DNA from: an uncultured Bacteroidales bacterium | Lineage (GTDB): Bacteria; Bacteroidota; Bacteroidia; Bacteroidales; Coprobacteraceae | Assembly: GCA_949297285.1 (NCBI GenBank) | Contig: CASFRL010000045.1 | Location: forward strand, 1 to 64,000 | Reading direction: 5' to 3' | Length of the DNA stretch: 64,000 bases | Shown: piece after piece, positions 1 to 64,000 of the stretch | Numbering within the stretch: the stretch's first letter is position 1 | Layout: the number at the start of each line of letters is the position of its first letter | The notes under the pieces: generated by a model | Told to the model about the DNA's origin: nothing | Seen by the model: the letters and a program-made list of their open reading frames with translations, nothing else | Databases searched by the model: none | Position numbers and translations under genes: made by a program

Positions 1-3
1 AGG

Positions 4-2316
4 CTAAAAAGGATATCCGATAGCCAAATGGAATCCCAGACTGTTTTTAAAACTGGATAAATTATAATATCCTTTTTTATCGGGATTGGGATAAGGGGTA
101 TGAAGTCCGATTCCGAGATCGGCCCTCAATACAATGTAGCTGATATCATACCGCAATCCGAACCCTGTGCCCAAGGCAATATCTTTTCCAAAACTTTTCA
201 ATGTCAATTTTCCTCCGGGACGTTGGGGGTCTTCTTTTAACAACCAGATATTTCCGGCATCCATAAAGATGGCCCCATGCAAATCGCCGACGATCTTGAA
301 ACGCAATTCGACATTGGCTTCCAGTTTGAAGTCTCCGGTTTGGTCAAAATAGGCATTCGGATTATCTTGTGGCGGGCGATAACTTCCCGGCCCCAACGTA
401 CGTATGGTGAATGCTCTGATACTGTTTGCGCCACCGATATAAAATTGCTCGCTATAAGGCATTACCGTCGAGTTTCCGTAAGCATATCCTGCCCCTATCA
501 GGAAACGAGATGCCAACCAGTTGTCGCCCCACAGACGACGATAATATTTCAGTTCGGTGCTTCCTTTTACAAATTGTGAGAACTGATTCCCGAACAGATG
601 TTTCTCGCCTTTATCGCCGAAGAGCCCCATTACTCCGGCAAGGATATTTCCGGCTTGGGTTCCTGATGTTTGCCACAAAATGCGATTATCGTCTCTCTTT
701 CCGAAAGATTTATTAAATGTATAGGTGTAGTTTATTGTAGGGATAAACTGATTTCTAAAACTCAGGGCAATCGCCGGATTCTGATCCATCGTCTCATCAA
801 AACTTTCTGTGGTATTCAGAAGTTTGTTATAAGTCAGTTTCAGTATCGTGAGGTTGTGATAACTGACAGGCGATGATTGAAACTCGTAGCTGCCCGATGC
901 ATTAAAAGAGATCATTCGGAAGAAATGAGGTCTGTTCATCAAGTCTGCCCCCAACTGGAAATTTGTGCGTGCTCCGTATTTACGGGGCTTCGGAATAAAA
1001 TCGGGAGCCAACAACCGCGGGAATGCCAAACTGGCATTCAGCCCGATTTCATAAGAATTCAATAACGAAGATTTCGAACCGCCCTGTTTTTTCCCGGTTT
1101 GCCACTCGTACGATCCATTCAATTTCACACTCAACACTTCTCCGCCTCTGAATATGTTTTTATGATTTACGCCAAAGGTCATTCCCGGACCGATAAAGCT
1201 GTTCGACTTTGAAGATACATCAACTTCAAATTCCGATTCGAGGGGAATATCCATGGCCCCGTCTATCTGTACATCTAAGGAATCGGAACCTTGAAGTGAG
1301 TCTATGGGTGTGACATTTAAATTTATATACCTGAATATTCCCAACCGGCTCAGGTTTGTCTGTGTCTGATCTTGTTCGGTTACCGAATATAATTGACCCG
1401 GACGCAAGGTGATATTCGTCGGCATGATAACCCGCTTGACCCGCAATGGCTTTTGATAGGCCATCGTCATATTTTTATAATAAATTGTATCCCAAATGCC
1501 CTCACCGGTAGAGTTGAGCAATGAGATATTGATATTTCCCACTTTATAAGCCTTCAAGGCCATTGCCGGCACTCCTTTCTTTATAATTACCCGAAGATTG
1601 ACTTTCAAGTGTTCTGTCGTATCGGCCAGATATTCTATGTATTCGGGGCGGAAATAATAATATCCGTTATTGCGTGCAAGTGTGGCGATTCTTGTCCGTT
1701 CTGCCGATAGAGAGTCAGTATTGTATTGAGCACCGATATGCAAAAACGAACCGTTTTTTGTACTGTCTATCAATTGAGTAATGCCATCGGTCGGTTTAGG
1801 ATAAGCAATACTGTCATAAGTCCAGGCTTGCGGTATTTCTACAAAATAGCTGACCTTAGCCATTTTTTTATTTCTTTTGTTATAGAGCAATGAATATGAG
1901 GCTTTGGCTCCAAAATATCCGTAATTTTCCAAAATATCTTCGACAACTTTTACCCGCAGTTCGGGCTGCACGCCGGATATAAGTACCGGATCTTTGGCAA
2001 ATTTGTTATAAAACCAATGTTTGAACCCTTTATTTTTTTTCGGGACGAAATTATTGTAAACCCATAATCCGAAAGGGAAAGGCGTACGATAATAGGGACT
2101 ATACAAGGGATTATTGGGCGGTACCGACAAGGGAGATTTCACGGCAGAGATGACATCGCCGTCGACTTTAACCCCCGCCTCCGGTTTTATCTCCATTTTT
2201 TTGACTCCGGTATAGAGGACCTCATCTTCGCCCAATCTCTTGGTCGTAGAACAACCGGTTATGAAAAAGAGACCCGACAGTATGATTATTATGTCTGCTA
2301 TGTATTTTCTCATCAC
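4..2316 (-). CDS. TamL-like lipoprotein, Omp85 (BamA/TamA) family
   Basis: A 770-residue outer-membrane protein of the Omp85 superfamily. The N-terminus is a lipoprotein signal ending in a lipobox with Cys22, followed by a Bacteroidota-type start (STTKRLGEDEVLYTG). Residues of roughly 30-370 look like POTRA-type repeats and the C-terminal 370 residues like a 16-strand barrel; the barrel motif GGANSIRAF lies near residue 630, and the chain ends in a Phe (GYPF), as usual for outer-membrane barrels. Lipidated TamA variants are known in Bacteroidota as TamL. The ATG overlaps the stop of the upstream tamB-like gene by 4 bases, so the two are translationally coupled and probably form one TAM-type complex. 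The gene ends in TAG only three bases from the window edge but is complete. Confidence 0.85.
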   Translation of the reverse strand: MMRKYIADIIIILSGLFFITGCSTTKRLGEDEVLYTGVKKMEIKPEAGVKVDGDVISAVKSPLSVPPNNPLYSPYYRTPFPFGLWVYNNFVPKKNKGFKHWFYNKFAKDPVLISGVQPELRVKVVEDILENYGYFGAKASYSLLYNKRNKKMAKVSYFVEIPQAWTYDSIAYPKPTDGITQLIDSTKNGSFLHIGAQYNTDSLSAERTRIATLARNNGYYYFRPEYIEYLADTTEHLKVNLRVIIKKGVPAMALKAYKVGNINISLLNSTGEGIWDTIYYKNMTMAYQKPLRVKRVIMPTNITLRPGQLYSVTEQDQTQTNLSRLGIFRYINLNVTPIDSLQGSDSLDVQIDGAMDIPLESEFEVDVSSKSNSFIGPGMTFGVNHKNIFRGGEVLSVKLNGSYEWQTGKKQGGSKSSLLNSYEIGLNASLAFPRLLAPDFIPKPRKYGARTNFQLGADLMNRPHFFRMISFNASGSYEFQSSPVSYHNLTILKLTYNKLLNTTESFDETMDQNPAIALSFRNQFIPTINYTYTFNKSFGKRDDNRILWQTSGTQAGNILAGVMGLFGDKGEKHLFGNQFSQFVKGSTELKYYRRLWGDNWLASRFLIGAGYAYGNSTVMPYSEQFYIGGANSIRAFTIRTLGPGSYRPPQDNPNAYFDQTGDFKLEANVELRFKIVGDLHGAIFMDAGNIWLLKEDPQRPGGKLTLKSFGKDIALGTGFGLRYDISYIVLRADLGIGLHTPYPNPDKKGYYNLSSFKNSLGFHLAIGYPF

Positions 2317-5300
2317 TCTACCTCTTTTTTTTCTTTACGGTTATTTATCCGGAATAGTTCTGATAACTTAAGCAACTTTTTTCGGACGACAAATCCGATT
2401 CCTGTTTGCGTAACTTCTCCCTCCAATATACTTTCATAACCTGTATGTCTGAAAATCTTGATCAACATATTGTCTCGTTTATCGAGCCTGTATTCTAAAG
2501 AAATATCATCGACAAGATTCTCTTTCAGGTTTTCATCTGCTGCGGCATCGGGACTGAAACTACCGCCGATGATTACTTTAAAGCGATCATTGAACAATGT
2601 TTTGGAGACTTTATAGGAATAATCGGTGCGCATGCCCTGCCCTCCGTTCAGGGTATTGTCATAACTGTCGATACCGAAACTTACATCGACATTTTTCAGA
2701 TTGTTCTGCGCCCACTGATTCAGTTCTTTTTGGATAAACGAATTTAAGGGATTTCCGGAGGTCAGACTTGAAGACGAAGAAGCTCCGGGTCCGCTATACG
2801 TATTGTAGATGAGCAAGTTCATCGCTTGTGTAGCTCTTTGTTCGGCGGTCATGGAGGTAAGTTCATTTTGAATCGTCAAATCTTCGGGAGCAGCTACATT
2901 GAACGTAATGGCCAGATTCTCGAGCGTATTTTTTATATTGATAATAACGTTGAATGTAACCGGACGACTGTTGTTATCGCCTTCGGTAACCGTGACTCGA
3001 AGCGGTTCGATTGCCGTAATGTTCATCGTAGGATCGGCGATATCGCCGCTCCACGAAACAAAACTTCCCTGCTGTATATTGAATATTTTCTCGGATATAA
3101 TAGGCGGACTATATTTTACGGTACCGCCGGTCAACTCGTATCGGCCAGTAAAACGGCTATCGCCGAGCGTATTCATCGAGTAGGTGAGATTGCCTCCCCC
3201 TTTAAGATCGATACGGTTTTTCCCGTCGGCAGATAAGTTCACCGCCATTTTCACCTCATTGCCAATGTCTACATTCATCAAAATATCCATTCCGCTAATC
3301 GGCGCAGCTGTTACCAAAAGCGTGTCGGCCAAGGCTGTACTGTCACTGAAAGATACGAATGTCACCATGTTGGTATTGGCCTGTTGCTTAAGTTCCAAAG
3401 GAGAATCTTTCATGACATAGGTTACCTCTGTGCCATTCAACAATCCGATATTTCCCCGCAATTTCAATTCATCGATAGCCCCGTTTGCCGAGATGTCTAT
3501 ATCGGCATTTGCTTTACCATACAACATCGTTTTGTTATTTTTGGGGACATTTATCAATTGGAAATCTTCTCCTTTTATCGTCATATCTGCCATGATTTTT
3601 GAGAAATCTTTCAAGTCTAAATTTCCGTCTATCACGAGAGGTTGCTTGTTTGGTCCGTTTATGGCATAGCCGTTCAGTATAATATTATTTTCAACAATTT
3701 CGATTTTTTTATCCGACAAATCAAAAGAAGTCCCGATCATCGGAACGGATACGGATGTATTTGCAAATTGCAAATATCCGGAAGCAATCGGATTTTTTAT
3801 ATCTCCGGCAATATCGATTTCACCATTAAGCGCTCCGCTTATGCGGGATGCATCTGCCGGCAAAAAGGGGTTTGCTATGGCAAGAGGCAACGAAGACAAC
3901 TGCATTTTAAGCTGAACGGCATTTGTACTGTCCGGCTGATAATAACCCCTTAAGGCAAGCGCTTCTTGCTGATCGACCAATAATCCGGCTCGTATTTGCT
4001 GCCGGTTCTCTTCATTAAGTCGATACTGCATATTCAAATCGAGATTTCCTATCCGTTGTTTGTCATACTGCAATTCACCCAACGAAACACTACCGGACAC
4101 ATTGACCTGCTCTTTGGGAAAATCGAGGACTAAATCGGTCGATAATGTTCCGGAAACGGGAGGTGCCAAAGGCCATGAACTGAGCAACGAAGCGATGTCA
4201 AGCCCTTTCATGTTGATATTAAGGGCACCCGGTCTCCCTCGCCGGTTGGTTGTCGATTGCAAAGAAATATACTGCTCTCCGTTTGTCATGCTGATATCGG
4301 AGGCCATGTGTTTATCGAAATAGTAATCGAAATAGTTATTCTCGTTCAGCGTCCACGTCGAAAATCCCAAAATAGGATCGGTCGGGGCAAATGTAATATG
4401 CACCAAGGAGTCCTGCATATAGAGATCGCATCCGAAACGGAATCCTTGTTCTGCTTGTCTATTTCTTTGCAAACATCTCAGACGTAAATGATTATCGGTG
4501 ATATAACCGTTAAATCCCAAAGATGCGACTTGATCTAAATTTCCCGGTCTGTTTCCGATATGCAATCCGTATAAAAACAAACTGCTGTCTTGTCGTGCAT
4601 TAAGCGTAACCGTATCCAAACGGATACCTCCCGTAATCAACTCACTGACATGAGCCGACAAGCGTGGCGGCTGGTTTTCAAGCGTGGCGATATGCATATC
4701 GGCATATTGTGCCTGAACATCGTATTTTACAAGATAACTATTGATAATTTCATTGAAATTTACAACAGCATTCAACTCAAGTCGAGGAAGGGTTTTCTGT
4801 AATGTTTCGACATCGATCTTTTGTTTGTCTATCTGCTCCGTTACCAACAATCCGGTTTCACGAGCCCGCTTTACAAACTCATCCAATCCTGAAGGAGAAG
4901 AAAAATCGAGATGAATATCCGGAGTTTTTAAATCGAGCCACATTTTATCACTCAACAACTCTCCTTGCAGGGCAAGATTCTTAAACTCACCGGCTATTTG
5001 AGGCGATTCCAATTTTAAGTTACTGAGTTCCGCTTTTAAAGCATATTCATTTTTATCATTTCCTCTCCCTGAGACGTCTAATTGCGTCGAAATTGCAAAA
5101 GGCTCATCCATAAAGCCCAATTCTCCGAGTTCGGCGGTTGTTATTTCCCCGCTGATTCGACCGTCGTAGGTCTGAGAATTTAAATTGCCGGCAATGTCCA
5201 TGTAGAATTTCAAGGCTCTGGAATCGCTCGACATTTTTCCGGACAAAACGCCTTCTTTCAAAAGCAGCGTCGCCACAATACCTTCATAGTTATATTTTTG

Positions 5301-7034
5301 ATAATCGAACTCATCTATTTTAAGCCCCATATCGGTATAAGTACTTGAAGACAGCGGATCGAAACCTTTTCCTTCACCTCTTATTTGCATACTCAAAAAA
5401 CCTAAAGAGTCTTTCGGTAAAAACCGATATACCGGAAACCGGGTCACATCGACATCCAATTTGTATGATTCAGAAGCAAGATTTACTTGCCCGTTAGCAG
5501 AGAGGGTCCCCTCTCCTGCCGCCAACCAAACACGAGGAGCATAGTGTTTTCCGTTTATCCGCACCGATCCGTTACACATGATACCGTTCGGAATATCGAT
5601 TTGCTCCCGCATCTCTTTCGAAAGCATATTCTTCACAAAAGTTCCGTTTCTGAGTGTACTTTTCCAGGAAAACACACCGCTTAACTTATCCGGATTCATC
5701 ACCTCACGCAGGGTTCCATCTCCCGAGAAATAGACTCTTCCGGGCAAATTCAAAGAGAGTTGCTCTATCCCTAATTCGCCTAACGACCCGGTTATCCGGG
5801 TATCGGCATCCAACAATTCTATCGGCAATAGGGCAATTTCTTTCTGTAAGTCGGGATACAAGGCATACAAGTCTTGCATGGCTATATGCGAAGATAATGA
5901 TACGGCAACCGGAGTTTCCTTCTCTTGTACGGTAATGCCACTTCCCAAATCGACATCGGCATTTATCTGGGAAAGGGATGTATTCAGTTGGAATCCGGCC
6001 AATGAGATTCGAGTCGAATCCATGACAAAATTTCCTTGTGTATGCATGACCGATAAACCGGAGCGCTCAATGAATGCCAATTGCCCGATTTCGAGTTTTA
6101 TATCGCTCCCCTTATTATAGAAAGAATTTACAATGACATCTAATCCAGATACCTGAATATAATTCGGGTCGAATCCTTTTTGCGGAATATAATGCAGTAA
6201 TCCGTATGTTCCGGAGCTGTTGCGTAATTGTATCGAACGAACATCGATCGTCCACGGAAGAGAGGCTACCGTGTCTGCTTCTATCGTCTCGGGCTGAGAC
6301 TGGGATACCGATACGGTATCATTCAAATAACTGAATGCCGTCTTCGAGATCTCTACCGATTCTGCAAAAACCGACTGTTTTCCTAAATTTACGATACCGT
6401 TTTTCAATAGTGCCGACGAAAGCTCTACCTGCAAATCGCTGACCGGATGCGATGTTGCCATTGCAAAAGCAATATTCTTCAATTGCAATTGTCTAATATC
6501 CAACACCCAAGGTATTACAGACGATTCTGTTTCTACGGTATCGGGTGCACTTTCACCCGGATTTAAAAACAGAGAGCCGTCATAAAGTTCGATATCGGGA
6601 ATTTCAACCCGCTCATTCTCAAAATCCACAGGTTTCGCATTCAATGCCAAAGAGCCGATAGCCCCTTTCAATTCGAATTGTGAAGTCGTGTCATTATAGT
6701 GAAATCGGGTATTTCGAAAAGAGAAGCGTTCGATCTGGATTTTTTTTTGCAATAAGTATCGGAAACTTACATCGAGTTGCAAATTGTCACAATACAGCAT
6801 CGTATCACCGGCAGCCGTAATAATACGGCTATCATCCAGCATAAGGTTTAAAGGGAATCCGAGCCGTATGCGCCCAATAGCGATATTCATATTCAATTGT
6901 TCCGAAGCATACGATGTCGCAATATCTTTGACCTTGTTTTGTATTACCGGTATATATAATGCAAAAGGTAATGCCAACAAAACCAAGAATAATATTCCTA
7001 TGGATACAAAGCAATATTTAAACCATTTCTTCAT
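2313..7034 (-). CDS. tamB: TamB-like translocation/assembly module protein (DUF490)
   Basis: A 1573-residue protein with an N-terminal membrane anchor (about residues 8-30), a long repetitive beta-rich middle and a C-terminal TamB/DUF490 region (about residues 1150-1560). TamB proteins are AsmA-like bridges that run from the inner membrane across the periplasm and work with TamA or TamL, or in phospholipid transport to the outer membrane. The length, the single anchor and the C-terminal region are typical of the family. The gene is directly upstream of the TamL-like gene with an ATGA overlap, which is the usual tamB-tamL pairing. No TAnnTTTG promoter motif is obvious in the 186-base divergent region upstream. 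Confidence 0.88.
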   Translation of the reverse strand: MKKWFKYCFVSIGILFLVLLALPFALYIPVIQNKVKDIATSYASEQLNMNIAIGRIRLGFPLNLMLDDSRIITAAGDTMLYCDNLQLDVSFRYLLQKKIQIERFSFRNTRFHYNDTTSQFELKGAIGSLALNAKPVDFENERVEIPDIELYDGSLFLNPGESAPDTVETESSVIPWVLDIRQLQLKNIAFAMATSHPVSDLQVELSSALLKNGIVNLGKQSVFAESVEISKTAFSYLNDTVSVSQSQPETIEADTVASLPWTIDVRSIQLRNSSGTYGLLHYIPQKGFDPNYIQVSGLDVIVNSFYNKGSDIKLEIGQLAFIERSGLSVMHTQGNFVMDSTRISLAGFQLNTSLSQINADVDLGSGITVQEKETPVAVSLSSHIAMQDLYALYPDLQKEIALLPIELLDADTRITGSLGELGIEQLSLNLPGRVYFSGDGTLREVMNPDKLSGVFSWKSTLRNGTFVKNMLSKEMREQIDIPNGIMCNGSVRINGKHYAPRVWLAAGEGTLSANGQVNLASESYKLDVDVTRFPVYRFLPKDSLGFLSMQIRGEGKGFDPLSSSTYTDMGLKIDEFDYQKYNYEGIVATLLLKEGVLSGKMSSDSRALKFYMDIAGNLNSQTYDGRISGEITTAELGELGFMDEPFAISTQLDVSGRGNDKNEYALKAELSNLKLESPQIAGEFKNLALQGELLSDKMWLDLKTPDIHLDFSSPSGLDEFVKRARETGLLVTEQIDKQKIDVETLQKTLPRLELNAVVNFNEIINSYLVKYDVQAQYADMHIATLENQPPRLSAHVSELITGGIRLDTVTLNARQDSSLFLYGLHIGNRPGNLDQVASLGFNGYITDNHLRLRCLQRNRQAEQGFRFGCDLYMQDSLVHITFAPTDPILGFSTWTLNENNYFDYYFDKHMASDISMTNGEQYISLQSTTNRRGRPGALNINMKGLDIASLLSSWPLAPPVSGTLSTDLVLDFPKEQVNVSGSVSLGELQYDKQRIGNLDLNMQYRLNEENRQQIRAGLLVDQQEALALRGYYQPDSTNAVQLKMQLSSLPLAIANPFLPADASRISGALNGEIDIAGDIKNPIASGYLQFANTSVSVPMIGTSFDLSDKKIEIVENNIILNGYAINGPNKQPLVIDGNLDLKDFSKIMADMTIKGEDFQLINVPKNNKTMLYGKANADIDISANGAIDELKLRGNIGLLNGTEVTYVMKDSPLELKQQANTNMVTFVSFSDSTALADTLLVTAAPISGMDILMNVDIGNEVKMAVNLSADGKNRIDLKGGGNLTYSMNTLGDSRFTGRYELTGGTVKYSPPIISEKIFNIQQGSFVSWSGDIADPTMNITAIEPLRVTVTEGDNNSRPVTFNVIINIKNTLENLAITFNVAAPEDLTIQNELTSMTAEQRATQAMNLLIYNTYSGPGASSSSSLTSGNPLNSFIQKELNQWAQNNLKNVDVSFGIDSYDNTLNGGQGMRTDYSYKVSKTLFNDRFKVIIGGSFSPDAAADENLKENLVDDISLEYRLDKRDNMLIKIFRHTGYESILEGEVTQTGIGFVVRKKLLKLSELFRINNRKEKKEVE

Positions 7035-7220
7035 CTCGTATCTTCAACTCAATCTCCAAGGTCATAAAAAGAGTATCATGTAAAAATAAATATTATTGCT
7101 TAAAAAGCGGATATATTTCTCACGATTATTCAAAAAAAAGCCCGTCTTTTCTTTAAAGATATAAACATTCTATCTTTTATTTTGTTTTTAATGAACATAG
7201 AATTATAAAATACGATAGAT

Positions 7221-7679
7221 ATGAAAAAGTTAATGATGATCATGGTTCTTCTGGCAACTGCCGTATTGAGCTTTTCTGCCACAAAAAGTTCAGAAAAACA
7301 GATTTCTTTTGAAAAATTGCCGAAAGCGGCTCAAGAGTTTATTCATACCCATTTTGAAGGGGTAAATATAGTAAAATGCAAAGTAGAGGCTCCTTGGACA
7401 CAATTCGATGTAAAATTGTCCAATGGCTACGAATTGGAGTTTGACCGGGCTGGAAACTGGAGCGAAATTCAAAGAGGGAAAGAGGGCCTTTCGTCATCGA
7501 TATTAGGGTTACTTCCCCAACGGGCTTACAGTTACTTGCAATCGAACTATTCAGGTGTTCCGGCAAAAGAGATAAAATCTCAAAAAAACGGATTTAAAGT
7601 GACGCTCAATACTCAACATAAAAAGACCGAAGTCTATTTCAGTAAAGATGGCAGTTTCTTGAGCAAAAAAGCCGATTGA
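7221..7679 (+). CDS. PepSY-like (DUF2874) periplasmic protein
   Basis: A 152-residue secreted protein with an N-terminal signal peptide (about residues 1-20, MKKLMMIMVLLATAVLSFSA). The rest is two PepSY-like repeats: each begins with a 'lP..a..fi...f.g..i' helix (residues 33-50 and about 100-118) followed by beta strands with 'ngyeleFdraGnW' and 'TevyFskdGsfl'. This DUF2874 type is common in Bacteroidales, usually as small periplasmic proteins of unknown role. It is monocistronic, convergent with the pectate lyase gene and separated from it by a bidirectional terminator. Function is not known; PepSY proteins elsewhere inhibit peptidases or accompany sensor kinases. Confidence 0.75.
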   Translation: MKKLMMIMVLLATAVLSFSATKSSEKQISFEKLPKAAQEFIHTHFEGVNIVKCKVEAPWTQFDVKLSNGYELEFDRAGNWSEIQRGKEGLSSSILGLLPQRAYSYLQSNYSGVPAKEIKSQKNGFKVTLNTQHKKTEVYFSKDGSFLSKKAD

Positions 7680-7699
7680 TTTTTATCTTATCTTATAAT

Positions 7700-7744
7700 C
7701 TGAAAAGAGAAAAGCCCATGCAATATGGGCTTTCTTCTTTTCAG
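7700..7744. terminator. Bidirectional terminator
   Basis: A long hairpin: the outer arms CTGAAAAG and CTTTTCAG pair, as do the inner arms AAAGCCCAT and ATGGGCTTT, around a five-base loop. It lies between the convergent PepSY-like gene and pectate lyase gene, and the A/T-rich arms give a T tract in both directions. Confidence 0.8.
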
Positions 7745-7790
7745 ATATATATGAATTCAAATAGTTAAGATAATTTTTTTGTATGTTGTT

Positions 7791-9368
7791 CTATTCTTTG
7801 TTCTGAGCTTCTGTAATATCTTTCACGAGGCTATTGATGTATACTTCTATATCGGTATAACCCGAGCTTAACGTATGGGCATTGGGATTGTTATAACTAT
7901 TGGGATTTAATCCCACTTGTTTTTCCCACTCATCGGGCATTCCGTCGCCATCTGTATCGACAGGAGGATCGGTACTTTTCAGTGTAGGCCATCCGCCGAC
8001 TGTCTCTTGCGAATCTATAATACCCGGATAACTGCTTCCGCTATAAGTTGCCGTTCCGGTTCTCACCTCATTGACAATACGTGTATCGACAGCATCACGA
8101 ACCAAAGAACATCCGGCATATTCGCACACACGAGCGTATGCCGTTTCTGCAGAATGGGTAGTCACTTTTGTCGCATCTCCCATATCCGTAAACATAACCG
8201 TAGATTTGATCGAAGAAATTGTTCCGTTCGGAAGCGGAGCGTTGCTTTCATCGGGATGCACTCCTATCCAATTGTCTTTGCATACGTTATTGGCTTGCTC
8301 ACTTGTCGAAGATGTTGCACCCATATAATTGCCATGGATATAAAATACCCCCCACTGGCCGGTCATCTGACCGTTACTATATTCTCCCAAATCGGCATTG
8401 GGTGAAAATATCCGGTATTTTACTTTAGAAGAGCTCTTTTCGGTTGCAGGACCGGGCTTGTAATAATTATTTACCAGATTATAGGATCCCCCTTCTCCGG
8501 CATAACTGCTGTTTCCTCTCCAATTATAAATAACATTGTTTCTGAAATCTACTTTCTCGAGATCAGGAAGTGCCGACATCCGGCTACCATTGAAACGTGG
8601 ATTACGGCTATCATGATGGGCTAACAGATTATGGTGAAACGATGCATTTTTCCCGCCCCAGATTCCGCCATAACCATGAGCTTCTTTACTATGAAGCGAT
8701 AATCTTAAGCTTTCGGCAATCAAGCACCATTGCATCGTAAAATTCGTATTGTCATAAAATGAGGCGCATTCGTCGATACACCAACTTACCGAGCAGTGGT
8801 CGATGATTATATTTTTTCTTCTTACGCCCCCCAAAGCATCGGCACCGTCGGCATAAGTCGCATCGAGTTTTCCGGAAGCGATATCTTCTTTCATTTGGGA
8901 GTCACCCAACCTGAATCTGAGATAACGGATAATCACGTTATCGGCCTTTATCATAACCGGGTATCCGGCAAGGCATATCCCGTCGCCGGGTGCGGTTTGT
9001 CCGGCAATAGTGACATCGCCATTCTCGATTGCCAATTCTCTTTTAAGGTTAATTGTTCCCGAAACTTTAAAGATAATGATCCGAGGCTCATTTCTCGACA
9101 AAGCATATCGTAATGAATTGTTATCGCTCAATTCATCATTAAGAGAAGTTACATAATATATTTTTCCGCCACGTCCTCCGGTTACATTGCGTCCGGCTCC
9201 TTCAGCTCCCGGGAAAGCGTATGCCGTTTCCTGTATTTGTGTGCCATTGTCATTTCCGGATACATCCATTCCTCCGGCCGAAAATATCTGATTCTCTTTA
9301 CCGCAAGAGACAAGGCTTAGTGGTATGCACAACAAAACTCCGAACAAAGACTTTTTCTTCATTTTCAT
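7791..9368 (-). CDS. Pectate lyase lipoprotein, polysaccharide lyase family 1
   Basis: A 525-residue enzyme predicted to cleave polygalacturonan by beta-elimination at the cell surface or in the periplasm. The N-terminus is a lipoprotein signal with Cys22 (LSLVSC). The core opens with AFPGAEGAGRNVTGGRGGKIYYV, the signature start of Bacteroidales PL1 enzymes, then continues as a right-handed parallel beta-helix with IIIDHCSVSWCIDE and the SRNPRFNG segment, which should carry the catalytic Arg and calcium-site residues. The C-terminus has a calcium-loop-like stretch (DTDGDGMPDEWE) and the DIEVYINSLV tail typical of this group. It is monocistronic. A CE12 pectin esterase occurs 24 kb away, so the pectin genes are dispersed rather than in a visible PUL with SusC/SusD. 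Confidence 0.88.
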   Translation of the reverse strand: MKMKKKSLFGVLLCIPLSLVSCGKENQIFSAGGMDVSGNDNGTQIQETAYAFPGAEGAGRNVTGGRGGKIYYVTSLNDELSDNNSLRYALSRNEPRIIIFKVSGTINLKRELAIENGDVTIAGQTAPGDGICLAGYPVMIKADNVIIRYLRFRLGDSQMKEDIASGKLDATYADGADALGGVRRKNIIIDHCSVSWCIDECASFYDNTNFTMQWCLIAESLRLSLHSKEAHGYGGIWGGKNASFHHNLLAHHDSRNPRFNGSRMSALPDLEKVDFRNNVIYNWRGNSSYAGEGGSYNLVNNYYKPGPATEKSSSKVKYRIFSPNADLGEYSNGQMTGQWGVFYIHGNYMGATSSTSEQANNVCKDNWIGVHPDESNAPLPNGTISSIKSTVMFTDMGDATKVTTHSAETAYARVCEYAGCSLVRDAVDTRIVNEVRTGTATYSGSSYPGIIDSQETVGGWPTLKSTDPPVDTDGDGMPDEWEKQVGLNPNSYNNPNAHTLSSGYTDIEVYINSLVKDITEAQNKE

Positions 9369-9425
9369 ATTTCTTTATGCCGTTACAAAATATTTTTATT
9401 GCATTACATATTCTCGAACAGTCCA

Positions 9426-9433
9426 CAAATGTA
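9426..9433 (-). promoter_or_regulatory. -7 motif for the pectate lyase gene
   Basis: TACATTTG on the minus strand matches the Bacteroidetes -7 consensus TAnnTTTG. It predicts a leader of about 50 bases. No good -33 TTTG is seen. Confidence 0.5.
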
Positions 9434-9520
9434 GTGCGGTTTTTTGTGCAATAGCAGGATTATTTGACATAATTGTACCCATTTTTTCCACATCGTCCGA
9501 TTTCTCCAAACCGATAAAAA

Positions 9521-9560
9521 AGAAAGCCCTGTCTCGTAATCTACTGAGACAGGGCTTTCT
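9521..9560 (-). terminator. Terminator of the ilv operon
   Basis: A perfect 15-bp stem (AGAAAGCCCTGTCTC with its complement) with a 10-base loop lies 21 bases past the ilvC stop. It is followed on the minus strand by T-rich sequence. Confidence 0.85.
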
Positions 9561-9580
9561 ATGATCGAAAATTTTATTTA

Positions 9581-10627
9581 TCAATTATTTTCGGGACGTA
9601 ATTTACGTACTACAACCCCGGCTTGCCACATTTCACTGTCGCGAAGATCTTTCAATTCTTTATTCAAACCTTCACGGTAATTCGGTTTACTGTTGGTATC
9701 GATAGAACGTTGAGCTTCGTTTCCTTTAGCCACTTCACTATACAATTCTTCAAATACCGGTTTGGTTGCATCACGGAATTTTTTCCACCAATCCAATGCA
9801 CCGCGTTGTGCTGTTGTAGAACAGTTGGCATACATCCAATCCATTCCATTTTCTGCAATCAACGGCATCAACGACTGCGTAAGTTCTTCAATCGTTTCAT
9901 TGAAAGCCTCCGATGGAGTGTGCCCGTTTGCCCGCAATACATCATACTGAGCGGCAAAGATTCCTTGAATAGCTCCCATCAAGGTTCCACGTTCTCCTGT
10001 CAGGTCTGAGTATACTTCACGTTTAAATGTTGTTTCGAACAAATAACCCGAACCGACACCAATACCCAATGCGATAACCTTCTCTTTAGCCCTTCCGCTC
10101 GCATCTTGGAATACAGCATAACTGGAGTTCAATCCTCGTCCCTGAAGGAACATACGACGCAAACTGGTTCCCGAACCCTTAGGTGCGATAAGAATCACAT
10201 CGATATCGGCAGGAGGAATAATTCCCGTACGTTCTTTGTAAGTAATGGCAAACCCATGCGAGAAATAGAGAGTTTTGCCTGCTGTCAGATGTTTTTTAAC
10301 TTTAGGCCATACTTCGATTTGAGCAGCATCCGAAAGTAAATATTGGATAATAGTACCCCTTTCACAAGCTTCTTCGATATCAAACAACGTTTCTCCCGGC
10401 ACCCATCCGTCGGCAACGGCTTTATCCCAAGTTTTAGATTCTTTGCGTTGGCCTACAATTACGTTGAATCCGTTATCACGAAGATTCAAGCTCTGACCGG
10501 GACCTTGCACACCGTATCCGATAACGGCTATAGTCTCATTTTTTAAAACTTCTCTTGCTTTTTCCAAAGGAAATTCTTCGCGGGTTACTACATTTTCTTC
10601 AACACCGCCAAAATTCATGATTGCCAT
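9581..10627 (-). CDS. ilvC: Ketol-acid reductoisomerase
   Basis: A 348-residue enzyme that converts acetolactate and acetohydroxybutyrate to dihydroxy acids with NAD(P)H and magnesium, the second step of valine, isoleucine and leucine synthesis. The Rossmann motif GYGVQGPGQS lies near residue 37, and the knotted C-terminal domain contains the DLTGERGTLMGAIQG metal-site segment. Length and sequence are typical. It is the last gene of the ilv operon, 47 bases after the acyl-ACP thioesterase, and is followed by a strong terminator. The listed start gives MAIMNF; the Met at position 4 is an alternative. Confidence 0.97.
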   Translation of the reverse strand: MAIMNFGGVEENVVTREEFPLEKAREVLKNETIAVIGYGVQGPGQSLNLRDNGFNVIVGQRKESKTWDKAVADGWVPGETLFDIEEACERGTIIQYLLSDAAQIEVWPKVKKHLTAGKTLYFSHGFAITYKERTGIIPPADIDVILIAPKGSGTSLRRMFLQGRGLNSSYAVFQDASGRAKEKVIALGIGVGSGYLFETTFKREVYSDLTGERGTLMGAIQGIFAAQYDVLRANGHTPSEAFNETIEELTQSLMPLIAENGMDWMYANCSTTAQRGALDWWKKFRDATKPVFEELYSEVAKGNEAQRSIDTNSKPNYREGLNKELKDLRDSEMWQAGVVVRKLRPENN

Positions 10628-10674
10628 AATGTTTTAATTTATAAAAGTAGTTAATAAAAATTTCGTTTATATGA

Positions 10675-11445
10675 TTATATCTTTTCTCGATCACGTTCTG
10701 CAAATTCTATCCGTCCCCGACAGATGGCATCTCCACTCTCATTCCGTATTTCTACGGCATAAATCTTTTCTGCAAGTTGCTCGCGATAAAAATGCAAACA
10801 ATTGCCATAACGGGCTTCGCTGACATAATTGATCTCAAACCGGCGAACAAAGTTCTTGTCATATAGGTCTAAAGGGAACTTATCCAGCATATGCTCGATA
10901 TATTTTACACTGTTCACATGACGGTTAATGTCGATGTCGCCATATTGCACGACATATACGGCAGGATTTTCGTCGTTTACCGGTCTTATCTTCGATTGCG
11001 GAGCAATGGGGCAATCCTTATCCGACACGTTATTTGCTATGTGCCGAAAGGTGGTAATATCGACCGACGCACGACTTTGGATATCGATAACCGACCAAAT
11101 CGAACGAGCATATCCGTATATCTTCCCTTCAGGACTACGAAAACAGAAATTACGTGCCGAGAAATGTTTATTATACCCTTCTATCCACGTCTCTATCACA
11201 TATTTATCGTAAACCCTTGGATAAGAAATCATCTCTACGGCCAGTCGGGCCAATACCCATGCTTGATTGCCCTTGATCAAGGAGCTATACCCTACCCCCC
11301 AACTCTCGGCATGATAGGTTGCCGTTTCAAGTATTCGTTTTACAAGAAGGGTCAATGGGGTCTCCTGTTGGGCGTTTCCTTCGGCAGGTTCCAGCTCGTA
11401 AGTATATGTCGCTATTTTTTGCGGATCGTTTTCCATAAATGTCAT
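10675..11445 (-). CDS. Acyl-ACP thioesterase (FatA/FatB type)
   Basis: A 256-residue double hot-dog enzyme predicted to hydrolyse acyl-ACP and release free fatty acids in the cytosol. The N-terminal half has the fold of acyl-ACP thioesterases (YHAESWGVGYSSL). The C-terminal half carries GDIDINRHVNSVKYIEHMLD, which matches the plant and bacterial thioesterase site with the conserved Asn and His. Its ATG overlaps the ilvN stop in an ATGA, so it is translationally coupled to acetolactate synthase. The same position inside the ilv operon is known in other Bacteroidales. A link to branched-chain fatty acid supply is an inference. ATG at codon 4 is an alternative start. Confidence 0.88.
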   Translation of the reverse strand: MTFMENDPQKIATYTYELEPAEGNAQQETPLTLLVKRILETATYHAESWGVGYSSLIKGNQAWVLARLAVEMISYPRVYDKYVIETWIEGYNKHFSARNFCFRSPEGKIYGYARSIWSVIDIQSRASVDITTFRHIANNVSDKDCPIAPQSKIRPVNDENPAVYVVQYGDIDINRHVNSVKYIEHMLDKFPLDLYDKNFVRRFEINYVSEARYGNCLHFYREQLAEKIYAVEIRNESGDAICRGRIEFAERDREKI

Positions 11446-11990
11446 TCTTGAGTAGAAAGACGACGACTTTCCTGTGCTTCGAGGAACAGGCTTACATGTT
11501 CTACTGTCGATTTGGTAATCGCTACACGTCCCGAACGGACAAACTGCATGACTTCGAATTTGCTCAACTCCTCGAACAGTTGTTGGGTTTCTTCGGTATG
11601 GCCAGATTTCTCTATCACCGTATAGGTACGATTTACTTCCAGAATACGAGCATTATGACGACGGACGAGCTCTTCGATACCGCTATCATCCAACAACTTC
11701 TCAGTGGCAACTTTATAGAGGGCTACTTCTTGATAAAATATTTCATCCTCTGTATAAAAGAAGGCCCGAATCACATCGATACGTTTTTCTATTTGTTGCA
11801 CCACTTTTTCGATTGTATCCCGATCGCTATTGGTCGTGATGATAAATTTATGTATCCCTTCGATGGCCGAAGCAGAAACAGAAAGGCTTTCGATATTCAA
11901 ACGACGACGTCCGAAAATAATCGATATCTGATTCAGAAGACCTACTTGGTTCTCTGTATATACCGTTACTGTATATAATATAGATTTCAT
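11442..11990 (-). CDS. ilvN: Acetolactate synthase small (regulatory) subunit
   Basis: A 182-residue regulatory subunit of acetohydroxyacid synthase. The N-terminal ACT domain (TVTVYTENQVGLLNQISIIFGRRRLNIESLSV, about residues 6-75) should bind valine for feedback inhibition. A second ferredoxin-like domain follows. It lies 14 bases downstream of ilvB and overlaps the thioesterase start. Length and order are typical. Confidence 0.95.
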   Translation of the reverse strand: MKSILYTVTVYTENQVGLLNQISIIFGRRRLNIESLSVSASAIEGIHKFIITTNSDRDTIEKVVQQIEKRIDVIRAFFYTEDEIFYQEVALYKVATEKLLDDSGIEELVRRHNARILEVNRTYTVIEKSGHTEETQQLFEELSKFEVMQFVRSGRVAITKSTVEHVSLFLEAQESRRLSTQE

Positions 11991-12004
11991 AATGCTTCGT
12001 TCAA

Positions 12005-13714
12005 TTAATATTTTTCAGTACTGTTCAATAAAATGTCGGTAACGCATCCTCCTGCCGGAATCATAGGAAATACCATACCTTTTTCTTCTACGGCTACGTT
12101 CAGTAAATAGGCTCCTTTATGTGCCATCATTTCGGCAATGGCCTCATCGAGTTGAGAACGGTCTGTCACATTGCGTCCTTTGATTCCGTAAGCAGCAGCT
12201 ATTGCCGTAAAATCAGGATTGAGCATATATGTCTCAGAGTATCTTTGTTTAAAAAATAATTCTTGCCATTGGCGTACCATACCCAAGAAATTATTGTTCA
12301 GGATAATAATCTTTATATCGACACCTGTCTGCATAACGGTTCCCAATTCCTGAATAGTCATCTGAATGCCTCCGTCTCCGGTAAAGAAACAGACAGTACG
12401 GTCGGGTGCTCCCATTTTGGCTCCAATCGCAGCCGGCAATCCGAATCCCATAGTTCCCAGACCTCCGGATGTGACAATGCTTCGGGGACAGGTATAGTTG
12501 AAATACCGGGCTCCCATCATCTGGTTCTGACCTACATCGGTAACCAATATGGTATTATCTTCTGCGGCTTCAGAAACTTTTCTGACAACTTCACCCATTT
12601 TCAAGGGTCCACCTTCGGGATATACCTCCGGGCGTACGACTTTTTCGAACTCGGTTTTCTCACAGATTTCAAATTCTGAGATCCAATCGGTATGCTTATT
12701 GTTATTGACCTTATCGATCAATGCCAACAACGTTGCCTTGGCATCTCCCAACACCGTAACATCGGCATGAACATTTTTATTGAATTCTGACGGGTCGATG
12801 TCGAAATGAATCACTTTGGCCTGCTTGGCGTATGTATCCAACCCGCCGGTTACCCGATCATCAAAACGCATCCCGACAGCAATAAGCAAATCGCATTCGT
12901 TGGTTTTTATGTTCGGACCGATATTTCCGTGCATTCCCAACATCCCTTTATAGAGGCGATGGGCTGTCGGTATTGCCGACAAACCTAACAATGTGCAACC
13001 GGCCGGAATATCGGCTTTTTCCATCAACTGCAAAACTTCGTTTTCGGCATGGCTCAAAATAACACCTTGCCCTATCAGCAACAATGGCTTTTTAGATTGA
13101 TTGATCAATGCCGCAGCATCATCGATCTCTTTTTCATTGACCTTCGGATAGGGATTATAACTGCGTATGAAATTGCATTTCTGATAATGAAATTCCGTGG
13201 TCCCAACCTGAGCATCTTTGGTAAAGTCCAGCACAACCGGTCCGGGACGTCCTGAACGGGCAATATAGAATGCTCTCGCCACAGCCCAAGCAATATCTTC
13301 GGTACGACGTATCTGGTAACTCCATTTGGTAACCGGTTGTGTAATACCAACCACATCGGTCTCTTGAAAAGCATCTGTTCCCAATAATGAAGAGTTGATT
13401 TGCCCGGTAATGACTACCATCGGAGTACTGTCGACCATAGCATCGGCAACTCCGGTGATGATATTGGTTGCAGCCGGACCGGAGGTTACTAATACGACTC
13501 CTGTCTCACCCGAAACACGAGCATACCCTTGCGCTGCATGAGTTGCTCCTTGTTCGTGCCTTACCAATACATGCTTCAGTCGGTCTCTATAATTGTGCAT
13601 ACAGTCGAAAACCGGCATAATAGCGCCACCGGGATAACCGTATATCAATTTTACATTTTCTTCTAATAGCGAGCGGATCAGAGCTTCGGATCCTGTTATC
13701 TTATCTGTTGTCAT
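12005..13714 (-). CDS. ilvB: Acetolactate synthase large (catalytic) subunit
   Basis: The catalytic subunit that condenses pyruvate with pyruvate or 2-oxobutyrate, using thiamine diphosphate and FAD. The N-terminal pyrimidine-binding domain contains GYPGGAIMPVFD and RHEQGATHAAQGYAR with the catalytic Glu. The C-terminal domain has the TPP motif, from GDGGIQMTIQEL to NNNFLGMVRQWQ. The ATG at 13714 (MTTDKITGSEALI) is preferred over a TTG 13 codons upstream, because it matches family N-termini and leaves a normal 31-base gap after ilvD. The product is then 569 residues. Confidence 0.95.
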   Translation of the reverse strand: MTTDKITGSEALIRSLLEENVKLIYGYPGGAIMPVFDCMHNYRDRLKHVLVRHEQGATHAAQGYARVSGETGVVLVTSGPAATNIITGVADAMVDSTPMVVITGQINSSLLGTDAFQETDVVGITQPVTKWSYQIRRTEDIAWAVARAFYIARSGRPGPVVLDFTKDAQVGTTEFHYQKCNFIRSYNPYPKVNEKEIDDAAALINQSKKPLLLIGQGVILSHAENEVLQLMEKADIPAGCTLLGLSAIPTAHRLYKGMLGMHGNIGPNIKTNECDLLIAVGMRFDDRVTGGLDTYAKQAKVIHFDIDPSEFNKNVHADVTVLGDAKATLLALIDKVNNNKHTDWISEFEICEKTEFEKVVRPEVYPEGGPLKMGEVVRKVSEAAEDNTILVTDVGQNQMMGARYFNYTCPRSIVTSGGLGTMGFGLPAAIGAKMGAPDRTVCFFTGDGGIQMTIQELGTVMQTGVDIKIIILNNNFLGMVRQWQELFFKQRYSETYMLNPDFTAIAAAYGIKGRNVTDRSQLDEAIAEMMAHKGAYLLNVAVEEKGMVFPMIPAGGCVTDILLNSTEKY

Positions 13715-13745
13715 ATAAATTTTTTTCTGCAAAAAATAGTGCTTA

Positions 13746-15575
13746 TTATTCAATAATACGTACTGCTCCTTTGTCGGCCGAGCTGACCATGGCAGAATAT
13801 GCTTTCAATGCTTTCGAAATGTTCCGTTCCCGTTTCTTGGGGGTAAAGGACTTTTTACCTCGGGCTTCTTCTTCCGTGCGCCGTTCGGCTAATTGCTGGT
13901 CGCTAAGTTTAACATTGATCGTGCGTTGCGGAATATCTATCTCTATAATATCCCCGTCTCTGACCAATCCGATATTTCCTCCGGCAGCAGCCTCTGGAGA
14001 TATATGTCCGATCGAAAGGCCCGAAGTTCCGCCCGAAAATCGCCCGTCGGTAATCAGAGCACACTCTTTTCCCAAATGTTTCGATTTTATATAAGAGGTC
14101 GGATATAGCATTTCCTGCATACCCGGTCCGCCTTTCGGCCCTTCGTAAATGATGACGACGACATCGCCTTTTTCTACATCTCCTCGAAGAATTCCTTCAC
14201 AAGCCTCTTCCTGTGATTCGAACACTTTGGCTTTTCCGGTAAAATGGAAAATACTCTCATCCACACCTGCCGTTTTAACGACACAGCCGTCTATTGCGAT
14301 ATTTCCCTTAAGCACGGCAAGACCTCCGTCTTTAACATAAGCATGCTCGAAATCCCGGATGCATCCGTTAGCTCGATCAATATCCAATGAATCGTATCGG
14401 TTGTTCTGCGATGCCATTTCCAAGTTGTATTTATTCCCGGGTGCGCTTTTCCACAATTCGGCCGCTTCTTCAGAAAATTCGGCCCCATCGACCGCATACC
14501 GGGCGATAGCCTGTCCCAGTGTCAACCCATCGACTCGATGCACATGGGTATCCACTAATCCCTGTTTTGCCAATAAACTCATGATCGACAAAATACCTCC
14601 GGCCCGGTTTACGTCTTGAATATGGTAATGAGAATTGGGCGCAACTTTACAAAGGACAGGCGACTTGCGTGACAAACGATCGATATCGTCCATCGTAAAA
14701 TCGACTCCGGCTTCTTGCGCCACAGCTAAAAGATGCAATACGGTATTGGTAGAACCACCCATTGCAATATCCAAAGTCATGGCGTTAAGGAATGCATTGC
14801 GGGTTGCAATACTGCGAGGCAATACCGAATCATCTCCGTCGCGATAATATTTATAACAATTTTCAACAATCTGGGAAGCTGCTTTAATAAACAACTTTTC
14901 TCGGTTGGCATGAGTTGCCACGATCGTTCCATTTCCGGGAAGAGCCAAGCCTATGGCTTCATTCAGGCTGTTCATGGAATTTGCGGTAAACATTCCTGAA
15001 CAAGAACCACATGTGGGACAAGCTGACCGTTCGACTTTAGCCACTTGTTCGTCACTTATCGTCTCATCGGCCGATTCGATCATCGCATCGATAAGGTCCA
15101 AAGCCCGTCCGTTTAAATTCCCAGCTTCCATAGGGCCTCCGGATACAAATATAGTCGGGATATTGAGCCTCATACTCGCCATTAACATACCCGGAGTAAT
15201 CTTATCGCAATTACTAATGCAAACCATAGCATCGGCTTTATGGGCATTGACCATATATTCGACACTGTCGGCGATCAAATCCCGGGAAGGGAGAGAGTAT
15301 AACATACCGTCATGCCCCATGGCAATACCGTCATCAATGGCGATTGTATTGAATTCGGCAGCAAAACATCCGGCCTTTTCTATTTCCGCTTTAATTTTCT
15401 GTCCGATCTCATGTAGATGCACATGTCCCGGGACAAATTGTGTGAATGAGTTGACAATAGCTATAACCGGTTTCCCAATTTGATCTTCTTTCATTCCGTT
15501 GGCTCGCCACAAAGCTCTTGCTCCGGCCATCCGGCGTCCTTGTGTGCTGGTTGCACTACGCAATTGATGTTTCAT
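13746..15575 (-). CDS. ilvD: Dihydroxy-acid dehydratase
   Basis: A 609-residue iron-sulfur enzyme that dehydrates dihydroxy acids to 2-keto acids, the third common step of valine and isoleucine synthesis. Cluster cysteines are seen in [12 protein letters not shown] and in [18 protein letters not shown]; the C-terminal barrel has [21 protein letters not shown]. It is the first structural gene of the operon and lies directly behind the leader-peptide attenuator at 15601-15815, so its expression should respond to charging of branched-chain tRNAs. Confidence 0.97.
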
Positions 15576-15599
15576 CTCTCTTACTGTTTTTTATATGCG

Positions 15600-15634
15600 A
15601 AAAGACCTTTCTGTTATATGAAGAAAGGTCTTTT
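15600..15634 (-). promoter_or_regulatory. Attenuator terminator hairpin (segments 3:4) of the ilv operon
   Basis: On the minus strand AAAAGACCTTTCT pairs perfectly over 13 bp with AGAAAGGTCTTTT around a loop of about nine bases, ending 25 bases before the ilvD start. The 3' arm ends in only four T residues, so this is a modest intrinsic terminator. Its 5' arm can instead pair with an upstream copy of AAGAAAGGT at 15683-15691. Confidence 0.75.
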
Positions 15635-15691
15635 TACTTTATTTTTTCCTAATTTTATGTTGCTCACATAAAGTAACTACATACCTTTCTT
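15621..15691 (-). promoter_or_regulatory. Antiterminator pairing (segments 2:3) of the ilv leader
   Basis: AAGAAAGGT (15683-15691), four bases after the leader-peptide stop, is perfectly complementary to ACCTTTCTT (15621-15629), the 5' arm of the terminator. A nested second helix pairs TTACTTTA (15669-15676) with TAAAGTAA (15634-15641). A ribosome on the leader stop codon would cover segment 2 and let the terminator form; one stalled on Ile, Leu or Val codons would leave it free. The pairings are seen; the mechanism is inferred from classical amino-acid attenuation. Confidence 0.7.
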
Positions 15692-15694
15692 CCT

Positions 15695-15766
15695 TTACTC
15701 TTGCACGACGACATCGAGTAGAGACAAACCCAGAAGGTTAATGATATGTAGAATAACACTAATCAT
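15695..15766 (-). CDS. ilv operon leader peptide, 23 residues
   Basis: A short ATG-to-TAA frame too small for normal gene calling. It encodes 23 residues, 14 of them branched-chain: four Ile (positions 2, 5, 8, 9), four Val (4, 19, 20, 21) and six Leu (6, 11, 12, 14, 16, 17), including the runs HIINLL and DVVVQE. It starts about 12-18 bases after the predicted transcription start and ends immediately before the mutually exclusive RNA helices at 15600-15691. This composition is what attenuation leaders of ilv operons have in Proteobacteria. It is most likely a sensor of branched-chain aminoacyl-tRNA, not a functional product. Confidence 0.8.
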   Translation of the reverse strand: MISVILHIINLLGLSLLDVVVQE

Positions 15767-15784
15767 AATCTTTGTTTTATGGTG

Positions 15785-15815
15785 CAAAGGTATGGGTTTC
15801 ATTTTATATTCCAAA
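15785..15815 (-). promoter_or_regulatory. Promoter of the ilv operon
   Basis: The -33 box TTTG (15812-15815) and -7 box TACCTTTG (15785-15792) are 19 bases apart on the minus strand, a perfect match to the Bacteroidetes primary sigma consensus. It places the start of transcription just ahead of the leader-peptide ATG at 15766. Confidence 0.8.
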
Positions 15816-16067
15816 TAAAATAGTAGAAAAAAAACATCAAGAGTAAAAATATATTATCTATAAGATGCTTTTACTGTCAAATTATCATAATATAAACTAC
15901 CTTCTATTTTATTTTGTCCGGAATTCTATTTGCAAAAGAATCGCCATGATTCTCAATAGAATATTTACATCAGAGGGCTATAAAGCCGTCTTGGTCCATC
16001 ATTTCACTCCATTTAAAGATAAAAAGATGCCGTTTTGCGATCGGTAACATATTTTTGAGTGATGAAT
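15816..16067. other. AT-rich intergenic region between divergent promoters
   Basis: Between the ilv promoter and the promoter of the next gene I see no convincing gene. A 60-codon open frame on the plus strand (15865-16047) lacks family features and a promoter, and the sequence is AT-rich spacer. Confidence 0.5.
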
Positions 16068-16099
16068 TTTGTCTGTAAAGCAATATTTCTGTACGTTTG
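16068..16099 (+). promoter_or_regulatory. Promoter of the second TamL-like gene
   Basis: TTTG (16068-16071) and TACGTTTG (16092-16099) are separated by 20 bases, matching the Bacteroidetes -33/-7 consensus. The predicted leader is about 35 bases. Confidence 0.75.
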
Positions 16100-16141
16100 T
16101 AATATAATTCTGAAGTTACGTTATTTCCCGAAAGTAAAGAT

Positions 16142-18463
16142 ATGAAATATTTTTGCCGTTTATCTTGTATGCTCGGACTATTGCTTGCTGTGTCCTGCAA
16201 TACGACCCGGCATGTAGGTGAAGGGGAATATCTTCTGAATAAAGTATCGGTCACTTCCGATAATAAAAATATAAAATCTTCGGAGCTAAAATCGTACATA
16301 AGACAAGAGCCTAACCATAAGACTTTCGGTCTGGTAGGACTTCCCCTATTCTTTTATAACCTTTCGGGCGATAAAGATAACCGATGGAACCGATGGCTGA
16401 GGAAAATCGGAACGCCTCCGGTAATTTATGACCCGGAACTAACGGAAAAATCCCGATCGGAAATTACGAAAGCCCTACGTAACCGAGGCTACGAACATGC
16501 CGTGGTAACCGTCGATACGATTACACGAAAGAAAAAAATCAAGGTACGCTATCAGATCAAATCGGGAGAGCCTTATTTCATAGAAAATATTTCTTACAAC
16601 ATCCCCAATGACAGCATCGCTCAGATAATATTTGCCGACACGTCGGCCTTTTTACTGAAAAAAGGGGTGATTTTTGACCGGAATTTATTGGAACAAGAAC
16701 GCCAACGCATCTCCAATATACTGAGAAACAGAGGATATTATGCGTTCAACAAAGAATATATTACCTATACGGCAGATACAACATCGCAAAATCAGAAAGT
16801 TGATTTAGAGCTGAACTTGATGCCTCCGCTTATACAAGACACAGCTCGTTCGGCTATGGTATTCAGCCAGCATGAAGTATATCATATACGAAATGTCTAT
16901 TTTATGACCGACTATAATCCGATGAATATCGAACAGGACCGACGTTTCAATGTCAAGGATACGGTCGATTATAAAAATTTCAGAATATTTTATGGAGACA
17001 AGAAATATCTGACACCTGCCACTTTAGTCGAAAATTGCTACATCCACCCCGGTATGCGTTACAGTAGCAGGGCGGTGGACAATACATTTGCGGCATTTGG
17101 CCGTCTTCGTGTGATCAAGTATGTCAACATTCAGTTTTATCCGTTGAATATCGATGGAGAACCTATGCTGGACTGCTACATTTTATTGACCGAAGGCAAA
17201 CCTCAAACGATTTCGGCCGATGTCGAGGGCACCAACTCTGCGGGAGATTTGGGCTTCGCTCTCGGACTGACGCACCAACACCGTAACATGTTTCACGGAT
17301 CGGAAACATTTACGACCAAGTTAAGGGCTGCATACGAAAGCCTTTCGGGCAATTTGGGAGGACTTTTAAATGACAACTATCTGGAACTGGGAGCAGAGGT
17401 CGGAATCTCGTTTCCGAAATTTCTTTTTCCATTCATCAGGACATCTGTACGCCGCCGCATGCGTGCAACAACTGAATTTACCTTAAATTTCAATTATCAA
17501 CAAAGGCCGGAATATACTCGTGTAATTGCCGGTGGTGGTTGGAATTATAAGTGGTACAGCCATAATAATATGTATCGGCATTATTTCGATCTGATAGATA
17601 TCAGCTATGTCTATTTACCCAAAACGACCGAACGGTTTATCAACAATCTCGACAGCATTGCATCCAGCAATCCGCTGCTGAGATACAGCTACGAAAACCA
17701 CTTTATCATGCGTTCGTCTTATGTCTTTTATCGATCTAACTTGAGAACCGGGATGCAGAAAACAACCGGAAACATTTATACATTACGGGCTGCGGGCGAA
17801 ATAGCGGGTAATTTACTATATGGTATTTCTAAACTGACCGGCCAAAAACCGGGAGAATATGGGGAATACAGTATCTTGGGAATCCGTTACGCACAATATG
17901 CCAAAGCCGATTTAGACTATGCCTACACGATACCTTTCAACGACCGCAACTCTTTGGCTTTGCACATCGGGGCAGGCGTTGTAGTACCATACGCCAATTC
18001 AGAGATGGTACCGTTCGAGAAACGTTATTTCTCGGGAGGAGCCAACAGCGTACGCGGATGGTCGGTCAGAGGTCTCGGGCCGGGACGATACAGAGGCACA
18101 AATCCCATGACCGACTTTATGAACCAATGCGGTGATATACGATTGGACATGAATGCCGAATATCGCAGTAAATTGATCTGGAAACTTGAAATGGCGGCAT
18201 TCTTAGATGCAGGAAACATTTGGACGATAAGAAACTATCCGTCACAACCCGGCGGCAAGTTCCAACTGAAAACCTTTTATAAAGAGATCGCAATGGCTTA
18301 TGGCTTAGGAATAAGGCTCGATTTCAACTATTTTATTTTACGCCTCGATTTAGGGATGAAGCTATATGATCCGTCTGTCGTAGATAAAAGCAGATGGGTG
18401 ATTTCATATCAAAACTTCAACAGAGATGCGACATTACACTTTGCCGTAGGATACCCGTTCTAA
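16142..18463 (+). CDS. TamL-like lipoprotein, Omp85 family (second copy)
   Basis: A 773-residue paralogue of the protein at the start of the window. It has a lipoprotein signal with Cys19 (LLAVSC), the same opening pattern (NTTRHVGEGEYLLN), POTRA-like repeats over about residues 25-370, and a C-terminal barrel with SGGANSVRGWSVRGLGPG near residue 630, ending GYPF. Omp85 proteins insert or export outer-membrane proteins or lipids. Unlike the first copy, it has no tamB gene beside it and stands alone with its own promoter. Whether it shares TamB or has a separate job cannot be read from the sequence. Confidence 0.85.
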   Translation: MKYFCRLSCMLGLLLAVSCNTTRHVGEGEYLLNKVSVTSDNKNIKSSELKSYIRQEPNHKTFGLVGLPLFFYNLSGDKDNRWNRWLRKIGTPPVIYDPELTEKSRSEITKALRNRGYEHAVVTVDTITRKKKIKVRYQIKSGEPYFIENISYNIPNDSIAQIIFADTSAFLLKKGVIFDRNLLEQERQRISNILRNRGYYAFNKEYITYTADTTSQNQKVDLELNLMPPLIQDTARSAMVFSQHEVYHIRNVYFMTDYNPMNIEQDRRFNVKDTVDYKNFRIFYGDKKYLTPATLVENCYIHPGMRYSSRAVDNTFAAFGRLRVIKYVNIQFYPLNIDGEPMLDCYILLTEGKPQTISADVEGTNSAGDLGFALGLTHQHRNMFHGSETFTTKLRAAYESLSGNLGGLLNDNYLELGAEVGISFPKFLFPFIRTSVRRRMRATTEFTLNFNYQQRPEYTRVIAGGGWNYKWYSHNNMYRHYFDLIDISYVYLPKTTERFINNLDSIASSNPLLRYSYENHFIMRSSYVFYRSNLRTGMQKTTGNIYTLRAAGEIAGNLLYGISKLTGQKPGEYGEYSILGIRYAQYAKADLDYAYTIPFNDRNSLALHIGAGVVVPYANSEMVPFEKRYFSGGANSVRGWSVRGLGPGRYRGTNPMTDFMNQCGDIRLDMNAEYRSKLIWKLEMAAFLDAGNIWTIRNYPSQPGGKFQLKTFYKEIAMAYGLGIRLDFNYFILRLDLGMKLYDPSVVDKSRWVISYQNFNRDATLHFAVGYPF

Positions 18464-18539
18464 CCATTTGCAAACGCTCTTATAACCTTTTGTATCCCGG
18501 AATATCCGATACTTTTCTTTCAGAGTCGGGCAGACGGTT

Positions 18540-19130
18540 TTACGGATACCACTCGATTATACCGTCTGCCGGATGCTTTTCTCTCCATTTCATAAAATCG
18601 AAGTAGTTATCTATTCCGTCCTGGATCACTGCCTGATAATACTCTATACCCATAATTTTCATCTCTTCGGGAGTCTCATTTTTCAGCGACAGAATCGTCA
18701 GTCTATTTTCCGGAGTAAGAACCGAGCAAATCCGGTCGGCAACATGCTCAAAATACCCGTCATATCGAGAACCTTTCAAAATCTGTATCATATCGATCTG
18801 CCAAATATGGTGATCTTTATCCTCATACCATGCATGCCACTCGATACAATGTTCTTCGGTATCAGCCAAGTTTATATATTCTATTTTTTTTACAGCCCGA
18901 TTCTGGGCCAATCGCGAAATCGCTTTAAAGCCATCGGCGATATCAAGAGTTTCGGTGTAAATATGAAAATCTATATCCCGATGTTTCATCAAAAGCCCCA
19001 TTCGCAACGATCCTACCAGATTGATTTCCGCCCCTACCGACCGCCAGATATCGACTACCTCGGTTTCTGCAATGACCGCTTTGGCACGCATTTGATTTTT
19101 CTCGGCAAGGGTAAGTATTGAGTTTTTCAT
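18540..19130 (-). CDS. Nucleotidyltransferase-fold-like protein
   Basis: About 196 residues from the ATG at 19130; a TTG eight codons upstream is less likely. The segment GSLRMGLLMKHRDIDFHIYT resembles the nucleotidyltransferase core (G-S followed by D-x-D), and IWQIDMIQI could supply the third Asp. There is no signal peptide or membrane segment, so it is probably cytosolic. Substrate is unknown. A TATCTTTG -7 motif lies just upstream at 19152-19159. It is convergent with the second TamL-like gene and divergent from tRNA-Lys. The fold assignment rests on motif appearance only. Confidence 0.55.
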   Translation of the reverse strand: MKNSILTLAEKNQMRAKAVIAETEVVDIWRSVGAEINLVGSLRMGLLMKHRDIDFHIYTETLDIADGFKAISRLAQNRAVKKIEYINLADTEEHCIEWHAWYEDKDHHIWQIDMIQILKGSRYDGYFEHVADRICSVLTPENRLTILSLKNETPEEMKIMGIEYYQAVIQDGIDNYFDFMKWREKHPADGIIEWYP

Positions 19131-19151
19131 AAACAACTGAATTATAGGATA

Positions 19152-19159
19152 CAAAGATA
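19152..19159 (-). promoter_or_regulatory. -7 motif for the nucleotidyltransferase-like gene
   Basis: TATCTTTG on the minus strand matches TAnnTTTG and supports the ATG at 19130 as the start, because the alternative TTG start overlaps it. Confidence 0.5.
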
Positions 19160-19218
19160 AATATCAAATCGATGTATTCAGAAATGTATCGAAAAATAAT
19201 AAAAAAATGCGCGTGGAA

Positions 19219-19249
19219 TTTGCAGAAATAAAAATAAAGCGTACCTTTG
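19219..19249 (+). promoter_or_regulatory. Promoter of tRNA-Lys
   Basis: TTTG (19219-19222), a 19-base spacer and TACCTTTG (19242-19249) form a perfect consensus promoter 26 bases before the mature tRNA. Confidence 0.8.
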
Positions 19250-19275
19250 CAACGCATTAGAAAAATGCACTCGAT

Positions 19276-19348
19276 GATTCGCTAGCTCAGCAGGTAGAGC
19301 ACAACACTTTTAATGTTGGGGTCCTGGGTTCGAGCCCCAGGCGGATCA
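19276..19348 (+). tRNA. tRNA-Lys (UUU anticodon)
   Basis: A 73-base cloverleaf. Acceptor arms GATTCGC and GCGGATC pair (one G-T), the D arm is GCTC/GAGC, and the anticodon arm CAACA/TGTTG encloses a loop with TTT at positions 34-36. The T arm is CTGGG/CCCAG around TTCGAGC. The CCA end is not encoded. It has its own promoter and terminator, so it is transcribed alone. Confidence 0.97.
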
Positions 19349-19372
19349 CAAAATTCCAATATAAATTTATAG

Positions 19373-19404
19373 AAACCGCAATACTTACATTGCGGTTTTT
19401 TTTC
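19373..19404 (+). terminator. Terminator of tRNA-Lys
   Basis: AAACCGCAAT pairs with ATTGCGGTTT around a six-base loop and is followed by a run of T, starting 25 bases after the tRNA. Confidence 0.85.
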
Positions 19405-19565
19405 ATATCGCAAATTAGGGCAGATACAGGGGATCAACAAAAAACTGAGGAATTGTTATTTTAAGCATAAATATTAGCCCGTCTGAACCGAACAAGGGTC
19501 GACGAAAAAGGTCTAACTTCAGCATAAAAATTCAACAAGCTTTAAATACTATGATCTACAATTAT

Positions 19566-19958
19566 TTAAACACCAGAACATACCTCAATAAGAATCTCAT
19601 CAAACACTCGTATGCAACACTCATAATAGCCGTCACCTGTTCTTCTTGGGCCATCGAGAATTTCATATCCTTCAGAAGCAAGCCTCTCAGCAAAATCATC
19701 AACGGCACTATCAGAACCTACGGTAAAACTTAAATGATGAAGTCCTGTAAAAATATCTTTGTCTGGTTTCTCTTTCACATCTTCTTTGTGCATAATTTCG
19801 ATGCGAAACTTTCCAGAGTCTGACGTCAATAAATAAGATGAAAACTTCTTCAACGGATTGGTATATTTCTCGCCGGAAGTAAACCCAAAGAATCTTTCAA
19901 AAAAACTTTTGGCACCATTCAAGTCTGAAACGAAGATACCCAAATGATTAACGACCAT
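19566..19958 (-). CDS. VOC (glyoxalase/bleomycin-resistance fold) family protein
   Basis: A 130-residue single vicinal-oxygen-chelate domain in two halves: VVNHLGIFVSDLNGAKSFFERFFGF at the start and LHHLSFTVGSDSAVDDFAERLASEGYEI from about residue 70. The start His (residue 5), the second-half His and the C-terminal EILIEV Glu are at the usual metal-ligand positions. The substrate is unknown; such proteins act as lyases, epimerases, dioxygenases or resistance proteins. It begins one base after the stop of the acyltransferase gene, so both are probably co-transcribed. Confidence 0.8.
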   Translation of the reverse strand: MVVNHLGIFVSDLNGAKSFFERFFGFTSGEKYTNPLKKFSSYLLTSDSGKFRIEIMHKEDVKEKPDKDIFTGLHHLSFTVGSDSAVDDFAERLASEGYEILDGPRRTGDGYYECCIRVFDEILIEVCSGV

Positions 19959-19959
19959 A

Positions 19960-21105
19960 TCATTCTCTTTTAAAACATTTATTAATCAACCACTTGCGGA
20001 CAGGAATATCATAAAGTCTCAAACAACTGTATGCAATAGCGATAGAAAGGAGGAAACAACCAATTGCGACCATCACATGAGCATATACGGGAGCATCAGG
20101 ATGTGACAATGCCCAATTCGTCTGCATATATATCAGTGGATAATGTGTTATGTAGAGTGGATATGACAATTCTCCGAGAAATGTGCATACTTTAGCACTT
20201 TTCTCATCACTAATCCGACTGCCGGCACCCATCATAACTACAAGTGGGAAAAGAACAAGGATACAGAAAGCATTATACATTCCGTTAAGTACATTTTCTT
20301 CTCCTCCGATGCAAGGCAGTGAGAAAACAACGACAAGAATAAGCGAACACCACCAAAAGCCCCCTCTAACTTTTATATACTTTCCTATTCGAGAAATCAA
20401 TAGTCCGACCAGAAATGGATAAAACAGGCGAGTAAGTCCTATATAAACCTGCTCCGAAGTCAGGCTCCACCCCCCGATTACGGTATATATTTGTGCGTTA
20501 CGTTCTTCCGTCAATAGTCCGAAAATATTCCAGTTCAGACAAAGATCAAGTGTGCAAAACGCAGCTAATATTGTCAAGATGGCCAAAACGACTTTTCCTA
20601 TCTTTCTGAGGACCAAAGCATAAAGTATATTGGCTACGTATTCCCAAGTCAATGACCAGTTTGGGCCATTAAAGGAGTTCATTTCTCTCCATCCCCGGAT
20701 ATCCATCTTAAGGCTACAAGGTATCATAAAGCACCCCATAATAAATGCAAGCAGGACTTTCCATCCGGGCACATTGCCGATAAGCCCGAATACCTCACCT
20801 TGTCCAAAGAAATACAAACACGCTCCAATTACAGTTCCCATTATTACCATAGGATGAAGCCTTATCAGACGCCTTTTAAAAAATTCCCAAACGGTCATCC
20901 TGTCCCACCGATCGTCATACGCATATCCTATGACAAATCCGGAAAGGGCAAAAAAGAAATCCACAGCGAGATAACCGTGATTGATCAATTGATAGGCCGG
21001 ACCCTTGGAATAGGTCTCGAAAAGATGAAAAAGTACTACCAGCACAGACGCGACTCCACGAAGTCCATCTAAAATCTCATACCTTGGTTTAGAGGCTAAA
21101 TACAT
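19960..21105 (-). CDS. Acyltransferase 3 family membrane protein
   Basis: A 381-residue integral membrane O-acyltransferase with about ten hydrophobic segments. The N-terminal motif RYEILDGLRGVASVLVVLFH with its Arg and His is the family signature, followed by FFALSGFVIGYAYDDR and RRLIRLHP. The family acetylates or acylates surface sugars, cell wall or small molecules, using a donor from the cytosol. The target here is unknown. The downstream VOC gene is one base away. Confidence 0.88.
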   Translation of the reverse strand: MYLASKPRYEILDGLRGVASVLVVLFHLFETYSKGPAYQLINHGYLAVDFFFALSGFVIGYAYDDRWDRMTVWEFFKRRLIRLHPMVIMGTVIGACLYFFGQGEVFGLIGNVPGWKVLLAFIMGCFMIPCSLKMDIRGWREMNSFNGPNWSLTWEYVANILYALVLRKIGKVVLAILTILAAFCTLDLCLNWNIFGLLTEERNAQIYTVIGGWSLTSEQVYIGLTRLFYPFLVGLLISRIGKYIKVRGGFWWCSLILVVVFSLPCIGGEENVLNGMYNAFCILVLFPLVVMMGAGSRISDEKSAKVCTFLGELSYPLYITHYPLIYMQTNWALSHPDAPVYAHVMVAIGCFLLSIAIAYSCLRLYDIPVRKWLINKCFKRE

Positions 21106-21128
21106 TTCTATGTTTTTTATAAAATATA

Positions 21129-21160
21129 ATCCGGCAATCGAGGGAAGACGCTTGCCGGAT
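21129..21160 (-). terminator. Terminator of the pst operon
   Basis: ATCCGGCAA and TTGCCGGAT form a nine-bp stem 39 bases after the pstB stop, followed on the minus strand by TATATTTTAT. Confidence 0.6.
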
Positions 21161-21199
21161 AGAAAACTGTCTCAAAGAGTTTTTGGACTGTCTCTATTT

Positions 21200-22078
21200 T
21201 TAGCTAAAGACTCCGCTCAAATATTGTTTTGTCAGTTCATGTTTAGGATGGTTGAACAACTCATCGGCCGTTCCTTGCTCGATCATTTCCCCCATGTACA
21301 TAAATACGACATAATCGGCAATACGCAAAGCCTGGCGGAGAGTATGCGTTACCATAATAATACCGTAACGCTCACGTAACTTCAAAAACAGGTCTTCAAT
21401 ATTCTTACTGGAGATAGGATCAAGCGCCGATGTCGATTCGTCGGCCAAAATAAATTGAGGCTCAACGGCCAATCCCCTTGCCAAACACAATCGTTGCTGC
21501 TGCCCTATGGAGAGCGCAGAAGCCGGACTATGCAAACGGTCTTTTACCTCATCCCACAACCCGGTAGCCAAAAGATATTTTTCGACGATCTTGTCTAAGG
21601 TTTTCTTATTTCTTATGCCATGTATGCGGCTACCGAAAGTAATATTGTCATAGATAGACATTGGCAATGGCGTAGGACGTTGCGAGAGCAACCCTATTTT
21701 CTTGCGGATATGGGTAATCTCGGCCTTTTTATCATAAATATCTTCTCCATCTACAAAAACCCGTCCTTCTACACGTACATGCTCTGTCGTATCGATCATT
21801 CTGTTAATGCTCTTCAGCAATGTCGTCTTACCACAACCTGAAGGGCCTATAATACAGGTGATTTTCTTATCGTGCAACTGCAAACTTATATCTTTCAGTA
21901 TGTGAGTATTTTGAATATAGATATTGAGTTTTTCTATATTTATCGTAGCATCTTTCTTCGCATCAGCCTCTATGTCCAAATGTTCATCGGTCTTTTCCTT
22001 ATCGGTTTTGGAAATATCACTGCGCCATTCTTCGAAACGCTTAAAAGCATTTGTGAATTTAGAACTATCTTTCTCCAT
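21200..22078 (-). CDS. pstB: Phosphate ABC transporter ATP-binding protein
   Basis: A 292-residue ATPase of the high-affinity phosphate importer. Walker A is GPSGCGKTT, the signature is LSIGQQQRL (commonly LSGGQQQRL), Walker B with the catalytic Glu is FILADESTSALDP, and the switch His is in MVTHT. A charged extension of about 45 residues precedes the ATPase domain; PstB usually starts close to the first strand (here INIEKLNIYI). The gene overlaps pstA as TAATG, so translation is coupled. It is the last gene of the operon; no phoU is present downstream. Confidence 0.93.
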   Translation of the reverse strand: MEKDSSKFTNAFKRFEEWRSDISKTDKEKTDEHLDIEADAKKDATINIEKLNIYIQNTHILKDISLQLHDKKITCIIGPSGCGKTTLLKSINRMIDTTEHVRVEGRVFVDGEDIYDKKAEITHIRKKIGLLSQRPTPLPMSIYDNITFGSRIHGIRNKKTLDKIVEKYLLATGLWDEVKDRLHSPASALSIGQQQRLCLARGLAVEPQFILADESTSALDPISSKNIEDLFLKLRERYGIIMVTHTLRQALRIADYVVFMYMGEMIEQGTADELFNHPKHELTKQYLSGVFS

Positions 22079-22926
22079 TATTTAATTTTATTTTTTGAGA
22101 ATCTATATGTAATCATTCGCCCTATAATACTTAACACCAACACAATTATGGTCAGTAAGAGGGCTGCGGCATAAGCCCGTTCGCGTACCTCCGGAGTAGG
22201 ACTGCTCAATTGAAAGAATATCGAGAGCGGAAGCGTTGCCGCCGGTTGGTTCAATGAGGTCGGAATACTGTCGGTAAAACCGGCCGTGAACATAACTCCG
22301 GCAGCATCACCGATAGCCCGGCCGATAGAAAGCAACGTTGCAGTCGTAATACCCGGCGCAATCTGACGTATCGCTACTTTAATGGCTTCCAACCGCGTAG
22401 CGCCAAGCGAATAAGTTGCATCAAGCAATTCCTTGGGGAGTTGACGGGCAACCTCATCCATAGAACGCACAAATATGGGTATGATCAACAAGGTTATTAC
22501 GATAATACCGCCCAGCAAAGAGGTACGCAGACCGAAAAATATCATGATCGTAAATGCAAATGCACCATAGACAATCGACGGTATTCCATACAATACGTCG
22601 AAAGAAAGGCGTGTCAAACTTGCCAGTTTCGAATCTTTCTTTAAATAAATATTGACAAAAAAGACTATCGGAATACTTATGCATAAGCCCAATATCGTCG
22701 AGGCTCCAACGATATAAAGCGATCCGACAATCGCGTTTAATACGCCGCCTTCTTTCCCAATATAAAATCCGCCGCCCGGCAATTTAGTCACCATATCCCA
22801 CGACATGGCCGGCCATCCGTTCTTTATGATTGTGATCAAAATACTTCCCAAAAATGCAAAGACCAGCAACAAGGAGAGTACCATCAAAACATAAAATATT
22901 TTTTCTACAATAAATTTCATTTTCAT
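22078..22926 (-). CDS. pstA: Phosphate ABC transporter permease PstA
   Basis: A 282-residue inner-membrane permease with about six transmembrane segments. The coupling-loop motif DEVARQLPKELLDATYSLGATRLEAIK is the EAA loop of the PstA family, and the C-terminal half has SIGRAIGDAAGVMFTAG. An unusually clear Shine-Dalgarno GGAGG lies seven bases before the ATG, which is rare in this phylum. It is 11 bases downstream of pstC. Confidence 0.93.
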   Translation of the reverse strand: MKMKFIVEKIFYVLMVLSLLLVFAFLGSILITIIKNGWPAMSWDMVTKLPGGGFYIGKEGGVLNAIVGSLYIVGASTILGLCISIPIVFFVNIYLKKDSKLASLTRLSFDVLYGIPSIVYGAFAFTIMIFFGLRTSLLGGIIVITLLIIPIFVRSMDEVARQLPKELLDATYSLGATRLEAIKVAIRQIAPGITTATLLSIGRAIGDAAGVMFTAGFTDSIPTSLNQPAATLPLSIFFQLSSPTPEVRERAYAAALLLTIIVLVLSIIGRMITYRFSKNKIK

Positions 22927-22937
22927 TTTGAGACCTC

Positions 22938-23846
22938 CTACAATTTAAACTTTTTCTCCACATGCTGTAACATTATGCGTGAGGCAAGATTGAATACCAA
23001 GATGATAAAAAACAGGATAAATGCGGCAAACATCAACGCCGACTCGTATAACGGCAGAGACAACATCTCTCCATAATTGTTGGCGATAAGCGCCGGAAGA
23101 GGATAGCAGGAATCAAAAAGGGAGTGCGGAATTTCGGCATAGTTTCCGCAAACCATCAATACGGCTATCGTTTCACCGAATGCCTTGGATATTGCCAACA
23201 CAACAGCGGCGATTATTCCGGGCATCGATTTTCGGAGAATCACTTTGGTAGAGATTTGCCATTTGGTTGCACCTAAAGAGGCTGCAGCATCCCGATAATC
23301 TTGAGGGACAATCGTAAATATCTCGATAAACAGACTGACTAATATGGGCAATATCATAACGCCGAGTACGATACCACTGGCCAAGACTGTGTATCCGCTG
23401 GTATATTCTACAAAATGAGGTCCTAACTTATCGGCAATCCAAGGTACGATAATCAATGTACCCCATACGCCAAAAACGACAGAGGGAATTCCGGCCAAAA
23501 TATCCAACACCGGAAATACGACTCGCTTTGTCCACGAATGGGCATATTCGGACAGATAAATCGCAGATAGCAAAGAAATTGGTAATGCAATAAGAATAGA
23601 AAGAGCGGTTACGGCTAAAGTACCGACAATAAAAGGAAGAAAGCCGAACTCTCCGCTCAACGGTTTCCAATCGGCATTGGTCAGCAACGACCACAAAGAA
23701 TGTTCTTCCAATATCATCCGAGACTTCATATACAGCCCGATACCCATGAAAACTAAAACAAGTAATGACAAAATCGTCAAAATAAACATAAACGATTTTG
23801 TCATTCTATCTTTCAGTAATCTTCTTTTTAACAAAGACACATCCAT
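22938..23846 (-). CDS. pstC: Phosphate ABC transporter permease PstC
   Basis: A 302-residue permease with about six transmembrane segments and the EAA loop (VPQDYRDAAASLGATKWQISTKVI). The family segment KAFGETIAVLMVCGN follows. It starts four bases after pstS and partners PstA in the importer channel. Confidence 0.93.
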   Translation of the reverse strand: MDVSLLKRRLLKDRMTKSFMFILTILSLLVLVFMGIGLYMKSRMILEEHSLWSLLTNADWKPLSGEFGFLPFIVGTLAVTALSILIALPISLLSAIYLSEYAHSWTKRVVFPVLDILAGIPSVVFGVWGTLIIVPWIADKLGPHFVEYTSGYTVLASGIVLGVMILPILVSLFIEIFTIVPQDYRDAAASLGATKWQISTKVILRKSMPGIIAAVVLAISKAFGETIAVLMVCGNYAEIPHSLFDSCYPLPALIANNYGEMLSLPLYESALMFAAFILFFIILVFNLASRIMLQHVEKKFKL

Positions 23847-23850
23847 TATT

Positions 23851-24807
23851 TTATTTTTTCAGTTTGGCAAGTTCTTGATTTATTGTTGTTTTCGACAAGC
23901 CGATATATCCGGTAGCATTGGCATATTTCTGACCTTCAGTCAGTATATATTTTATAAACTCAACAACTACCTGTTTTTTGGGTACTCCATTAGAAACCAA
24001 AAACAAATTACGGGCAGGAGGTGAAGGATATTTTCCGCTAACAATGGCCTTAATCAGCGAAAGACTGTTATCGTAAAAATTCTCTGCCGGATCTATTTTA
24101 CCGTTTCCATTGACATCCAACGGAATAATAGCAAGACCGGCATAGGGCCGCCGTGTTTTTTGATCATAGGCATAAGCTATATTGTTAAATCCTATACCCA
24201 CTTTGTCTTTCTGAATTGCAGAGGCAACTCCCGGATCGCCGAAAACTGCCGTCCCTTCAAGATCTTCTTGTCTCTTTCCGAACCATGCTGCCCACGTTTC
24301 TGCTGCACCGCAAGCATCGGAACGGGTGTAAACATGCAAAGGCACTTTCGATGCTGTACCCAATACCTGACCCCAAGTCTTGTATTTTCCACTCCATAAA
24401 TTCAAAGCTGCACTTTTTTTAAGACCTTTTGCCTTAATATCCCGAATCAAGGGATTGGCAGCATTTACAGTAGGAACAACAGCATCTTTAACAACAGCAA
24501 ATGCAACGGCTCCTTTCTGTATTTCTACATCATGAACATCTCGTGATACCATACCCAGATCGACAACTTTGGCTAGTGCATCGGTCATTCCTTTTCCGGC
24601 ACCGCCTCCGGATATATCGATACGAACATTCGGGTGTATTTTTTTGAATTCTTCTGCCCACTTAACCACCATGGGATACAGAGCAAATGCTCCGGACAGA
24701 GATATTTCACCTTTTAAATTATCTTTTGTTTGTGCATTTGCCGGATGTATCAATCCTCCCACATATACAACTAACAATAATCCTGCAAAGATTTTTTTCA
24801 TACGCAT
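23851..24807 (-). CDS. pstS: Phosphate ABC transporter substrate-binding protein
   Basis: A 318-residue periplasmic phosphate-binding protein with a signal peptide (about residues 1-25). The ligand-binding segments are LSGAFALYPMVVKWAEEF near the start, DISGGGAGKGMTDALAKVVDLGMVSRDV, and YTRSDACGAAETW. Unusually, residues 231-242 (DVNGNGKIDPAE) form a perfect EF-hand-type loop (D-x-N-x-N-G-x-I-D-x-x-E), suggesting bound calcium. It is the first gene of pstSCAB. A TACATTTG -7 motif is present upstream at 24905-24912; expression should rise under phosphate limitation, but no Pho box could be identified. Confidence 0.92.
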   Translation of the reverse strand: MRMKKIFAGLLLVVYVGGLIHPANAQTKDNLKGEISLSGAFALYPMVVKWAEEFKKIHPNVRIDISGGGAGKGMTDALAKVVDLGMVSRDVHDVEIQKGAVAFAVVKDAVVPTVNAANPLIRDIKAKGLKKSAALNLWSGKYKTWGQVLGTASKVPLHVYTRSDACGAAETWAAWFGKRQEDLEGTAVFGDPGVASAIQKDKVGIGFNNIAYAYDQKTRRPYAGLAIIPLDVNGNGKIDPAENFYDNSLSLIKAIVSGKYPSPPARNLFLVSNGVPKKQVVVEFIKYILTEGQKYANATGYIGLSKTTINQELAKLKK

Positions 24808-24904
24808 AACTCATTTTAATTATATTCTTCAGAAATACGAAAGGGAACATCCTCTCTCTCCGGACTCGATTTCAAGCCTTGATTTTTTATTTTTATAACG
24901 CTTA

Positions 24905-24912
24905 CAAATGTA
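24905..24912 (-). promoter_or_regulatory. -7 motif for pstSCAB
   Basis: TACATTTG on the minus strand matches TAnnTTTG. No -33 TTTG is present, as expected if an activator is needed. The predicted leader is about 90 bases. Confidence 0.45.
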
Positions 24913-25203
24913 TAAATTAAATTGAAAATAAAATAAATGTTTACAGTTTTTTAGATAATAGATTGAAACAGGAAGAATTTGTTTCTCCTTAACGGATTAT
25001 TGCATCAAAAGTGATGCAAAATATCCCCGATCATGACATCTTCGACAACTCGGCTTATCCGCAAATCATATCCATATCTGCTTTTTGAGCCACACATTGA
25101 TATTGCCGTAAAAGATGCAGACTCGAGAAATACGAAAAACAGGCACAACTATTTTTCGAGCGAATGGTACCTTGAGAAAAGAGCTCATTTATCCCCTTCA
25201 ATC
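24913..25203. other. Intergenic region without a supported gene
   Basis: AT-rich spacer between the pst promoter region and the terminator of the NlpC/P60 gene. A 70-codon plus-strand frame (25033-25245) runs into the terminator hairpin, has no recognisable domain and no promoter motif; I do not regard it as a gene. Confidence 0.5.
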
Positions 25204-25243
25204 AAAACGGGACAATTCTCTAAAAAAGAACTGTCCCGTTTTT
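25204..25243. terminator. Terminator of the NlpC/P60 gene
   Basis: AAAACGGGACA and TGTCCCGTTTT form a stem interrupted by one base and extended by TTCT/AGAA. It lies 18 bases past the NlpC/P60 stop, with T tracts on both sides. Confidence 0.8.
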
Positions 25244-25260
25244 AAATATATATATAATCG

Positions 25261-25878
25261 TTAGTCTAATCTATCTAAAATCGGAGTATTATTTTCGATC
25301 ACTCTCCGCGCTCCGACATAACGCTTTGCATAATACAGGGCATCGCTCGATTCTTCGCAAATGCCTTTTGAACAAGACGCATGTATAAATTTAAATTTTC
25401 CATCGGGCAATACATCCGATACCAAACCGACATGTCCAACCCGTGAAGAAGCCGCATTGCGACCTTTAAAAAATACGAGGTCGCCACGTTGTATATTCTG
25501 CTTATCGACATGGGCACCTTGTAAATATTGTGCAGCAGACGAAGCATTCAATTTCAATGCTATTTTCTTAAATACATAATATGTAAATCCCGAGCAATCG
25601 AAACTCGAAGGGCCTTTACTCCCCCGACAATAGGGACGCCCTTTCAGCCGTGATGCATACTCGAGCAAAGAGTCTACGGTAGTTTTTCCCGTATATGAAG
25701 ACAAGTCGGGCAATAATTTATCTATATCTCCTGTAAGAGAAATTTGCGTTTGTTTATTCTCTGCTGTCTTGGACGCCTCTTTTTTCTGCGACCAAACATC
25801 GAACGAGACAACCGGAAGCAAAAATATAATGATGAATAAGAGATGTAGTATATTGTTTTTCCGACGAGTGTTATTCAT
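25261..25878 (-). CDS. NlpC/P60 family cell-wall hydrolase (C40 peptidase)
   Basis: A 205-residue secreted enzyme predicted to cut peptide stems of peptidoglycan. It has an N-terminal signal or anchor (about residues 10-30) and a C-terminal NlpC/P60 domain from about residue 60. Catalytic Cys is in FDCSGFTYYVF (near residue 95), the His in RVGHVGLV and the third polar residue in KFIHAS; RGDLVFFKG is a typical strand. No extra binding domain is visible. It is monocistronic, with a TAAATTTG -7 motif at 25910-25917. Confidence 0.9.
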   Translation of the reverse strand: MNNTRRKNNILHLLFIIIFLLPVVSFDVWSQKKEASKTAENKQTQISLTGDIDKLLPDLSSYTGKTTVDSLLEYASRLKGRPYCRGSKGPSSFDCSGFTYYVFKKIALKLNASSAAQYLQGAHVDKQNIQRGDLVFFKGRNAASSRVGHVGLVSDVLPDGKFKFIHASCSKGICEESSDALYYAKRYVGARRVIENNTPILDRLD

Positions 25879-25909
25879 GTTTTACCACTTCATTTAGTTT
25901 TCGATGATT

Positions 25910-25917
25910 CAAATTTA
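25910..25917 (-). promoter_or_regulatory. -7 motif for the NlpC/P60 gene
   Basis: TAAATTTG on the minus strand, about 30 bases before the ATG, matches TAnnTTTG. A -33 box is not evident. Confidence 0.45.
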
Positions 25918-26204
25918 AGATAAAAATTTCGAAAAAGAAAAACTAAACCATGATTTAATCGCACTTTTAACGTAAGACACAATAGATTCACAAATGTTAA
26001 AACAAATAGACATTTAACTAAATAGCCGAAATCTATTTTAATTTTCTTCTGTCAAAAGAGAGTTACTTTACACCAAAACATCTGTTAAACAGATTCTTTC
26101 ATCTGAAATCGAGATCGAGTAAAACGACCGTTATCGACAACATCGATACTGTATGAAAAGGGACAACCTTTTTTTACGCTTCGTTCAGGAATCCTGTACT
26201 TTCT
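25918..26204. other. Intergenic region with no visible feature
   Basis: AT-rich sequence between the NlpC/P60 promoter and the stop of the Omp85-like gene. I see no open frame with domain features, no strong hairpin and no repeat. Confidence 0.5.
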
Positions 26205-27440
26205 TTAAAATGCTTCGTTTATATTAAAGAGAAAACCGGTCTGGTTTTTCCCGAAACCATAGTCTAAACGCACATTGACCCGTTTCTTAAATTCCCAACG
26301 ATACCCCAAGCCGTAATTGGGCAAAGTTTGTTTCCATTGGAAAGATTTGAAATCATGAAATACGTTTCCGGCACCTCCCCAAACGACAATTCCGTGCCGT
26401 TTCCAAATCCGTTGACGAAACTCGACCTGTATCTCTCCGATATTGCGATCTCGATATTGCCCTTCATAATACCCCCTCATGCGAAACGATCCTCCCAATC
26501 GGGGCATCATAGTCCATGGGGTATTTCCAAAGGTAAATTTAGTATGTATATCGATTGCCAGAATGCAATTTTTCCACACCTTTTGAAAAATATCCGCCAA
26601 TAAATCGGTCGAGTAAAAGACGTTTTTATTCCCTGTAAAACCGGGATATAAACTTTGTTCTAATTTTAAATAGACACCTTTGTACGGATTGGACTGGAAA
26701 TCTCTGGTATCGTAAGATACAGATCCCCCCACTCCTACCGAAAATGTAGATTTGGATGCACCGTTCAACGCTTGAGGCTTTTCGAAATCCATCCCCGCAA
26801 CATAGTCAAAACTTGCCAAAGGACCGGCATACAGATTATGTGCCAACCGAAAAAGGAAATCTACTTTAACTTGATTTTGTATGCGTTTATAGTGACCCTT
26901 GTTATCGGGATTATCTCCGGCATCATATCCTACTCCCCAAAAATAACCGGGGAAAGAGAAAAAATACAAATTATATAACAACCTGTATTTATCTTCCGGA
27001 AAGAAATGTGTTCCCTTTACCCCTAAAAGGTAAAATCCGGTAGTAGATATGTCTCCATACAATGAGACGATCGAGGGTTGCAACAGCGTATCTTTACCTT
27101 GATAAAGTCCGGCAGCAACGATACCAAGCCCTAATTTCGTATCGCTCGAATAATGAGGTCCTCCGATAATACTGAAATCGAACTTTTTACGAGGCTTCGG
27201 TTTATTGGCATCACCGAAATAATTTAAAAAACGGCGAAAAAAAGAGACCTTTGTAACAACATCGGAACTGTCTTGAGTAGAAGAAAAGGACGTTTCTGCC
27301 GCAGAAGGAGTTACAGAAGGTTCTGTAATAAGAGCCGGATTATGTTTTACAGAATCGACATCCGAATATGTCGAAGCAAAAGAAACACACTCTCCCGAAC
27401 ACACTAAAATCATTAATATAAAAATCCAAACCTCCTTCAT
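26205..27440 (-). CDS. Omp85-type outer-membrane barrel without POTRA repeats
   Basis: About 411 residues from the ATG at 27440; a TTG 11 codons upstream is less likely. A signal peptide (to about residue 20) is followed by a Ser/Thr-rich linker of about 70 residues and then a barrel that starts FDFSIIGGPHYSSDTKLGLG. The motif SFRMRGYYEGQYRDRN corresponds to the conserved R-G-Y/F loop of the BamA/TamA surface-antigen domain. There is no room for POTRA domains, which distinguishes it from the two TamL-like proteins. The chain ends in Phe. Role unknown. It is a single-gene unit. Confidence 0.75.
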   Translation of the reverse strand: MKEVWIFILMILVCSGECVSFASTYSDVDSVKHNPALITEPSVTPSAAETSFSSTQDSSDVVTKVSFFRRFLNYFGDANKPKPRKKFDFSIIGGPHYSSDTKLGLGIVAAGLYQGKDTLLQPSIVSLYGDISTTGFYLLGVKGTHFFPEDKYRLLYNLYFFSFPGYFWGVGYDAGDNPDNKGHYKRIQNQVKVDFLFRLAHNLYAGPLASFDYVAGMDFEKPQALNGASKSTFSVGVGGSVSYDTRDFQSNPYKGVYLKLEQSLYPGFTGNKNVFYSTDLLADIFQKVWKNCILAIDIHTKFTFGNTPWTMMPRLGGSFRMRGYYEGQYRDRNIGEIQVEFRQRIWKRHGIVVWGGAGNVFHDFKSFQWKQTLPNYGLGYRWEFKKRVNVRLDYGFGKNQTGFLFNINEAF

Positions 27441-27675
27441 ATAATTCGACAAATACCTATTTATCAATAACAAGTATAACCCTAAAATGTTTACAATCTC
27501 TTTTTTACCTGTCTATTCGAACTGTAAAACAGAACGACCGGGCAAATTTACGACAAAACGTTTTAGGTAAAAATAGTTTTCTGTAAATTATAATTAAATA
27601 TTATATAATACAAAAAAGTTATATTTTGATATTTTAAAGTAAACTACCGTACAACTTTCAGAAAAAAAATATTTT

Positions 27676-27683
27676 TACCTTTG
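27676..27683 (+). promoter_or_regulatory. -7 motif for the ModF-like gene
   Basis: TACCTTTG, 26 bases before the ATG, matches TAnnTTTG. A weak TTTC lies 16 bases upstream. Confidence 0.55.
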
Positions 27684-27709
27684 CACTTTCTATTATAACC
27701 GATATTACA

Positions 27710-29161
27710 ATGGAAGATATAAGTATTATTTTTAAGAATCCGGTTCCCCGGTTGTCGGAAATTCAACTCAAAGAACCATTTAACTGGAGTTTAAAAGCTG
27801 GTGAACAATGGGCTATAATAGGGCCAAACGGTGCGGGAAAAAACATTATTGCCGGTCTTTTACAAGGTAATTTTGCTTTGAAAGAAGGCGAGATCATCAA
27901 CAATTATCCCGGAAAAATATCTGATATTGTAAAAGCTATCGCCTTTAAAGATATCCACTCCATAGCCGACAGCCGGACAACCTTTTACCAACAACGGTGG
28001 CACTCTTCCGAGAGTGAAGGAATTCCGACAGTAAGAGAATTGTTAGCCGATAAATACGATAAAAAATCTATTCAGGAATTATTCGTTCAATTTCGGATAG
28101 AAGAAATGTTAGACAAAAAGATTATCTATTTATCAAGCGGAGAGCTTCGTAAATTCTTAATTATAAGAATCTTATTAACACATCCACGCATATTGATCCT
28201 CGATAATCCGTATATCGGCTTAGACACAGAATCGAGGGCATTATTGTCCGATATGTTAGCGCAAATGGCCGAAGTCGAAGGTCTTCAGGTTGTTTTGCTG
28301 CTTTCCAATCCGAATGATATCCCGGAAATGATTACACACGTTCTCCCGATTAAAGACCGTGTGTGCGGGACTCCGATGACGCGCAATGATTTTTTACAGC
28401 ATAAAGAATTGCAGGCGTCTCTTTTCCCTCAAAATTCAACTTACGTCGAATTACCCGATCCGATCCGTAAAGAATCAAACCACACCATCACATTCCGAAT
28501 GGAGAAAGTCAATATCTCATACGGAAATCGGCCGATACTTAACAAGTTGGACTGGGAAGTAAAAAATGGAGAAAAATGGTTATTATTGGGAGAAAACGGA
28601 GCCGGGAAATCGACTCTTCTAAGCCTTATCTATGCCGACAACCCCCAGTCCTATGCAAACACGCTCTACCTTTTTGATCGAAAACGAGGCAGCGGGGAGA
28701 GTATCTGGGAAATAAAAAACAGAATCGGCTACGTATCTCCGGAAATGCACTTATACTATACCGAAAATGTCCCTTCTTTGCAAATTGTCGGCTCGGGCTT
28801 TTTCGACTCGATCGGCTTATACCGAAAATGCTCTCCGGAACAAGAAAAAATTGCCTTGGAATGGATGCGTACTTTCGGAATCGAATCTTTACAGAACAGG
28901 CTTTTTCTCACGTTGTCCTCAGGAGAACAACGGCTTTTGCTACTGGCCCGGGCTTTTGTAAAAGATCCTGACCTTTTGATTTTGGACGAACCATTACACG
29001 GCTTGGACATCAGCAATAAAAAACGTGCCAGAGAAATCATAGAACAATTTTGTAATCGCCCGGGAAAGACGTTGGTATATGTCACACATTATATTAACGA
29101 AATACCTTCTTGCATACAATACCGATTTAATCTGACTAAATATCGGGAACAAAAAGCGTAG
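27710..29161 (+). CDS. ModF-like tandem ATP-binding cassette protein
   Basis: A 483-residue soluble protein with two fused ABC ATPase domains (about residues 1-230 and 255-483) and no transmembrane part, like the ModF/PhrA group. The second domain is canonical: GENGAGKST, LSSGEQRLLLLARA and LLILDEPLHGLD. The first is degenerate: its Walker A reads GPNGAGKN with Asn45 in place of Ser/Thr, and its Walker B reads LILDNP with Asn166 in place of the catalytic Glu, though LSSGELRKFLIIR is retained. So probably only the second domain supplies an active Walker B. No transporter gene is adjacent, and the substrate or target is unknown. Confidence 0.8.
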   Translation: MEDISIIFKNPVPRLSEIQLKEPFNWSLKAGEQWAIIGPNGAGKNIIAGLLQGNFALKEGEIINNYPGKISDIVKAIAFKDIHSIADSRTTFYQQRWHSSESEGIPTVRELLADKYDKKSIQELFVQFRIEEMLDKKIIYLSSGELRKFLIIRILLTHPRILILDNPYIGLDTESRALLSDMLAQMAEVEGLQVVLLLSNPNDIPEMITHVLPIKDRVCGTPMTRNDFLQHKELQASLFPQNSTYVELPDPIRKESNHTITFRMEKVNISYGNRPILNKLDWEVKNGEKWLLLGENGAGKSTLLSLIYADNPQSYANTLYLFDRKRGSGESIWEIKNRIGYVSPEMHLYYTENVPSLQIVGSGFFDSIGLYRKCSPEQEKIALEWMRTFGIESLQNRLFLTLSSGEQRLLLLARAFVKDPDLLILDEPLHGLDISNKKRAREIIEQFCNRPGKTLVYVTHYINEIPSCIQYRFNLTKYREQKA

Positions 29162-29416
29162 ATTTTTTGTTCAGATTATAAAATCAGATATCGGCAATTT
29201 GCATGCCGCCATTAAGCAAAAAAAGAGAAAGGAATGTTCTCTCTTGAGCCAAGAGATTCTCACTATCGTCAAGTGGCAATCAAAAAAAAGGCTCATATAC
29301 ATTCATTTCCTTGATCCTTTGCAAAAGTGAATTTATCTGTTTTTCGTAAGTTATCGAGCCGTAAAGTCGCCATTATTTTTAATCGGATTTTTCCAGAGAT
29401 ATATCGTATTTTTATT

Positions 29417-29424
29417 TACATTTG
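29417..29424 (+). promoter_or_regulatory. -7 motif for rpiB
   Basis: TACATTTG, 33 bases before the rpiB ATG, matches TAnnTTTG. The remaining sequence between 29162 and 29416 shows no gene. Confidence 0.5.
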
Positions 29425-29457
29425 TAATACCAAAAAACAGCTTATACATTAAACATC

Positions 29458-29910
29458 ATGAGTATTCTCAAAAAAAATATTCCGGTAGGCCTTGCCAGCG
29501 ACCACGCCGGTTTTGAAATGAAACAATTTATCAAACAACTTCTGTCCGAAAAAGGAATCGAAACCAAAGATTTCGGTACATTTTCGAGTGAGAGTGTTGA
29601 CTATCCCGATTTTGCACATCCCCTCGCTACGGCTCTGGAGGCAGGAGAATGTTATCCCGGATTTGCTTTTTGCGGCAGCGGTAATGGTATCAACATGACT
29701 TTAAACAAACATCAGAAGATCAGATCGGCTTTGTGCTGGAATGAAGAGATCGGACGCCTTTCTCGTTTACACAATGATGCAAATGTCTGCGTAATGCCGG
29801 GACGGTTCATCTCTACCGAAGAGGCAAAGAAAATTGCCGAAATATTTTTAAATACCGAGTTCGAAGGTGGAAGACACCAAAGACGAATAGATAAAATCCC
29901 GGTAAAATAA
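29458..29910 (+). CDS. rpiB: Ribose 5-phosphate isomerase B
   Basis: A 150-residue RpiB/LacAB-family enzyme that interconverts ribose 5-phosphate and ribulose 5-phosphate in the pentose phosphate pathway. ASDHAGFEMK at the start, the substrate loop FCGSGNGINM (with the usual catalytic Cys) and the Asn-Asp of LHNDANV are present. The product is complete and of normal length. It is convergent with a small secreted protein gene, with a shared terminator. Confidence 0.95.
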   Translation: MSILKKNIPVGLASDHAGFEMKQFIKQLLSEKGIETKDFGTFSSESVDYPDFAHPLATALEAGECYPGFAFCGSGNGINMTLNKHQKIRSALCWNEEIGRLSRLHNDANVCVMPGRFISTEEAKKIAEIFLNTEFEGGRHQRRIDKIPVK

Positions 29911-29914
29911 GTAA

Positions 29915-29957
29915 AAAAAACATCCCCTTCTTGCCAAGCAAAAAGGGGATGTTTTTT
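29915..29957. terminator. Bidirectional terminator
   Basis: AAAACATCCCCTT pairs with AAGGGGATGTTTT. A and T tracts on the two sides serve both rpiB and the convergent gene. Confidence 0.85.
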
Positions 29958-29969
29958 ATCTTTAAATAA

Positions 29970-30329
29970 TCAAAGTGTTACTCGCTGTGTGACCCCTCCG
30001 GCATTCACCAGATAAAGCCCTCTCGACTTCAGTTGAAATTCCGATAATCCGGGACCGGCATAAGACTCCATAACCAAACTCCCGACAATGGTATAAACCT
30101 TAACTTTAACTTTCTTGGAAGAGCGGACATAGATCGATCCGTTATTGGCATATATCTGAATCGAATCTTCCGGCAAGTTATTCTGTACCATATAAAACTC
30201 TGGGGATACAGGCATAGAGGTCGCCATCGGGAAATCTTGCCACAGCACAGCCTCTTGACGTGCAAAAGCCTGAAGCAATGCTGCCTCAAACATCAACAAC
30301 GTAAAAATGAGTAATTTTACTGTTTTCAT
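29970..30329 (-). CDS. Small secreted protein with a type IX-like C-terminal domain
   Basis: A 119-residue protein with a signal peptide (about residues 1-23). Residues from about 65 to the end (IYVRSSKKVKVKVYTIVGSL, then GLYLVNAGG) have the strand pattern of type A sorting domains of the type IX secretion system: a Val-rich strand with 'vyt..G', a turn, then 'GlYlV..gg....v'. Almost no cargo precedes this domain, only about 40 residues. It may be a minimal secreted protein, a remnant, or a periplasmic protein that only resembles the domain. No family recognised. Confidence 0.6.
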   Translation of the reverse strand: MKTVKLLIFTLLMFEAALLQAFARQEAVLWQDFPMATSMPVSPEFYMVQNNLPEDSIQIYANNGSIYVRSSKKVKVKVYTIVGSLVMESYAGPGLSEFQLKSRGLYLVNAGGVTQRVTL

Positions 30330-30461
30330 ATTTCCTTATTCTATACAGATTTCCAAATTTGCGTTTAAAGGTAACGCTTTTCTTCTATTTAAAAAAATAT
30401 TTGAGTGTTAATTATAAAAAAAATGAGGAATTTCAGATTTTTGGATATAATAAAATAGCGA

Positions 30462-30797
30462 TTACTCCGTTACATCCGATTGGTTATCCCAAGGATATAT
30501 GCGATTCGGATTTTTAGGAAACCAGCCTTTTTTCACCCGTTTTTCTTGTTCGAACAATTCTTTTATTGTCCAAAACGATGAGAATGAGAATACACCGAGC
30601 AACGCTGCCAGCAGAACATTTGTGGTCAACAAGGAGGCGACGGTACCGAGTAATCCTAACAATAAAAATATCCACCAACACCGTGTTCCCCAATAATACT
30701 CGACCTTTATGACAACCGGATGAAACAATCCGATAATTAAAAAAGTTGAAATTCCGATCACCAAACCCAACAAATGATACTCTGCTAAAAAATCCAT
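30462..30797 (-). CDS. DUF4491 family small membrane protein
   Basis: About 111 residues from the ATG at 30797 (MDFLAEYHLLGLVIG); an upstream extension of 24 codons looks spurious. It has three hydrophobic segments: GLVIGISTFLIIGLFHPVVI, WWIFLLLGLLGTVASLL and VLLAALLGVFSFSSFWTI. The motifs GLFHPVVIK and YYWGTRCWW are typical of DUF4491, a Bacteroidetes/Firmicutes family of unknown role. The C-terminal tail is charged and ends in a predicted cytosolic segment. Confidence 0.75.
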   Translation of the reverse strand: MDFLAEYHLLGLVIGISTFLIIGLFHPVVIKVEYYWGTRCWWIFLLLGLLGTVASLLTTNVLLAALLGVFSFSSFWTIKELFEQEKRVKKGWFPKNPNRIYPWDNQSDVTE

Positions 30798-31049
30798 TAC
30801 CCAATTTTTATAATTACTCAACGTTAATTTGCTCCGTTTCTCAGAGAACGAGCTCTGAATAAATAACAAATTTCTAAACTTTCAGTTTTCTTTATACTTT
30901 AATATCGGCAAAATTACACGTATGGTTTCTAAAAACAGACATATTGAGAATCTTTTTTATAGAACAATCAGCTCAGCATCCTATACCTACCCCGCAAAAC
31001 AGATAAAATTGTTTCCCGTGTACGAAACAAACGATTTATTGAAACACAA

Positions 31050-31120
31050 GAAAAACAAAACTTGCCTTAATGAGCTCTACCGAAATAGGAAAGAGCAACA
31101 TCAAAGCAAGTCTTGCTTTA
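31050..31120 (-). terminator. Probable terminator of the perR-like/rubrerythrin operon
   Basis: On the minus strand, ACTTGCTTT pairs imperfectly with AAGGCAAGT and GCTCT with AGAGC inside it, followed by TTTTGTTTTTC. It lies about 20 bases past the rubrerythrin stop. No gene is supported between 30870 and 31139. Confidence 0.5.
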
Positions 31121-31139
31121 TTATAGAATATAGTTATAA

Positions 31140-31718
31140 TTAATAATTGTTTTTCTTCCGTTCAAAATAGGCTTGAGGATGAGTACATGCAGGACATTTC
31201 TCCGGAGCTTTTTTACCTTTGTGCACATATCCGCAATTACGGCATTGCCATTCTATTTCTTCATCTTCTTCAAAGAATTTTCCGGCCTCTACTCTTGCCA
31301 ACAGTTTACGGTACCGGGCTTCGTGTTCAGCTTCTACTTTGGCAACCATCTTAAATGTCACGGCAATAGCAGGAAAACCTTCTTCTTCGGCTATCCGGGC
31401 AAATTCAGGATATAAATCGGCCCATTCTTCATTTTCACCATCTGCGGCAGCTTTCAAATTTTCTACTGTGGTAGAGATGATTCCGGCCGGATAAGATGCC
31501 GTGATTTCAACCATACCCCCTTCAAGATATTTAAAGAATTTCTTGGCATGTTCTTTTTCTTGTTCGGCAGTTTCCATAAATACGCCTGCAATTTGTTCAT
31601 ACCCTTCTTTTTTGGCTACACTTGCAAAAAAAGTGTAACGATTTCTTGCCTGAGATTCTCCAGCAAACGATTTTAATAAATTCTGTTCTGTTCTGGTTCC
31701 TTTAACACTCTTTTCCAT
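31140..31718 (-). CDS. rbr: Rubrerythrin
   Basis: A 192-residue non-haem iron protein that reduces hydrogen peroxide in anaerobes. The N-terminal four-helix domain has the two diiron motifs ([11 protein letters not shown] and [12 protein letters not shown], then [17 protein letters not shown] and [10 protein letters not shown]). The C-terminal rubredoxin-like domain has [20 protein letters not shown] with the four iron-binding cysteines. It lies 21 bases after the PerR-like regulator gene, and the shared promoter region carries two tandem inverted repeats, so peroxide-responsive control is likely. Confidence 0.96.
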
Positions 31719-31739
31719 AAATCTACTTTTTTAATCTGA

Positions 31740-32153
31740 TTAATAATTTATATCTCCTATCAACTGTATTTTTATATCTTTCAACTCAAATCCCTGTATT
31801 TTCTTATTCTGAATATATGTCCATATCAATCCCGACAATTCATCATCATAAAAATCGCGTATTTCATGAGTATCTTCGCTATATAAATGATAATGCCGTT
31901 TTACATTCGTATCAAAGTACATTTTATTATCGACAGTCAACACCTTTTCGATCACCCCGGCTTTTGCCAAACAATCCAACGTGTTGTAAACCGTAGCAAC
32001 AGTTGTCGTTGGAGAGATGGCTTTCACTCTTTCAAGCACCATCTCGGCCGAAGGATGTTTGAGCGAAAGCAATGCCTCATATACCGAGATGCGTTGCGGA
32101 GTTGCTTTTACCCCTTTCGACTGAAACAATTCTATGATTTCGTTTACACTCAT
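31740..32153 (-). CDS. Fur family (PerR-like) transcriptional regulator
   Basis: A 137-residue Fur-superfamily repressor. The N-terminal winged helix has KATPQRISVYEALLSLKHPSAEMVLE and TTTVATVYNTLDCLAKAGVIEKV (recognition helix). The dimerisation domain has RHYHLYSEDTHEIRDFYDDEL, which aligns with the metal region of Fur and PerR. There the usual CxxC of the structural zinc site is absent; the protein has only one Cys, in the DNA-binding domain. The tandem repeats over its promoter and the downstream rubrerythrin gene point to a peroxide or redox regulator that controls itself. Which metal it binds is open. Confidence 0.85.
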   Translation of the reverse strand: MSVNEIIELFQSKGVKATPQRISVYEALLSLKHPSAEMVLERVKAISPTTTVATVYNTLDCLAKAGVIEKVLTVDNKMYFDTNVKRHYHLYSEDTHEIRDFYDDELSGLIWTYIQNKKIQGFELKDIKIQLIGDINY

Positions 32154-32178
32154 CTATATAGATATTTTAAATACGACG

Positions 32179-32186
32179 CAAATATA
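32179..32186 (-). promoter_or_regulatory. -7 motif of the perR-like/rubrerythrin operon
   Basis: TATATTTG on the minus strand, 25 bases before the regulator ATG. The tandem operators at 32188-32219 begin one base upstream of it and cover the -10 to -40 region. Confidence 0.6.
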
Positions 32187-32187
32187 A

Positions 32188-32219
32188 TTAGAATATTTCT
32201 AATATTAGAATAATTCTAA
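32188..32219. promoter_or_regulatory. Two tandem 7-1-7 operators for the Fur/PerR-like regulator
   Basis: Site 1 is TTAGAATATTTCTAA (32188-32202, one mismatch between half-sites); site 2 is TTAGAATAATTCTAA (32205-32219, perfect). Both have the 7-1-7 inverted-repeat geometry of Fur/PerR boxes (PerR consensus TTATAATNATTATAA), and their centres are 17 bases apart. Position against the promoter suggests repression by the downstream-encoded protein. Confidence 0.75.
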
Positions 32220-32274
32220 AACTTTTTTTCATAAAAAAGAAGATTGAGAAGATAAATGATTAAAAAACAACAAT

Positions 32275-32754
32275 CTACGAGCCCTCTTTTTCAGGATTAT
32301 TTTCAGGATAAATCAAATTTAATTTTACACAAACAACACAATCCATATCTTCAGGTTGTCCGTTACGGGTACCGGGAATCCACTTCGGCATATTTTTTAC
32401 CAGCCAATAGGCTTTGTCTAAAATCTCTTTCGAAATATGGCCTTTCAATTTAAATAACGGAGTTTTAAGTTTTACTTTTGTAATCTCTCCGGACGCTGTA
32501 ACCGTTAACGAATACAATATTCTATCGACCAACCATTGCGGCGTATTTTCCTCAGATTCGGACATCTGCACATTGAGGACCAAATATTTATTCATCGCTT
32601 CTTCTCCTCCGGGGAACTGAGGCATGACAATAATATCACTATCTTTTACAACAGACAAAAACTCTTCAGGAACAAATTCTCGAGAAGAATATGCATATAA
32701 TGGAAGAAACAGGAAAAGAGATCCTAAAAAGACCTTTCTAAATTGCCGAATCAT
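32275..32754 (-). CDS. TonB C-terminal-like domain protein
   Basis: A 159-residue secreted protein with a signal peptide (about residues 1-23). The segment MPQFPGGEEAMNKYLVLN is the usual opening of the Bacteroidetes TonB C-terminal domain, followed by SLTVTASGEITKVKLKTPLFKL and NMPKWIPGTRNGQPEDMDC, which match its strand-helix-strand plan. There is no Pro-rich linker or inner-membrane anchor apart from the signal, so it is probably a free-standing periplasmic relative, not a working TonB. A GGAGG ribosome-binding site lies seven bases before the ATG, rare here. A TAAATTTG -7 motif lies at 32794-32801. Confidence 0.7.
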   Translation of the reverse strand: MIRQFRKVFLGSLFLFLPLYAYSSREFVPEEFLSVVKDSDIIVMPQFPGGEEAMNKYLVLNVQMSESEENTPQWLVDRILYSLTVTASGEITKVKLKTPLFKLKGHISKEILDKAYWLVKNMPKWIPGTRNGQPEDMDCVVCVKLNLIYPENNPEKEGS

Positions 32755-32793
32755 AATAATCCTCCATTTCTTTTAACGGGTTTTCTTATTTTT

Positions 32794-32801
32794 CAAATTT
32801 A
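32794..32801 (-). promoter_or_regulatory. -7 motif for the TonB-like domain gene
   Basis: TAAATTTG on the minus strand, 39 bases before the ATG, matches TAnnTTTG. Confidence 0.45.
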
Positions 32802-32888
32802 ATAAAAAAAAAAGAGAATTACAATTATTCACAGATTTAAACTACTAAAAGCGTCAAATATTCCACACTTGAGCCCTAAAAGCAGATT

Positions 32889-32896
32889 TAAATTTG
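32889..32896 (+). promoter_or_regulatory. -7 motif for the CE12 esterase gene
   Basis: TAAATTTG, 25 bases before the ATG, matches TAnnTTTG. A poor -33 (CTTG) lies 17 bases upstream. Confidence 0.45.
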
Positions 32897-32921
32897 CATA
32901 CAAATTGTAATTCTAAGATTT

Positions 32922-34892
32922 ATGAAAAACTCATTCTATTATTTATTATTAAGTTTACTATTTTTTTGCGGATCGGCATACTCTAAAGATATTACGATCC
33001 ATACCATCGGAGATTCTACCATGGAAAGCAAACCGGAAGATAGCGAAAGCAATCCGAACGGCCAGCGAGGATGGGCACAAATGCTGCAACAATTTGTTAT
33101 AAACGGAGCAACTGTCAATAACAGATCAAAAAGCGGGACCAGCTCCAAATCTTTTTATGAAGCAAAAGACGATAGTGGCAATTACCGCTTTTGGGCCACC
33201 GTCAAACCCCAAATAAAAGAAGGCGACTACGTAATCATCCAATTCGGCCATAACGATGAAAAAGATGGCGGAGAAGAGGGTGAAATCGGAACAAATCCGT
33301 GGATAAGCTACACGGCCTATCTGACCAAGTATGTAAATGAAGTCAGAGATTTAGGCGCTACACCCATTCTGTTCACCCCAATCGTACGTAACTATTTTGA
33401 AAACGACGGGAAAACAATCACCGCACGCGGTGCGCATAACCTCGGCATGGGGAACGACGGGAAAGAGCTCGACTACGTTGCAGCCATGAAAAAAGTAGCA
33501 GAAAACACCCGTTGCCTTTTGATCGACCATACAGCTCTCACCAAAAAAGTGTGCGAAGAGTATGGAAAAACAAAATCGACAGAGTTGATCTATAATGTAG
33601 GCGACGGCACACATTTAGGAGAGTATGGCGCCACTTTGTATGCCCGACTGGCTGTTCAAGAACTGATAAGGCAGAACATACTGACCGAATATTTGAATGC
33701 CGATCCTGAACTAATATTGAGCAGTATCGAATATGACTTCGGGAAATGCTACGCCAACACAACGAATATTCACTCATTCTCTGTTAGCGGAATCGATTTA
33801 AACCCGACAAACGGAACGGTTACAATAACTGCTCCTGCCGGATTCACTATTTCGAAAGAGCAAGAGGGTACTTATAATCAACAAATAACAATCTCTTACG
33901 AAAACGGGAATCTCAGCATTACACCGTTTTTTATAAAATATTCGCCCGAGGTTACCGGTATTTCGACAGGGAATGTTACGGTAAGTAACGGAAACAACAC
34001 AAAATCTATTGCTTTAACAGGAGAATGCGTCTCTTTTGAAGGTGGTCTCAAAGCCCGAGCATTCTGGGAATTATCGAAAGATGACGGATACATATCGGAA
34101 GGTCCTATCAGCGTCCTGCCCGAAACTTTAAAAAACATGTTTACCGACAGATATGCCAAACCGGGATCTACAACAATATGGGCCGACAATCTTATCGACG
34201 GAGAGACAAAAACACAACGCAATATTATTGAAGGGAGTATTTGGCCCAGCGGGGAAATCGATATTGTACACGACCGTTATATTCAATTCGGAGTCAAAGC
34301 CACCAAAGGTACCGTTTTCAATATCGACTCCATCGGATTATATGCCGGAGGCTCGGGTAGCAACGGCATACGGTTTAAGGTCTATTATTGCAAAAACGAG
34401 CTTTTCGGTGATGATGCCGTAATGATTGCCGACAGGCAAAGCAATACCAGCAACACCATGTATCCGATTACCCATACCAATATTATCGAGGTAAAGGGCG
34501 AAGAATCTTTCTATATAAGGGTATATCCTTGGTTAAACAACGGAGGATCGAGCAAATCGATCTGTCTGTATGGAGTCTGCATAAGCGGTGTCGTAACCGA
34601 AGAAAAAGAGACCGATGGAATAACAAGCTCAACTTCAGAGGAGATTCCTTTTTGCTATCCCTCAAAAACGACGGGATTAACGACCTTGAATTATGTACTG
34701 AACGAATGCTCGGATATTATTATCGATATTTTTTCGACCGACGGCAAAAAAGTCGATAGCTATCAAAAAAGAGCTTTACCAGCCGGAAAACACCAACAAC
34801 AAATCGACTTGGGAAGATTGAGCAGTGGCATATATATATGCTCTCTTGCCTGTAATACCGGACGGACAACCATGCGATTGATAAAAGAGTAA
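32922..34892 (+). CDS. Rhamnogalacturonan acetylesterase-like protein (CE12, SGNH hydrolase) with type IX sorting domain
   Basis: A 656-residue secreted esterase predicted to remove acetyl groups from pectin. After a signal peptide (to about residue 21), the SGNH domain (about 23-250) has HTIGDSTM with nucleophile Ser32, the QFGHND block with Asn near residue 111, and GDGTHLGEYGA with catalytic Asp228 and His231. A beta-sandwich region (about 265-370) and a further domain with ILPETLKNMFTDRYA (about 390-550) follow; the latter may bind sugar. The last 70 residues (IIIDIFSTDGKKVDSY, then LSSGIYICSL) are a type A sorting domain, so the protein should be exported by the type IX system and attached or released at the surface. 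Confidence 0.85.
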   Translation: MKNSFYYLLLSLLFFCGSAYSKDITIHTIGDSTMESKPEDSESNPNGQRGWAQMLQQFVINGATVNNRSKSGTSSKSFYEAKDDSGNYRFWATVKPQIKEGDYVIIQFGHNDEKDGGEEGEIGTNPWISYTAYLTKYVNEVRDLGATPILFTPIVRNYFENDGKTITARGAHNLGMGNDGKELDYVAAMKKVAENTRCLLIDHTALTKKVCEEYGKTKSTELIYNVGDGTHLGEYGATLYARLAVQELIRQNILTEYLNADPELILSSIEYDFGKCYANTTNIHSFSVSGIDLNPTNGTVTITAPAGFTISKEQEGTYNQQITISYENGNLSITPFFIKYSPEVTGISTGNVTVSNGNNTKSIALTGECVSFEGGLKARAFWELSKDDGYISEGPISVLPETLKNMFTDRYAKPGSTTIWADNLIDGETKTQRNIIEGSIWPSGEIDIVHDRYIQFGVKATKGTVFNIDSIGLYAGGSGSNGIRFKVYYCKNELFGDDAVMIADRQSNTSNTMYPITHTNIIEVKGEESFYIRVYPWLNNGGSSKSICLYGVCISGVVTEEKETDGITSSTSEEIPFCYPSKTTGLTTLNYVLNECSDIIIDIFSTDGKKVDSYQKRALPAGKHQQQIDLGRLSSGIYICSLACNTGRTTMRLIKE

Positions 34893-34927
34893 TATTCCTT
34901 TCTACTCAGAAGTTTTATTTGATATAA

Positions 34928-34969
34928 GAACAGGGGGGGATGATGGTGCACCATCATCCCCCCCTGTTC
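34928..34969. terminator. Bidirectional terminator, 42-base perfect palindrome
   Basis: Every base from 34928 to 34969 pairs, including a run of seven G with seven C and the core ATGATGGTGCACCATCAT. It lies between the convergent CE12 and galE genes and is followed by T residues on the plus strand. Confidence 0.85.
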
Positions 34970-34994
34970 TTTATCTATTATCAGTCTATACTTA

Positions 34995-36029
34995 TCACAT
35001 TATGCCTTTTTCGCGCAAATGCAATTGCCATTTCCAGGCCGAAGCCAAAGTATCTTCGATAGTCTCTTTAGCTTTCCAGCCCAATACATTATTTGCTTTC
35101 TCAGGATTGGCCCATACCTGCTCGATATCACCTTCCCGGCGACCGACGATTTTATAGTTCAGTTTTTGACCGGTAACTTTTTCAAAAGTCTTGATCAATT
35201 CCAATACAGAAAGGCCACGACCTGTCCCCAAATTAAATGTTTCCACATTTTCAAGCGACTTACCGGTAAGCATACGGTCTACGGCTACGACATGAGCTTT
35301 TGCCAAATCGACCACATTGATATAATCACGGATACAAGATCCATCGGGAGTATTATAATCATCACCAAAAACGCTCAACTGTTCCCGTATTCCCATAGCG
35401 GTCTGCGTAACGAAAGGGACCAGATTCTGCGGAACGCCATTCGGTAATTCTCCGATTTCGGCAGTAGGATGAGCACCAATCGGGTTGAAGTAACGCAAAA
35501 TAATCGCCTTATAAGGAACACCCGAATAAATGGTATCGCGAATAATCTCTTCATTGATTTGTTTTGTATTTCCATAAGGAGACATTGCAGGTTTTATCGG
35601 GGCATTCTCATCTACGGGAAGGACATCAGGCTGCCCATATACGGTACATGAAGAGGAAAAAACCAAGGCTTCTACACCATAGCGTGGCATCAATTCCATA
35701 AGGGTAATTAGAGAATCGATATTGTTGCGGTAGTATAGCAACGGTTTTTGCACCGACTCTCCGACAGCCTTGCTGGCTGCAAAATGGATAATACCTTTTA
35801 TATTTTTCTGTTCTTCGAAGAGTTTTTCCATGCCGGCCTTGTCATTGCAATCCAGCTTTACAAAAACAGGTCGTACGCCCGATATTTTTTCAATACCATC
35901 GATTACGTTTTCACTCGAATTGGAGAGATTATCTACAATAACCACTTCATAACCGGCATTCTGCAATTCCACGGTCGTATGCGACCCGATATATCCGGCA
36001 CCACCCGTAACTAAGATTTTTCCTTTCAT
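34995..36029 (-). CDS. galE: UDP-glucose 4-epimerase
   Basis: A 344-residue SDR-type epimerase that interconverts UDP-glucose and UDP-galactose for galactose use and surface polysaccharide precursors. The NAD-binding motif TGGAGYIGSHT is at the N-terminus, the catalytic triad shows SSSCTVYG and SPYGNTK (Tyr-x-x-x-Lys), and the C-terminal RREGDIEQVWANPEKA is typical. It is monocistronic, with a TATATTTG -7 motif at 36056-36063. Confidence 0.96.
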   Translation of the reverse strand: MKGKILVTGGAGYIGSHTTVELQNAGYEVVIVDNLSNSSENVIDGIEKISGVRPVFVKLDCNDKAGMEKLFEEQKNIKGIIHFAASKAVGESVQKPLLYYRNNIDSLITLMELMPRYGVEALVFSSSCTVYGQPDVLPVDENAPIKPAMSPYGNTKQINEEIIRDTIYSGVPYKAIILRYFNPIGAHPTAEIGELPNGVPQNLVPFVTQTAMGIREQLSVFGDDYNTPDGSCIRDYINVVDLAKAHVVAVDRMLTGKSLENVETFNLGTGRGLSVLELIKTFEKVTGQKLNYKIVGRREGDIEQVWANPEKANNVLGWKAKETIEDTLASAWKWQLHLREKGIM

Positions 36030-36055
36030 GTTAAGAATAAGTTTAAGATGAATTG

Positions 36056-36063
36056 CAAATATA
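36056..36063 (-). promoter_or_regulatory. -7 motif for galE
   Basis: TATATTTG on the minus strand, 26 bases before the galE ATG. It sits just downstream of the terminator-like structure at 36077-36160. Confidence 0.5.
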
Positions 36064-36076
36064 CAAGATTTTTATC

Positions 36077-36160
36077 AAAAAAAAATTCCTCGGAGCACTA
36101 ATCCTTGCTTCCGGACTGCAACTTTTCGAAAGTTCGATAAAAGTCTCAATCCGAGGAGAA
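36077..36160 (-). other. Terminator-like structured element with a T9 tract
   Basis: On the minus strand an eight-bp stem (TCCTCGGA with TCCGAGGA) closes a region of about 60 bases that holds a smaller hairpin (AACTTT/AAAGTT). The 3' arm is followed by AA and nine T. The T tract is only on the galE-side strand and lies upstream of the galE promoter. No gene lies upstream on that strand, so this could end a small RNA. No clear promoter was found for it. Confidence 0.45.
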
Positions 36161-36197
36161 GCAGAATAAAAAAGCCAAACATTTCTTGCCCGACTTT

Positions 36198-36229
36198 TTT
36201 GGATGGCATAAAAAATAATTATAACTTTG
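36198..36229 (+). promoter_or_regulatory. Promoter of the rplY operon
   Basis: TTTG (36198-36201), a 20-base spacer and TAACTTTG (36222-36229) match the consensus. The leader of about 75 bases contains a nine-bp hairpin (AAATTAAGA with TCTTAATTT) at about 36260-36286. Confidence 0.75.
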
Positions 36230-36311
36230 TCGCGCTTTTTGAGTATTCCGTGCGATGGGAAATTAAGAAGCTGATTATCTTAATTTTGAGTAACACAAAA
36301 AAATTAAAACA

Positions 36312-36962
36312 ATGAAAACATTTTTATTAGAAGGAACTCCCAGAACTGATTTAGGGAAAAAAGCAGTAAAAGCTCTACGTAAACAAAATCTTATTCCGGC
36401 TGTATTAAATGGCGGACAAGTTGTAACCTTACCTTATAACGGACCCCTCCAAGCTGGTGAAAAAGTAGTAGAGATTGCCAATAACCAAGCACTGATCGTA
36501 ACAGACTTTTCTATATCGGCAGACGCTGTTCGGAAATTGGTCTACACTCCCGAAATTTTTGTTATCGACTTGACTATCGGAGCCAAAAAAGTAAATGCTG
36601 TCGTAAAAGATATTCAATTCCACCCGGTAAACGATACCATACTTCACATGGATTTTCTTGAAGTAAACGACCAGAAACCTATCGTTATGGAAGTTCCGGT
36701 TGCTCTCGAAGGTCACTCAGAAGGTGTTAAAGCCGGTGGTAAACTGAGCCTCGAAATGAGAAAACTGAAAGTAAAAGCTATCTATTCTCAGATTCCTGAA
36801 AAACTGGTTATCAACATCGATAATCTGGGCTTGGGCAAAACAATACAGGTAGGAGAACTTCATTTCGAAGGTCTGGAACTGATGAATGCTAAAAACGCAG
36901 TCGTTTGCGCAGTTAAATTGACAAGAGCTGCTCGTGGATTGCAAGCAAAAAGCGGTAAATAA
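36312..36962 (+). CDS. rplY: 50S ribosomal protein L25 (CTC form)
   Basis: A 216-residue long-form L25/TL5/CTC protein that binds 5S rRNA. The N-terminal L25 domain (about residues 1-90, LEGTPRTDLGKKAVKALRKQNLIPAVLNGG) is followed by a beta-rich CTC domain (DFLEVNDQKPIVMEVPVALEGHSEG). It is the first gene of rplY-pth-S4 protein; the next gene begins 13 bases later. Confidence 0.95.
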   Translation: MKTFLLEGTPRTDLGKKAVKALRKQNLIPAVLNGGQVVTLPYNGPLQAGEKVVEIANNQALIVTDFSISADAVRKLVYTPEIFVIDLTIGAKKVNAVVKDIQFHPVNDTILHMDFLEVNDQKPIVMEVPVALEGHSEGVKAGGKLSLEMRKLKVKAIYSQIPEKLVINIDNLGLGKTIQVGELHFEGLELMNAKNAVVCAVKLTRAARGLQAKSGK

Positions 36963-36975
36963 TAATATTGCTTAA

Positions 36976-37539
36976 ATGAAATATTTGATTGTAGGGCTGG
37001 GTAATATCGGGCCTGAATACGAAAATACCCGGCACAACATAGGATTCAGAGTATTGGACGCTTTAGCTAAAGCGTCCAATCTTGTTTTTACAGACAAAAG
37101 ATACGGCGAAATCTGCGAAATGAAAATCAAAGGACGCACCTTGATTTTACTAAAGCCATCTACCTACATGAACTTGAGCGGGAACGCCGTACGCTATTGG
37201 CTGCAAAAAGAGAATATTCCGGTAGAAAATTTACTGGTAGTAGTCGATGACCTATCTCTTCCGTTCGGAAGTTTACGTCTAAAACCCCGAGGGAGCGATG
37301 CCGGACATAATGGGCTGAAACACATTCAACAAATATTAGGAAGCGACAACTATGCCCGACTTCGGTTCGGTATAGGCAATGATTTTTTCAAAGGACAACA
37401 AGTCGACTACGTATTGGGAGAATTTCCGGAAGAACAACAAAAAGAACTACCCGGACGGCTTGAACGTGCAGGAGAGATCATTAAAAGTTTTTGTCTGGCC
37501 GGGATACAACTGACCATGACCCAATTCAACAACAAATAA
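36976..37539 (+). CDS. pth: Peptidyl-tRNA hydrolase
   Basis: A 187-residue enzyme that frees tRNAs from peptidyl-tRNA drop-off products. It shows [24 protein letters not shown] with the catalytic His near residue 21 and its partner Asn, [14 protein letters not shown], and [27 protein letters not shown]. The rplY-pth order is conserved across bacteria. Confidence 0.96.
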
Positions 37540-37545
37540 TTTACC

Positions 37546-37986
37546 ATGGGAAGAGAGAATGAAGCACGAATAGACAAATGGATGTGGGCTACCCGTATTT
37601 TTAAAACACGTACGATTGCGACCGAAGCCTGCAAAAAAGGACGTGTTTCTATTGCAAATACCCCGGTAAAACCCTCCCGTACCATAAAAGTAGGCGACAT
37701 CATACAGGTAAGAAAGCCCCCTATCACCTACTCTTTCAAGGTGCTTGCACTGACAGAAAAGAGAATGGGAGCAAAACTCGTTCCGGAATATCTTGAAAAC
37801 ATCACGCCTCCCGAACAATACGAAATATTGGAGATGAGCCGTATCAGCGGCTTTATAAACCGGAGCAAAGGTCTTGGTAGACCAACGAAACGAGAAGGAC
37901 GGGAATTGAAGAAATTTACCGAAGGTGAGTTTTTTGATGACGACTTCGATTTTGATTTCGACTTCGACGACTACGATGAAGATTGA
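37546..37986 (+). CDS. S4-domain RNA-binding protein (Hsp15/HslR-like)
   Basis: A 146-residue protein with an N-terminal S4 domain (RIDKWMWATRIFKTRTIATEACKKGRVSIAN, about residues 6-70), like Hsp15, which binds stalled 50S subunits carrying peptidyl-tRNA. That would suit its place six bases after pth. The C-terminus is a basic patch (RSKGLGRPTKREGRELKKF) followed by an 18-residue tail of only Asp, Glu, Phe and Tyr (DDDFDFDFDFDDYDED), unlike E. coli Hsp15. Confidence 0.85.
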   Translation: MGRENEARIDKWMWATRIFKTRTIATEACKKGRVSIANTPVKPSRTIKVGDIIQVRKPPITYSFKVLALTEKRMGAKLVPEYLENITPPEQYEILEMSRISGFINRSKGLGRPTKREGRELKKFTEGEFFDDDFDFDFDFDDYDED

Positions 37987-38100
37987 ATAAAACCGATATA
38001 ACTCCCGATTGTTATATTACACACAAGACTCAATAACACAGCAAAATGAACGCTTTTATGTTGCTGTGTATTGCAAAAATTTTTCTTGATCAAAAAAATT

Positions 38101-38937
38101 ATGGATCCGCAGAGACAGAAAGATATAAAGGAAAAATTATATTCCATTATATTCAAAACCGACACAATAGCGGGAAGAAAGTTCGATATTATCTTACTTA
38201 ATGTCATTCTTCTCAGTATTATACTGGCTGCCATAGAAAGCGTTGTAGACTTCAACATTCGATATGCACTTCCGTTTCGCATTTGCGAATGGATCATAAC
38301 AGTATTGTTTACGATCGAATATGCAGCCCGTATATATTGCAGCCCCAACCGAAAAAGATACATATTTTCGTTTTATGGAATTATAGACCTGCTATCTATC
38401 TTACCCTTTTTCATAAGTATCGTATATAGCAGTACCCACTATCTTATTGTGATTCGGGCTTTGCGACTGCTGCGGATTTTCAGGATATTAAAATTAACTC
38501 ATTTCCTGAAAGAGGGGAATTACTTGGTCGACTCTTTACGCCGAAGTGTCAAGAAGATCATGATATTCACCTACTTTATCGTTATTCTGGTAACAATTTT
38601 AGGAGCCTTGATGTATCTGGTCGAAGGAGGTGTAAACCCGCTATTCTCGAACATTCCCAAAAGTATCTATTGGGCAGTTGTTACCATTACAACCGTAGGA
38701 TATGGAGATATTACACCCATTACGTTTTGGGGACAAACCATCTCTGTAATAGTCATGCTGCTCGGATATTCGATATTGGCCGTTCCTACGGGTATTATCT
38801 CTTCAGAATTGATAAAACCGATGCGAAAAAAAAATACGGTATGCCCTAATTGTGGCGAAAGCAAGCACGATATTGATGCCTCGTATTGCAAAAACTGCGG
38901 AACATCTCTAATTTCAAAAGATAACAACTTGTCATAA
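38101..38937 (+). CDS. Voltage-gated potassium channel-like protein with C-terminal zinc ribbon
   Basis: 278 residues from the ATG at 38101. It has six transmembrane segments; S4 is Arg-rich (IRALRLLRIFRILKLTHFLK) and the pore has TITTVGYGDITPI with the potassium filter at about residues 198-203. The family is the KvAP/Kch type, presumably tetrameric in the inner membrane. The C-terminal cytosolic tail ends in two CxxC pairs (Cys248/Cys251 and Cys263/Cys266, CPNCGESKHDIDASYCKNCG), a zinc-ribbon-like module not normal for these channels. It follows the S4-protein gene by 114 bases and may be in the same unit. Confidence 0.85.
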   Translation: MDPQRQKDIKEKLYSIIFKTDTIAGRKFDIILLNVILLSIILAAIESVVDFNIRYALPFRICEWIITVLFTIEYAARIYCSPNRKRYIFSFYGIIDLLSILPFFISIVYSSTHYLIVIRALRLLRIFRILKLTHFLKEGNYLVDSLRRSVKKIMIFTYFIVILVTILGALMYLVEGGVNPLFSNIPKSIYWAVVTITTVGYGDITPITFWGQTISVIVMLLGYSILAVPTGIISSELIKPMRKKNTVCPNCGESKHDIDASYCKNCGTSLISKDNNLS

Positions 38938-39015
38938 AAACTCTTTTTTCTCTTTTAAACCGAAATTTTGCTTAACATTTCGGAAGAAAAATAGTTACAA
39001 TATGCATAAAAATTA

Positions 39016-39023
39016 TAACTTTG
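39016..39023 (+). promoter_or_regulatory. -7 motif for ilvE
   Basis: TAACTTTG in a context (AATTATAACTTTGTCG) almost the same as at rplY. It overlaps the TTG that would begin an extended frame, so the ATG at 39063 is the true start. Confidence 0.55.
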
Positions 39024-39062
39024 TCGTCGTTACATGCAAGTTTTGAAAAAACAATAAAAAAA

Positions 39063-40082
39063 ATGGAAACTATCGATTGGGCTAATTTATCATTCGGTTA
39101 CATGCCGACCGATTATAATGTACGGTATAATTACCGAAACGGGAAATGGGGAGAACTTGAGATAAGCAGCAGTGAATATATCAATATGCACATGGCTGCA
39201 ACTTGTCTACATTATGGACAAGAAGCTTTTGAAGGTTTAAAAGCATTCCGAGGGAAAGACGGGAAAATAAGAGTATTCCGGCTCGAAGAAAATGCTGCAC
39301 GTCTACAAAGCACCTGTCGAGGCATCTTAATGCCGGAGCTACCGACTGAGAAATTCCGAGATGCCATTCTTAAAGTCATAAAATTGAATGAGCGTTTTGT
39401 ACCGCCTTATGAAAGTGGCGCATCGCTTTACATCAGACCGTTATTGATCGGTACAGGAGCACAAGTCGGCGTACATCCTGCAAGCGAATATATGTTTGTT
39501 GTTTTCGTCACTCCGGTAGGACCGTATTTTAAAGGAGGCTTCTCTACCAATCCTTATGTCATCATCCGTCAATATGACCGTTCTGCGCCACTGGGTACAG
39601 GGGTTTATAAAGTAGGAGGAAATTATGCAGCCAGCTTACGGGCAAACAAAATGGCTCACGACATGGGATATTCTTGCGAATTTTATCTGGATGCAAAAGA
39701 GAAAAAATATATCGACGAATGTGGAGCTGCCAACTTCTTCGGAATTAAAAACAACACATATGTTACTCCGTTATCGACTTCGATCTTACCATCGATCACC
39801 AACAAAAGTTTGATGACGTTGGCAGAAGATATGGGCCTGACCGTTGAACGCCGCCAGATACCGGAAGAAGAACTGGCCACTTTCGAAGAGGCCGGAGCTT
39901 GTGGAACGGCAGCCGTTATTAGCCCGATACAACGCATCGACGATCCGGAGAAAAATCGTTCATATGTCATTTCGAAAGACGGCAAGCCCGGGCCGATATG
40001 CACAAAATTATACAATAAACTGCGCGCTATCCAATATGGAGATGAGGCCGATATACACGGCTGGGTTACGATTGTTGAATAA
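39063..40082 (+). CDS. ilvE: Branched-chain amino acid aminotransferase
   Basis: 339 residues, a PLP class IV aminotransferase that makes the last step to valine, leucine and isoleucine. ATCLHYGQEAFEGLKAFRGKDGKIRVFR contains the family start, VYKVGGNYAASLRANKMA carries the PLP Lys, and ECGAANFFGI the PLP-binding Glu. The listed ATG is chosen because the -7 promoter motif overlaps the upstream frame. It lies about 23 kb from the ilv operon, in its own unit. Confidence 0.96.
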   Translation: METIDWANLSFGYMPTDYNVRYNYRNGKWGELEISSSEYINMHMAATCLHYGQEAFEGLKAFRGKDGKIRVFRLEENAARLQSTCRGILMPELPTEKFRDAILKVIKLNERFVPPYESGASLYIRPLLIGTGAQVGVHPASEYMFVVFVTPVGPYFKGGFSTNPYVIIRQYDRSAPLGTGVYKVGGNYAASLRANKMAHDMGYSCEFYLDAKEKKYIDECGAANFFGIKNNTYVTPLSTSILPSITNKSLMTLAEDMGLTVERRQIPEEELATFEEAGACGTAAVISPIQRIDDPEKNRSYVISKDGKPGPICTKLYNKLRAIQYGDEADIHGWVTIVE

Positions 40083-40102
40083 CAAAAATAGTAATAAACA
40101 GT

Positions 40103-40149
40103 ATCCCGGGACAAGGCACAAAGACATTTGTCCCGGGATTTTATTTTTA
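40103..40149 (+). terminator. Terminator of ilvE
   Basis: ATCCCGGGACAA pairs with TTGTCCCGGGAT; a T-rich tract (TTTATTTTTAT) follows, 20 bases past the stop. Confidence 0.85.
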
Positions 40150-40218
40150 TCGACGGATAGCCCGAACAAAAACATGCACCAACGAGTTATAACAAAGACC
40201 TTACTTTGAAAAAATAGT

Positions 40219-41145
40219 ATGAAAGTTTACTTAATCACAGGTATTACCGTTATCCTGATCTTCTCGATATGGGCACAACATAAAAGACAAAACAATATGA
40301 AACTCAATAAACTGACGGCTGAAGAAGAACGCGTTATATTAAGAAAAGGCACTGAACTTCCTTTTAGTGGTGAATACAACAATTTTTACCAAAAAGGGAC
40401 ATATTTGTGTAAACAATGCAATGCACCCTTGTACCGCTCGTCTGACAAGTTCGATTCCGGATGCGGATGGCCGGCATTCGACGACGAAATTCCCGGGGCT
40501 GTTATCCGACAGCCCGACAGTGACGGTAAACGCACCGAAATCATCTGTGCCAATTGCAAGGGGCATCTTGGACATGTATTTTTAAATGAGCACCTCACTC
40601 CGAAAGAAACCCGACATTGTGTAAACTCAATTTCTTTAACATTCAAACCCGACAAGCCGGAAGAAATATCGAAAGCCTATTTTGCATCCGGATGTTTTTG
40701 GGGAACAGAGTACTATTTTAAAAAGCTAAAAGGTGTTACCGCCACAACCGTCGGTTTTATGGGAGGGACGAAAAAACATCCTACCTATAAAGAAGTATGT
40801 TCTCAAAAAACCGGACATTTTGAAACGATAGAGATCGAGTATAATCCTGAGATCGTCAATTATGAATCATTGATAAAATTCTTTTTCGAAATTCATGATT
40901 TCACACAAACCGACGGACAAGGACCCGATATAGGAGAACAATATCTCTCGGTAATTTTTTATGCCAACCCTGAAGAAAAAGCAATCGCAGAGGAATATAT
41001 CCGCAAACTCACGGCCATGGGCTATAAAGTGGCAACGCAACTGCGCCCGGTCTCTGACTTTTGGCCCGCAGAAGATTATCACCAAGACTATTATGAGCAT
41101 ACGGGCAAGACTCCTTATTGCCATAAATACCATAAAATTTTTTAG
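40219..41145 (+). CDS. msrBA: Bifunctional methionine sulfoxide reductase MsrB-MsrA, membrane-anchored or exported
   Basis: 308 residues with both repair enzymes fused in the order MsrB then MsrA. An N-terminal hydrophobic segment (residues 4-19, [16 protein letters not shown]) should export or anchor it in the periplasm. MsrB (about 28-145) has the zinc pairs CKQC and CANC, the GCGWPAF motif and the active-site Cys in HCVNSISL. MsrA (about 150-308) has the active-site [10 protein letters not shown] and YHQDYYE. It repairs both stereoisomers of oxidised methionine. Confidence 0.94.
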
Positions 41146-41182
41146 AAACAGACATCCAAGGCACAAACTCTTTAACATTTCT

Positions 41183-41223
41183 AAAGTTCTGTTCAATATA
41201 GATAAAAGAACAGAACTTTTTTT
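41183..41223 (+). terminator. Terminator of msrBA
   Basis: AAAGTTCTGTTC pairs perfectly with GAACAGAACTTT, followed by a T tract, 37 bases past the stop. Confidence 0.85.
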
Positions 41224-41263
41224 CTAAATTTTTTTTTGTATTATTGCACAAAATAGAATAGAA

Positions 41264-41803
41264 ATGGATCCGTTTGCAATCATAGACAAATACTATACTC
41301 CGGGAACTGCATTATATGATATTTTGGTAGATCATAGCCGCCTGGTCACTCAAAGAGCTCTTGAAATAGCCAAAGCCCACCCTGAGTTGAACGCAGATAC
41401 AGAATTTATCTCGGAAGCAGCCATGCTACACGACATCGGTATTTTTCTAACCGATGCTCCGGATATAGAATGTCATGGAACACGTCCTTACATTTGCCAC
41501 GGGACTTTAGGAAGCGAACTGTTAAAAAAAGAGGGACTTCCCCTTCATGCATTGGTCAGTGAACGACATACCGGAGCCGGACTTTCGTTAGAAGACATTA
41601 TCGCTCAAAACCTCCCCATTCCTCATCGCGACATGCTTCCGGTAAGCATAGAAGAACAAATCATCTGTTTTGCCGACAAATTTTATTCAAAATCAAACCC
41701 GTTAAAAGAAAAAAGTATAGAACAGATCAGAAAAAGTATGAGTAAATATGGAGAGGCTTCGGTCGCTCGTTTTGAAAGGTGGTATCATCTTTTTCTCCTC
41801 TAA
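41264..41803 (+). CDS. HD domain protein (HDIG-type)
   Basis: A 179-residue cytosolic protein with a metal-dependent phosphohydrolase core: H-x(n)-HD in LVDHSRLVTQRALEIAKAHPEL followed by AAMLHDIGIF (His-Asp near residues 53-54), then HGTLGSELLKKEGLP and the downstream Asp in CFADKFYSK. Small HD proteins of this kind act on nucleotides or phosphoesters; the substrate is not known. It is a single gene between msrBA and lptD. Confidence 0.85.
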   Translation: MDPFAIIDKYYTPGTALYDILVDHSRLVTQRALEIAKAHPELNADTEFISEAAMLHDIGIFLTDAPDIECHGTRPYICHGTLGSELLKKEGLPLHALVSERHTGAGLSLEDIIAQNLPIPHRDMLPVSIEEQIICFADKFYSKSNPLKEKSIEQIRKSMSKYGEASVARFERWYHLFLL

Positions 41804-41850
41804 AATATATTAAATAGGCTCAATACCCTAATATGTTGGGGTAAATTGTG

Positions 41851-41858
41851 TATTTTTG
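41851..41858 (+). promoter_or_regulatory. -7 motif for lptD
   Basis: TATTTTTG, 26 bases before the ATG, matches TAnnTTTG. Confidence 0.5.
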
Positions 41859-41884
41859 CACCGCAATAACCTATTGGTTTGTGA

Positions 41885-44686
41885 ATGTCATCGAGAAATA
41901 AGTTTTATATAATAGTACTTACTCTGTTTTGCTCTTTAATGCTGGTCAGGCTCAGTGCCCAACCTAAAAGAAAAAGCCAAACACGGCAAGCAAGTTTCGT
42001 CCATGCCGATACGATCGTCCCGACAGATAGCGGGACAGTCAGACTTGTTTCCGATAGCTTACATTCTATTCTGCCCGATTCGATCTTGATTCGTCCGGAT
42101 TCACTAAACACAGATTCTATCCCGGCAGACTCTACGATGACCGACACGATAAAAGCTCCCAAAGAAAAAAAATCGGCATTGGAAGACGTCGTAAAATATA
42201 CGGCAAACGATTCTATCGTATTTTTAAGCAACAATCAAGCCTATATGTATGGACAAGGGGTCGTAACCTATCAGGATATAGAGCTTGATGCCGACGAGAT
42301 ACGAATGAATATGGACAGCAGCACGGTATTCGCCATCGGACGTCAGGACAGTAGCGGTGAAATTATCGGAAATCCTGTATTCAAAGATAAAAGCGGTGAA
42401 TACGAATCGGCAACGATGAAATACAACTTTAAAAGCCAAAAAGGATATATCACCAACATCATCACGCAGCAAGGAGAGGGTTATCTGACCGGAGGCAGCA
42501 CCAAAAAAAACAAAGACGGCGACTTCTATCTGAAAGACGGGAAATACACAACTTGCGACGACCATGAATCGCCCCACTTCTATCTTCAATTGACAAAAGC
42601 CAAAATGCGCCCGAAGAAAAACATCGTTACCGGTCCGGCCTACATGGTTTTGGCAGGAGTACCGCTTCCGTTAGCAATACCCTTCGGATTTTTCCCTTTT
42701 ACAGAGAAATATTCTTCGGGAATCATCATGCCAACATTCGGGGACGAAACCGCCCGAGGTTTTTATTTGAGAGATGGCGGATACTATTTCGCAATTAACG
42801 ATTACATCGATTTGGCCCTTACCGGAGAAATTTATACGAAAGGCTCTTGGGGGCTGAATGCCATGTCAAACTATGTGAAACGATACAAGTTCTCGGGAAA
42901 TTTCAACATCGGATATTTGGTGACGATCCTTGGAGACAAAGGAATGCCCGATTATCAGAAACAGACCAATTTCCGGGTAATATGGAGCCACTCGCAAGAT
43001 GCCAAAGCCAATCCGAATATGAGCTTCTCGGCCAGCGTCAATTTTACGACGAGCGGATATGACCGGAATAATCTGAATAGCTATTATAATGCCGCGACTT
43101 TTACCGAAAACACCAAAAGTTCTACGGTAAACATGACTTATAATTTTCCGAACACGCCATTCAGCATCTCGACAACGGCCAACATTACACAACGAAGTAA
43201 AGACTCGACTTTGAATGTATCGTTTCCCGACTTCACACTCAATATGAGCCGTGTATATCCGTTTAAACGGAAAAACCCGGTAGGGAAAGAACGGTGGTAT
43301 GAAAAAATCAGTCTGAACTATACCGGATTATTCCGCAACTCGATAGAAACGAAGCAAGATCAGTTCCTTAAATCGAATTTGGTCAAGGACTGGCAAAACG
43401 GAATGCAGCATACGATCCCGGTATCGGCCACATTCAGCTTGTTCAAATACATCAACATATCGCCCTCTTTCAACTTTACCGACCGCATGTACACCAACCG
43501 CATCATGCAACAATGGGATCCTCGATCGGCAGCTGTTGTAAGAGATACGATATACGGTTTTTACAATGTTTTCAATTATACTGCAAGTATCAGCGCCCAA
43601 ACCAAATTATACGGATTTTTCCAACCTCTGCCATTCTTCGGAGGGAAAAAAATACAAATGATACGGCACGTCTTAACGCCAAGTGTCAGTTTCAGTGCAG
43701 CTCCTGATTTTGGAAGTTCTCGATACGGATTCTGGCAAACCTATTCGAAAATAGAAAACGGCAAGCGTGTCGATGTAAAATATTCACCGTTCTCTCACGG
43801 CATATTCGGAACGGCGCCACAGGGGAAACAAGGTACGGTATCATTTAATGTTTCCAATAATCTGGAAATGAAAGTCAACTCGGATAAAGACACAACCGGT
43901 GTACGGAAAATAAGCCTTATCGAGAATCTTACCGCCGGAATCAGTTATAATATGGCTGCCGACTCTATGAACTGGAGTAATATCAATACCTCGATTCTTA
44001 TAAAATTGACTAAGAATTTCAATTTGCAAGCTTCTGCGGTTTTCGATACCTATACATACCAGCTTAACGAATACGGGAATCCTGTGCGAGTAAATATACC
44101 TCGATGGAAAGCAGGCAAAGGATTAGGACGGTTATCGAGTACAGGAACTTCGTTTTCTTATACATTCAGTAACGACACATTTAAGAAAAAATCGAAAGAC
44201 GACAAAGACAAAACCGAAGATTCGACAACCGAACCCCCGACCGAGAATAATGCCGGAAACGGAGAGACGCAAGACCAAGAGCAGGAGAATACCGAATTAG
44301 AAATGAAAAACGGCTATATGGTATGGGAAGTGCCGTGGAGTTTATCTGTAAATTATTCGATCAATTACGGATACGGGACATTCAATAAAAAGAAGATGGA
44401 ATACAATGGCCAAATCACCCAAAACCTGAGTTTCTCGGGGAATATCCAACCTACTAAAAATTGGTCGTTCAATTTCTCGGCAAGTTACGACTTCGAAGCA
44501 AAAAAAATTGCGTACATGAATTGCGGCATTACCCGCGATATGCACTGCTGGTCGATGAGCGCAAGTTTTATTCCGGTAGGGCCATACAAATCCTATAACT
44601 TCAACATCAGTGTAAAATCATCACTGTTAAGCGACTTGAAATGGGATAAAAGCGGGAACTCTTATGACAGTTTGAAATGGTATTAA
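41885..44686 (+). CDS. lptD: LPS-assembly outer-membrane protein LptD-like
   Basis: A 933-residue protein of the Bacteroidetes LptD/OstA type, which places lipopolysaccharide in the outer leaflet. A signal peptide (to about residue 25) precedes a low-complexity Asp/Ser-rich region (about 35-95, runs of DS and PDS). The OstA-like jellyroll (about 100-260) has NQAYMYGQGVVTYQDIELDADEIRMN and KTCDDHESPHFYL-type segments, and the C-terminal 650 residues form the barrel. A charged insertion (KKKSKDDKDKTEDSTTEPP) lies near residue 775. Only one Cys pair region is visible, so the four-Cys disulfide pattern of E. coli LptD is not conserved. Confidence 0.85.
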   Translation: MSSRNKFYIIVLTLFCSLMLVRLSAQPKRKSQTRQASFVHADTIVPTDSGTVRLVSDSLHSILPDSILIRPDSLNTDSIPADSTMTDTIKAPKEKKSALEDVVKYTANDSIVFLSNNQAYMYGQGVVTYQDIELDADEIRMNMDSSTVFAIGRQDSSGEIIGNPVFKDKSGEYESATMKYNFKSQKGYITNIITQQGEGYLTGGSTKKNKDGDFYLKDGKYTTCDDHESPHFYLQLTKAKMRPKKNIVTGPAYMVLAGVPLPLAIPFGFFPFTEKYSSGIIMPTFGDETARGFYLRDGGYYFAINDYIDLALTGEIYTKGSWGLNAMSNYVKRYKFSGNFNIGYLVTILGDKGMPDYQKQTNFRVIWSHSQDAKANPNMSFSASVNFTTSGYDRNNLNSYYNAATFTENTKSSTVNMTYNFPNTPFSISTTANITQRSKDSTLNVSFPDFTLNMSRVYPFKRKNPVGKERWYEKISLNYTGLFRNSIETKQDQFLKSNLVKDWQNGMQHTIPVSATFSLFKYINISPSFNFTDRMYTNRIMQQWDPRSAAVVRDTIYGFYNVFNYTASISAQTKLYGFFQPLPFFGGKKIQMIRHVLTPSVSFSAAPDFGSSRYGFWQTYSKIENGKRVDVKYSPFSHGIFGTAPQGKQGTVSFNVSNNLEMKVNSDKDTTGVRKISLIENLTAGISYNMAADSMNWSNINTSILIKLTKNFNLQASAVFDTYTYQLNEYGNPVRVNIPRWKAGKGLGRLSSTGTSFSYTFSNDTFKKKSKDDKDKTEDSTTEPPTENNAGNGETQDQEQENTELEMKNGYMVWEVPWSLSVNYSINYGYGTFNKKKMEYNGQITQNLSFSGNIQPTKNWSFNFSASYDFEAKKIAYMNCGITRDMHCWSMSASFIPVGPYKSYNFNISVKSSLLSDLKWDKSGNSYDSLKWY

Positions 44687-44772
44687 ACGTCATATTCCAA
44701 TACAACTACTGTTATCTATTTCAAAGCAAAGAAAGCTGTAAAAAAAATTCGCCTTTTTCTCCTTTTGTTTGT

Positions 44773-44780
44773 TAACTTTG
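44773..44780 (+). promoter_or_regulatory. -7 motif for corA
   Basis: TAACTTTG, 27 bases before the ATG, matches TAnnTTTG. Confidence 0.5.
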
Positions 44781-44807
44781 TAATCAGACACATAAAATGG
44801 GGAAATT

Positions 44808-45884
44808 ATGCACAAACAAACTTCAAACCTCAGGAAAAAACACCGGCATATAAAAAACAATTTATTGACGGATGAATTTGTATATACCGGCGACCATAAA
44901 GAAGAAATATATATTTATCTCACTCAATATGAGCCGGACAATTATGTGCAACACACATTCTCATCTCCTGAAAAACTGGCATCGGCTCTCCGAAACGGAA
45001 AAAAGTCATGGATTCATATTTCCGGCCTATCGGACACACAAACTATCGCTCTTATCGGGAAAACTCTAAAACTGCATTTCACGGATATTCAAGATATTCT
45101 CACAAGTCAGCATATTGCCAAAATCGAGACTTATGAAGATAAAACATTATTGATCTTCAACACATTCTATTATTCTGAGACGAAAGAACTGCAACAAGAA
45201 CACATCTGTATAATCATGGGCAAAGATTATGTATTCTCATTTCAAGAATCGAATCTTCCCCTTTTTGATAACATAAAAAAAGCTATCGTACAAAATACGA
45301 CCCGCGTACGTAACCGGCCGATCGATTATCTGTTTTGTTTGCTCGTAAACAATGTATTCAGTAATTATCTGGATGTCATAGCATCTCTCGAAGATGTCTT
45401 AGATGCAATGGAGGACGAAATTATTTCGGGAAAACCGCGTGACGATTTCGGCAATCGAATACAAGAAAATCGCCGGGACTATTTACAGTTGAAAAAATCG
45501 ATACTTCCTTTGAAAGAGGACTTCAACAAACTGATGCACAATGAGAACAAATTGGTATGCGATGAAGATAGCATATACCTCAACGACCTCGAAGATCGAA
45601 TGTTGTTTATCATTCAGTCGATAGAAATATGTCGAGAGACATTAGCCTCTTTACTCGATCTGTATTTCTCGAACAATGATCTAAAAATGAACGAGATCAT
45701 GAAACGATTGACCGTGGTCACAACGATATTTATTCCGTTGACTTTTGTCGTCGGTGTCTGGGGAATGAATTTCAAAACAATGCCTGAGCTCGATTGGCAA
45801 TACGGTTATCCGATGGCTTGGGGAATAATGGGGATTATCGTCATCGGGGTATGGTGGTATATAAAAAAACAGCATTGGTACTAA
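44808..45884 (+). CDS. corA: Magnesium/cobalt transporter CorA
   Basis: A 358-residue CorA-type divalent cation channel. The large N-terminal cytosolic domain (about 1-290) ends in two transmembrane helices: VTTIFIPLTFVVGVWGMNF and AWGIMGIIVIGVWWYI. The signature GMN (in VWGMNFKTMPEL) caps the first helix, and a Lys-rich tail closes the protein. It should be a homopentamer in the inner membrane. Monocistronic. Confidence 0.94.
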   Translation: MHKQTSNLRKKHRHIKNNLLTDEFVYTGDHKEEIYIYLTQYEPDNYVQHTFSSPEKLASALRNGKKSWIHISGLSDTQTIALIGKTLKLHFTDIQDILTSQHIAKIETYEDKTLLIFNTFYYSETKELQQEHICIIMGKDYVFSFQESNLPLFDNIKKAIVQNTTRVRNRPIDYLFCLLVNNVFSNYLDVIASLEDVLDAMEDEIISGKPRDDFGNRIQENRRDYLQLKKSILPLKEDFNKLMHNENKLVCDEDSIYLNDLEDRMLFIIQSIEICRETLASLLDLYFSNNDLKMNEIMKRLTVVTTIFIPLTFVVGVWGMNFKTMPELDWQYGYPMAWGIMGIIVIGVWWYIKKQHWY

Positions 45885-45924
45885 ATTTGATCTTCGACCG
45901 TCATCGGTTTCCGTATAATCCCAA

Positions 45925-45970
45925 TAAAAAAACAGAGGCGTGAGATTGATCTCACGCCTCTGTTTTTTTA
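45925..45970. terminator. Bidirectional terminator
   Basis: AACAGAGGCGTGAGAT pairs with ATCTCACGCCTCTGTT with only two bases between, flanked by A and T runs, between the convergent corA and type IX cargo genes. Confidence 0.9.
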
Positions 45971-45984
45971 TTTAAGCAGGGGTA

Positions 45985-48453
45985 TTATTTCTTAATAAAT
46001 TGCAAACGGGAAATTCCGGAATCCGATTTGATTAATATCGAATATATTCCCGGTGCCAGTGATGACACGTCTATTTGATTATCCGTAAGGTTAGTAGAAA
46101 TTAAAAGTTTTCCATTAGCAGAATATATTTTTACCTCCTTTGCTACCACACCTTTTATATGCAGATCGGAAATTGCCGGATTAGGATAGACCGTAACGGC
46201 TCCTAAAGAAGCGACATCCATACCTGTCGAAATTATATTTATAAGCACTTCTTCTGAAGTTGTGGAATAATCTCCCGAAACAGCAGTTACTGTCACATAA
46301 TATTTTGCGGAAGCCAAATCTTCAAAAGCAAAATTTGCTTCGGTAGTCTTAACATTATCATATCCCTCTACAACATCACCATCTTTATATAAGGTTACAA
46401 AATATTCAGTGGCTCCGGCAATAGCGTTCCAAGTTACAGGGACCTTATTTTCAAAAATATCGCCGACAACAACAACGGGTTTCTCCATAGAAGCGGTACC
46501 GGTCAACATGACATTTATCGGTTCGGCATATTCCGAGGTCAAAGTCAGCAATGCGGTATGCATACCCGGCGACACCGGAGTGTAGGTAATATGCAATTGT
46601 TTTGTCTCTGCATCTTTATCAAGGGTCTCTTCACCTAAAGCAAACAATTCGGCGTCGTCTCCCGATATGGCAACCGATATATTTCCATACAGATTGGATG
46701 CCGAAATTTCTATTTGCTGTTCAACCCCAGTAGGTACAACTGTCGTAAATTCTGAAACGACAGGAGTAGAAATCTCTGGAAGGATCAATGTCGTAACAGC
46801 TTCCGATACAGCTTCACCCGAAGCAAAAATTCCTTTTTTTGCCACTACTTTAAAAAGATATGATGCAGACGGTGCCAAACCGGTTATTTGACAAGAAGTC
46901 TCCGCTCCCATATTTTTTGAAGTATAACCATCGACGGCGTCTCCCGAAAGCGTCGTTACAGTCAGTTCATAAGTATCGGCACCTTCTACGGCATTCCAAT
47001 TTGCAGTGAAACCGGCAGGCGTAATTTGTGTTGCAGACAATTCTGTCGGGAGCGATAATGTTGCCTTTCCGACAAGCGAGACATTTACCGGCTCGGCATA
47101 CTCTGACGATAAAGTCAATACGGCAATATGCATTCCGGGCAATACCGGAGTATAGGTAACATGCAACTGTTTGGGTTCGGTATCTTTACCAAGGATATCT
47201 TCCCCCTCTGCCAAAGTAAATAAGTCGGCGTTATTCCCCGTAATGGAAACAGTGATATCTCCATATAAATCGGTCGATCCGATTGTCAATACCTGTGATG
47301 CAGAAGTCCCTACAAAAGCGGTATAGGGGTCTGCTGTCAACGTTTCAATTACAGGTTTTAATGTGGTTATTTCCTTTATCACCGAAGGCTCGGAAACGAA
47401 ATCGCCTATTTTTGTTTTTACCGAATATTTATATAGTGTGCCCGGAAGCAATCCTACAACTTCTGCCGAAACGGCATCTGTAACAGCATAGTCAGCATAT
47501 TCTCCAACAACTTGGCCTTCTGCATCGGTTACGGTCAACAGATACGAAGTGGCATTTTCAACCGGTTGCCATGCTGCTTGGAATGAAGTCAAACCGATAT
47601 TATTAACCGTTTCTTCCAAAGACGGACTTGCCGGAAGATTGGTCGTAATATCCAAACCGAGAACTTTTGAGTATGTACTGTTTCCTTCATCTGTCACTGT
47701 AATATCTGCATGTTTCAGTCCTACCGACAGCGGGTTATAAGTATAGGTTATTTCCCGACTTCCTTCCTGCCCGGCAACCCCCTCGATTCGGGTAGATTGA
47801 AGAACAATATCGGGATCGGATGAGGATAATACAAGATCACCCGAAGGATTTGAGTAGTTCACTGTAAATTTGCCGGTAAAGGTCATTCCTCCGACAATCG
47901 TTTCAGAAACTGTTGGCGAAGAGAAAGAAATGGGTTCTGTAACGTCTATCGCCACATCCCAACCGTGTCCACAATATGAACCGGAGATAAAGATCAATTT
48001 CCCTTCCGCTACCTCATAATAGAATTTGATATACCGATCATCTTTTTGTAACGGGACATCCAATGTCTGCACTCCACTCTTATGGTTATACGTACCCAAT
48101 TGACGATAAGCCGAATTATCGGCACTGGCATAAACAGTTACATAATTTTTATGGTCAGTACAAGCCGAACTTGCACCTGTAACCTGCTCTATCGAAAGTT
48201 TCAATCGGCCGGGAACATCTGCCAGTTTAACAATAGCCGTCGCATCTCCCGTATCAGTTGACACTTTTGTCTTTGCAAAAGCAAGTACATTCTTACTCCG
48301 CACACTACACTCTGCCGGAGATTGATTAGTAATGGCAAGCTGGTCACTGCTTGTAATATTCAATGGTAAAGTTTGTGCGGTTTGCGCTGAAAGCTGAAAA
48401 CTTAACAAACTCAATAACATTCCCCCATAAAAAATGGGTCGTAGATTTTTCAT
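45985..48453 (-). CDS. Large secreted protein with fibronectin-type and duplicated Ig-like repeats, type IX sorting domain
   Basis: 822 residues, signal peptide to about residue 23. The N-terminal part (about 30-170) looks like a beta-sandwich with several Cys. Two near-identical Ig-like repeats lie at about residues 393-464 and 584-654 (LYGDITVSITGNNADLF and LYGNISVAISGDDAELF; both with a YTPV(L/S)PGMH segment and SEYAEP). Fibronectin type III-like modules (PTELSATQITPAGFTANWNAVEGADTYELTV) alternate with them. The last 75 residues (SDLHIKGVVAKEVKIYSANGK and LAPGIYSILIKSD) are a type A sorting domain. No catalytic motif is evident; an adhesin or surface-structural role is the best guess. Confidence 0.8.
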   Translation of the reverse strand: MKNLRPIFYGGMLLSLLSFQLSAQTAQTLPLNITSSDQLAITNQSPAECSVRSKNVLAFAKTKVSTDTGDATAIVKLADVPGRLKLSIEQVTGASSACTDHKNYVTVYASADNSAYRQLGTYNHKSGVQTLDVPLQKDDRYIKFYYEVAEGKLIFISGSYCGHGWDVAIDVTEPISFSSPTVSETIVGGMTFTGKFTVNYSNPSGDLVLSSSDPDIVLQSTRIEGVAGQEGSREITYTYNPLSVGLKHADITVTDEGNSTYSKVLGLDITTNLPASPSLEETVNNIGLTSFQAAWQPVENATSYLLTVTDAEGQVVGEYADYAVTDAVSAEVVGLLPGTLYKYSVKTKIGDFVSEPSVIKEITTLKPVIETLTADPYTAFVGTSASQVLTIGSTDLYGDITVSITGNNADLFTLAEGEDILGKDTEPKQLHVTYTPVLPGMHIAVLTLSSEYAEPVNVSLVGKATLSLPTELSATQITPAGFTANWNAVEGADTYELTVTTLSGDAVDGYTSKNMGAETSCQITGLAPSASYLFKVVAKKGIFASGEAVSEAVTTLILPEISTPVVSEFTTVVPTGVEQQIEISASNLYGNISVAISGDDAELFALGEETLDKDAETKQLHITYTPVSPGMHTALLTLTSEYAEPINVMLTGTASMEKPVVVVGDIFENKVPVTWNAIAGATEYFVTLYKDGDVVEGYDNVKTTEANFAFEDLASAKYYVTVTAVSGDYSTTSEEVLINIISTGMDVASLGAVTVYPNPAISDLHIKGVVAKEVKIYSANGKLLISTNLTDNQIDVSSLAPGIYSILIKSDSGISRLQFIKK
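46491..46700 (-). repeat. Copy 2 of an internal coding repeat
   Basis: It encodes the second Ig-like repeat of the 822-residue protein and matches the copy at 47062-47275 in most residues. At DNA level several long stretches coincide, such as CCGGAGT(A/G)TAGGTAA. A recent tandem duplication is likely. Confidence 0.65.
47062..47275 (-). repeat. Copy 1 of an internal coding repeat
   Basis: It encodes the first Ig-like repeat (residues of about 393-464) of the same protein; see the copy at 46491-46700. Confidence 0.65.
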
Positions 48454-48483
48454 ATATTTCTTCTTTTAATTCAAAAAACGAGA

Positions 48484-48491
48484 CAAAAGTA
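48484..48491 (-). promoter_or_regulatory. -7 motif for the type IX cargo gene
   Basis: TACTTTTG on the minus strand, 30 bases before the ATG, matches TAnnTTTG. Confidence 0.45.
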
Positions 48492-48925
48492 AACGTTTCA
48501 AATGCAACTATTACAATATAAAACTTTGTTAACGTTTTTCAAAAAGAATAGTTATTTAGACATATTCTAAACAAAAGACCCAACTATTCTATTATACGTA
48601 AATTTTTGTGTAACAAAACTCTTTATACTAAAAAGATTTTCCGGTTTTCTCTATTCCAAAACACAATTATCTATATTAAAAATAGGACACAAAACTTCAC
48701 CTTCCAAATATGTTAAATAATGTATAAATCCATATATATAATTACAAATTACAACTATAATAAATTGATTATTTGTCCATTATACGACACAATAAAACTG
48801 TCCTATATTTCTTCTAAAATAAAACCGCAAAAATAGAGTCATAATAATCGACGAATATTTTCTTATCAACAGATATCTCCAATACGAATTATCGTTCTTT
48901 ATTGTAAAAAAGAGGAGGCAAACCC
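48492..48925. other. Long AT-rich intergenic region
   Basis: About 430 bases between the two divergent promoters of the cargo gene and rpsA. The sequence is very AT-rich. I find no open frame with family features, no strong GC hairpin, no repeat and no RNA gene that I recognise. Confidence 0.5.
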
Positions 48926-48955
48926 TTTGCATATCAAAATAAATCACTACCTTTG
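48926..48955 (+). promoter_or_regulatory. Promoter of rpsA
   Basis: TTTG (48926-48929), 18-base spacer and TACCTTTG (48948-48955) match the consensus closely. Confidence 0.7.
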
Positions 48956-48976
48956 CCCCGATTTTGAGACCATATA

Positions 48977-49012
48977 ATGTCTAACTTATTAACAAGAAAA
49001 TCAATTATTTAA
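48977..49012 (+). other. Short upstream reading frame in the rpsA leader
   Basis: ATG to TAA, 11 codons (MSNLLTRKSII), ending three bases before the rpsA ATG. It could couple rpsA translation or be chance. Seen in the sequence; function unproven. Confidence 0.3.
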
Positions 49013-49015
49013 AAA

Positions 49016-50815
49016 ATGGATCAAGAATTAAAGAACTCACCTGTTGAAAATTTCGACTGGGATGCCTATGAAAAAGGCGAAGTGTTAGGCGAAAAAAGCC
49101 GTGAAGAGCTGATCAAAACCTATGATCAATCTCTTAACACAGTAAAAGACAAAGAAGTAACCGAAGGAACTGTTATCTCTATGAACAAAAGAGAAGTTGT
49201 CGTAAACATCGGTTACAAATCGGACGGTGTCATTTCGATGAACGAGTTCCGTTACAACCCTGATTTAAAAGTTGGAGACACTGTCGAAGTGTATATCGAA
49301 AGTCAGGAAGACAAAAAAGGACAATTGGTTCTTTCTCACAAAAAAGCCCGTGCTACCCGTTCTTGGGATCGCGTAAATTCGGCTCTTGAAAAGGATGACA
49401 TCATCAAAGGATTTATCAAATGTCGTACTAAAGGCGGTATGATCGTCGATGTATTCGGTATCGAAGCATTCTTACCGGGTTCTCAAATCGATGTTAAACC
49501 GATTCGCGACTACGATGTATTCGTGGGTAAAACCATGGAATTCAAAGTGGTTAAAATCAACCAAGAATTCAAAAACGTTGTTGTTTCTCACAAAGCTCTT
49601 ATCGAAGCAGAATTGGAACAACAGAAAAAAGATATTATCGCCAAACTCGAAAAAGGACAAGTGCTTGAAGGTACTGTTAAGAACATCACATCTTACGGTG
49701 TATTCATCGACTTGGGCGGCGTAGATGGTCTGATCCACATTACCGACCTCAGCTGGGGACGTGTCAGCCATCCGGAAGAAGTTGTTTCTCTCGATCAAAA
49801 ATTAAATGTAGTTATCCTTGACTTCGACGACGAAAAGAAACGTATCGCTCTTGGTCTGAAACAATTGACTCCTCATCCTTGGGATGCTTTGAGCTCAGAA
49901 CTGAAAGTTGGCGACAAAGTTAAAGGTAAAGTTGTCGTTATGGCCGATTACGGTGCATTCATCGAAATTGCTCCGGGCGTTGAAGGTTTGATCCACGTTT
50001 CTGAAATGTCTTGGTCACAACACTTGCGCAGTGCACAAGATTTCATGAAAGTTGGCGACGAAGTAGAAGCCGTTATCTTGACTTTGGATCGCGAAGAACG
50101 CAAGATGTCATTGGGTATCAAGCAATTGAAACCGGATCCATGGGAAAATATCGAAGAAAAATATGCCGTAGGTTCTCGCCACATGGCTAAAGTTCGTAAC
50201 TTCACCAATTTCGGAGTATTTGTTGAAATCGAAGAAGGTGTTGACGGTTTGATCCATATCTCTGACTTGTCTTGGACCAAGAAGATCAAACATCCGTCAG
50301 AATTTACTCAGATCGGCGCCGAAATCGAAGTTCAAGTTTTGGAAATCGACAAAGAAAACCGTCGTTTGAGCCTCGGACACAAACAACTCGAAGAAAATCC
50401 TTGGGATGTATTCGAAACCATATTTACTGTGGATTCAATACACGAAGGTACTATCATCGAAATGTTGGATAAAGGTGCTGTTATTGCATTGCCTTATGGT
50501 GTCGAAGGATTTGCAACTCCGAAACATTTGGTAAAAGAAGATGGTACTCAAGCTCAATTAGAAGAAAAATTGCCGTTCAAGGTTATCGAATTCAATAAAG
50601 ACGCTAAACGTATCATCTTATCACACAGCCGTATTTTCGAAGACGAAGCTAAAGCTGAAGCTAAAAAGGAATCGGCAGCCAAGAAAGCAGCTAAAAAAGC
50701 AGCTAAGGCCGAAAACGAAACTGCAGCTATCAATAGCAATGTAGAAAAAACTACGCTGGGTGATATCGAAGAGCTTGCTGCATTGAAAGAAAAACTCGAA
50801 TCAGAAAAGAAATAA
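49016..50815 (+). CDS. rpsA: 30S ribosomal protein S1
   Basis: A 599-residue S1 protein with a run of S1 (OB-fold) domains of about 70 residues each, from about residue 50 to 530. Examples are the third (GTVKNITSYGVFIDLGGVDGLIHITDLSW), the fourth (GKVVVMADYGAFIEIAPGVEGLIHVSEMSW) and the fifth (KVRNFTNFGVFVEIEEGVDGLIHISDLSW). The C-terminal 60 residues are Ala/Lys/Glu-rich. It binds mRNA and is required for translation initiation; in this phylum, which seldom uses Shine-Dalgarno pairing, S1 is especially important. Confidence 0.96.
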   Translation: MDQELKNSPVENFDWDAYEKGEVLGEKSREELIKTYDQSLNTVKDKEVTEGTVISMNKREVVVNIGYKSDGVISMNEFRYNPDLKVGDTVEVYIESQEDKKGQLVLSHKKARATRSWDRVNSALEKDDIIKGFIKCRTKGGMIVDVFGIEAFLPGSQIDVKPIRDYDVFVGKTMEFKVVKINQEFKNVVVSHKALIEAELEQQKKDIIAKLEKGQVLEGTVKNITSYGVFIDLGGVDGLIHITDLSWGRVSHPEEVVSLDQKLNVVILDFDDEKKRIALGLKQLTPHPWDALSSELKVGDKVKGKVVVMADYGAFIEIAPGVEGLIHVSEMSWSQHLRSAQDFMKVGDEVEAVILTLDREERKMSLGIKQLKPDPWENIEEKYAVGSRHMAKVRNFTNFGVFVEIEEGVDGLIHISDLSWTKKIKHPSEFTQIGAEIEVQVLEIDKENRRLSLGHKQLEENPWDVFETIFTVDSIHEGTIIEMLDKGAVIALPYGVEGFATPKHLVKEDGTQAQLEEKLPFKVIEFNKDAKRIILSHSRIFEDEAKAEAKKESAAKKAAKKAAKAENETAAINSNVEKTTLGDIEELAALKEKLESEKK

Positions 50816-50836
50816 TCTGAAATTCTATAACAGAAA

Positions 50837-50873
50837 AACAGGTTGCCTCCCAAGGGGACAACCTGTTTTTTTA
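50837..50873 (+). terminator. Terminator of rpsA
   Basis: AACAGGTTG and CAACCTGTT pair with an inner CTCC/GGGG; a run of seven T follows, 22 bases past the stop. Confidence 0.85.
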
Positions 50874-50919
50874 TTTATAAAAATAGTACAAATCTGACAT
50901 TTTTTTCGACCGAAATCTA

Positions 50920-50927
50920 TATATTTG
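50920..50927 (+). promoter_or_regulatory. -7 motif for rnz
   Basis: TATATTTG, 76 bases before the ATG, matches TAnnTTTG. Confidence 0.4.
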
Positions 50928-51003
50928 TTTATATAAACAGCGGAAACCGATATTCGAACTCTTTCCGATTTTTTTATAAGATATTCAGACCGAACTATAT
51001 GTT

Positions 51004-51918
51004 ATGGAAAATTTCGAGTTAACTGTTTTAGGGTGTGGATCAGCCATGCCGACTACTCGCCATTATCCGAGTTCTCAAATTCTAAATCACCGGGAACGAC
51101 TTTTTATGATCGACTGCGGAGAAGGGGCTCAATTGCAATATCGAAGGAACAAGATTAAATTTTCAAGATTGCAGCACCTTTTCATTTCCCATTTGCACGG
51201 AGACCATTGTTTCGGACTGATCGGATTGATCTCTACATTAGGGATATTAGGACGAACGTCCGAACTCATTATTCACGCCCATGCCGACGCTGAAGAGATA
51301 TTCACATCTCAAATCAACTATTTTTGCCGTGATTTGCCGTTTAATATCCGATTCAACGCCATATCTCCCAATCAAAACGAGATGATCTACGAAGACAAAT
51401 CACTGAAAGTCTTCACATTGCCATTACGCCATCGAGTACCGACATGCGGTTTCCTGTTTGAAGAAAAGGAAAAGGAAAAACACTTGATCGGAGATATGGT
51501 AAAATTCTATAATATCCCCGTTCGGGAACTTGCCTCTATAAAACAGGGAGCAGATTTTGTCACACCCGACGGGATAATTGTGCCGAACGAACGATTATGC
51601 CGCCCGGCCGATCCGGTTTCTCGATATGCTTACTGCTCTGACACGATCTATCAAGAAAAACTAATTCCGCTGATCGAAGGAGTGGACTTGTTATATCATG
51701 AAGCGACATTTGCCGAAGACAACAAGACTCGGGCAAAAGAGACTTTCCACTCGACAGCCTCCCAAGCTGCCACCATTGCCCAAAAAGCACAAGTAAAGAA
51801 ATTGATGTTAGGACACTTTTCGGCCCGGTATCAAGATGATTCTATCTTTTTGAAAGAAGCCCAAGAGATTTTTCCCAATACCATTCTTGCCAATGAAGGA
51901 GTAAAAATAAATTTCTGA
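51004..51918 (+). CDS. rnz: Ribonuclease Z
   Basis: A 304-residue metallo-beta-lactamase-fold nuclease that removes 3' extensions of tRNA precursors. The metal motif is LFISHLHGDHCFGL; the other ligands are in LIGDMVKF, YCSDTIY and HSTASQAA/GHFSARY. The flexible-arm segment of short-form RNase Z lies about residues 140-200. Since tRNA-Lys in this window has no encoded CCA, an RNase Z-type 3' processing step fits. Confidence 0.95.
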   Translation: MENFELTVLGCGSAMPTTRHYPSSQILNHRERLFMIDCGEGAQLQYRRNKIKFSRLQHLFISHLHGDHCFGLIGLISTLGILGRTSELIIHAHADAEEIFTSQINYFCRDLPFNIRFNAISPNQNEMIYEDKSLKVFTLPLRHRVPTCGFLFEEKEKEKHLIGDMVKFYNIPVRELASIKQGADFVTPDGIIVPNERLCRPADPVSRYAYCSDTIYQEKLIPLIEGVDLLYHEATFAEDNKTRAKETFHSTASQAATIAQKAQVKKLMLGHFSARYQDDSIFLKEAQEIFPNTILANEGVKINF

Positions 51919-51943
51919 TTTTTAAAAGCTATGCCATAATACA

Positions 51944-53287
51944 TCATTCGCGCCGCTTAGGTTGGGCATCGGAATATCTCTTTTCATCTCGAATCCATTT
52001 TCGAGCCTCTCCCGCCAGCCAAAGATAATAGTCAGTGTCCAGGTCATCATCTATACCAATAAATATGCCTCCGTCACTTTTATAGTCATTTAACGGAACA
52101 TCTTGCTGATTTAAACATTTAAAGATCGCGGTGCCTTCATCCAACTCATCGAACATGGCAATGTAAAGAGCCTGAGCCCCTATTGCTTTAGCCCCAACAA
52201 TTTGAGACCAGAAGAAATTACCATGATCTCTGGAGATAAAGTCATAAGGTCTGTCCCACTGTTTCATATTCCGCCATGAAAATCCCGGAAATACACAAGG
52301 AACATATAAAATCTTGTTTTCTTTACACCATTCAGCATCGCCTTTTAAGATAGTACCGACACACGTTCTATAAGTATCTTTATCATGATAACGGCCTACC
52401 GCCCAAGGCATAATGATATCGGCACGCTTGATACAATTATGCAAATCGTTCAGCAAAGGACTTCCGGGAGCATAACAATCGCCCCCACCCTCACGCCAAT
52501 TATAAGAAACGCCCAAAAGATAAGAGAAGTGATATCCTGTAATTCGATCGATATGATCCATCAAAGCGACAAACTGTTTTGGTGTACTTTTTTTAGCTTT
52601 TAAACCAACGCCCCATAAAGCCAGTAAAGGTTTCCCGTTTTCGTAAAGATAAAAAGGATTCTTTTTAGGGTCGGTAATGCCGTAACGTTTTACTTTTTCA
52701 TTCCAATCGGCAGCAACGGCTTTTATATGCTCCTCATTAGAAAGCCCGCTTAAGTCATACATCAAAGCAAATGCCCGATCATATTTCTTAGCGGCCTTTA
52801 AACACAATTCGAATATTTTATCTCGTTGTGAGTCTCGATTTATCACATTACTTAAAAAAAGTTGAAGGAAACAACCATCAATTCCATATTCTTTCATCCA
52901 TCGAAAATGGAGATCTATGGTACTTTCATCTGCCGAACTGAAAAGGAAAGCTGGTCTTCCATCTTTAAAAACAAAAGGAGTCTGATATACTTTCTCATAT
53001 TCTCTTACATCTGGCCAAAATTCTATATTTGCTGCGCCAGGTCCGAAAGGCAACCGTTTTCCGTTTTCATCTTTACGGTTTGCATAATAATGTGTCCAAG
53101 CCCGTTTCGATCCATCTTTGTCAGTTGTAAACCATGCCTGATATCCAGCCATTACCAATCCTCGGTATGACGGATATAATACATCATCTTTTACACTCTT
53201 GCGTTCTAAGGATAGGGCATAAATACGGGTAAATGAGAATAAAAACAGATATATGCCCAAAACAAGCAACCTAAGATATATTTTCAT
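51944..53287 (-). CDS. Glycoside hydrolase family 71/99-like secreted protein
   Basis: 447 residues with a signal peptide (to about residue 24). The body matches the GH71/GH99-like barrel group of Bacteroidales: MAGYQAWFTTDKDGSKRAWTHY at the start, then GIDGCFLQLFLS, DLSGLSNEEHIKAVAADW, LLALWGVGL, PGFSWRNM and IAMFDELDEGTAIF. The Asp-Glu of the last segment is a candidate for catalytic acids by position in the barrel. GH99 enzymes are endo-mannosidases; this subgroup's substrate is unknown. It is a single gene. Confidence 0.75.
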   Translation of the reverse strand: MKIYLRLLVLGIYLFLFSFTRIYALSLERKSVKDDVLYPSYRGLVMAGYQAWFTTDKDGSKRAWTHYYANRKDENGKRLPFGPGAANIEFWPDVREYEKVYQTPFVFKDGRPAFLFSSADESTIDLHFRWMKEYGIDGCFLQLFLSNVINRDSQRDKIFELCLKAAKKYDRAFALMYDLSGLSNEEHIKAVAADWNEKVKRYGITDPKKNPFYLYENGKPLLALWGVGLKAKKSTPKQFVALMDHIDRITGYHFSYLLGVSYNWREGGGDCYAPGSPLLNDLHNCIKRADIIMPWAVGRYHDKDTYRTCVGTILKGDAEWCKENKILYVPCVFPGFSWRNMKQWDRPYDFISRDHGNFFWSQIVGAKAIGAQALYIAMFDELDEGTAIFKCLNQQDVPLNDYKSDGGIFIGIDDDLDTDYYLWLAGEARKWIRDEKRYSDAQPKRRE

Positions 53288-53482
53288 AACACTTTTTATT
53301 TTAGCAGATTACGACAAATATATCAGGGCGGTATAAAAAAACTCTTAAATTCGATAAAAATTCATATTAAAATAGAATTATCGATCAATTATATAATTGA
53401 ATATGACTAAAAACAGATAAAAAAATCAGGTGCTAAAATTATTTGACACCTGATATATAAATAAATTTGATCCCTTCCAGCT

Positions 53483-55273
53483 TCAATTTTCATTTTTGGG
53501 AATTGTCGTTTCATTTCCATCACGGGTTGCCATATAATGAGGCGACATGATTTCGACGCCGGCTTTATTGAAGGCATCCTGTATATTTTGATGTAGCTCA
53601 GAGTATATTCCGGGGACCTTGTCTGCATCCTTTACATAAGCATTGATTTGATACACCGGATACCAATCGCTTAAAGACGTTTCGAGCACAAAAGGTTCAG
53701 GATCGGCAACAACTCCTTGAGTTTTTAATGCAGCGTCGATCAATAACTGATGCACTTTCCGCCAGGGAGCATCGTAACCGATACTGACTTCTGAATGAAT
53801 AATCAATCCAAAATTTCTACACGAAGCACTATAATTGGTGGTATGCCCCGACATGATAAAAGAGTTGGGGATAGTCACCATCTCATTTTTGGGGGTTCTT
53901 ATCCGTGTTACAAAAGCAGACTTTTCGATCACATTTCCTACCGTATCATTCAATTTTATGCGATCTCCTAATTTAAAGGGACGCATATAGGTAATCACCA
54001 TTCCGGCAATGATATTCCCAATCACGGTACTTGATCCTAAGGATACAATCAATCCGATAAATACCGATACCCCTTGGAATACACCGGAATCGGAACCGGG
54101 CAAATAGGGATATATCAAGGCTATCATAAAAGCATACAACAGGAAACGGACAATATGATAGGTAGGCCAAGCCCAATCGGGATAAAAACCGGTGATTTTC
54201 AGGCGTTCCGAATCGATCTCTTTCGCTATGTATTTCAGTCCCTTTATGAGGTACCGGATAACATAATAGATAACCAATATCGTGAAAAAATTCGGTATAT
54301 AATCGACAATTCCTTTCACGATCGATTTTACGGGAATCCACAAATAGGAGAATATTTTTACGGCAAGACTTTTTGTCTGCGGAAATATCGAGAAGAGTAT
54401 CGGCACCGTTACCAGCAACTGCAGAAGCATCAAAATATAGCGGAATATATTTGACAGGAAGATAAGGATATTTACTTGTTTCTCGGTGTCGAATAGTTCA
54501 TAATCATGAAATTTGATCGGCTTGAGTTTCGTATCTTTCAGTTTGGTGATACGTACCTTCAACTTTTTGTACAGATATGTCGTAAAGCGGAACAGGAAAT
54601 ATTGCAGAACAATTACCAATAGGAACAAGAGAATTCTTTTTATCAATTGCAATACACTGTGTTCTTTTTGGATTTGTTTCAATGCTTGAACAATAATCGT
54701 CTGGTACTTAGCGGCAAGATCATTTCTTGTCGTATTTTGCCATAAAGCATCGTCATCCGTTACCGAGGCGATCACTTTGTCTTTATACATAATATCCGCC
54801 ACATTATCGGAATATTCGATGTACACCGAATCGGGATTAAGTTTATAGCTTTTGCCCAAACGTTCGATATTTTGGGCAAAACTTTCCGCCCGATCTGCAG
54901 GAGACAATCCTCCCCGCTTTGCATATACGGTAAATAAAGTATCTTTATTTACGACTACCGGATACCCCCGAGTCACAGAACGGATCGAGTCGATCCGCAT
55001 TTTCTGACGGGCACGTTTCAAAGAATCAGATGCATAAGAAGCCAGTTTTAACTACTCGATTTCCATCCGGAGCTCCATTTCTACCGATTTTGCGCCTTCC
55101 AACTCCCGTCTCATACTATCTACCCGCAAAGAGTCATAATAGCTTTTTTGCACATTTACCGTATCTTCGGTCGGAGCTATTAATTGCTCGATTGTCTTTT
55201 TCAACTGAGCCTCGGCCGTACCGAAGAGTCCTGTTCCAAGGGAAAAAAGAAGTAAAAGCAAGAATTTTTTCAT
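53483..55273 (-). pseudogene. Mechanosensitive channel (MscS family), interrupted by an in-frame TAG
   Basis: The natural start is the ATG at 55273: a signal peptide (MKKFLLLLLFSLGTGLFG) and a coiled segment (DSMRRELEGAKSVEMELRMEIE). An in-frame TAG at 55052-55054 stops it after 73 residues. The same frame goes on directly (LKLASYASDSLKRARQK) into a 512-residue MscS protein from 55021 with a periplasmic part, about five transmembrane segments and the MscS core (SSTVIGNIIAGMVITYMRPFKLGDRIKLNDTVG). Read through the TAG, the whole is one continuous protein of about 596 residues of the expected layout. Either translation restarts at TTG 55021 or ATG 55000 without the signal, or the gene is a recent pseudogene, or the base is an error. 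Confidence 0.7.
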
Positions 55274-55728
55274 CTTTATATCCACAGTTATATTCAAAAT
55301 TTTTACAATAAGATTATACTAAAACTATTTTCTTTTTTACAGAAGATTTTTCTGAATACATTACAAATATATTGAATGCCGAGCGCAATGGCAAATGAAA
55401 ATGAAGTTTTAGAATTCGTCATCACCAGGACACATTCTATACTATCTAAATATAACAAATATACTACATATATATTCACGATATTCTTATAAAAAATGAA
55501 GCATGATTCTGTATCTCCTATAACCAAGTTTATGCAAAAAACCAAACAATCTTAACAGCAAGGGTAAACATCGGTCATTTTTTATTTTGTATGCAGAAAA
55601 AACTTAGTACGCTATAATTCAAACATATAACAGCAATTATATTCACTTAATTACCGATAATCGATCTTTAATATTTACTTGTATCGATCAGTAAAAACCA
55701 GAAAAGGAAACTATGATTGATTTTTGCG
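55274..55728. other. Intergenic region with no supported gene
   Basis: About 450 bases between the mechanosensitive channel gene and kup. An 80-codon minus-strand frame (55303-55545) has no family features and low-complexity hydrophobic composition. No strong hairpins or repeats were found. Confidence 0.5.
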
Positions 55729-55736
55729 TATATTTG
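55729..55736 (+). promoter_or_regulatory. -7 motif for kup
   Basis: TATATTTG, 52 bases before the ATG at 55789. It overlaps the longer open frame that begins at 55717, so that frame's first 24 codons are not translated. Confidence 0.55.
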
Positions 55737-55788
55737 CAGCGTTTATAAAATCGGAAAAGCATATATAATTAACAAAAAATACGTTTTT

Positions 55789-57795
55789 ATGGCAAAATCA
55801 TTACAGGTCGAAACAAATCGTAATGTAAACAAAATAGGGTTTGCCGGGCTGCTTATTACCTTAGGAATTGTTTTCGGCGACATCGGGACATCTCCTCTTT
55901 ATGTTATGAAAGCCATTGTTCATACAGGGGAAGTACTCAATGAAAATTATGTTTTAGGAGCATTATCTTGCATTATTTGGACGCTCACGATCCAAACCAC
56001 CATCAAATATGTGCTGATCGCCCTCCGTGCCGACAACAACGGTGAAGGCGGCATACTTGCCCTCTACGCTCTTTTACGAAGGCACAGAAGAAAATGGATT
56101 TACATGATTGCCATCATCGGAGCGAGTACACTTCTCGCCGATGGCATTATTACTCCGGCAATCACGGTAACGACGGCAATAGAAGGGCTGAAGGGGATCA
56201 ATCCCGACCTGCCGGTCATTCCCATTACCCTAACAATCATCACGATAGTATTTTTCGTTCAACGGTTCGGGACAGAACACATCGGGCGATCATTCGGAAC
56301 GTTCATGCTGCTTTGGTTCCTACTACTGGGGATCGTGGGTACAATCGGGCTAACGACATATCCTCAAGTATTGAAAGCTTTCAATCCTTATTATGCAGTA
56401 TGTCTGTTATTGGAATCACCTCATTGGTTCTTGATTCTCGGAGCCGTATTCTTATGTACGACAGGAGCAGAAGCTCTTTATTCAGATTTAGGGCATTGCG
56501 GGAAGCGCAACATCACCATAAGCTGGATATTCGTAAAAACCATGCTTATTCTTAACTATCTCGGTCAAGGCGCATGGGTTCTGACACATCCGGACAGAGC
56601 GGCCGGTATAGAAAATCCTTTTTACGCGATTATGCCGCAAGGGATATTATTGTTTGCCATAATAATGGCAACCGGCGCAGCGATCGTAGCAAGCCAGGCT
56701 CTTATAAGCGGATCATTCTCGATATTGAGCGAAGCCATGAACCTGAAATTTTGGCCACGTATGCGTATCAAACATCCGACCAACGTAAAAGGCCAATTAT
56801 TTATTCCAATGGTAAATCTTGCAATGTACATCGGTGTGGTTTTCACCGTATTACTGTTTCGTGACTCTTCGCACATGGAGGCAGCATACGGTCTTGCAAT
56901 TACCATAACGATGTTGATGACCACTCTGCTATTGGGATTTTACTTGCGCATGTGTGGTATTTCCCGGGCATTGTCGATATTGTTTGTTGGGGGATATTGT
57001 GTGATAGAAGGTATTTTTCTTACGGCAAACTTATCCAAGTTTATAGCCGGAGGTTGGTTTACATTACTCATCGGAGGAATACTCTGCTTTATCATGTTCG
57101 TATGGGTAGGAGCTCAAAAAATACGCCGTCGATATATGTCGACTAAACAGTTGAGCGATTATTATGGTATTATTTCCGATATCAAGGCCGACGAAAGTAT
57201 TCCGAAATATGCATCGAACCTTGTTTACGTAAACCATGCGCACATGGACGGTCGTGTAGATGATAAACTATTGTACTCCATCATCAACAAACAACCTAAA
57301 CGTGCAGATCATTATTGGTTGATTAATTTAGAGTATGTCGATACACCCGACACTCTTGAATATAGTTACGCTTCATTGATCAAAGATACATTGTTTAATG
57401 TAACCATGCGTATCGGATTTCGTATCGAGCCCCATGTCAGCCTTTATTTGAGGCAGGTTGTCGAAGACCTTGTCGCTGATGGAGAACTGAAACTGACCAG
57501 TACGTACCCGTCTTTACGTAAAAACGGAATACCGGGAGATTTCCGTTTCATAATCATTTACCGCATATATTATCCTGAAGACTCATGCGACCGCAAACAA
57601 AACATGTTGATGAGCCTTTATGCGCTTATTCGTAAAATCGGCATCGGAGAGCCTAATGCATTAGGACTCGACACTTCGACGGTTGTCGTAGAACGTGTAC
57701 CGCTGATTATTGCAAACAGAAATAAAAACGTACGTCGCATAGTCAGGACAAAAAATTATGACGCGAATAAAGAAGAAGAAACATTTCAGGCATGA
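55789..57795 (+). CDS. kup: KUP-family potassium transporter
   Basis: 668 residues from the ATG at 55789. It has about twelve transmembrane segments after the family start FAGLLITLGIVFGDIGTSPLYVMKAI, with GEGGILALYALLRR and TTGAEALYSDLGHCGKRNI, and a C-terminal cytosolic part of about 190 residues. It takes up potassium with protons. The upstream start is rejected because the promoter motif lies inside it. The stop is followed by a hairpin terminator at 57889-57936. Confidence 0.95.
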   Translation: MAKSLQVETNRNVNKIGFAGLLITLGIVFGDIGTSPLYVMKAIVHTGEVLNENYVLGALSCIIWTLTIQTTIKYVLIALRADNNGEGGILALYALLRRHRRKWIYMIAIIGASTLLADGIITPAITVTTAIEGLKGINPDLPVIPITLTIITIVFFVQRFGTEHIGRSFGTFMLLWFLLLGIVGTIGLTTYPQVLKAFNPYYAVCLLLESPHWFLILGAVFLCTTGAEALYSDLGHCGKRNITISWIFVKTMLILNYLGQGAWVLTHPDRAAGIENPFYAIMPQGILLFAIIMATGAAIVASQALISGSFSILSEAMNLKFWPRMRIKHPTNVKGQLFIPMVNLAMYIGVVFTVLLFRDSSHMEAAYGLAITITMLMTTLLLGFYLRMCGISRALSILFVGGYCVIEGIFLTANLSKFIAGGWFTLLIGGILCFIMFVWVGAQKIRRRYMSTKQLSDYYGIISDIKADESIPKYASNLVYVNHAHMDGRVDDKLLYSIINKQPKRADHYWLINLEYVDTPDTLEYSYASLIKDTLFNVTMRIGFRIEPHVSLYLRQVVEDLVADGELKLTSTYPSLRKNGIPGDFRFIIIYRIYYPEDSCDRKQNMLMSLYALIRKIGIGEPNALGLDTSTVVVERVPLIIANRNKNVRRIVRTKNYDANKEEETFQA

Positions 57796-57888
57796 GAGGG
57801 ATTAGATAACCGTCTCGAAAAAAGTCGAACCATTTTTCATGAGACTTTACCTTTCCCTTATTGCAAGCCCAAAATCATTCTTTGTAAT

Positions 57889-57936
57889 ATCTTTACGACA
57901 AAAGCACGGCTTTTATCGTAAGATTTGTATTTTTTC
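57889..57936 (+). terminator. Probable terminator of kup
   Basis: ATCTTTACGACAAAAGC folds back on GCTTTTATCGTAAGAT with one bulge and one mismatch, then TTGTATTTTTT. It lies 94 bases past the kup stop. Confidence 0.6.
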
Positions 57937-58068
57937 AAAATGATTGCGTGGAATAGGTCTATTTCCGATGTATTTTACTTTTTCTAAAACCAAAGATTAT
58001 AACGTCGATTGCTATAAGTATAACCGATATTTTCAGATTATTACCTTCTCGAACGAACCGGCAAACAT

Positions 58069-58347
58069 TTACTTTTTGGATTCGGCACTCCGAAGTTCTT
58101 TAAAAAAAGCCAATTCTTCCGGATTGAGACGTGCCAGCAAATCCTTTTCGTATGCCGTCATATCATGTTCCGACTCGACCTGATCGATAATACTCTGACC
58201 GATATCGTGAAGGTCTTTCAAGCTCTTTGGCGTCAGTAACTTACTGACTACATTATAGCCATATATACCTCCGTGCAATACCATGCCTAACAAAAGAGCC
58301 ATTTCCGGTTTTATCTCCAATTCTACCTTTACCCGAGTATTTTCCAT
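58069..58347 (-). CDS. Small hypothetical protein
   Basis: 92 residues, probably cytosolic. It starts MENTRVKVELEIKPEMALLLGM, then a hydrophobic stretch (ALLLGMVLHGGIYGYNVV), and a charged C-terminus with amphipathic helices (HDIGQSIIDQVESEHDMTAYEKDLLARLNPEEL). No family recognised. Supported by an uninterrupted frame on the same strand as tadA and the SIMPL gene, but it is 103 bases downstream of tadA and might have its own start of transcription. Confidence 0.6.
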   Translation of the reverse strand: MENTRVKVELEIKPEMALLLGMVLHGGIYGYNVVSKLLTPKSLKDLHDIGQSIIDQVESEHDMTAYEKDLLARLNPEELAFFKELRSAESKK

Positions 58348-58450
58348 ATTCCTGTACGTTTTCTATTCTTTTTATAATCTATATTATCGCAGCCACCCAT
58401 TTAAAATCGCTACCAGTGTGATCGTCATTTTTTACCGAGTCGGTCACCCT

Positions 58451-58891
58451 CTACCTTTTATTTTTAAAAAAGTCTTGCATCAATCGTGCACATTCTTCTT
58501 GTAAAACTCCCCCTTGAATCTCAGTTTTGGGATGTAAGGCTTTCGGAGCAAACTTACGGAATCCCCGTTTATCGTCGTCGGCTCCGTAAACAACCCGGGA
58601 AACCTGTGCCCAACCCAACGCTCCGGCACACATTACACAAGGTTCTAATGTTACATATACCGTACAGCCGGTCAGATATTTACCCCCCAATACGCCGGCA
58701 GCCGAGGTTATCGCCTGCATCTCGGCATGGGCGGTAACGTCATTGAGCGTTTCCGTCAGATTGTGTCCTCTGGCTATTACACGATCTTTATATACCACTA
58801 CCACCCCGACCGGAATTTCATCTCTGTCGTAAGCTTCTTTTGCTTCAAGCAAAGCCTGACGCATAAAACGTTCGTCACGGTTTTCTTCCAT
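58451..58891 (-). CDS. tadA: tRNA-specific adenosine deaminase (TadA-like nucleoside deaminase)
   Basis: A 146-residue zinc deaminase that makes inosine at the wobble base of tRNA-Arg(ACG). The zinc and proton-shuttle motif is HAEMQAI (His-Ala-Glu) and the second is PCVMCAGAL (two Cys). The N-terminal RDERFMRQALLEAKEAYDRDEIPVG is typical of the family. It is 6 bases downstream of the SIMPL gene, so both are in one operon. Confidence 0.92.
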   Translation of the reverse strand: MEENRDERFMRQALLEAKEAYDRDEIPVGVVVVYKDRVIARGHNLTETLNDVTAHAEMQAITSAAGVLGGKYLTGCTVYVTLEPCVMCAGALGWAQVSRVVYGADDDKRGFRKFAPKALHPKTEIQGGVLQEECARLMQDFFKNKR

Positions 58892-58897
58892 TCAATC

Positions 58898-59611
58898 TTA
58901 ATCTTCAAGGTAATAATCGACGGTTGTCACAACACGTACACTCTTTATATACGGAGTGTTCATGTCTCTGTCTTCGATAATAAATTGTCCTTGGTTGGCA
59001 CGTTTTATTTTACCCAGCTTGCTATCCGAATCTTTGGCAAATTTTTCGGCAGAAGAACGGGCGTTTTTGGTCGCCTCTTCTATCATTCCCGGTTTTATTT
59101 CATTCAATCGGGTAAAGAAAAATTGCGGATTATACTGGTATTCGCCTCCCGTAATGGCTACCCCTAACTTTAACAGATCGACCTGCTTGTCCATCAATTC
59201 GCGTACCCGCTCGATCTGTCCCGAAGTAACCGTAATGACAGACGTAACATTGTAACGATAGGGCGACTGAACATTCGAGTAACGCTCAGCTTTCATATCT
59301 ATAATTTGAGGGGCGGAAAGCGAAATTTCATTTTCGGTTATCCCGTTATTTTTCAAGAAAGTTATGATAATCTGGTTTTTCCGATTCAACTCGTCATATA
59401 TGGCAATCATGTCATTGCCGATCTCTTTGAATGCCAAAGGCCAGATAACCTTATCGGCCGGGACCTCTTTTTCGGCCAATCCTTTGACGGTAACGACTCT
59501 GTCCTTATCTTTGATTTCTATCAAAGCTCGGTTCAATGTCCAACCCAACATGTAAAGACCAGCGGCAATCAATAATCCGGCTACCGGCAATTGAAAACGT
59601 TTTGCATCCAT
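58898..59611 (-). CDS. SIMPL domain (DUF541) protein
   Basis: 237 residues. An N-terminal transmembrane segment (about residues 9-28, VAGLLIAAGLYMLGWTLNRA) anchors it and faces the rest to the periplasm. The SIMPL domain spans about 35-235: RVVTVKGLAEKEVPADKVIWPLAFKEIGND, then NGITENEISLSAPQIIDMKAERY and ITGGEYQYNPQFFFT. DUF541 proteins are of unknown role, sometimes linked to oxidative or envelope stress. It is upstream of tadA with a six-base gap. Confidence 0.9.
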   Translation of the reverse strand: MDAKRFQLPVAGLLIAAGLYMLGWTLNRALIEIKDKDRVVTVKGLAEKEVPADKVIWPLAFKEIGNDMIAIYDELNRKNQIIITFLKNNGITENEISLSAPQIIDMKAERYSNVQSPYRYNVTSVITVTSGQIERVRELMDKQVDLLKLGVAITGGEYQYNPQFFFTRLNEIKPGMIEEATKNARSSAEKFAKDSDSKLGKIKRANQGQFIIEDRDMNTPYIKSVRVVTTVDYYLED

Positions 59612-59646
59612 TGCTTTAAAATTTGAATTTTACAAATCTGTTCCAA

Positions 59647-59654
59647 CAAATATA
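59647..59654 (-). promoter_or_regulatory. -7 motif for the SIMPL-tadA operon
   Basis: TATATTTG on the minus strand, 35 bases before the SIMPL ATG, matches TAnnTTTG. Confidence 0.5.
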
Positions 59655-59702
59655 ATCAAATATAATTAAATATCTCAATATTTCTATCCTAATCTTCTAA
59701 AA

Positions 59703-60896
59703 TTAAAAATCAAAAAACACCCCTTTATCCATTTCATCACTAACCGTAGATAAAATACCTTCTACTTGTGCCAAAGCCAACATTCGGCCATAAAAAGAAT
59801 AACCGGCATTATAATCTTTATCTCCATCACCAAGCATAGAACGTCCATGATCGATACGCATGGGCAAACCGGGATGTAACTGTTCAAATATGCGCACCAG
59901 ATCTATTATGTGACCACGGCCTGCAAGATGTGAACTTTCGATAAAACTACCTCCCGGTATCGCTTCGGTACTTCGCAAATGGACAAAATAGGTGCGTCCA
60001 GCGAATTTCTTCGCCAACGATCGAGTATCGTTACCTTCTCCCGCGCTCAACGAACCTGCGCAAAAAGTCAAGCCGTTATGAGGATTATCTACGGCATTGA
60101 GAATCCATGCGATATCTTCTTCGTCTGTTACAATTCGAGGCAAGCCGAACACTTGAAAAGGAGGATCGTCTGGATGGACACACATATTCACCCCGTATTT
60201 TTCGCATACCGGCATAATAGAAGAAAGGAAATATCTCATATTCTCACGAAGTTTATCCCGGTTGATACCTTTATACAAATCGAGTAAATGCTTAAATAGC
60301 AGAACCGGGTTTTTATCTCCGCTCCGGATATTTCCATTAACAAAGCCTTGCGTTTTTACAATTATCGTATCGATCAATTCATCCTTTTGTTCATCGGTCA
60401 TTTTTTTATCCAATATTTCAACTTTCTCACGTTCTGCCAGAGTATAATCCTTTTCCGCACCAGAACGTTGAAGGATTTTCAGATCAAAATAGGCAAACCG
60501 GATGCGATCGAAATACAAAGAGGTAGATCCGTCGGGCAGAGGATAATTGAGGTCTGTACGAATCCAGTCTATTACTGGCATAAAATTATAACAGACAGTA
60601 CGAATACCGCATCGGCCAAGATTAGCGAGGCTCAATTTATAATTTTCGATCAATTTATCCCGTTCGGGGCCTCCATATTTGATCGCTTCACAAACGGGCA
60701 GACTTTCGACAACCGACCAATCAAAGCCATAAGAACGAATATAAGATTGCATATGACGTATGTCTTCAACGGTCCAAACATTACCGTTAGGAACATCATG
60801 AAGTGAAGTCACAATACTATCAACTCCTATTGGGTGGAGCAGATTCAATGTAACTTGATCTTTTTGTCCAAACCACCTCCAAGTTTTTTCCATCAT
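59703..60896 (-). CDS. uxuA: Mannonate dehydratase
   Basis: About 397 residues from the ATG at 60896 (MMEKTWRWFGQKDQVTL); the extra codons upstream overlap the SDR gene and are unlikely. It dehydrates D-mannonate to 2-keto-3-deoxygluconate in hexuronate breakdown. Family segments are MEKTWRWFGQ, NFMPVIDWIRTDLNYPLPDGS, CVHPDDPPFQVFGLPRIV, FCAGSLSAGEGND and MRIDHGRSM (metal ligands His, Cys and Asp). It is 22 bases after the SDR gene. Confidence 0.93.
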   Translation of the reverse strand: MMEKTWRWFGQKDQVTLNLLHPIGVDSIVTSLHDVPNGNVWTVEDIRHMQSYIRSYGFDWSVVESLPVCEAIKYGGPERDKLIENYKLSLANLGRCGIRTVCYNFMPVIDWIRTDLNYPLPDGSTSLYFDRIRFAYFDLKILQRSGAEKDYTLAEREKVEILDKKMTDEQKDELIDTIIVKTQGFVNGNIRSGDKNPVLLFKHLLDLYKGINRDKLRENMRYFLSSIMPVCEKYGVNMCVHPDDPPFQVFGLPRIVTDEEDIAWILNAVDNPHNGLTFCAGSLSAGEGNDTRSLAKKFAGRTYFVHLRSTEAIPGGSFIESSHLAGRGHIIDLVRIFEQLHPGLPMRIDHGRSMLGDGDKDYNAGYSFYGRMLALAQVEGILSTVSDEMDKGVFFDF

Positions 60897-60918
60897 ATTT
60901 ATTTGTATCATTAATCGG

Positions 60919-61734
60919 TTAAACTCCACTGAATGTGCTGAATCCGCCATCTATCGGCAAAATTACACCCGTAATAAAACTTGCGGCATCGCTGCACAAG
61001 AACTGTACAGCGCCATTAAGCTCTGAAATATCTCCAAAACGTCGCATGGGAGTTTTGGCTATCACTTTTTTACTGCGTTCGGTCAAGCTTCCATCTTCAT
61101 GAAGAAGTACCGAACGATTTTGATTGCCAATAAAAAAACCCGGGGCAATTGCATTGACACGAATGTTTTCATTGAATTTGATAGCCATCTCTTGAGCAAG
61201 CCAGCGCGTAAAATTCTCTACTGCGCTTTTTGCCATAGAATATCCCGGCACACGGGTAATCGATTCCATTGCCGCCATAGAAGATATATTAACGATACTC
61301 CCGCTACCTTGCAATGCCATGACTCGTCCGAAAACGAAACAAGGATATACCGTTCCATTAAGATTCAGATCCACCACCCTATTTAAATCAGCAATCTTCA
61401 TATCAAAAATATTCTGGTCTTCCTGCAACGTTCCTCCGGGAATATTACCTCCGGCTGCATTAACGAGAATATCGACTCGTCCCCAACGTTCCAATAACAT
61501 ATCCTTTACTTCAAGCAAATGGTCAATATCGAGCACATCACATACCGTACCGCACACATCACGCCCTTCACTTTTTAAATTTGCTAAAGCCGAATCGACA
61601 CTTTCCTGATGTGCTCCGATAATGAGAACTTTTGCTCCTGCTCGTAAAAATCCTCTGGCAATATTACTACCCAAGACTCCCGATCCACCAGTAATAACGG
61701 CGACCTTTCCCGCTATGCTGAATATATCATTCAT
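60919..61734 (-). CDS. SDR family oxidoreductase, probable D-mannonate oxidoreductase
   Basis: A 271-residue short-chain dehydrogenase with the NAD(P) motif TGGSGVLGSNIARG (about residue 17), NAAGGNIPGG, and the active-site Tyr-Lys in GYSMAKSAVENF. The next gene is mannonate dehydratase, so the likely reaction is fructuronate to mannonate, as for SDR-type UxuB in other bacteria; the usual UxuB belongs to a different family. First gene of a two-gene operon divergent from an AraC regulator. Confidence 0.8.
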   Translation of the reverse strand: MNDIFSIAGKVAVITGGSGVLGSNIARGFLRAGAKVLIIGAHQESVDSALANLKSEGRDVCGTVCDVLDIDHLLEVKDMLLERWGRVDILVNAAGGNIPGGTLQEDQNIFDMKIADLNRVVDLNLNGTVYPCFVFGRVMALQGSGSIVNISSMAAMESITRVPGYSMAKSAVENFTRWLAQEMAIKFNENIRVNAIAPGFFIGNQNRSVLLHEDGSLTERSKKVIAKTPMRRFGDISELNGAVQFLCSDAASFITGVILPIDGGFSTFSGV

Positions 61735-61763
61735 ATAAAACCGAATTTAATGTTTATCTATAA

Positions 61764-61829
61764 GCAAAAATAGGTAAAGAACAGGGAGCTATATAAGCGG
61801 AATTTTGCAGAAAATATGCCTATTTTTGC
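61764..61829. promoter_or_regulatory. Symmetric divergent promoters of the uxu operon and AraC gene
   Basis: An 11-base perfect inverted repeat (GCAAAAATAGG at 61764-61774 and CCTATTTTTGC at 61819-61829) contains one -7 box TATTTTTG on each strand. Each is about 32 bases from its ATG. Neither has a TTTG at -33, so both probably need an activator, such as the AraC protein. Confidence 0.65.
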
Positions 61830-61859
61830 ACAGATAGACTCAAAAAGAAAAATTATCTC

Positions 61860-62738
61860 ATGAAAAACACGAAAAAGATAATAAACGAAAGGCTATGTAT
61901 ATCGGCCAACAATCCGGTCCGTATCAGATTTTACGATTATGAAAAATTTACATACCCGTGGCATTTTCACAGCGAATATGAATTGATCTATGTCGAACAA
62001 GGACACGGACAATGTCTTGTAGGAGACAATATCATTGATTTTTCAGATAATTGCGTGATTCTTTTCGGCTCGTCTCTTCCCCACTGTATGCAGAGTTCTA
62101 CGGAAGAATGCCCAAGAGTCTGTGGCGTCAACATTCAATTCGAAAAAAATTTCATGCAATATTCGTTTGCAAACTATGTACAGTTCGTTTCCATCCACAA
62201 ATTATTTATAGATGCAGACAGAGGCATAAAGTATAATCTTGATAATTACCCGAAAATTAAAGATTTGCTAAAAAAAATACCTACATTGGATGGATTAGAT
62301 CAAATACTGACCCTTATAAAATTGTTGCAATTACTTTCACAGATACCACAAAAAGAGTTGGTTACCTCACCCAATTATGCACCTGTACTTATCGGGTACA
62401 AAGATAAAAAAATCGAAAAAGTCATCGCATACCTGAATAAAGAATATAATAGGAAAATATGCCTCAAAGAAATTGCTTCTTTTGCGGCGATGAACCCAAG
62501 TTCTTTTTGCCGGTATTTCAAAAAAAACATCGGAAAATCTTTTAAAGAATACATTACAGACATGCGCATAGGGTATGCCTGCAAACTTCTATCTACGGAT
62601 AAATTCAATATTTCTCAAATCAGTATCGAATGCGGTTTTGACACCATAACCCACTTCAATAGATGTTTTAAAAGGATAACGGGTATAACCCCGACGGAAT
62701 ATAAAAAGAAATACGATTATCCTTCGGTGGAAGGATGA
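61860..62738 (+). CDS. AraC family transcriptional regulator
   Basis: 292 residues. The N-terminal cupin sensor (about 20-110, YPWHFHSEYELIYVEQGHGQCLVGDN) should bind a sugar or uronate. The C-terminal pair of helix-turn-helix motifs (about 185-285) has KICLKEIASFAAMNPSSFCRYFKKNIGKSF and NISQISIECGFDTITHFNRCFKRITGITPTEYKK. Divergent from the uxuA operon, it is the likely activator. Start ATG is in a normal position relative to its promoter. Confidence 0.9.
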   Translation: MKNTKKIINERLCISANNPVRIRFYDYEKFTYPWHFHSEYELIYVEQGHGQCLVGDNIIDFSDNCVILFGSSLPHCMQSSTEECPRVCGVNIQFEKNFMQYSFANYVQFVSIHKLFIDADRGIKYNLDNYPKIKDLLKKIPTLDGLDQILTLIKLLQLLSQIPQKELVTSPNYAPVLIGYKDKKIEKVIAYLNKEYNRKICLKEIASFAAMNPSSFCRYFKKNIGKSFKEYITDMRIGYACKLLSTDKFNISQISIECGFDTITHFNRCFKRITGITPTEYKKKYDYPSVEG

Positions 62739-62873
62739 TTGTCGTAATTTGCAACGTTTTCTCCGGATATAGATAAAAGGACAAATCGGGACAAACATCG
62801 AAAGTTTTTTTGTACAATCCATAAGAAAGGAGTATTTTCGCAGATAGGAACCGATATTTCTACTCCCCCAATT

Positions 62874-63242
62874 ATGGCAGAACACAACCGGACAGGAAAA
62901 TCAGGAGAAGAACGGGCGGCCGAATATCTTACCGCCAGAGGATACGTGATTCGAGATATCAACTGGAAAAACGGAAAACTCGAGTTGGATATTGTCGCCT
63001 ACAAAGACCGTACGCTTGTGATAGTTGAGGTAAAGACCCGAAGCTCTGAACGGTTCGAATATCCTGAAGATGCGGTAAACAGCCGAAAAATACGGCATAT
63101 CATAGATGCTGCGGATGCGTACATACAGCGATATGAACTTCCGTTCGAAGTACGGTTCGATATTATTTCCGTTATCAAAAAAGGAGACGAATACGAGATC
63201 AATCACATCCCGGATGCTTTTTATCCGCCGTTACAATCATAG
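62874..63242 (+). CDS. yraN: YraN family (UPF0102) endonuclease-like protein
   Basis: A 122-residue protein of PD-(D/E)xK nuclease fold: GKSGEERAAEYLTARGYVIRDINWKNGKLELDIVAYKDRTLVIVEVKTRSSE holds the Glu, Asp and E-x-K residues. The family is widespread; biochemical function is unsettled. It begins a unit with the next gene six bases on and the biotin ligase gene. Confidence 0.88.
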   Translation: MAEHNRTGKSGEERAAEYLTARGYVIRDINWKNGKLELDIVAYKDRTLVIVEVKTRSSERFEYPEDAVNSRKIRHIIDAADAYIQRYELPFEVRFDIISVIKKGDEYEINHIPDAFYPPLQS

Positions 63243-63247
63243 ACAAT

Positions 63248-63628
63248 ATGGATATAGAACAATTACGAGACTTTTGTTTAAGTCTGCCCGAGACGACAGA
63301 ATGTTTTCCTTTCGATGAAACGACTTTGGTCTTCAAGGTTGCCGGAAAAATGTTTCTTTACACAAGCATCGAGGCCGACCAGCATTGGGCAAATGTGAAG
63401 TGTGATGCCGATCTGGCCATCGAATTGAGGGAACGATACGCTTATGTAATGCCCGGGTATCACGCCAATAAAAAATATTGGAATACAATAATATATGATC
63501 GAGCTAAAGAGAGACAGATGAAAGAGTGGATACTGCAATCATATATCGAAGTATTAAAGAAAATGCCGAAGGCCAAACAGACAGAGCTGTTTGCCGAGCT
63601 CGAAAAATGGGAAAAGAATAATCAATAA
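63248..63628 (+). CDS. MmcQ/YjbR family protein
   Basis: A 126-residue protein of the YjbR/MmcQ family, a small DNA-binding-like fold. The motif DFCLSLPETTECFPFDETTLVFKVAGKMFLY is typical; the middle has KCDADLAIELRERYAYVMPGYHANKKYWNTI. Function is not firmly known. It lies between yraN and birA, in one probable operon. Confidence 0.85.
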   Translation: MDIEQLRDFCLSLPETTECFPFDETTLVFKVAGKMFLYTSIEADQHWANVKCDADLAIELRERYAYVMPGYHANKKYWNTIIYDRAKERQMKEWILQSYIEVLKKMPKAKQTELFAELEKWEKNNQ

Positions 63629-63640
63629 CATCTGTACAAA

Positions 63641-64000
63641 ATGAGCGAAACATTTATACATCTCGATGAGACTCTTTCTACCAATTCATATATGCGGGAA
63701 CTGATTTCCCGAGAGAGCGACCAACCCGAAGGGACTGTTGTCGTGAGCGATTATCAAACGGCCGGACGCGGACAGCGAGGAAACCATTGGGAATCGGAAC
63801 GAGGCAAGAATCTATTATTCAGTTTATTGCTCCGGCCTACTCACATCCCGGCAGACCGGCAGTTTATTTTATCACAACTGATTCCTATTGCCATTGTCGA
63901 GGTTCTTCAAGAATATGATCCGCATTTTTCGATAAAATGGCCAAACGATATTTATTGGAAAGAGAAAAAAATTGCAGGAATGCTTATTGAGGTCGATCTC
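63641..64000 (+). CDS. birA: Biotin--[acetyl-CoA carboxylase] ligase, cut by the window edge
   Basis: The first 120 codons are present and the frame runs off the end. It shows the biotin-protein ligase core: LDETLSTNSYMRELI, VVSDYQTAGRGQRGNHWES (the GRGxxG adenylate loop), LLFSLLLRP, and IKWPNDIYWKEKKIAGMLIE. There is no N-terminal helix-turn-helix, so it is the class I enzyme without repressor function. It starts 12 bases after the YjbR-like gene. Confidence 0.93.
   Translation, partial: MSETFIHLDETLSTNSYMRELISRESDQPEGTVVVSDYQTAGRGQRGNHWESERGKNLLFSLLLRPTHIPADRQFILSQLIPIAIVEVLQEYDPHFSIKWPNDIYWKEKKIAGMLIEVDL

Follow-up and report, generated by a model that had tools for sequence, protein, structure and literature searches.

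In Enterobacteria, the attenuators of ilvGMEDA, ilvBN, leuABCD, his and trp combine a leader ORF rich in cognate codons with protector, antiterminator and terminator arms and an intrinsic terminator before the first gene. In Bacteroidota, a leader-peptide attenuator with Trp codons has been described in front of the trp operon (Bacteroid-trp, Rfam RF01692; Weinberg et al. 2010, PMC2864571). In addition, leader-peptide attenuation has been noted before amino-acid operons of Flavobacterium psychrophilum, where it was inferred from transcript maps (PMC9723704); the remark takes up one sentence and concerns the same phylum and mechanism in another order, with no operon names or comparison of ilv arms seen in the main text. 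For B. thetaiotaomicron, short ORFs reminiscent of leader peptides have been mentioned (PMC7366714). Short leader ORFs at branched-chain genes are also found outside Proteobacteria, namely a leucine-rich attenuator peptide for the branched-chain genes of Staphylococcus aureus (PMC5794164) and a conserved uORF upstream of ilvBNC in Corynebacterium (PMC10272879), although these belong to other phyla and no homology is shown. The original prediction had called such a layout little described in Bacteroidota. This stands for ilv, of which we have found no case, but it has to be corrected for the phylum, where RF01692 and the remark on F. psychrophilum (PMC9723704) precede. As far as searched, the ilv attenuator is absent from Rfam and apparently undescribed for ilv in Bacteroidales: no description was found in the open-licence literature, and the comparative study of Lopatovskaya et al. 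2010, cited in PMC4833913, might include Bacteroidetes cases.

We have analysed the region upstream of ilvD in a stretch of 64 kb (hereafter the window). This region very probably holds a ribosome-mediated transcription attenuator, by which expression of the ilvD-ilvB-ilvN-thioesterase-ilvC operon would be matched to how much charged Ile-, Leu- and Val-tRNA is available. Like the enterobacterial attenuators, it has a cognate-rich ORF, competing antiterminator and terminator arms with a putative protector arm, and an intrinsic terminator. On the other hand, it shows no similarity to them by Rfam models, it is preceded by a Bacteroidota promoter, and a single leader serves the whole operon; the RF01692 model does not match it either. 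Its parts are as follows.

15785..15815, minus strand: predicted promoter of the Bacteroidota consensus, TTTG (15815-15812), 19-nt spacer and TACCTTTG (15792-15785)
ATG 15766 to TAA 15695, minus strand: leader ORF, 23 codons plus TAA, MISVILHIINLLGLSLLDVVVQE
15733..15751, minus strand: arm 1, within the leader ORF, CTACATATCATTAACCTTCT; forms the putative protector (1:2) hairpin with arm 2 plus the extension 3' of it
15677..15692, minus strand: arm 2, GAAGAAAGGT (15692-15683), plus the extension TATGTAG; AGAAAGGTATGTAG is used in the protector hairpin
15669..15676, minus strand: nested antiterminator helix, 5' side, TTACTTTA, partner 15634-15641
15634..15641, minus strand: nested antiterminator helix, 3' side, TAAAGTAA
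15620..15634, minus strand: arm 3, AAAAGACCTTTCTTC, shared by both helices as antiterminator 3' side and terminator 5' arm
15600..15634, minus strand: intrinsic terminator hairpin, arms 3 and 4, AAAAGACCTTTCT (15634-15622) and AGAAAGGTCTTTT (15612-15600), 13 bp

The downstream genes were assigned by family models scoring above their cut-offs, and the operon end was read from the sequence.

13746..15575, minus strand: ilvD, dihydroxy-acid dehydratase, first structural gene (TIGR00110 and PRK12448)
12005..13753, minus strand: ilvB, acetolactate synthase large subunit (TIGR00118)
11442..11990, minus strand: ilvN, acetolactate synthase small subunit (TIGR00119)
10675..11445, minus strand: acyl-ACP thioesterase, between ilvN and ilvC (PF01643 and PF20791)
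9581..10627, minus strand: ilvC, ketol-acid reductoisomerase, last gene (TIGR00465)
about 9515..9560, minus strand: strong intrinsic terminator at the operon end, AGAAAGCCCTGTCT...AGACAGGGCTTTCT followed by a T-run

The thioesterase is perhaps tied to branched-chain synthesis through branched-chain fatty acids.

The individual parts claimed in the original prediction have largely been borne out. A promoter is predicted by consensus, TTTG-N19-TACCTTTG, with TTTG as the -33 type and TACCTTTG as the -7 type element on the minus strand, and the consensus recurs in relatives: of 104 related loci, 90 have TANNTTTG in the 110 nt ahead of their leader ATG, compared with 8 in the control window. The leader reads as claimed, with 14 branched-chain residues among its 23 codons (Ile 4, Leu 6, Val 4). 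Arm 2, which starts 2-3 nt past the leader stop codon, is complementary over 10 nt to arm 3, as proposed for the 5' arm of the terminator, and the nested second helix is there as well. The 13-bp terminator ends 24 nt before the ilvD ATG (15575). Arm 3 can pair with either of its neighbours, arm 2 or arm 4, and the two helices are mutually exclusive. The short T tract remarked upon earlier is also real: it has only four T, all of them paired within the stem and followed by CGC, so termination in the window may be partial. This weakness belongs to the species; T runs are longer in most relatives, and the closest species (94% IlvD identity) has five T.

From a transcript start expected near 15779, about 13 nt ahead of the ATG of the 23-codon leader ORF, the polymerase would proceed with a ribosome close behind. 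With branched-chain amino acids in good supply, translation would run through to the stop codon, where the ribosome would cover arm 2; arm 3 would then pair with arm 4, and transcription would stop 24 nt short of ilvD. Under scarcity, the ribosome would stall on the upstream Ile, Leu or Val codons and leave arm 2 exposed; the free arm 2, together with the nested second helix, would pair with arm 3 before arm 4 is made, and the polymerase would enter the operon. If the leader goes untranslated, arm 1 would capture arm 2, and termination would follow by default. Premature termination in the cell, tight coupling of ribosome and polymerase and the response to amino acids are what we infer from parts, conservation, mutual exclusivity, covariation and geometry that can be read directly.

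Folding calculations are consistent with such a switch. The 221-nt leader folds at -46.5 kcal/mol, versus -36.0 for shuffles (z = -2.6), while the antiterminator alone reaches -15.9 kcal/mol (z = -3.7) and the terminator alone -14.3 kcal/mol (z = -6.2). The minimum-energy fold of the leader holds the terminator and the protector hairpin (CTACATATCATTAACCTTCT with AGAAAGGTATGTAG), the latter being an addition to the original prediction, which had not mentioned one. The stability of this protector hairpin is slightly above that of shuffles in the window. The prediction had also called for folding both states. In the stall state, with the ribosome upstream and the polymerase just past arm 3, the best fold is the antiterminator; in the stop-codon state, with 15 nt masked by the ribosome, it is the terminator. 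The same two-state folding in relatives used loci picked for complementary arms, and thus illustrates the switch rather than proves it.

We have searched 393 genomes of the order with the IlvD of the window. Of these, 163 matched, and the upstream DNA was examined in 151; 80 further named loci were taken from the genome collection. To be counted, a locus needed an ORF in which Ile, Leu and Val make up at least 38%, a T-tailed hairpin downstream of it and, close to the stop codon, an arm that can pair with the 5' arm of that hairpin. By this detector, the full architecture is present in 107 of the 151 order-wide genomes and 40 of 49 families, these counts coming from a looser version, as a strict one missed the unit of the window itself. 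One of the positives, L124 (f111), looks false, with a low score and a distance of 308 nt from ilvD, and about ten more loci show the unit by eye (e.g., L020, L030, L042, L075, L085 and L116). Control windows of 500 nt were drawn from the DNA flanking the named loci; 19 of 3858 were positive (0.5%, a rate measured after the thresholds had been fixed on the same data), and several of the 19 resemble genuine neighbouring leaders. None of 414 shuffled upstream regions was positive with the stricter version of the detector. A check of conservation in relatives had been set beforehand, and its outcome supports the prediction: an Ile/Leu/Val-rich frame and both helices are kept over about 40 families, with compensatory changes. 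In the genus, the pairing of the nested helix is retained in all five species with G-U/A-U changes (TTGCTTTA/TAAAGTAA and TTGCTTTA/TAAAGTGA). One relative (L030:1-354, genome G026) carries two tandem leader/antiterminator/terminator units ahead of a single ilvD.

On the other hand, about 30% of the sampled genomes are without a detectable unit; some of these units are visible by eye below the thresholds, and other genomes are truly without one. By the detector, no leader unit was found in Prevotella-type genomes. Family f29 (L015, L035-L037 and L084), with IlvD 77-84% identical to that of the window, has no detectable leader and has apparently lost the attenuator. The unit is likewise missing from all 17 loci titled as non-Bacteroidota with the same IlvD subtype at 67-72% identity, which come from Desulfobulbaceae and relatives, Spirochaetes, Fibrobacter, Akkermansiaceae and Acidobacteria (L163, L173, L175, L176, L178, L184, L187, L193-L195, L198-L200, L205, L206, L209 and L210). 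Such scattered leaderless genes suggest either that ilvD was transferred with its control region left behind or that the subtype is older and shared. As the IlvD subtype of the window had no match at E 1e-150 outside the order in the genomes drawn, other orders were examined through TIGR00110. In the other orders of the class, at least 4 of 26 ilvD loci, which encode another subtype, have an Ile/Leu/Val-rich leader with a following hairpin (L261, L262, L269 and L270).

Compensatory change is extensive in both competing helices. For a swap test, we used 113 loci selected solely for the ORF and the hairpin, not for pairing. The native complementarity of arms 2 and 3 exceeds that of arms swapped between families (mean percentile 0.756, 41 families, p = 2.9e-7), and 43% of loci reach a score of at least 8, compared with 1% for shuffled arms. 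Complementarity of arms 1 and 2 also exceeds family swaps, more weakly than that of arms 2 and 3 (34 families, p = 3.7e-5). We aligned 33 sequences, most of them the single representative of their family. Here 89.1% of the antiterminator cells are paired, versus 76.7% in shuffles and 49–58% in slid controls, and double changes occur in 9 of its 11 pairs; for the terminator, the corresponding values are 93.7% and 12 of 12 pairs. No shuffle attained the observed covariation values. As these are related sequences that the detector itself selected, the figures are counts of pairs, not probabilities; the slid controls retain the relatedness and yet score far lower than the native antiterminator. 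Compensated versions of the two arms include GAGAAAGG/CCTTTCTC, GAGAATGG/CCATTCTC, GGAAGGGCT/AGCCCTTCC, GTGGAAAGG/CCTTTCCAC, AATCGGTAT/ATGCCGATT and CCGGGAAGTT/AACTTTCCGG.

These data also bear on the possibility that the untranslated RNA after the leader stop is simply exposed to Rho, with the hairpin merely adding pausing. The short T tract of the window speaks for such polarity, but the longer T runs after the hairpin in most relatives, including the closest species, and a terminator stem whose pairs have all changed in compensated fashion make it a very unlikely account. Attenuation by the translating ribosome, in the classical layout that had been proposed, is on the contrary supported by the conserved ORF, the competing helices and the conserved geometry.

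The geometry can be read from the leaders of the relatives. As a family average, Ile, Leu or Val occupies the sixth codon before the stop in 98% and the seventh to eleventh codons in 76–88%, falling to 53% at the fourth codon before the stop and 12% at the last. These codons peak 5–14 codons ahead of the stop. Counted from the first stop-codon base, arm 2 has a median span of 0 to +9, and most relatives have the stop codon at arm 2 or inside it. Considering that a ribosome covers about 12 nt past the codon being read (PMC4833913), a ribosome stalled at least five codons upstream would leave arm 2 free, and one at the stop codon would hide it. This differs from Enterobacteria: because of the position of the stop codon, it is the terminating ribosome itself that would hide arm 2 in most relatives. 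The distance from the leader stop to ilvD ranges from about 70 to more than 280 nt while the geometry of the arms stays constant, and the stretch between the arms is free in length and sequence among families. The peptide sequence also differs widely between families, with its composition and its register to the stop codon kept. Overall, apart from the protector hairpin, which has partial support, the features of an attenuator that can be tested on sequence are all present.

Further leaders occur in the genus. In front of leuA (L214-L217) there is a Leu/Ile-rich leader, MKPLASLLIGLQIIILLRTIDRK, and in front of hisG (L224-L228) a His-rich one, ...NITLHHGHHHS; both are followed by a T-tailed terminator with a matching arm by eye. 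Neither has a match in Rfam, and both are apparently attenuators too. A leader with tandem Trp codons precedes trpB, where Bacteroid-trp (RF01692) is matched in 4 of 5 species; trpE, also considered as the leader-bearing gene, was discarded, as it is internal and has no leader. The thrA leader (L299-L302) is Thr-rich, e.g., ...TYTTTTTP*, and ends at a conserved ACCCCTTAGGGGGT hairpin spanning the stop codon; it has no obvious T-tailed terminator and is apparently of a different design. Among Marinifilaceae (L192, L201 and L202), a conserved Ile/Leu-rich leader-like ORF with a terminator lies near 13000–13500, some 5.5 kb past the point where ilvD starts. It surfaced through the control-window matches and possibly leads a following leu operon.

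A different reading takes the leader as a functional small hydrophobic peptide of the membrane and the hairpin as an ordinary terminator that lowers readthrough, without any switch. The leader peptide of the window is indeed hydrophobic, and single membrane helices are common among small bacterial proteins. However, over all leaders the residues are 18% I, 18% L and 21% V, whereas F (1.7%), A (2.5%), M (1.0%) and Trp (0.4%) are rare, which argues that selection favours Ile, Leu and Val as such rather than hydrophobic residues in general. A membrane peptide would also not account for a sequence so variable between families with its composition and register retained, for an arm 2–arm 3 covariation that a plain terminator does not need, or for the His-rich and Trp-rich leaders of the sister operons. 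We therefore consider this reading highly improbable.

Still less credible is that a ligand-binding RNA, such as a T-box or an amino-acid riboswitch, drives the terminator with the ORF being incidental. Pairs of terminator and antiterminator are common in T-boxes and riboswitches, but apart from tRNA, the window and 20 related loci give no Rfam match above gathering score, the T-box model included, and scans of the ilv leader, a permissive one among them, gave chance matches only. In addition, the freely varying stretch between the arms leaves no conserved aptamer, and the conserved part is the composition of the ORF. Translational attenuation, in which the competing helices would block or free the ilvD start and transcription is not ended, has in its favour that the hairpin is close to ilvD, and yet it can practically be discounted, as the terminator ends upstream of the gene, the ilvD start is in none of the arms, and the spacing between leader stop and ilvD differs severalfold among loci with arm geometry kept. 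On the evidence of composition, covariation, Rfam and distances, the membrane peptide, the T-box or riboswitch and translational attenuation are rejected as explanations, and ribosome-mediated transcription attenuation remains our preferred reading.

Rfam has the trp version alone, a gap that the ilv attenuator would close. It would also offer a concrete, order-wide element through which the regulation of branched-chain synthesis can be tested directly in a major group of gut bacteria, its arms being defined well enough for mutation. It is possible, and we put it forward tentatively, that leader-peptide attenuation is the general control of ilv, leu, his and trp in Bacteroidales, probably also in the wider class, on a common plan that places the stop codon at arm 2 or inside it and makes the terminating ribosome the switch. 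The coupling of transcription and translation is an open question for most bacteria other than E. coli. Since the switch requires a ribosome that follows closely, its conservation is indirect evidence for coupled transcription-translation in Bacteroidota. If this mode of control is indeed general in Bacteroidales, it would mean that ribosomes closely trail RNA polymerase in bacteria that make little use of Shine-Dalgarno signals.
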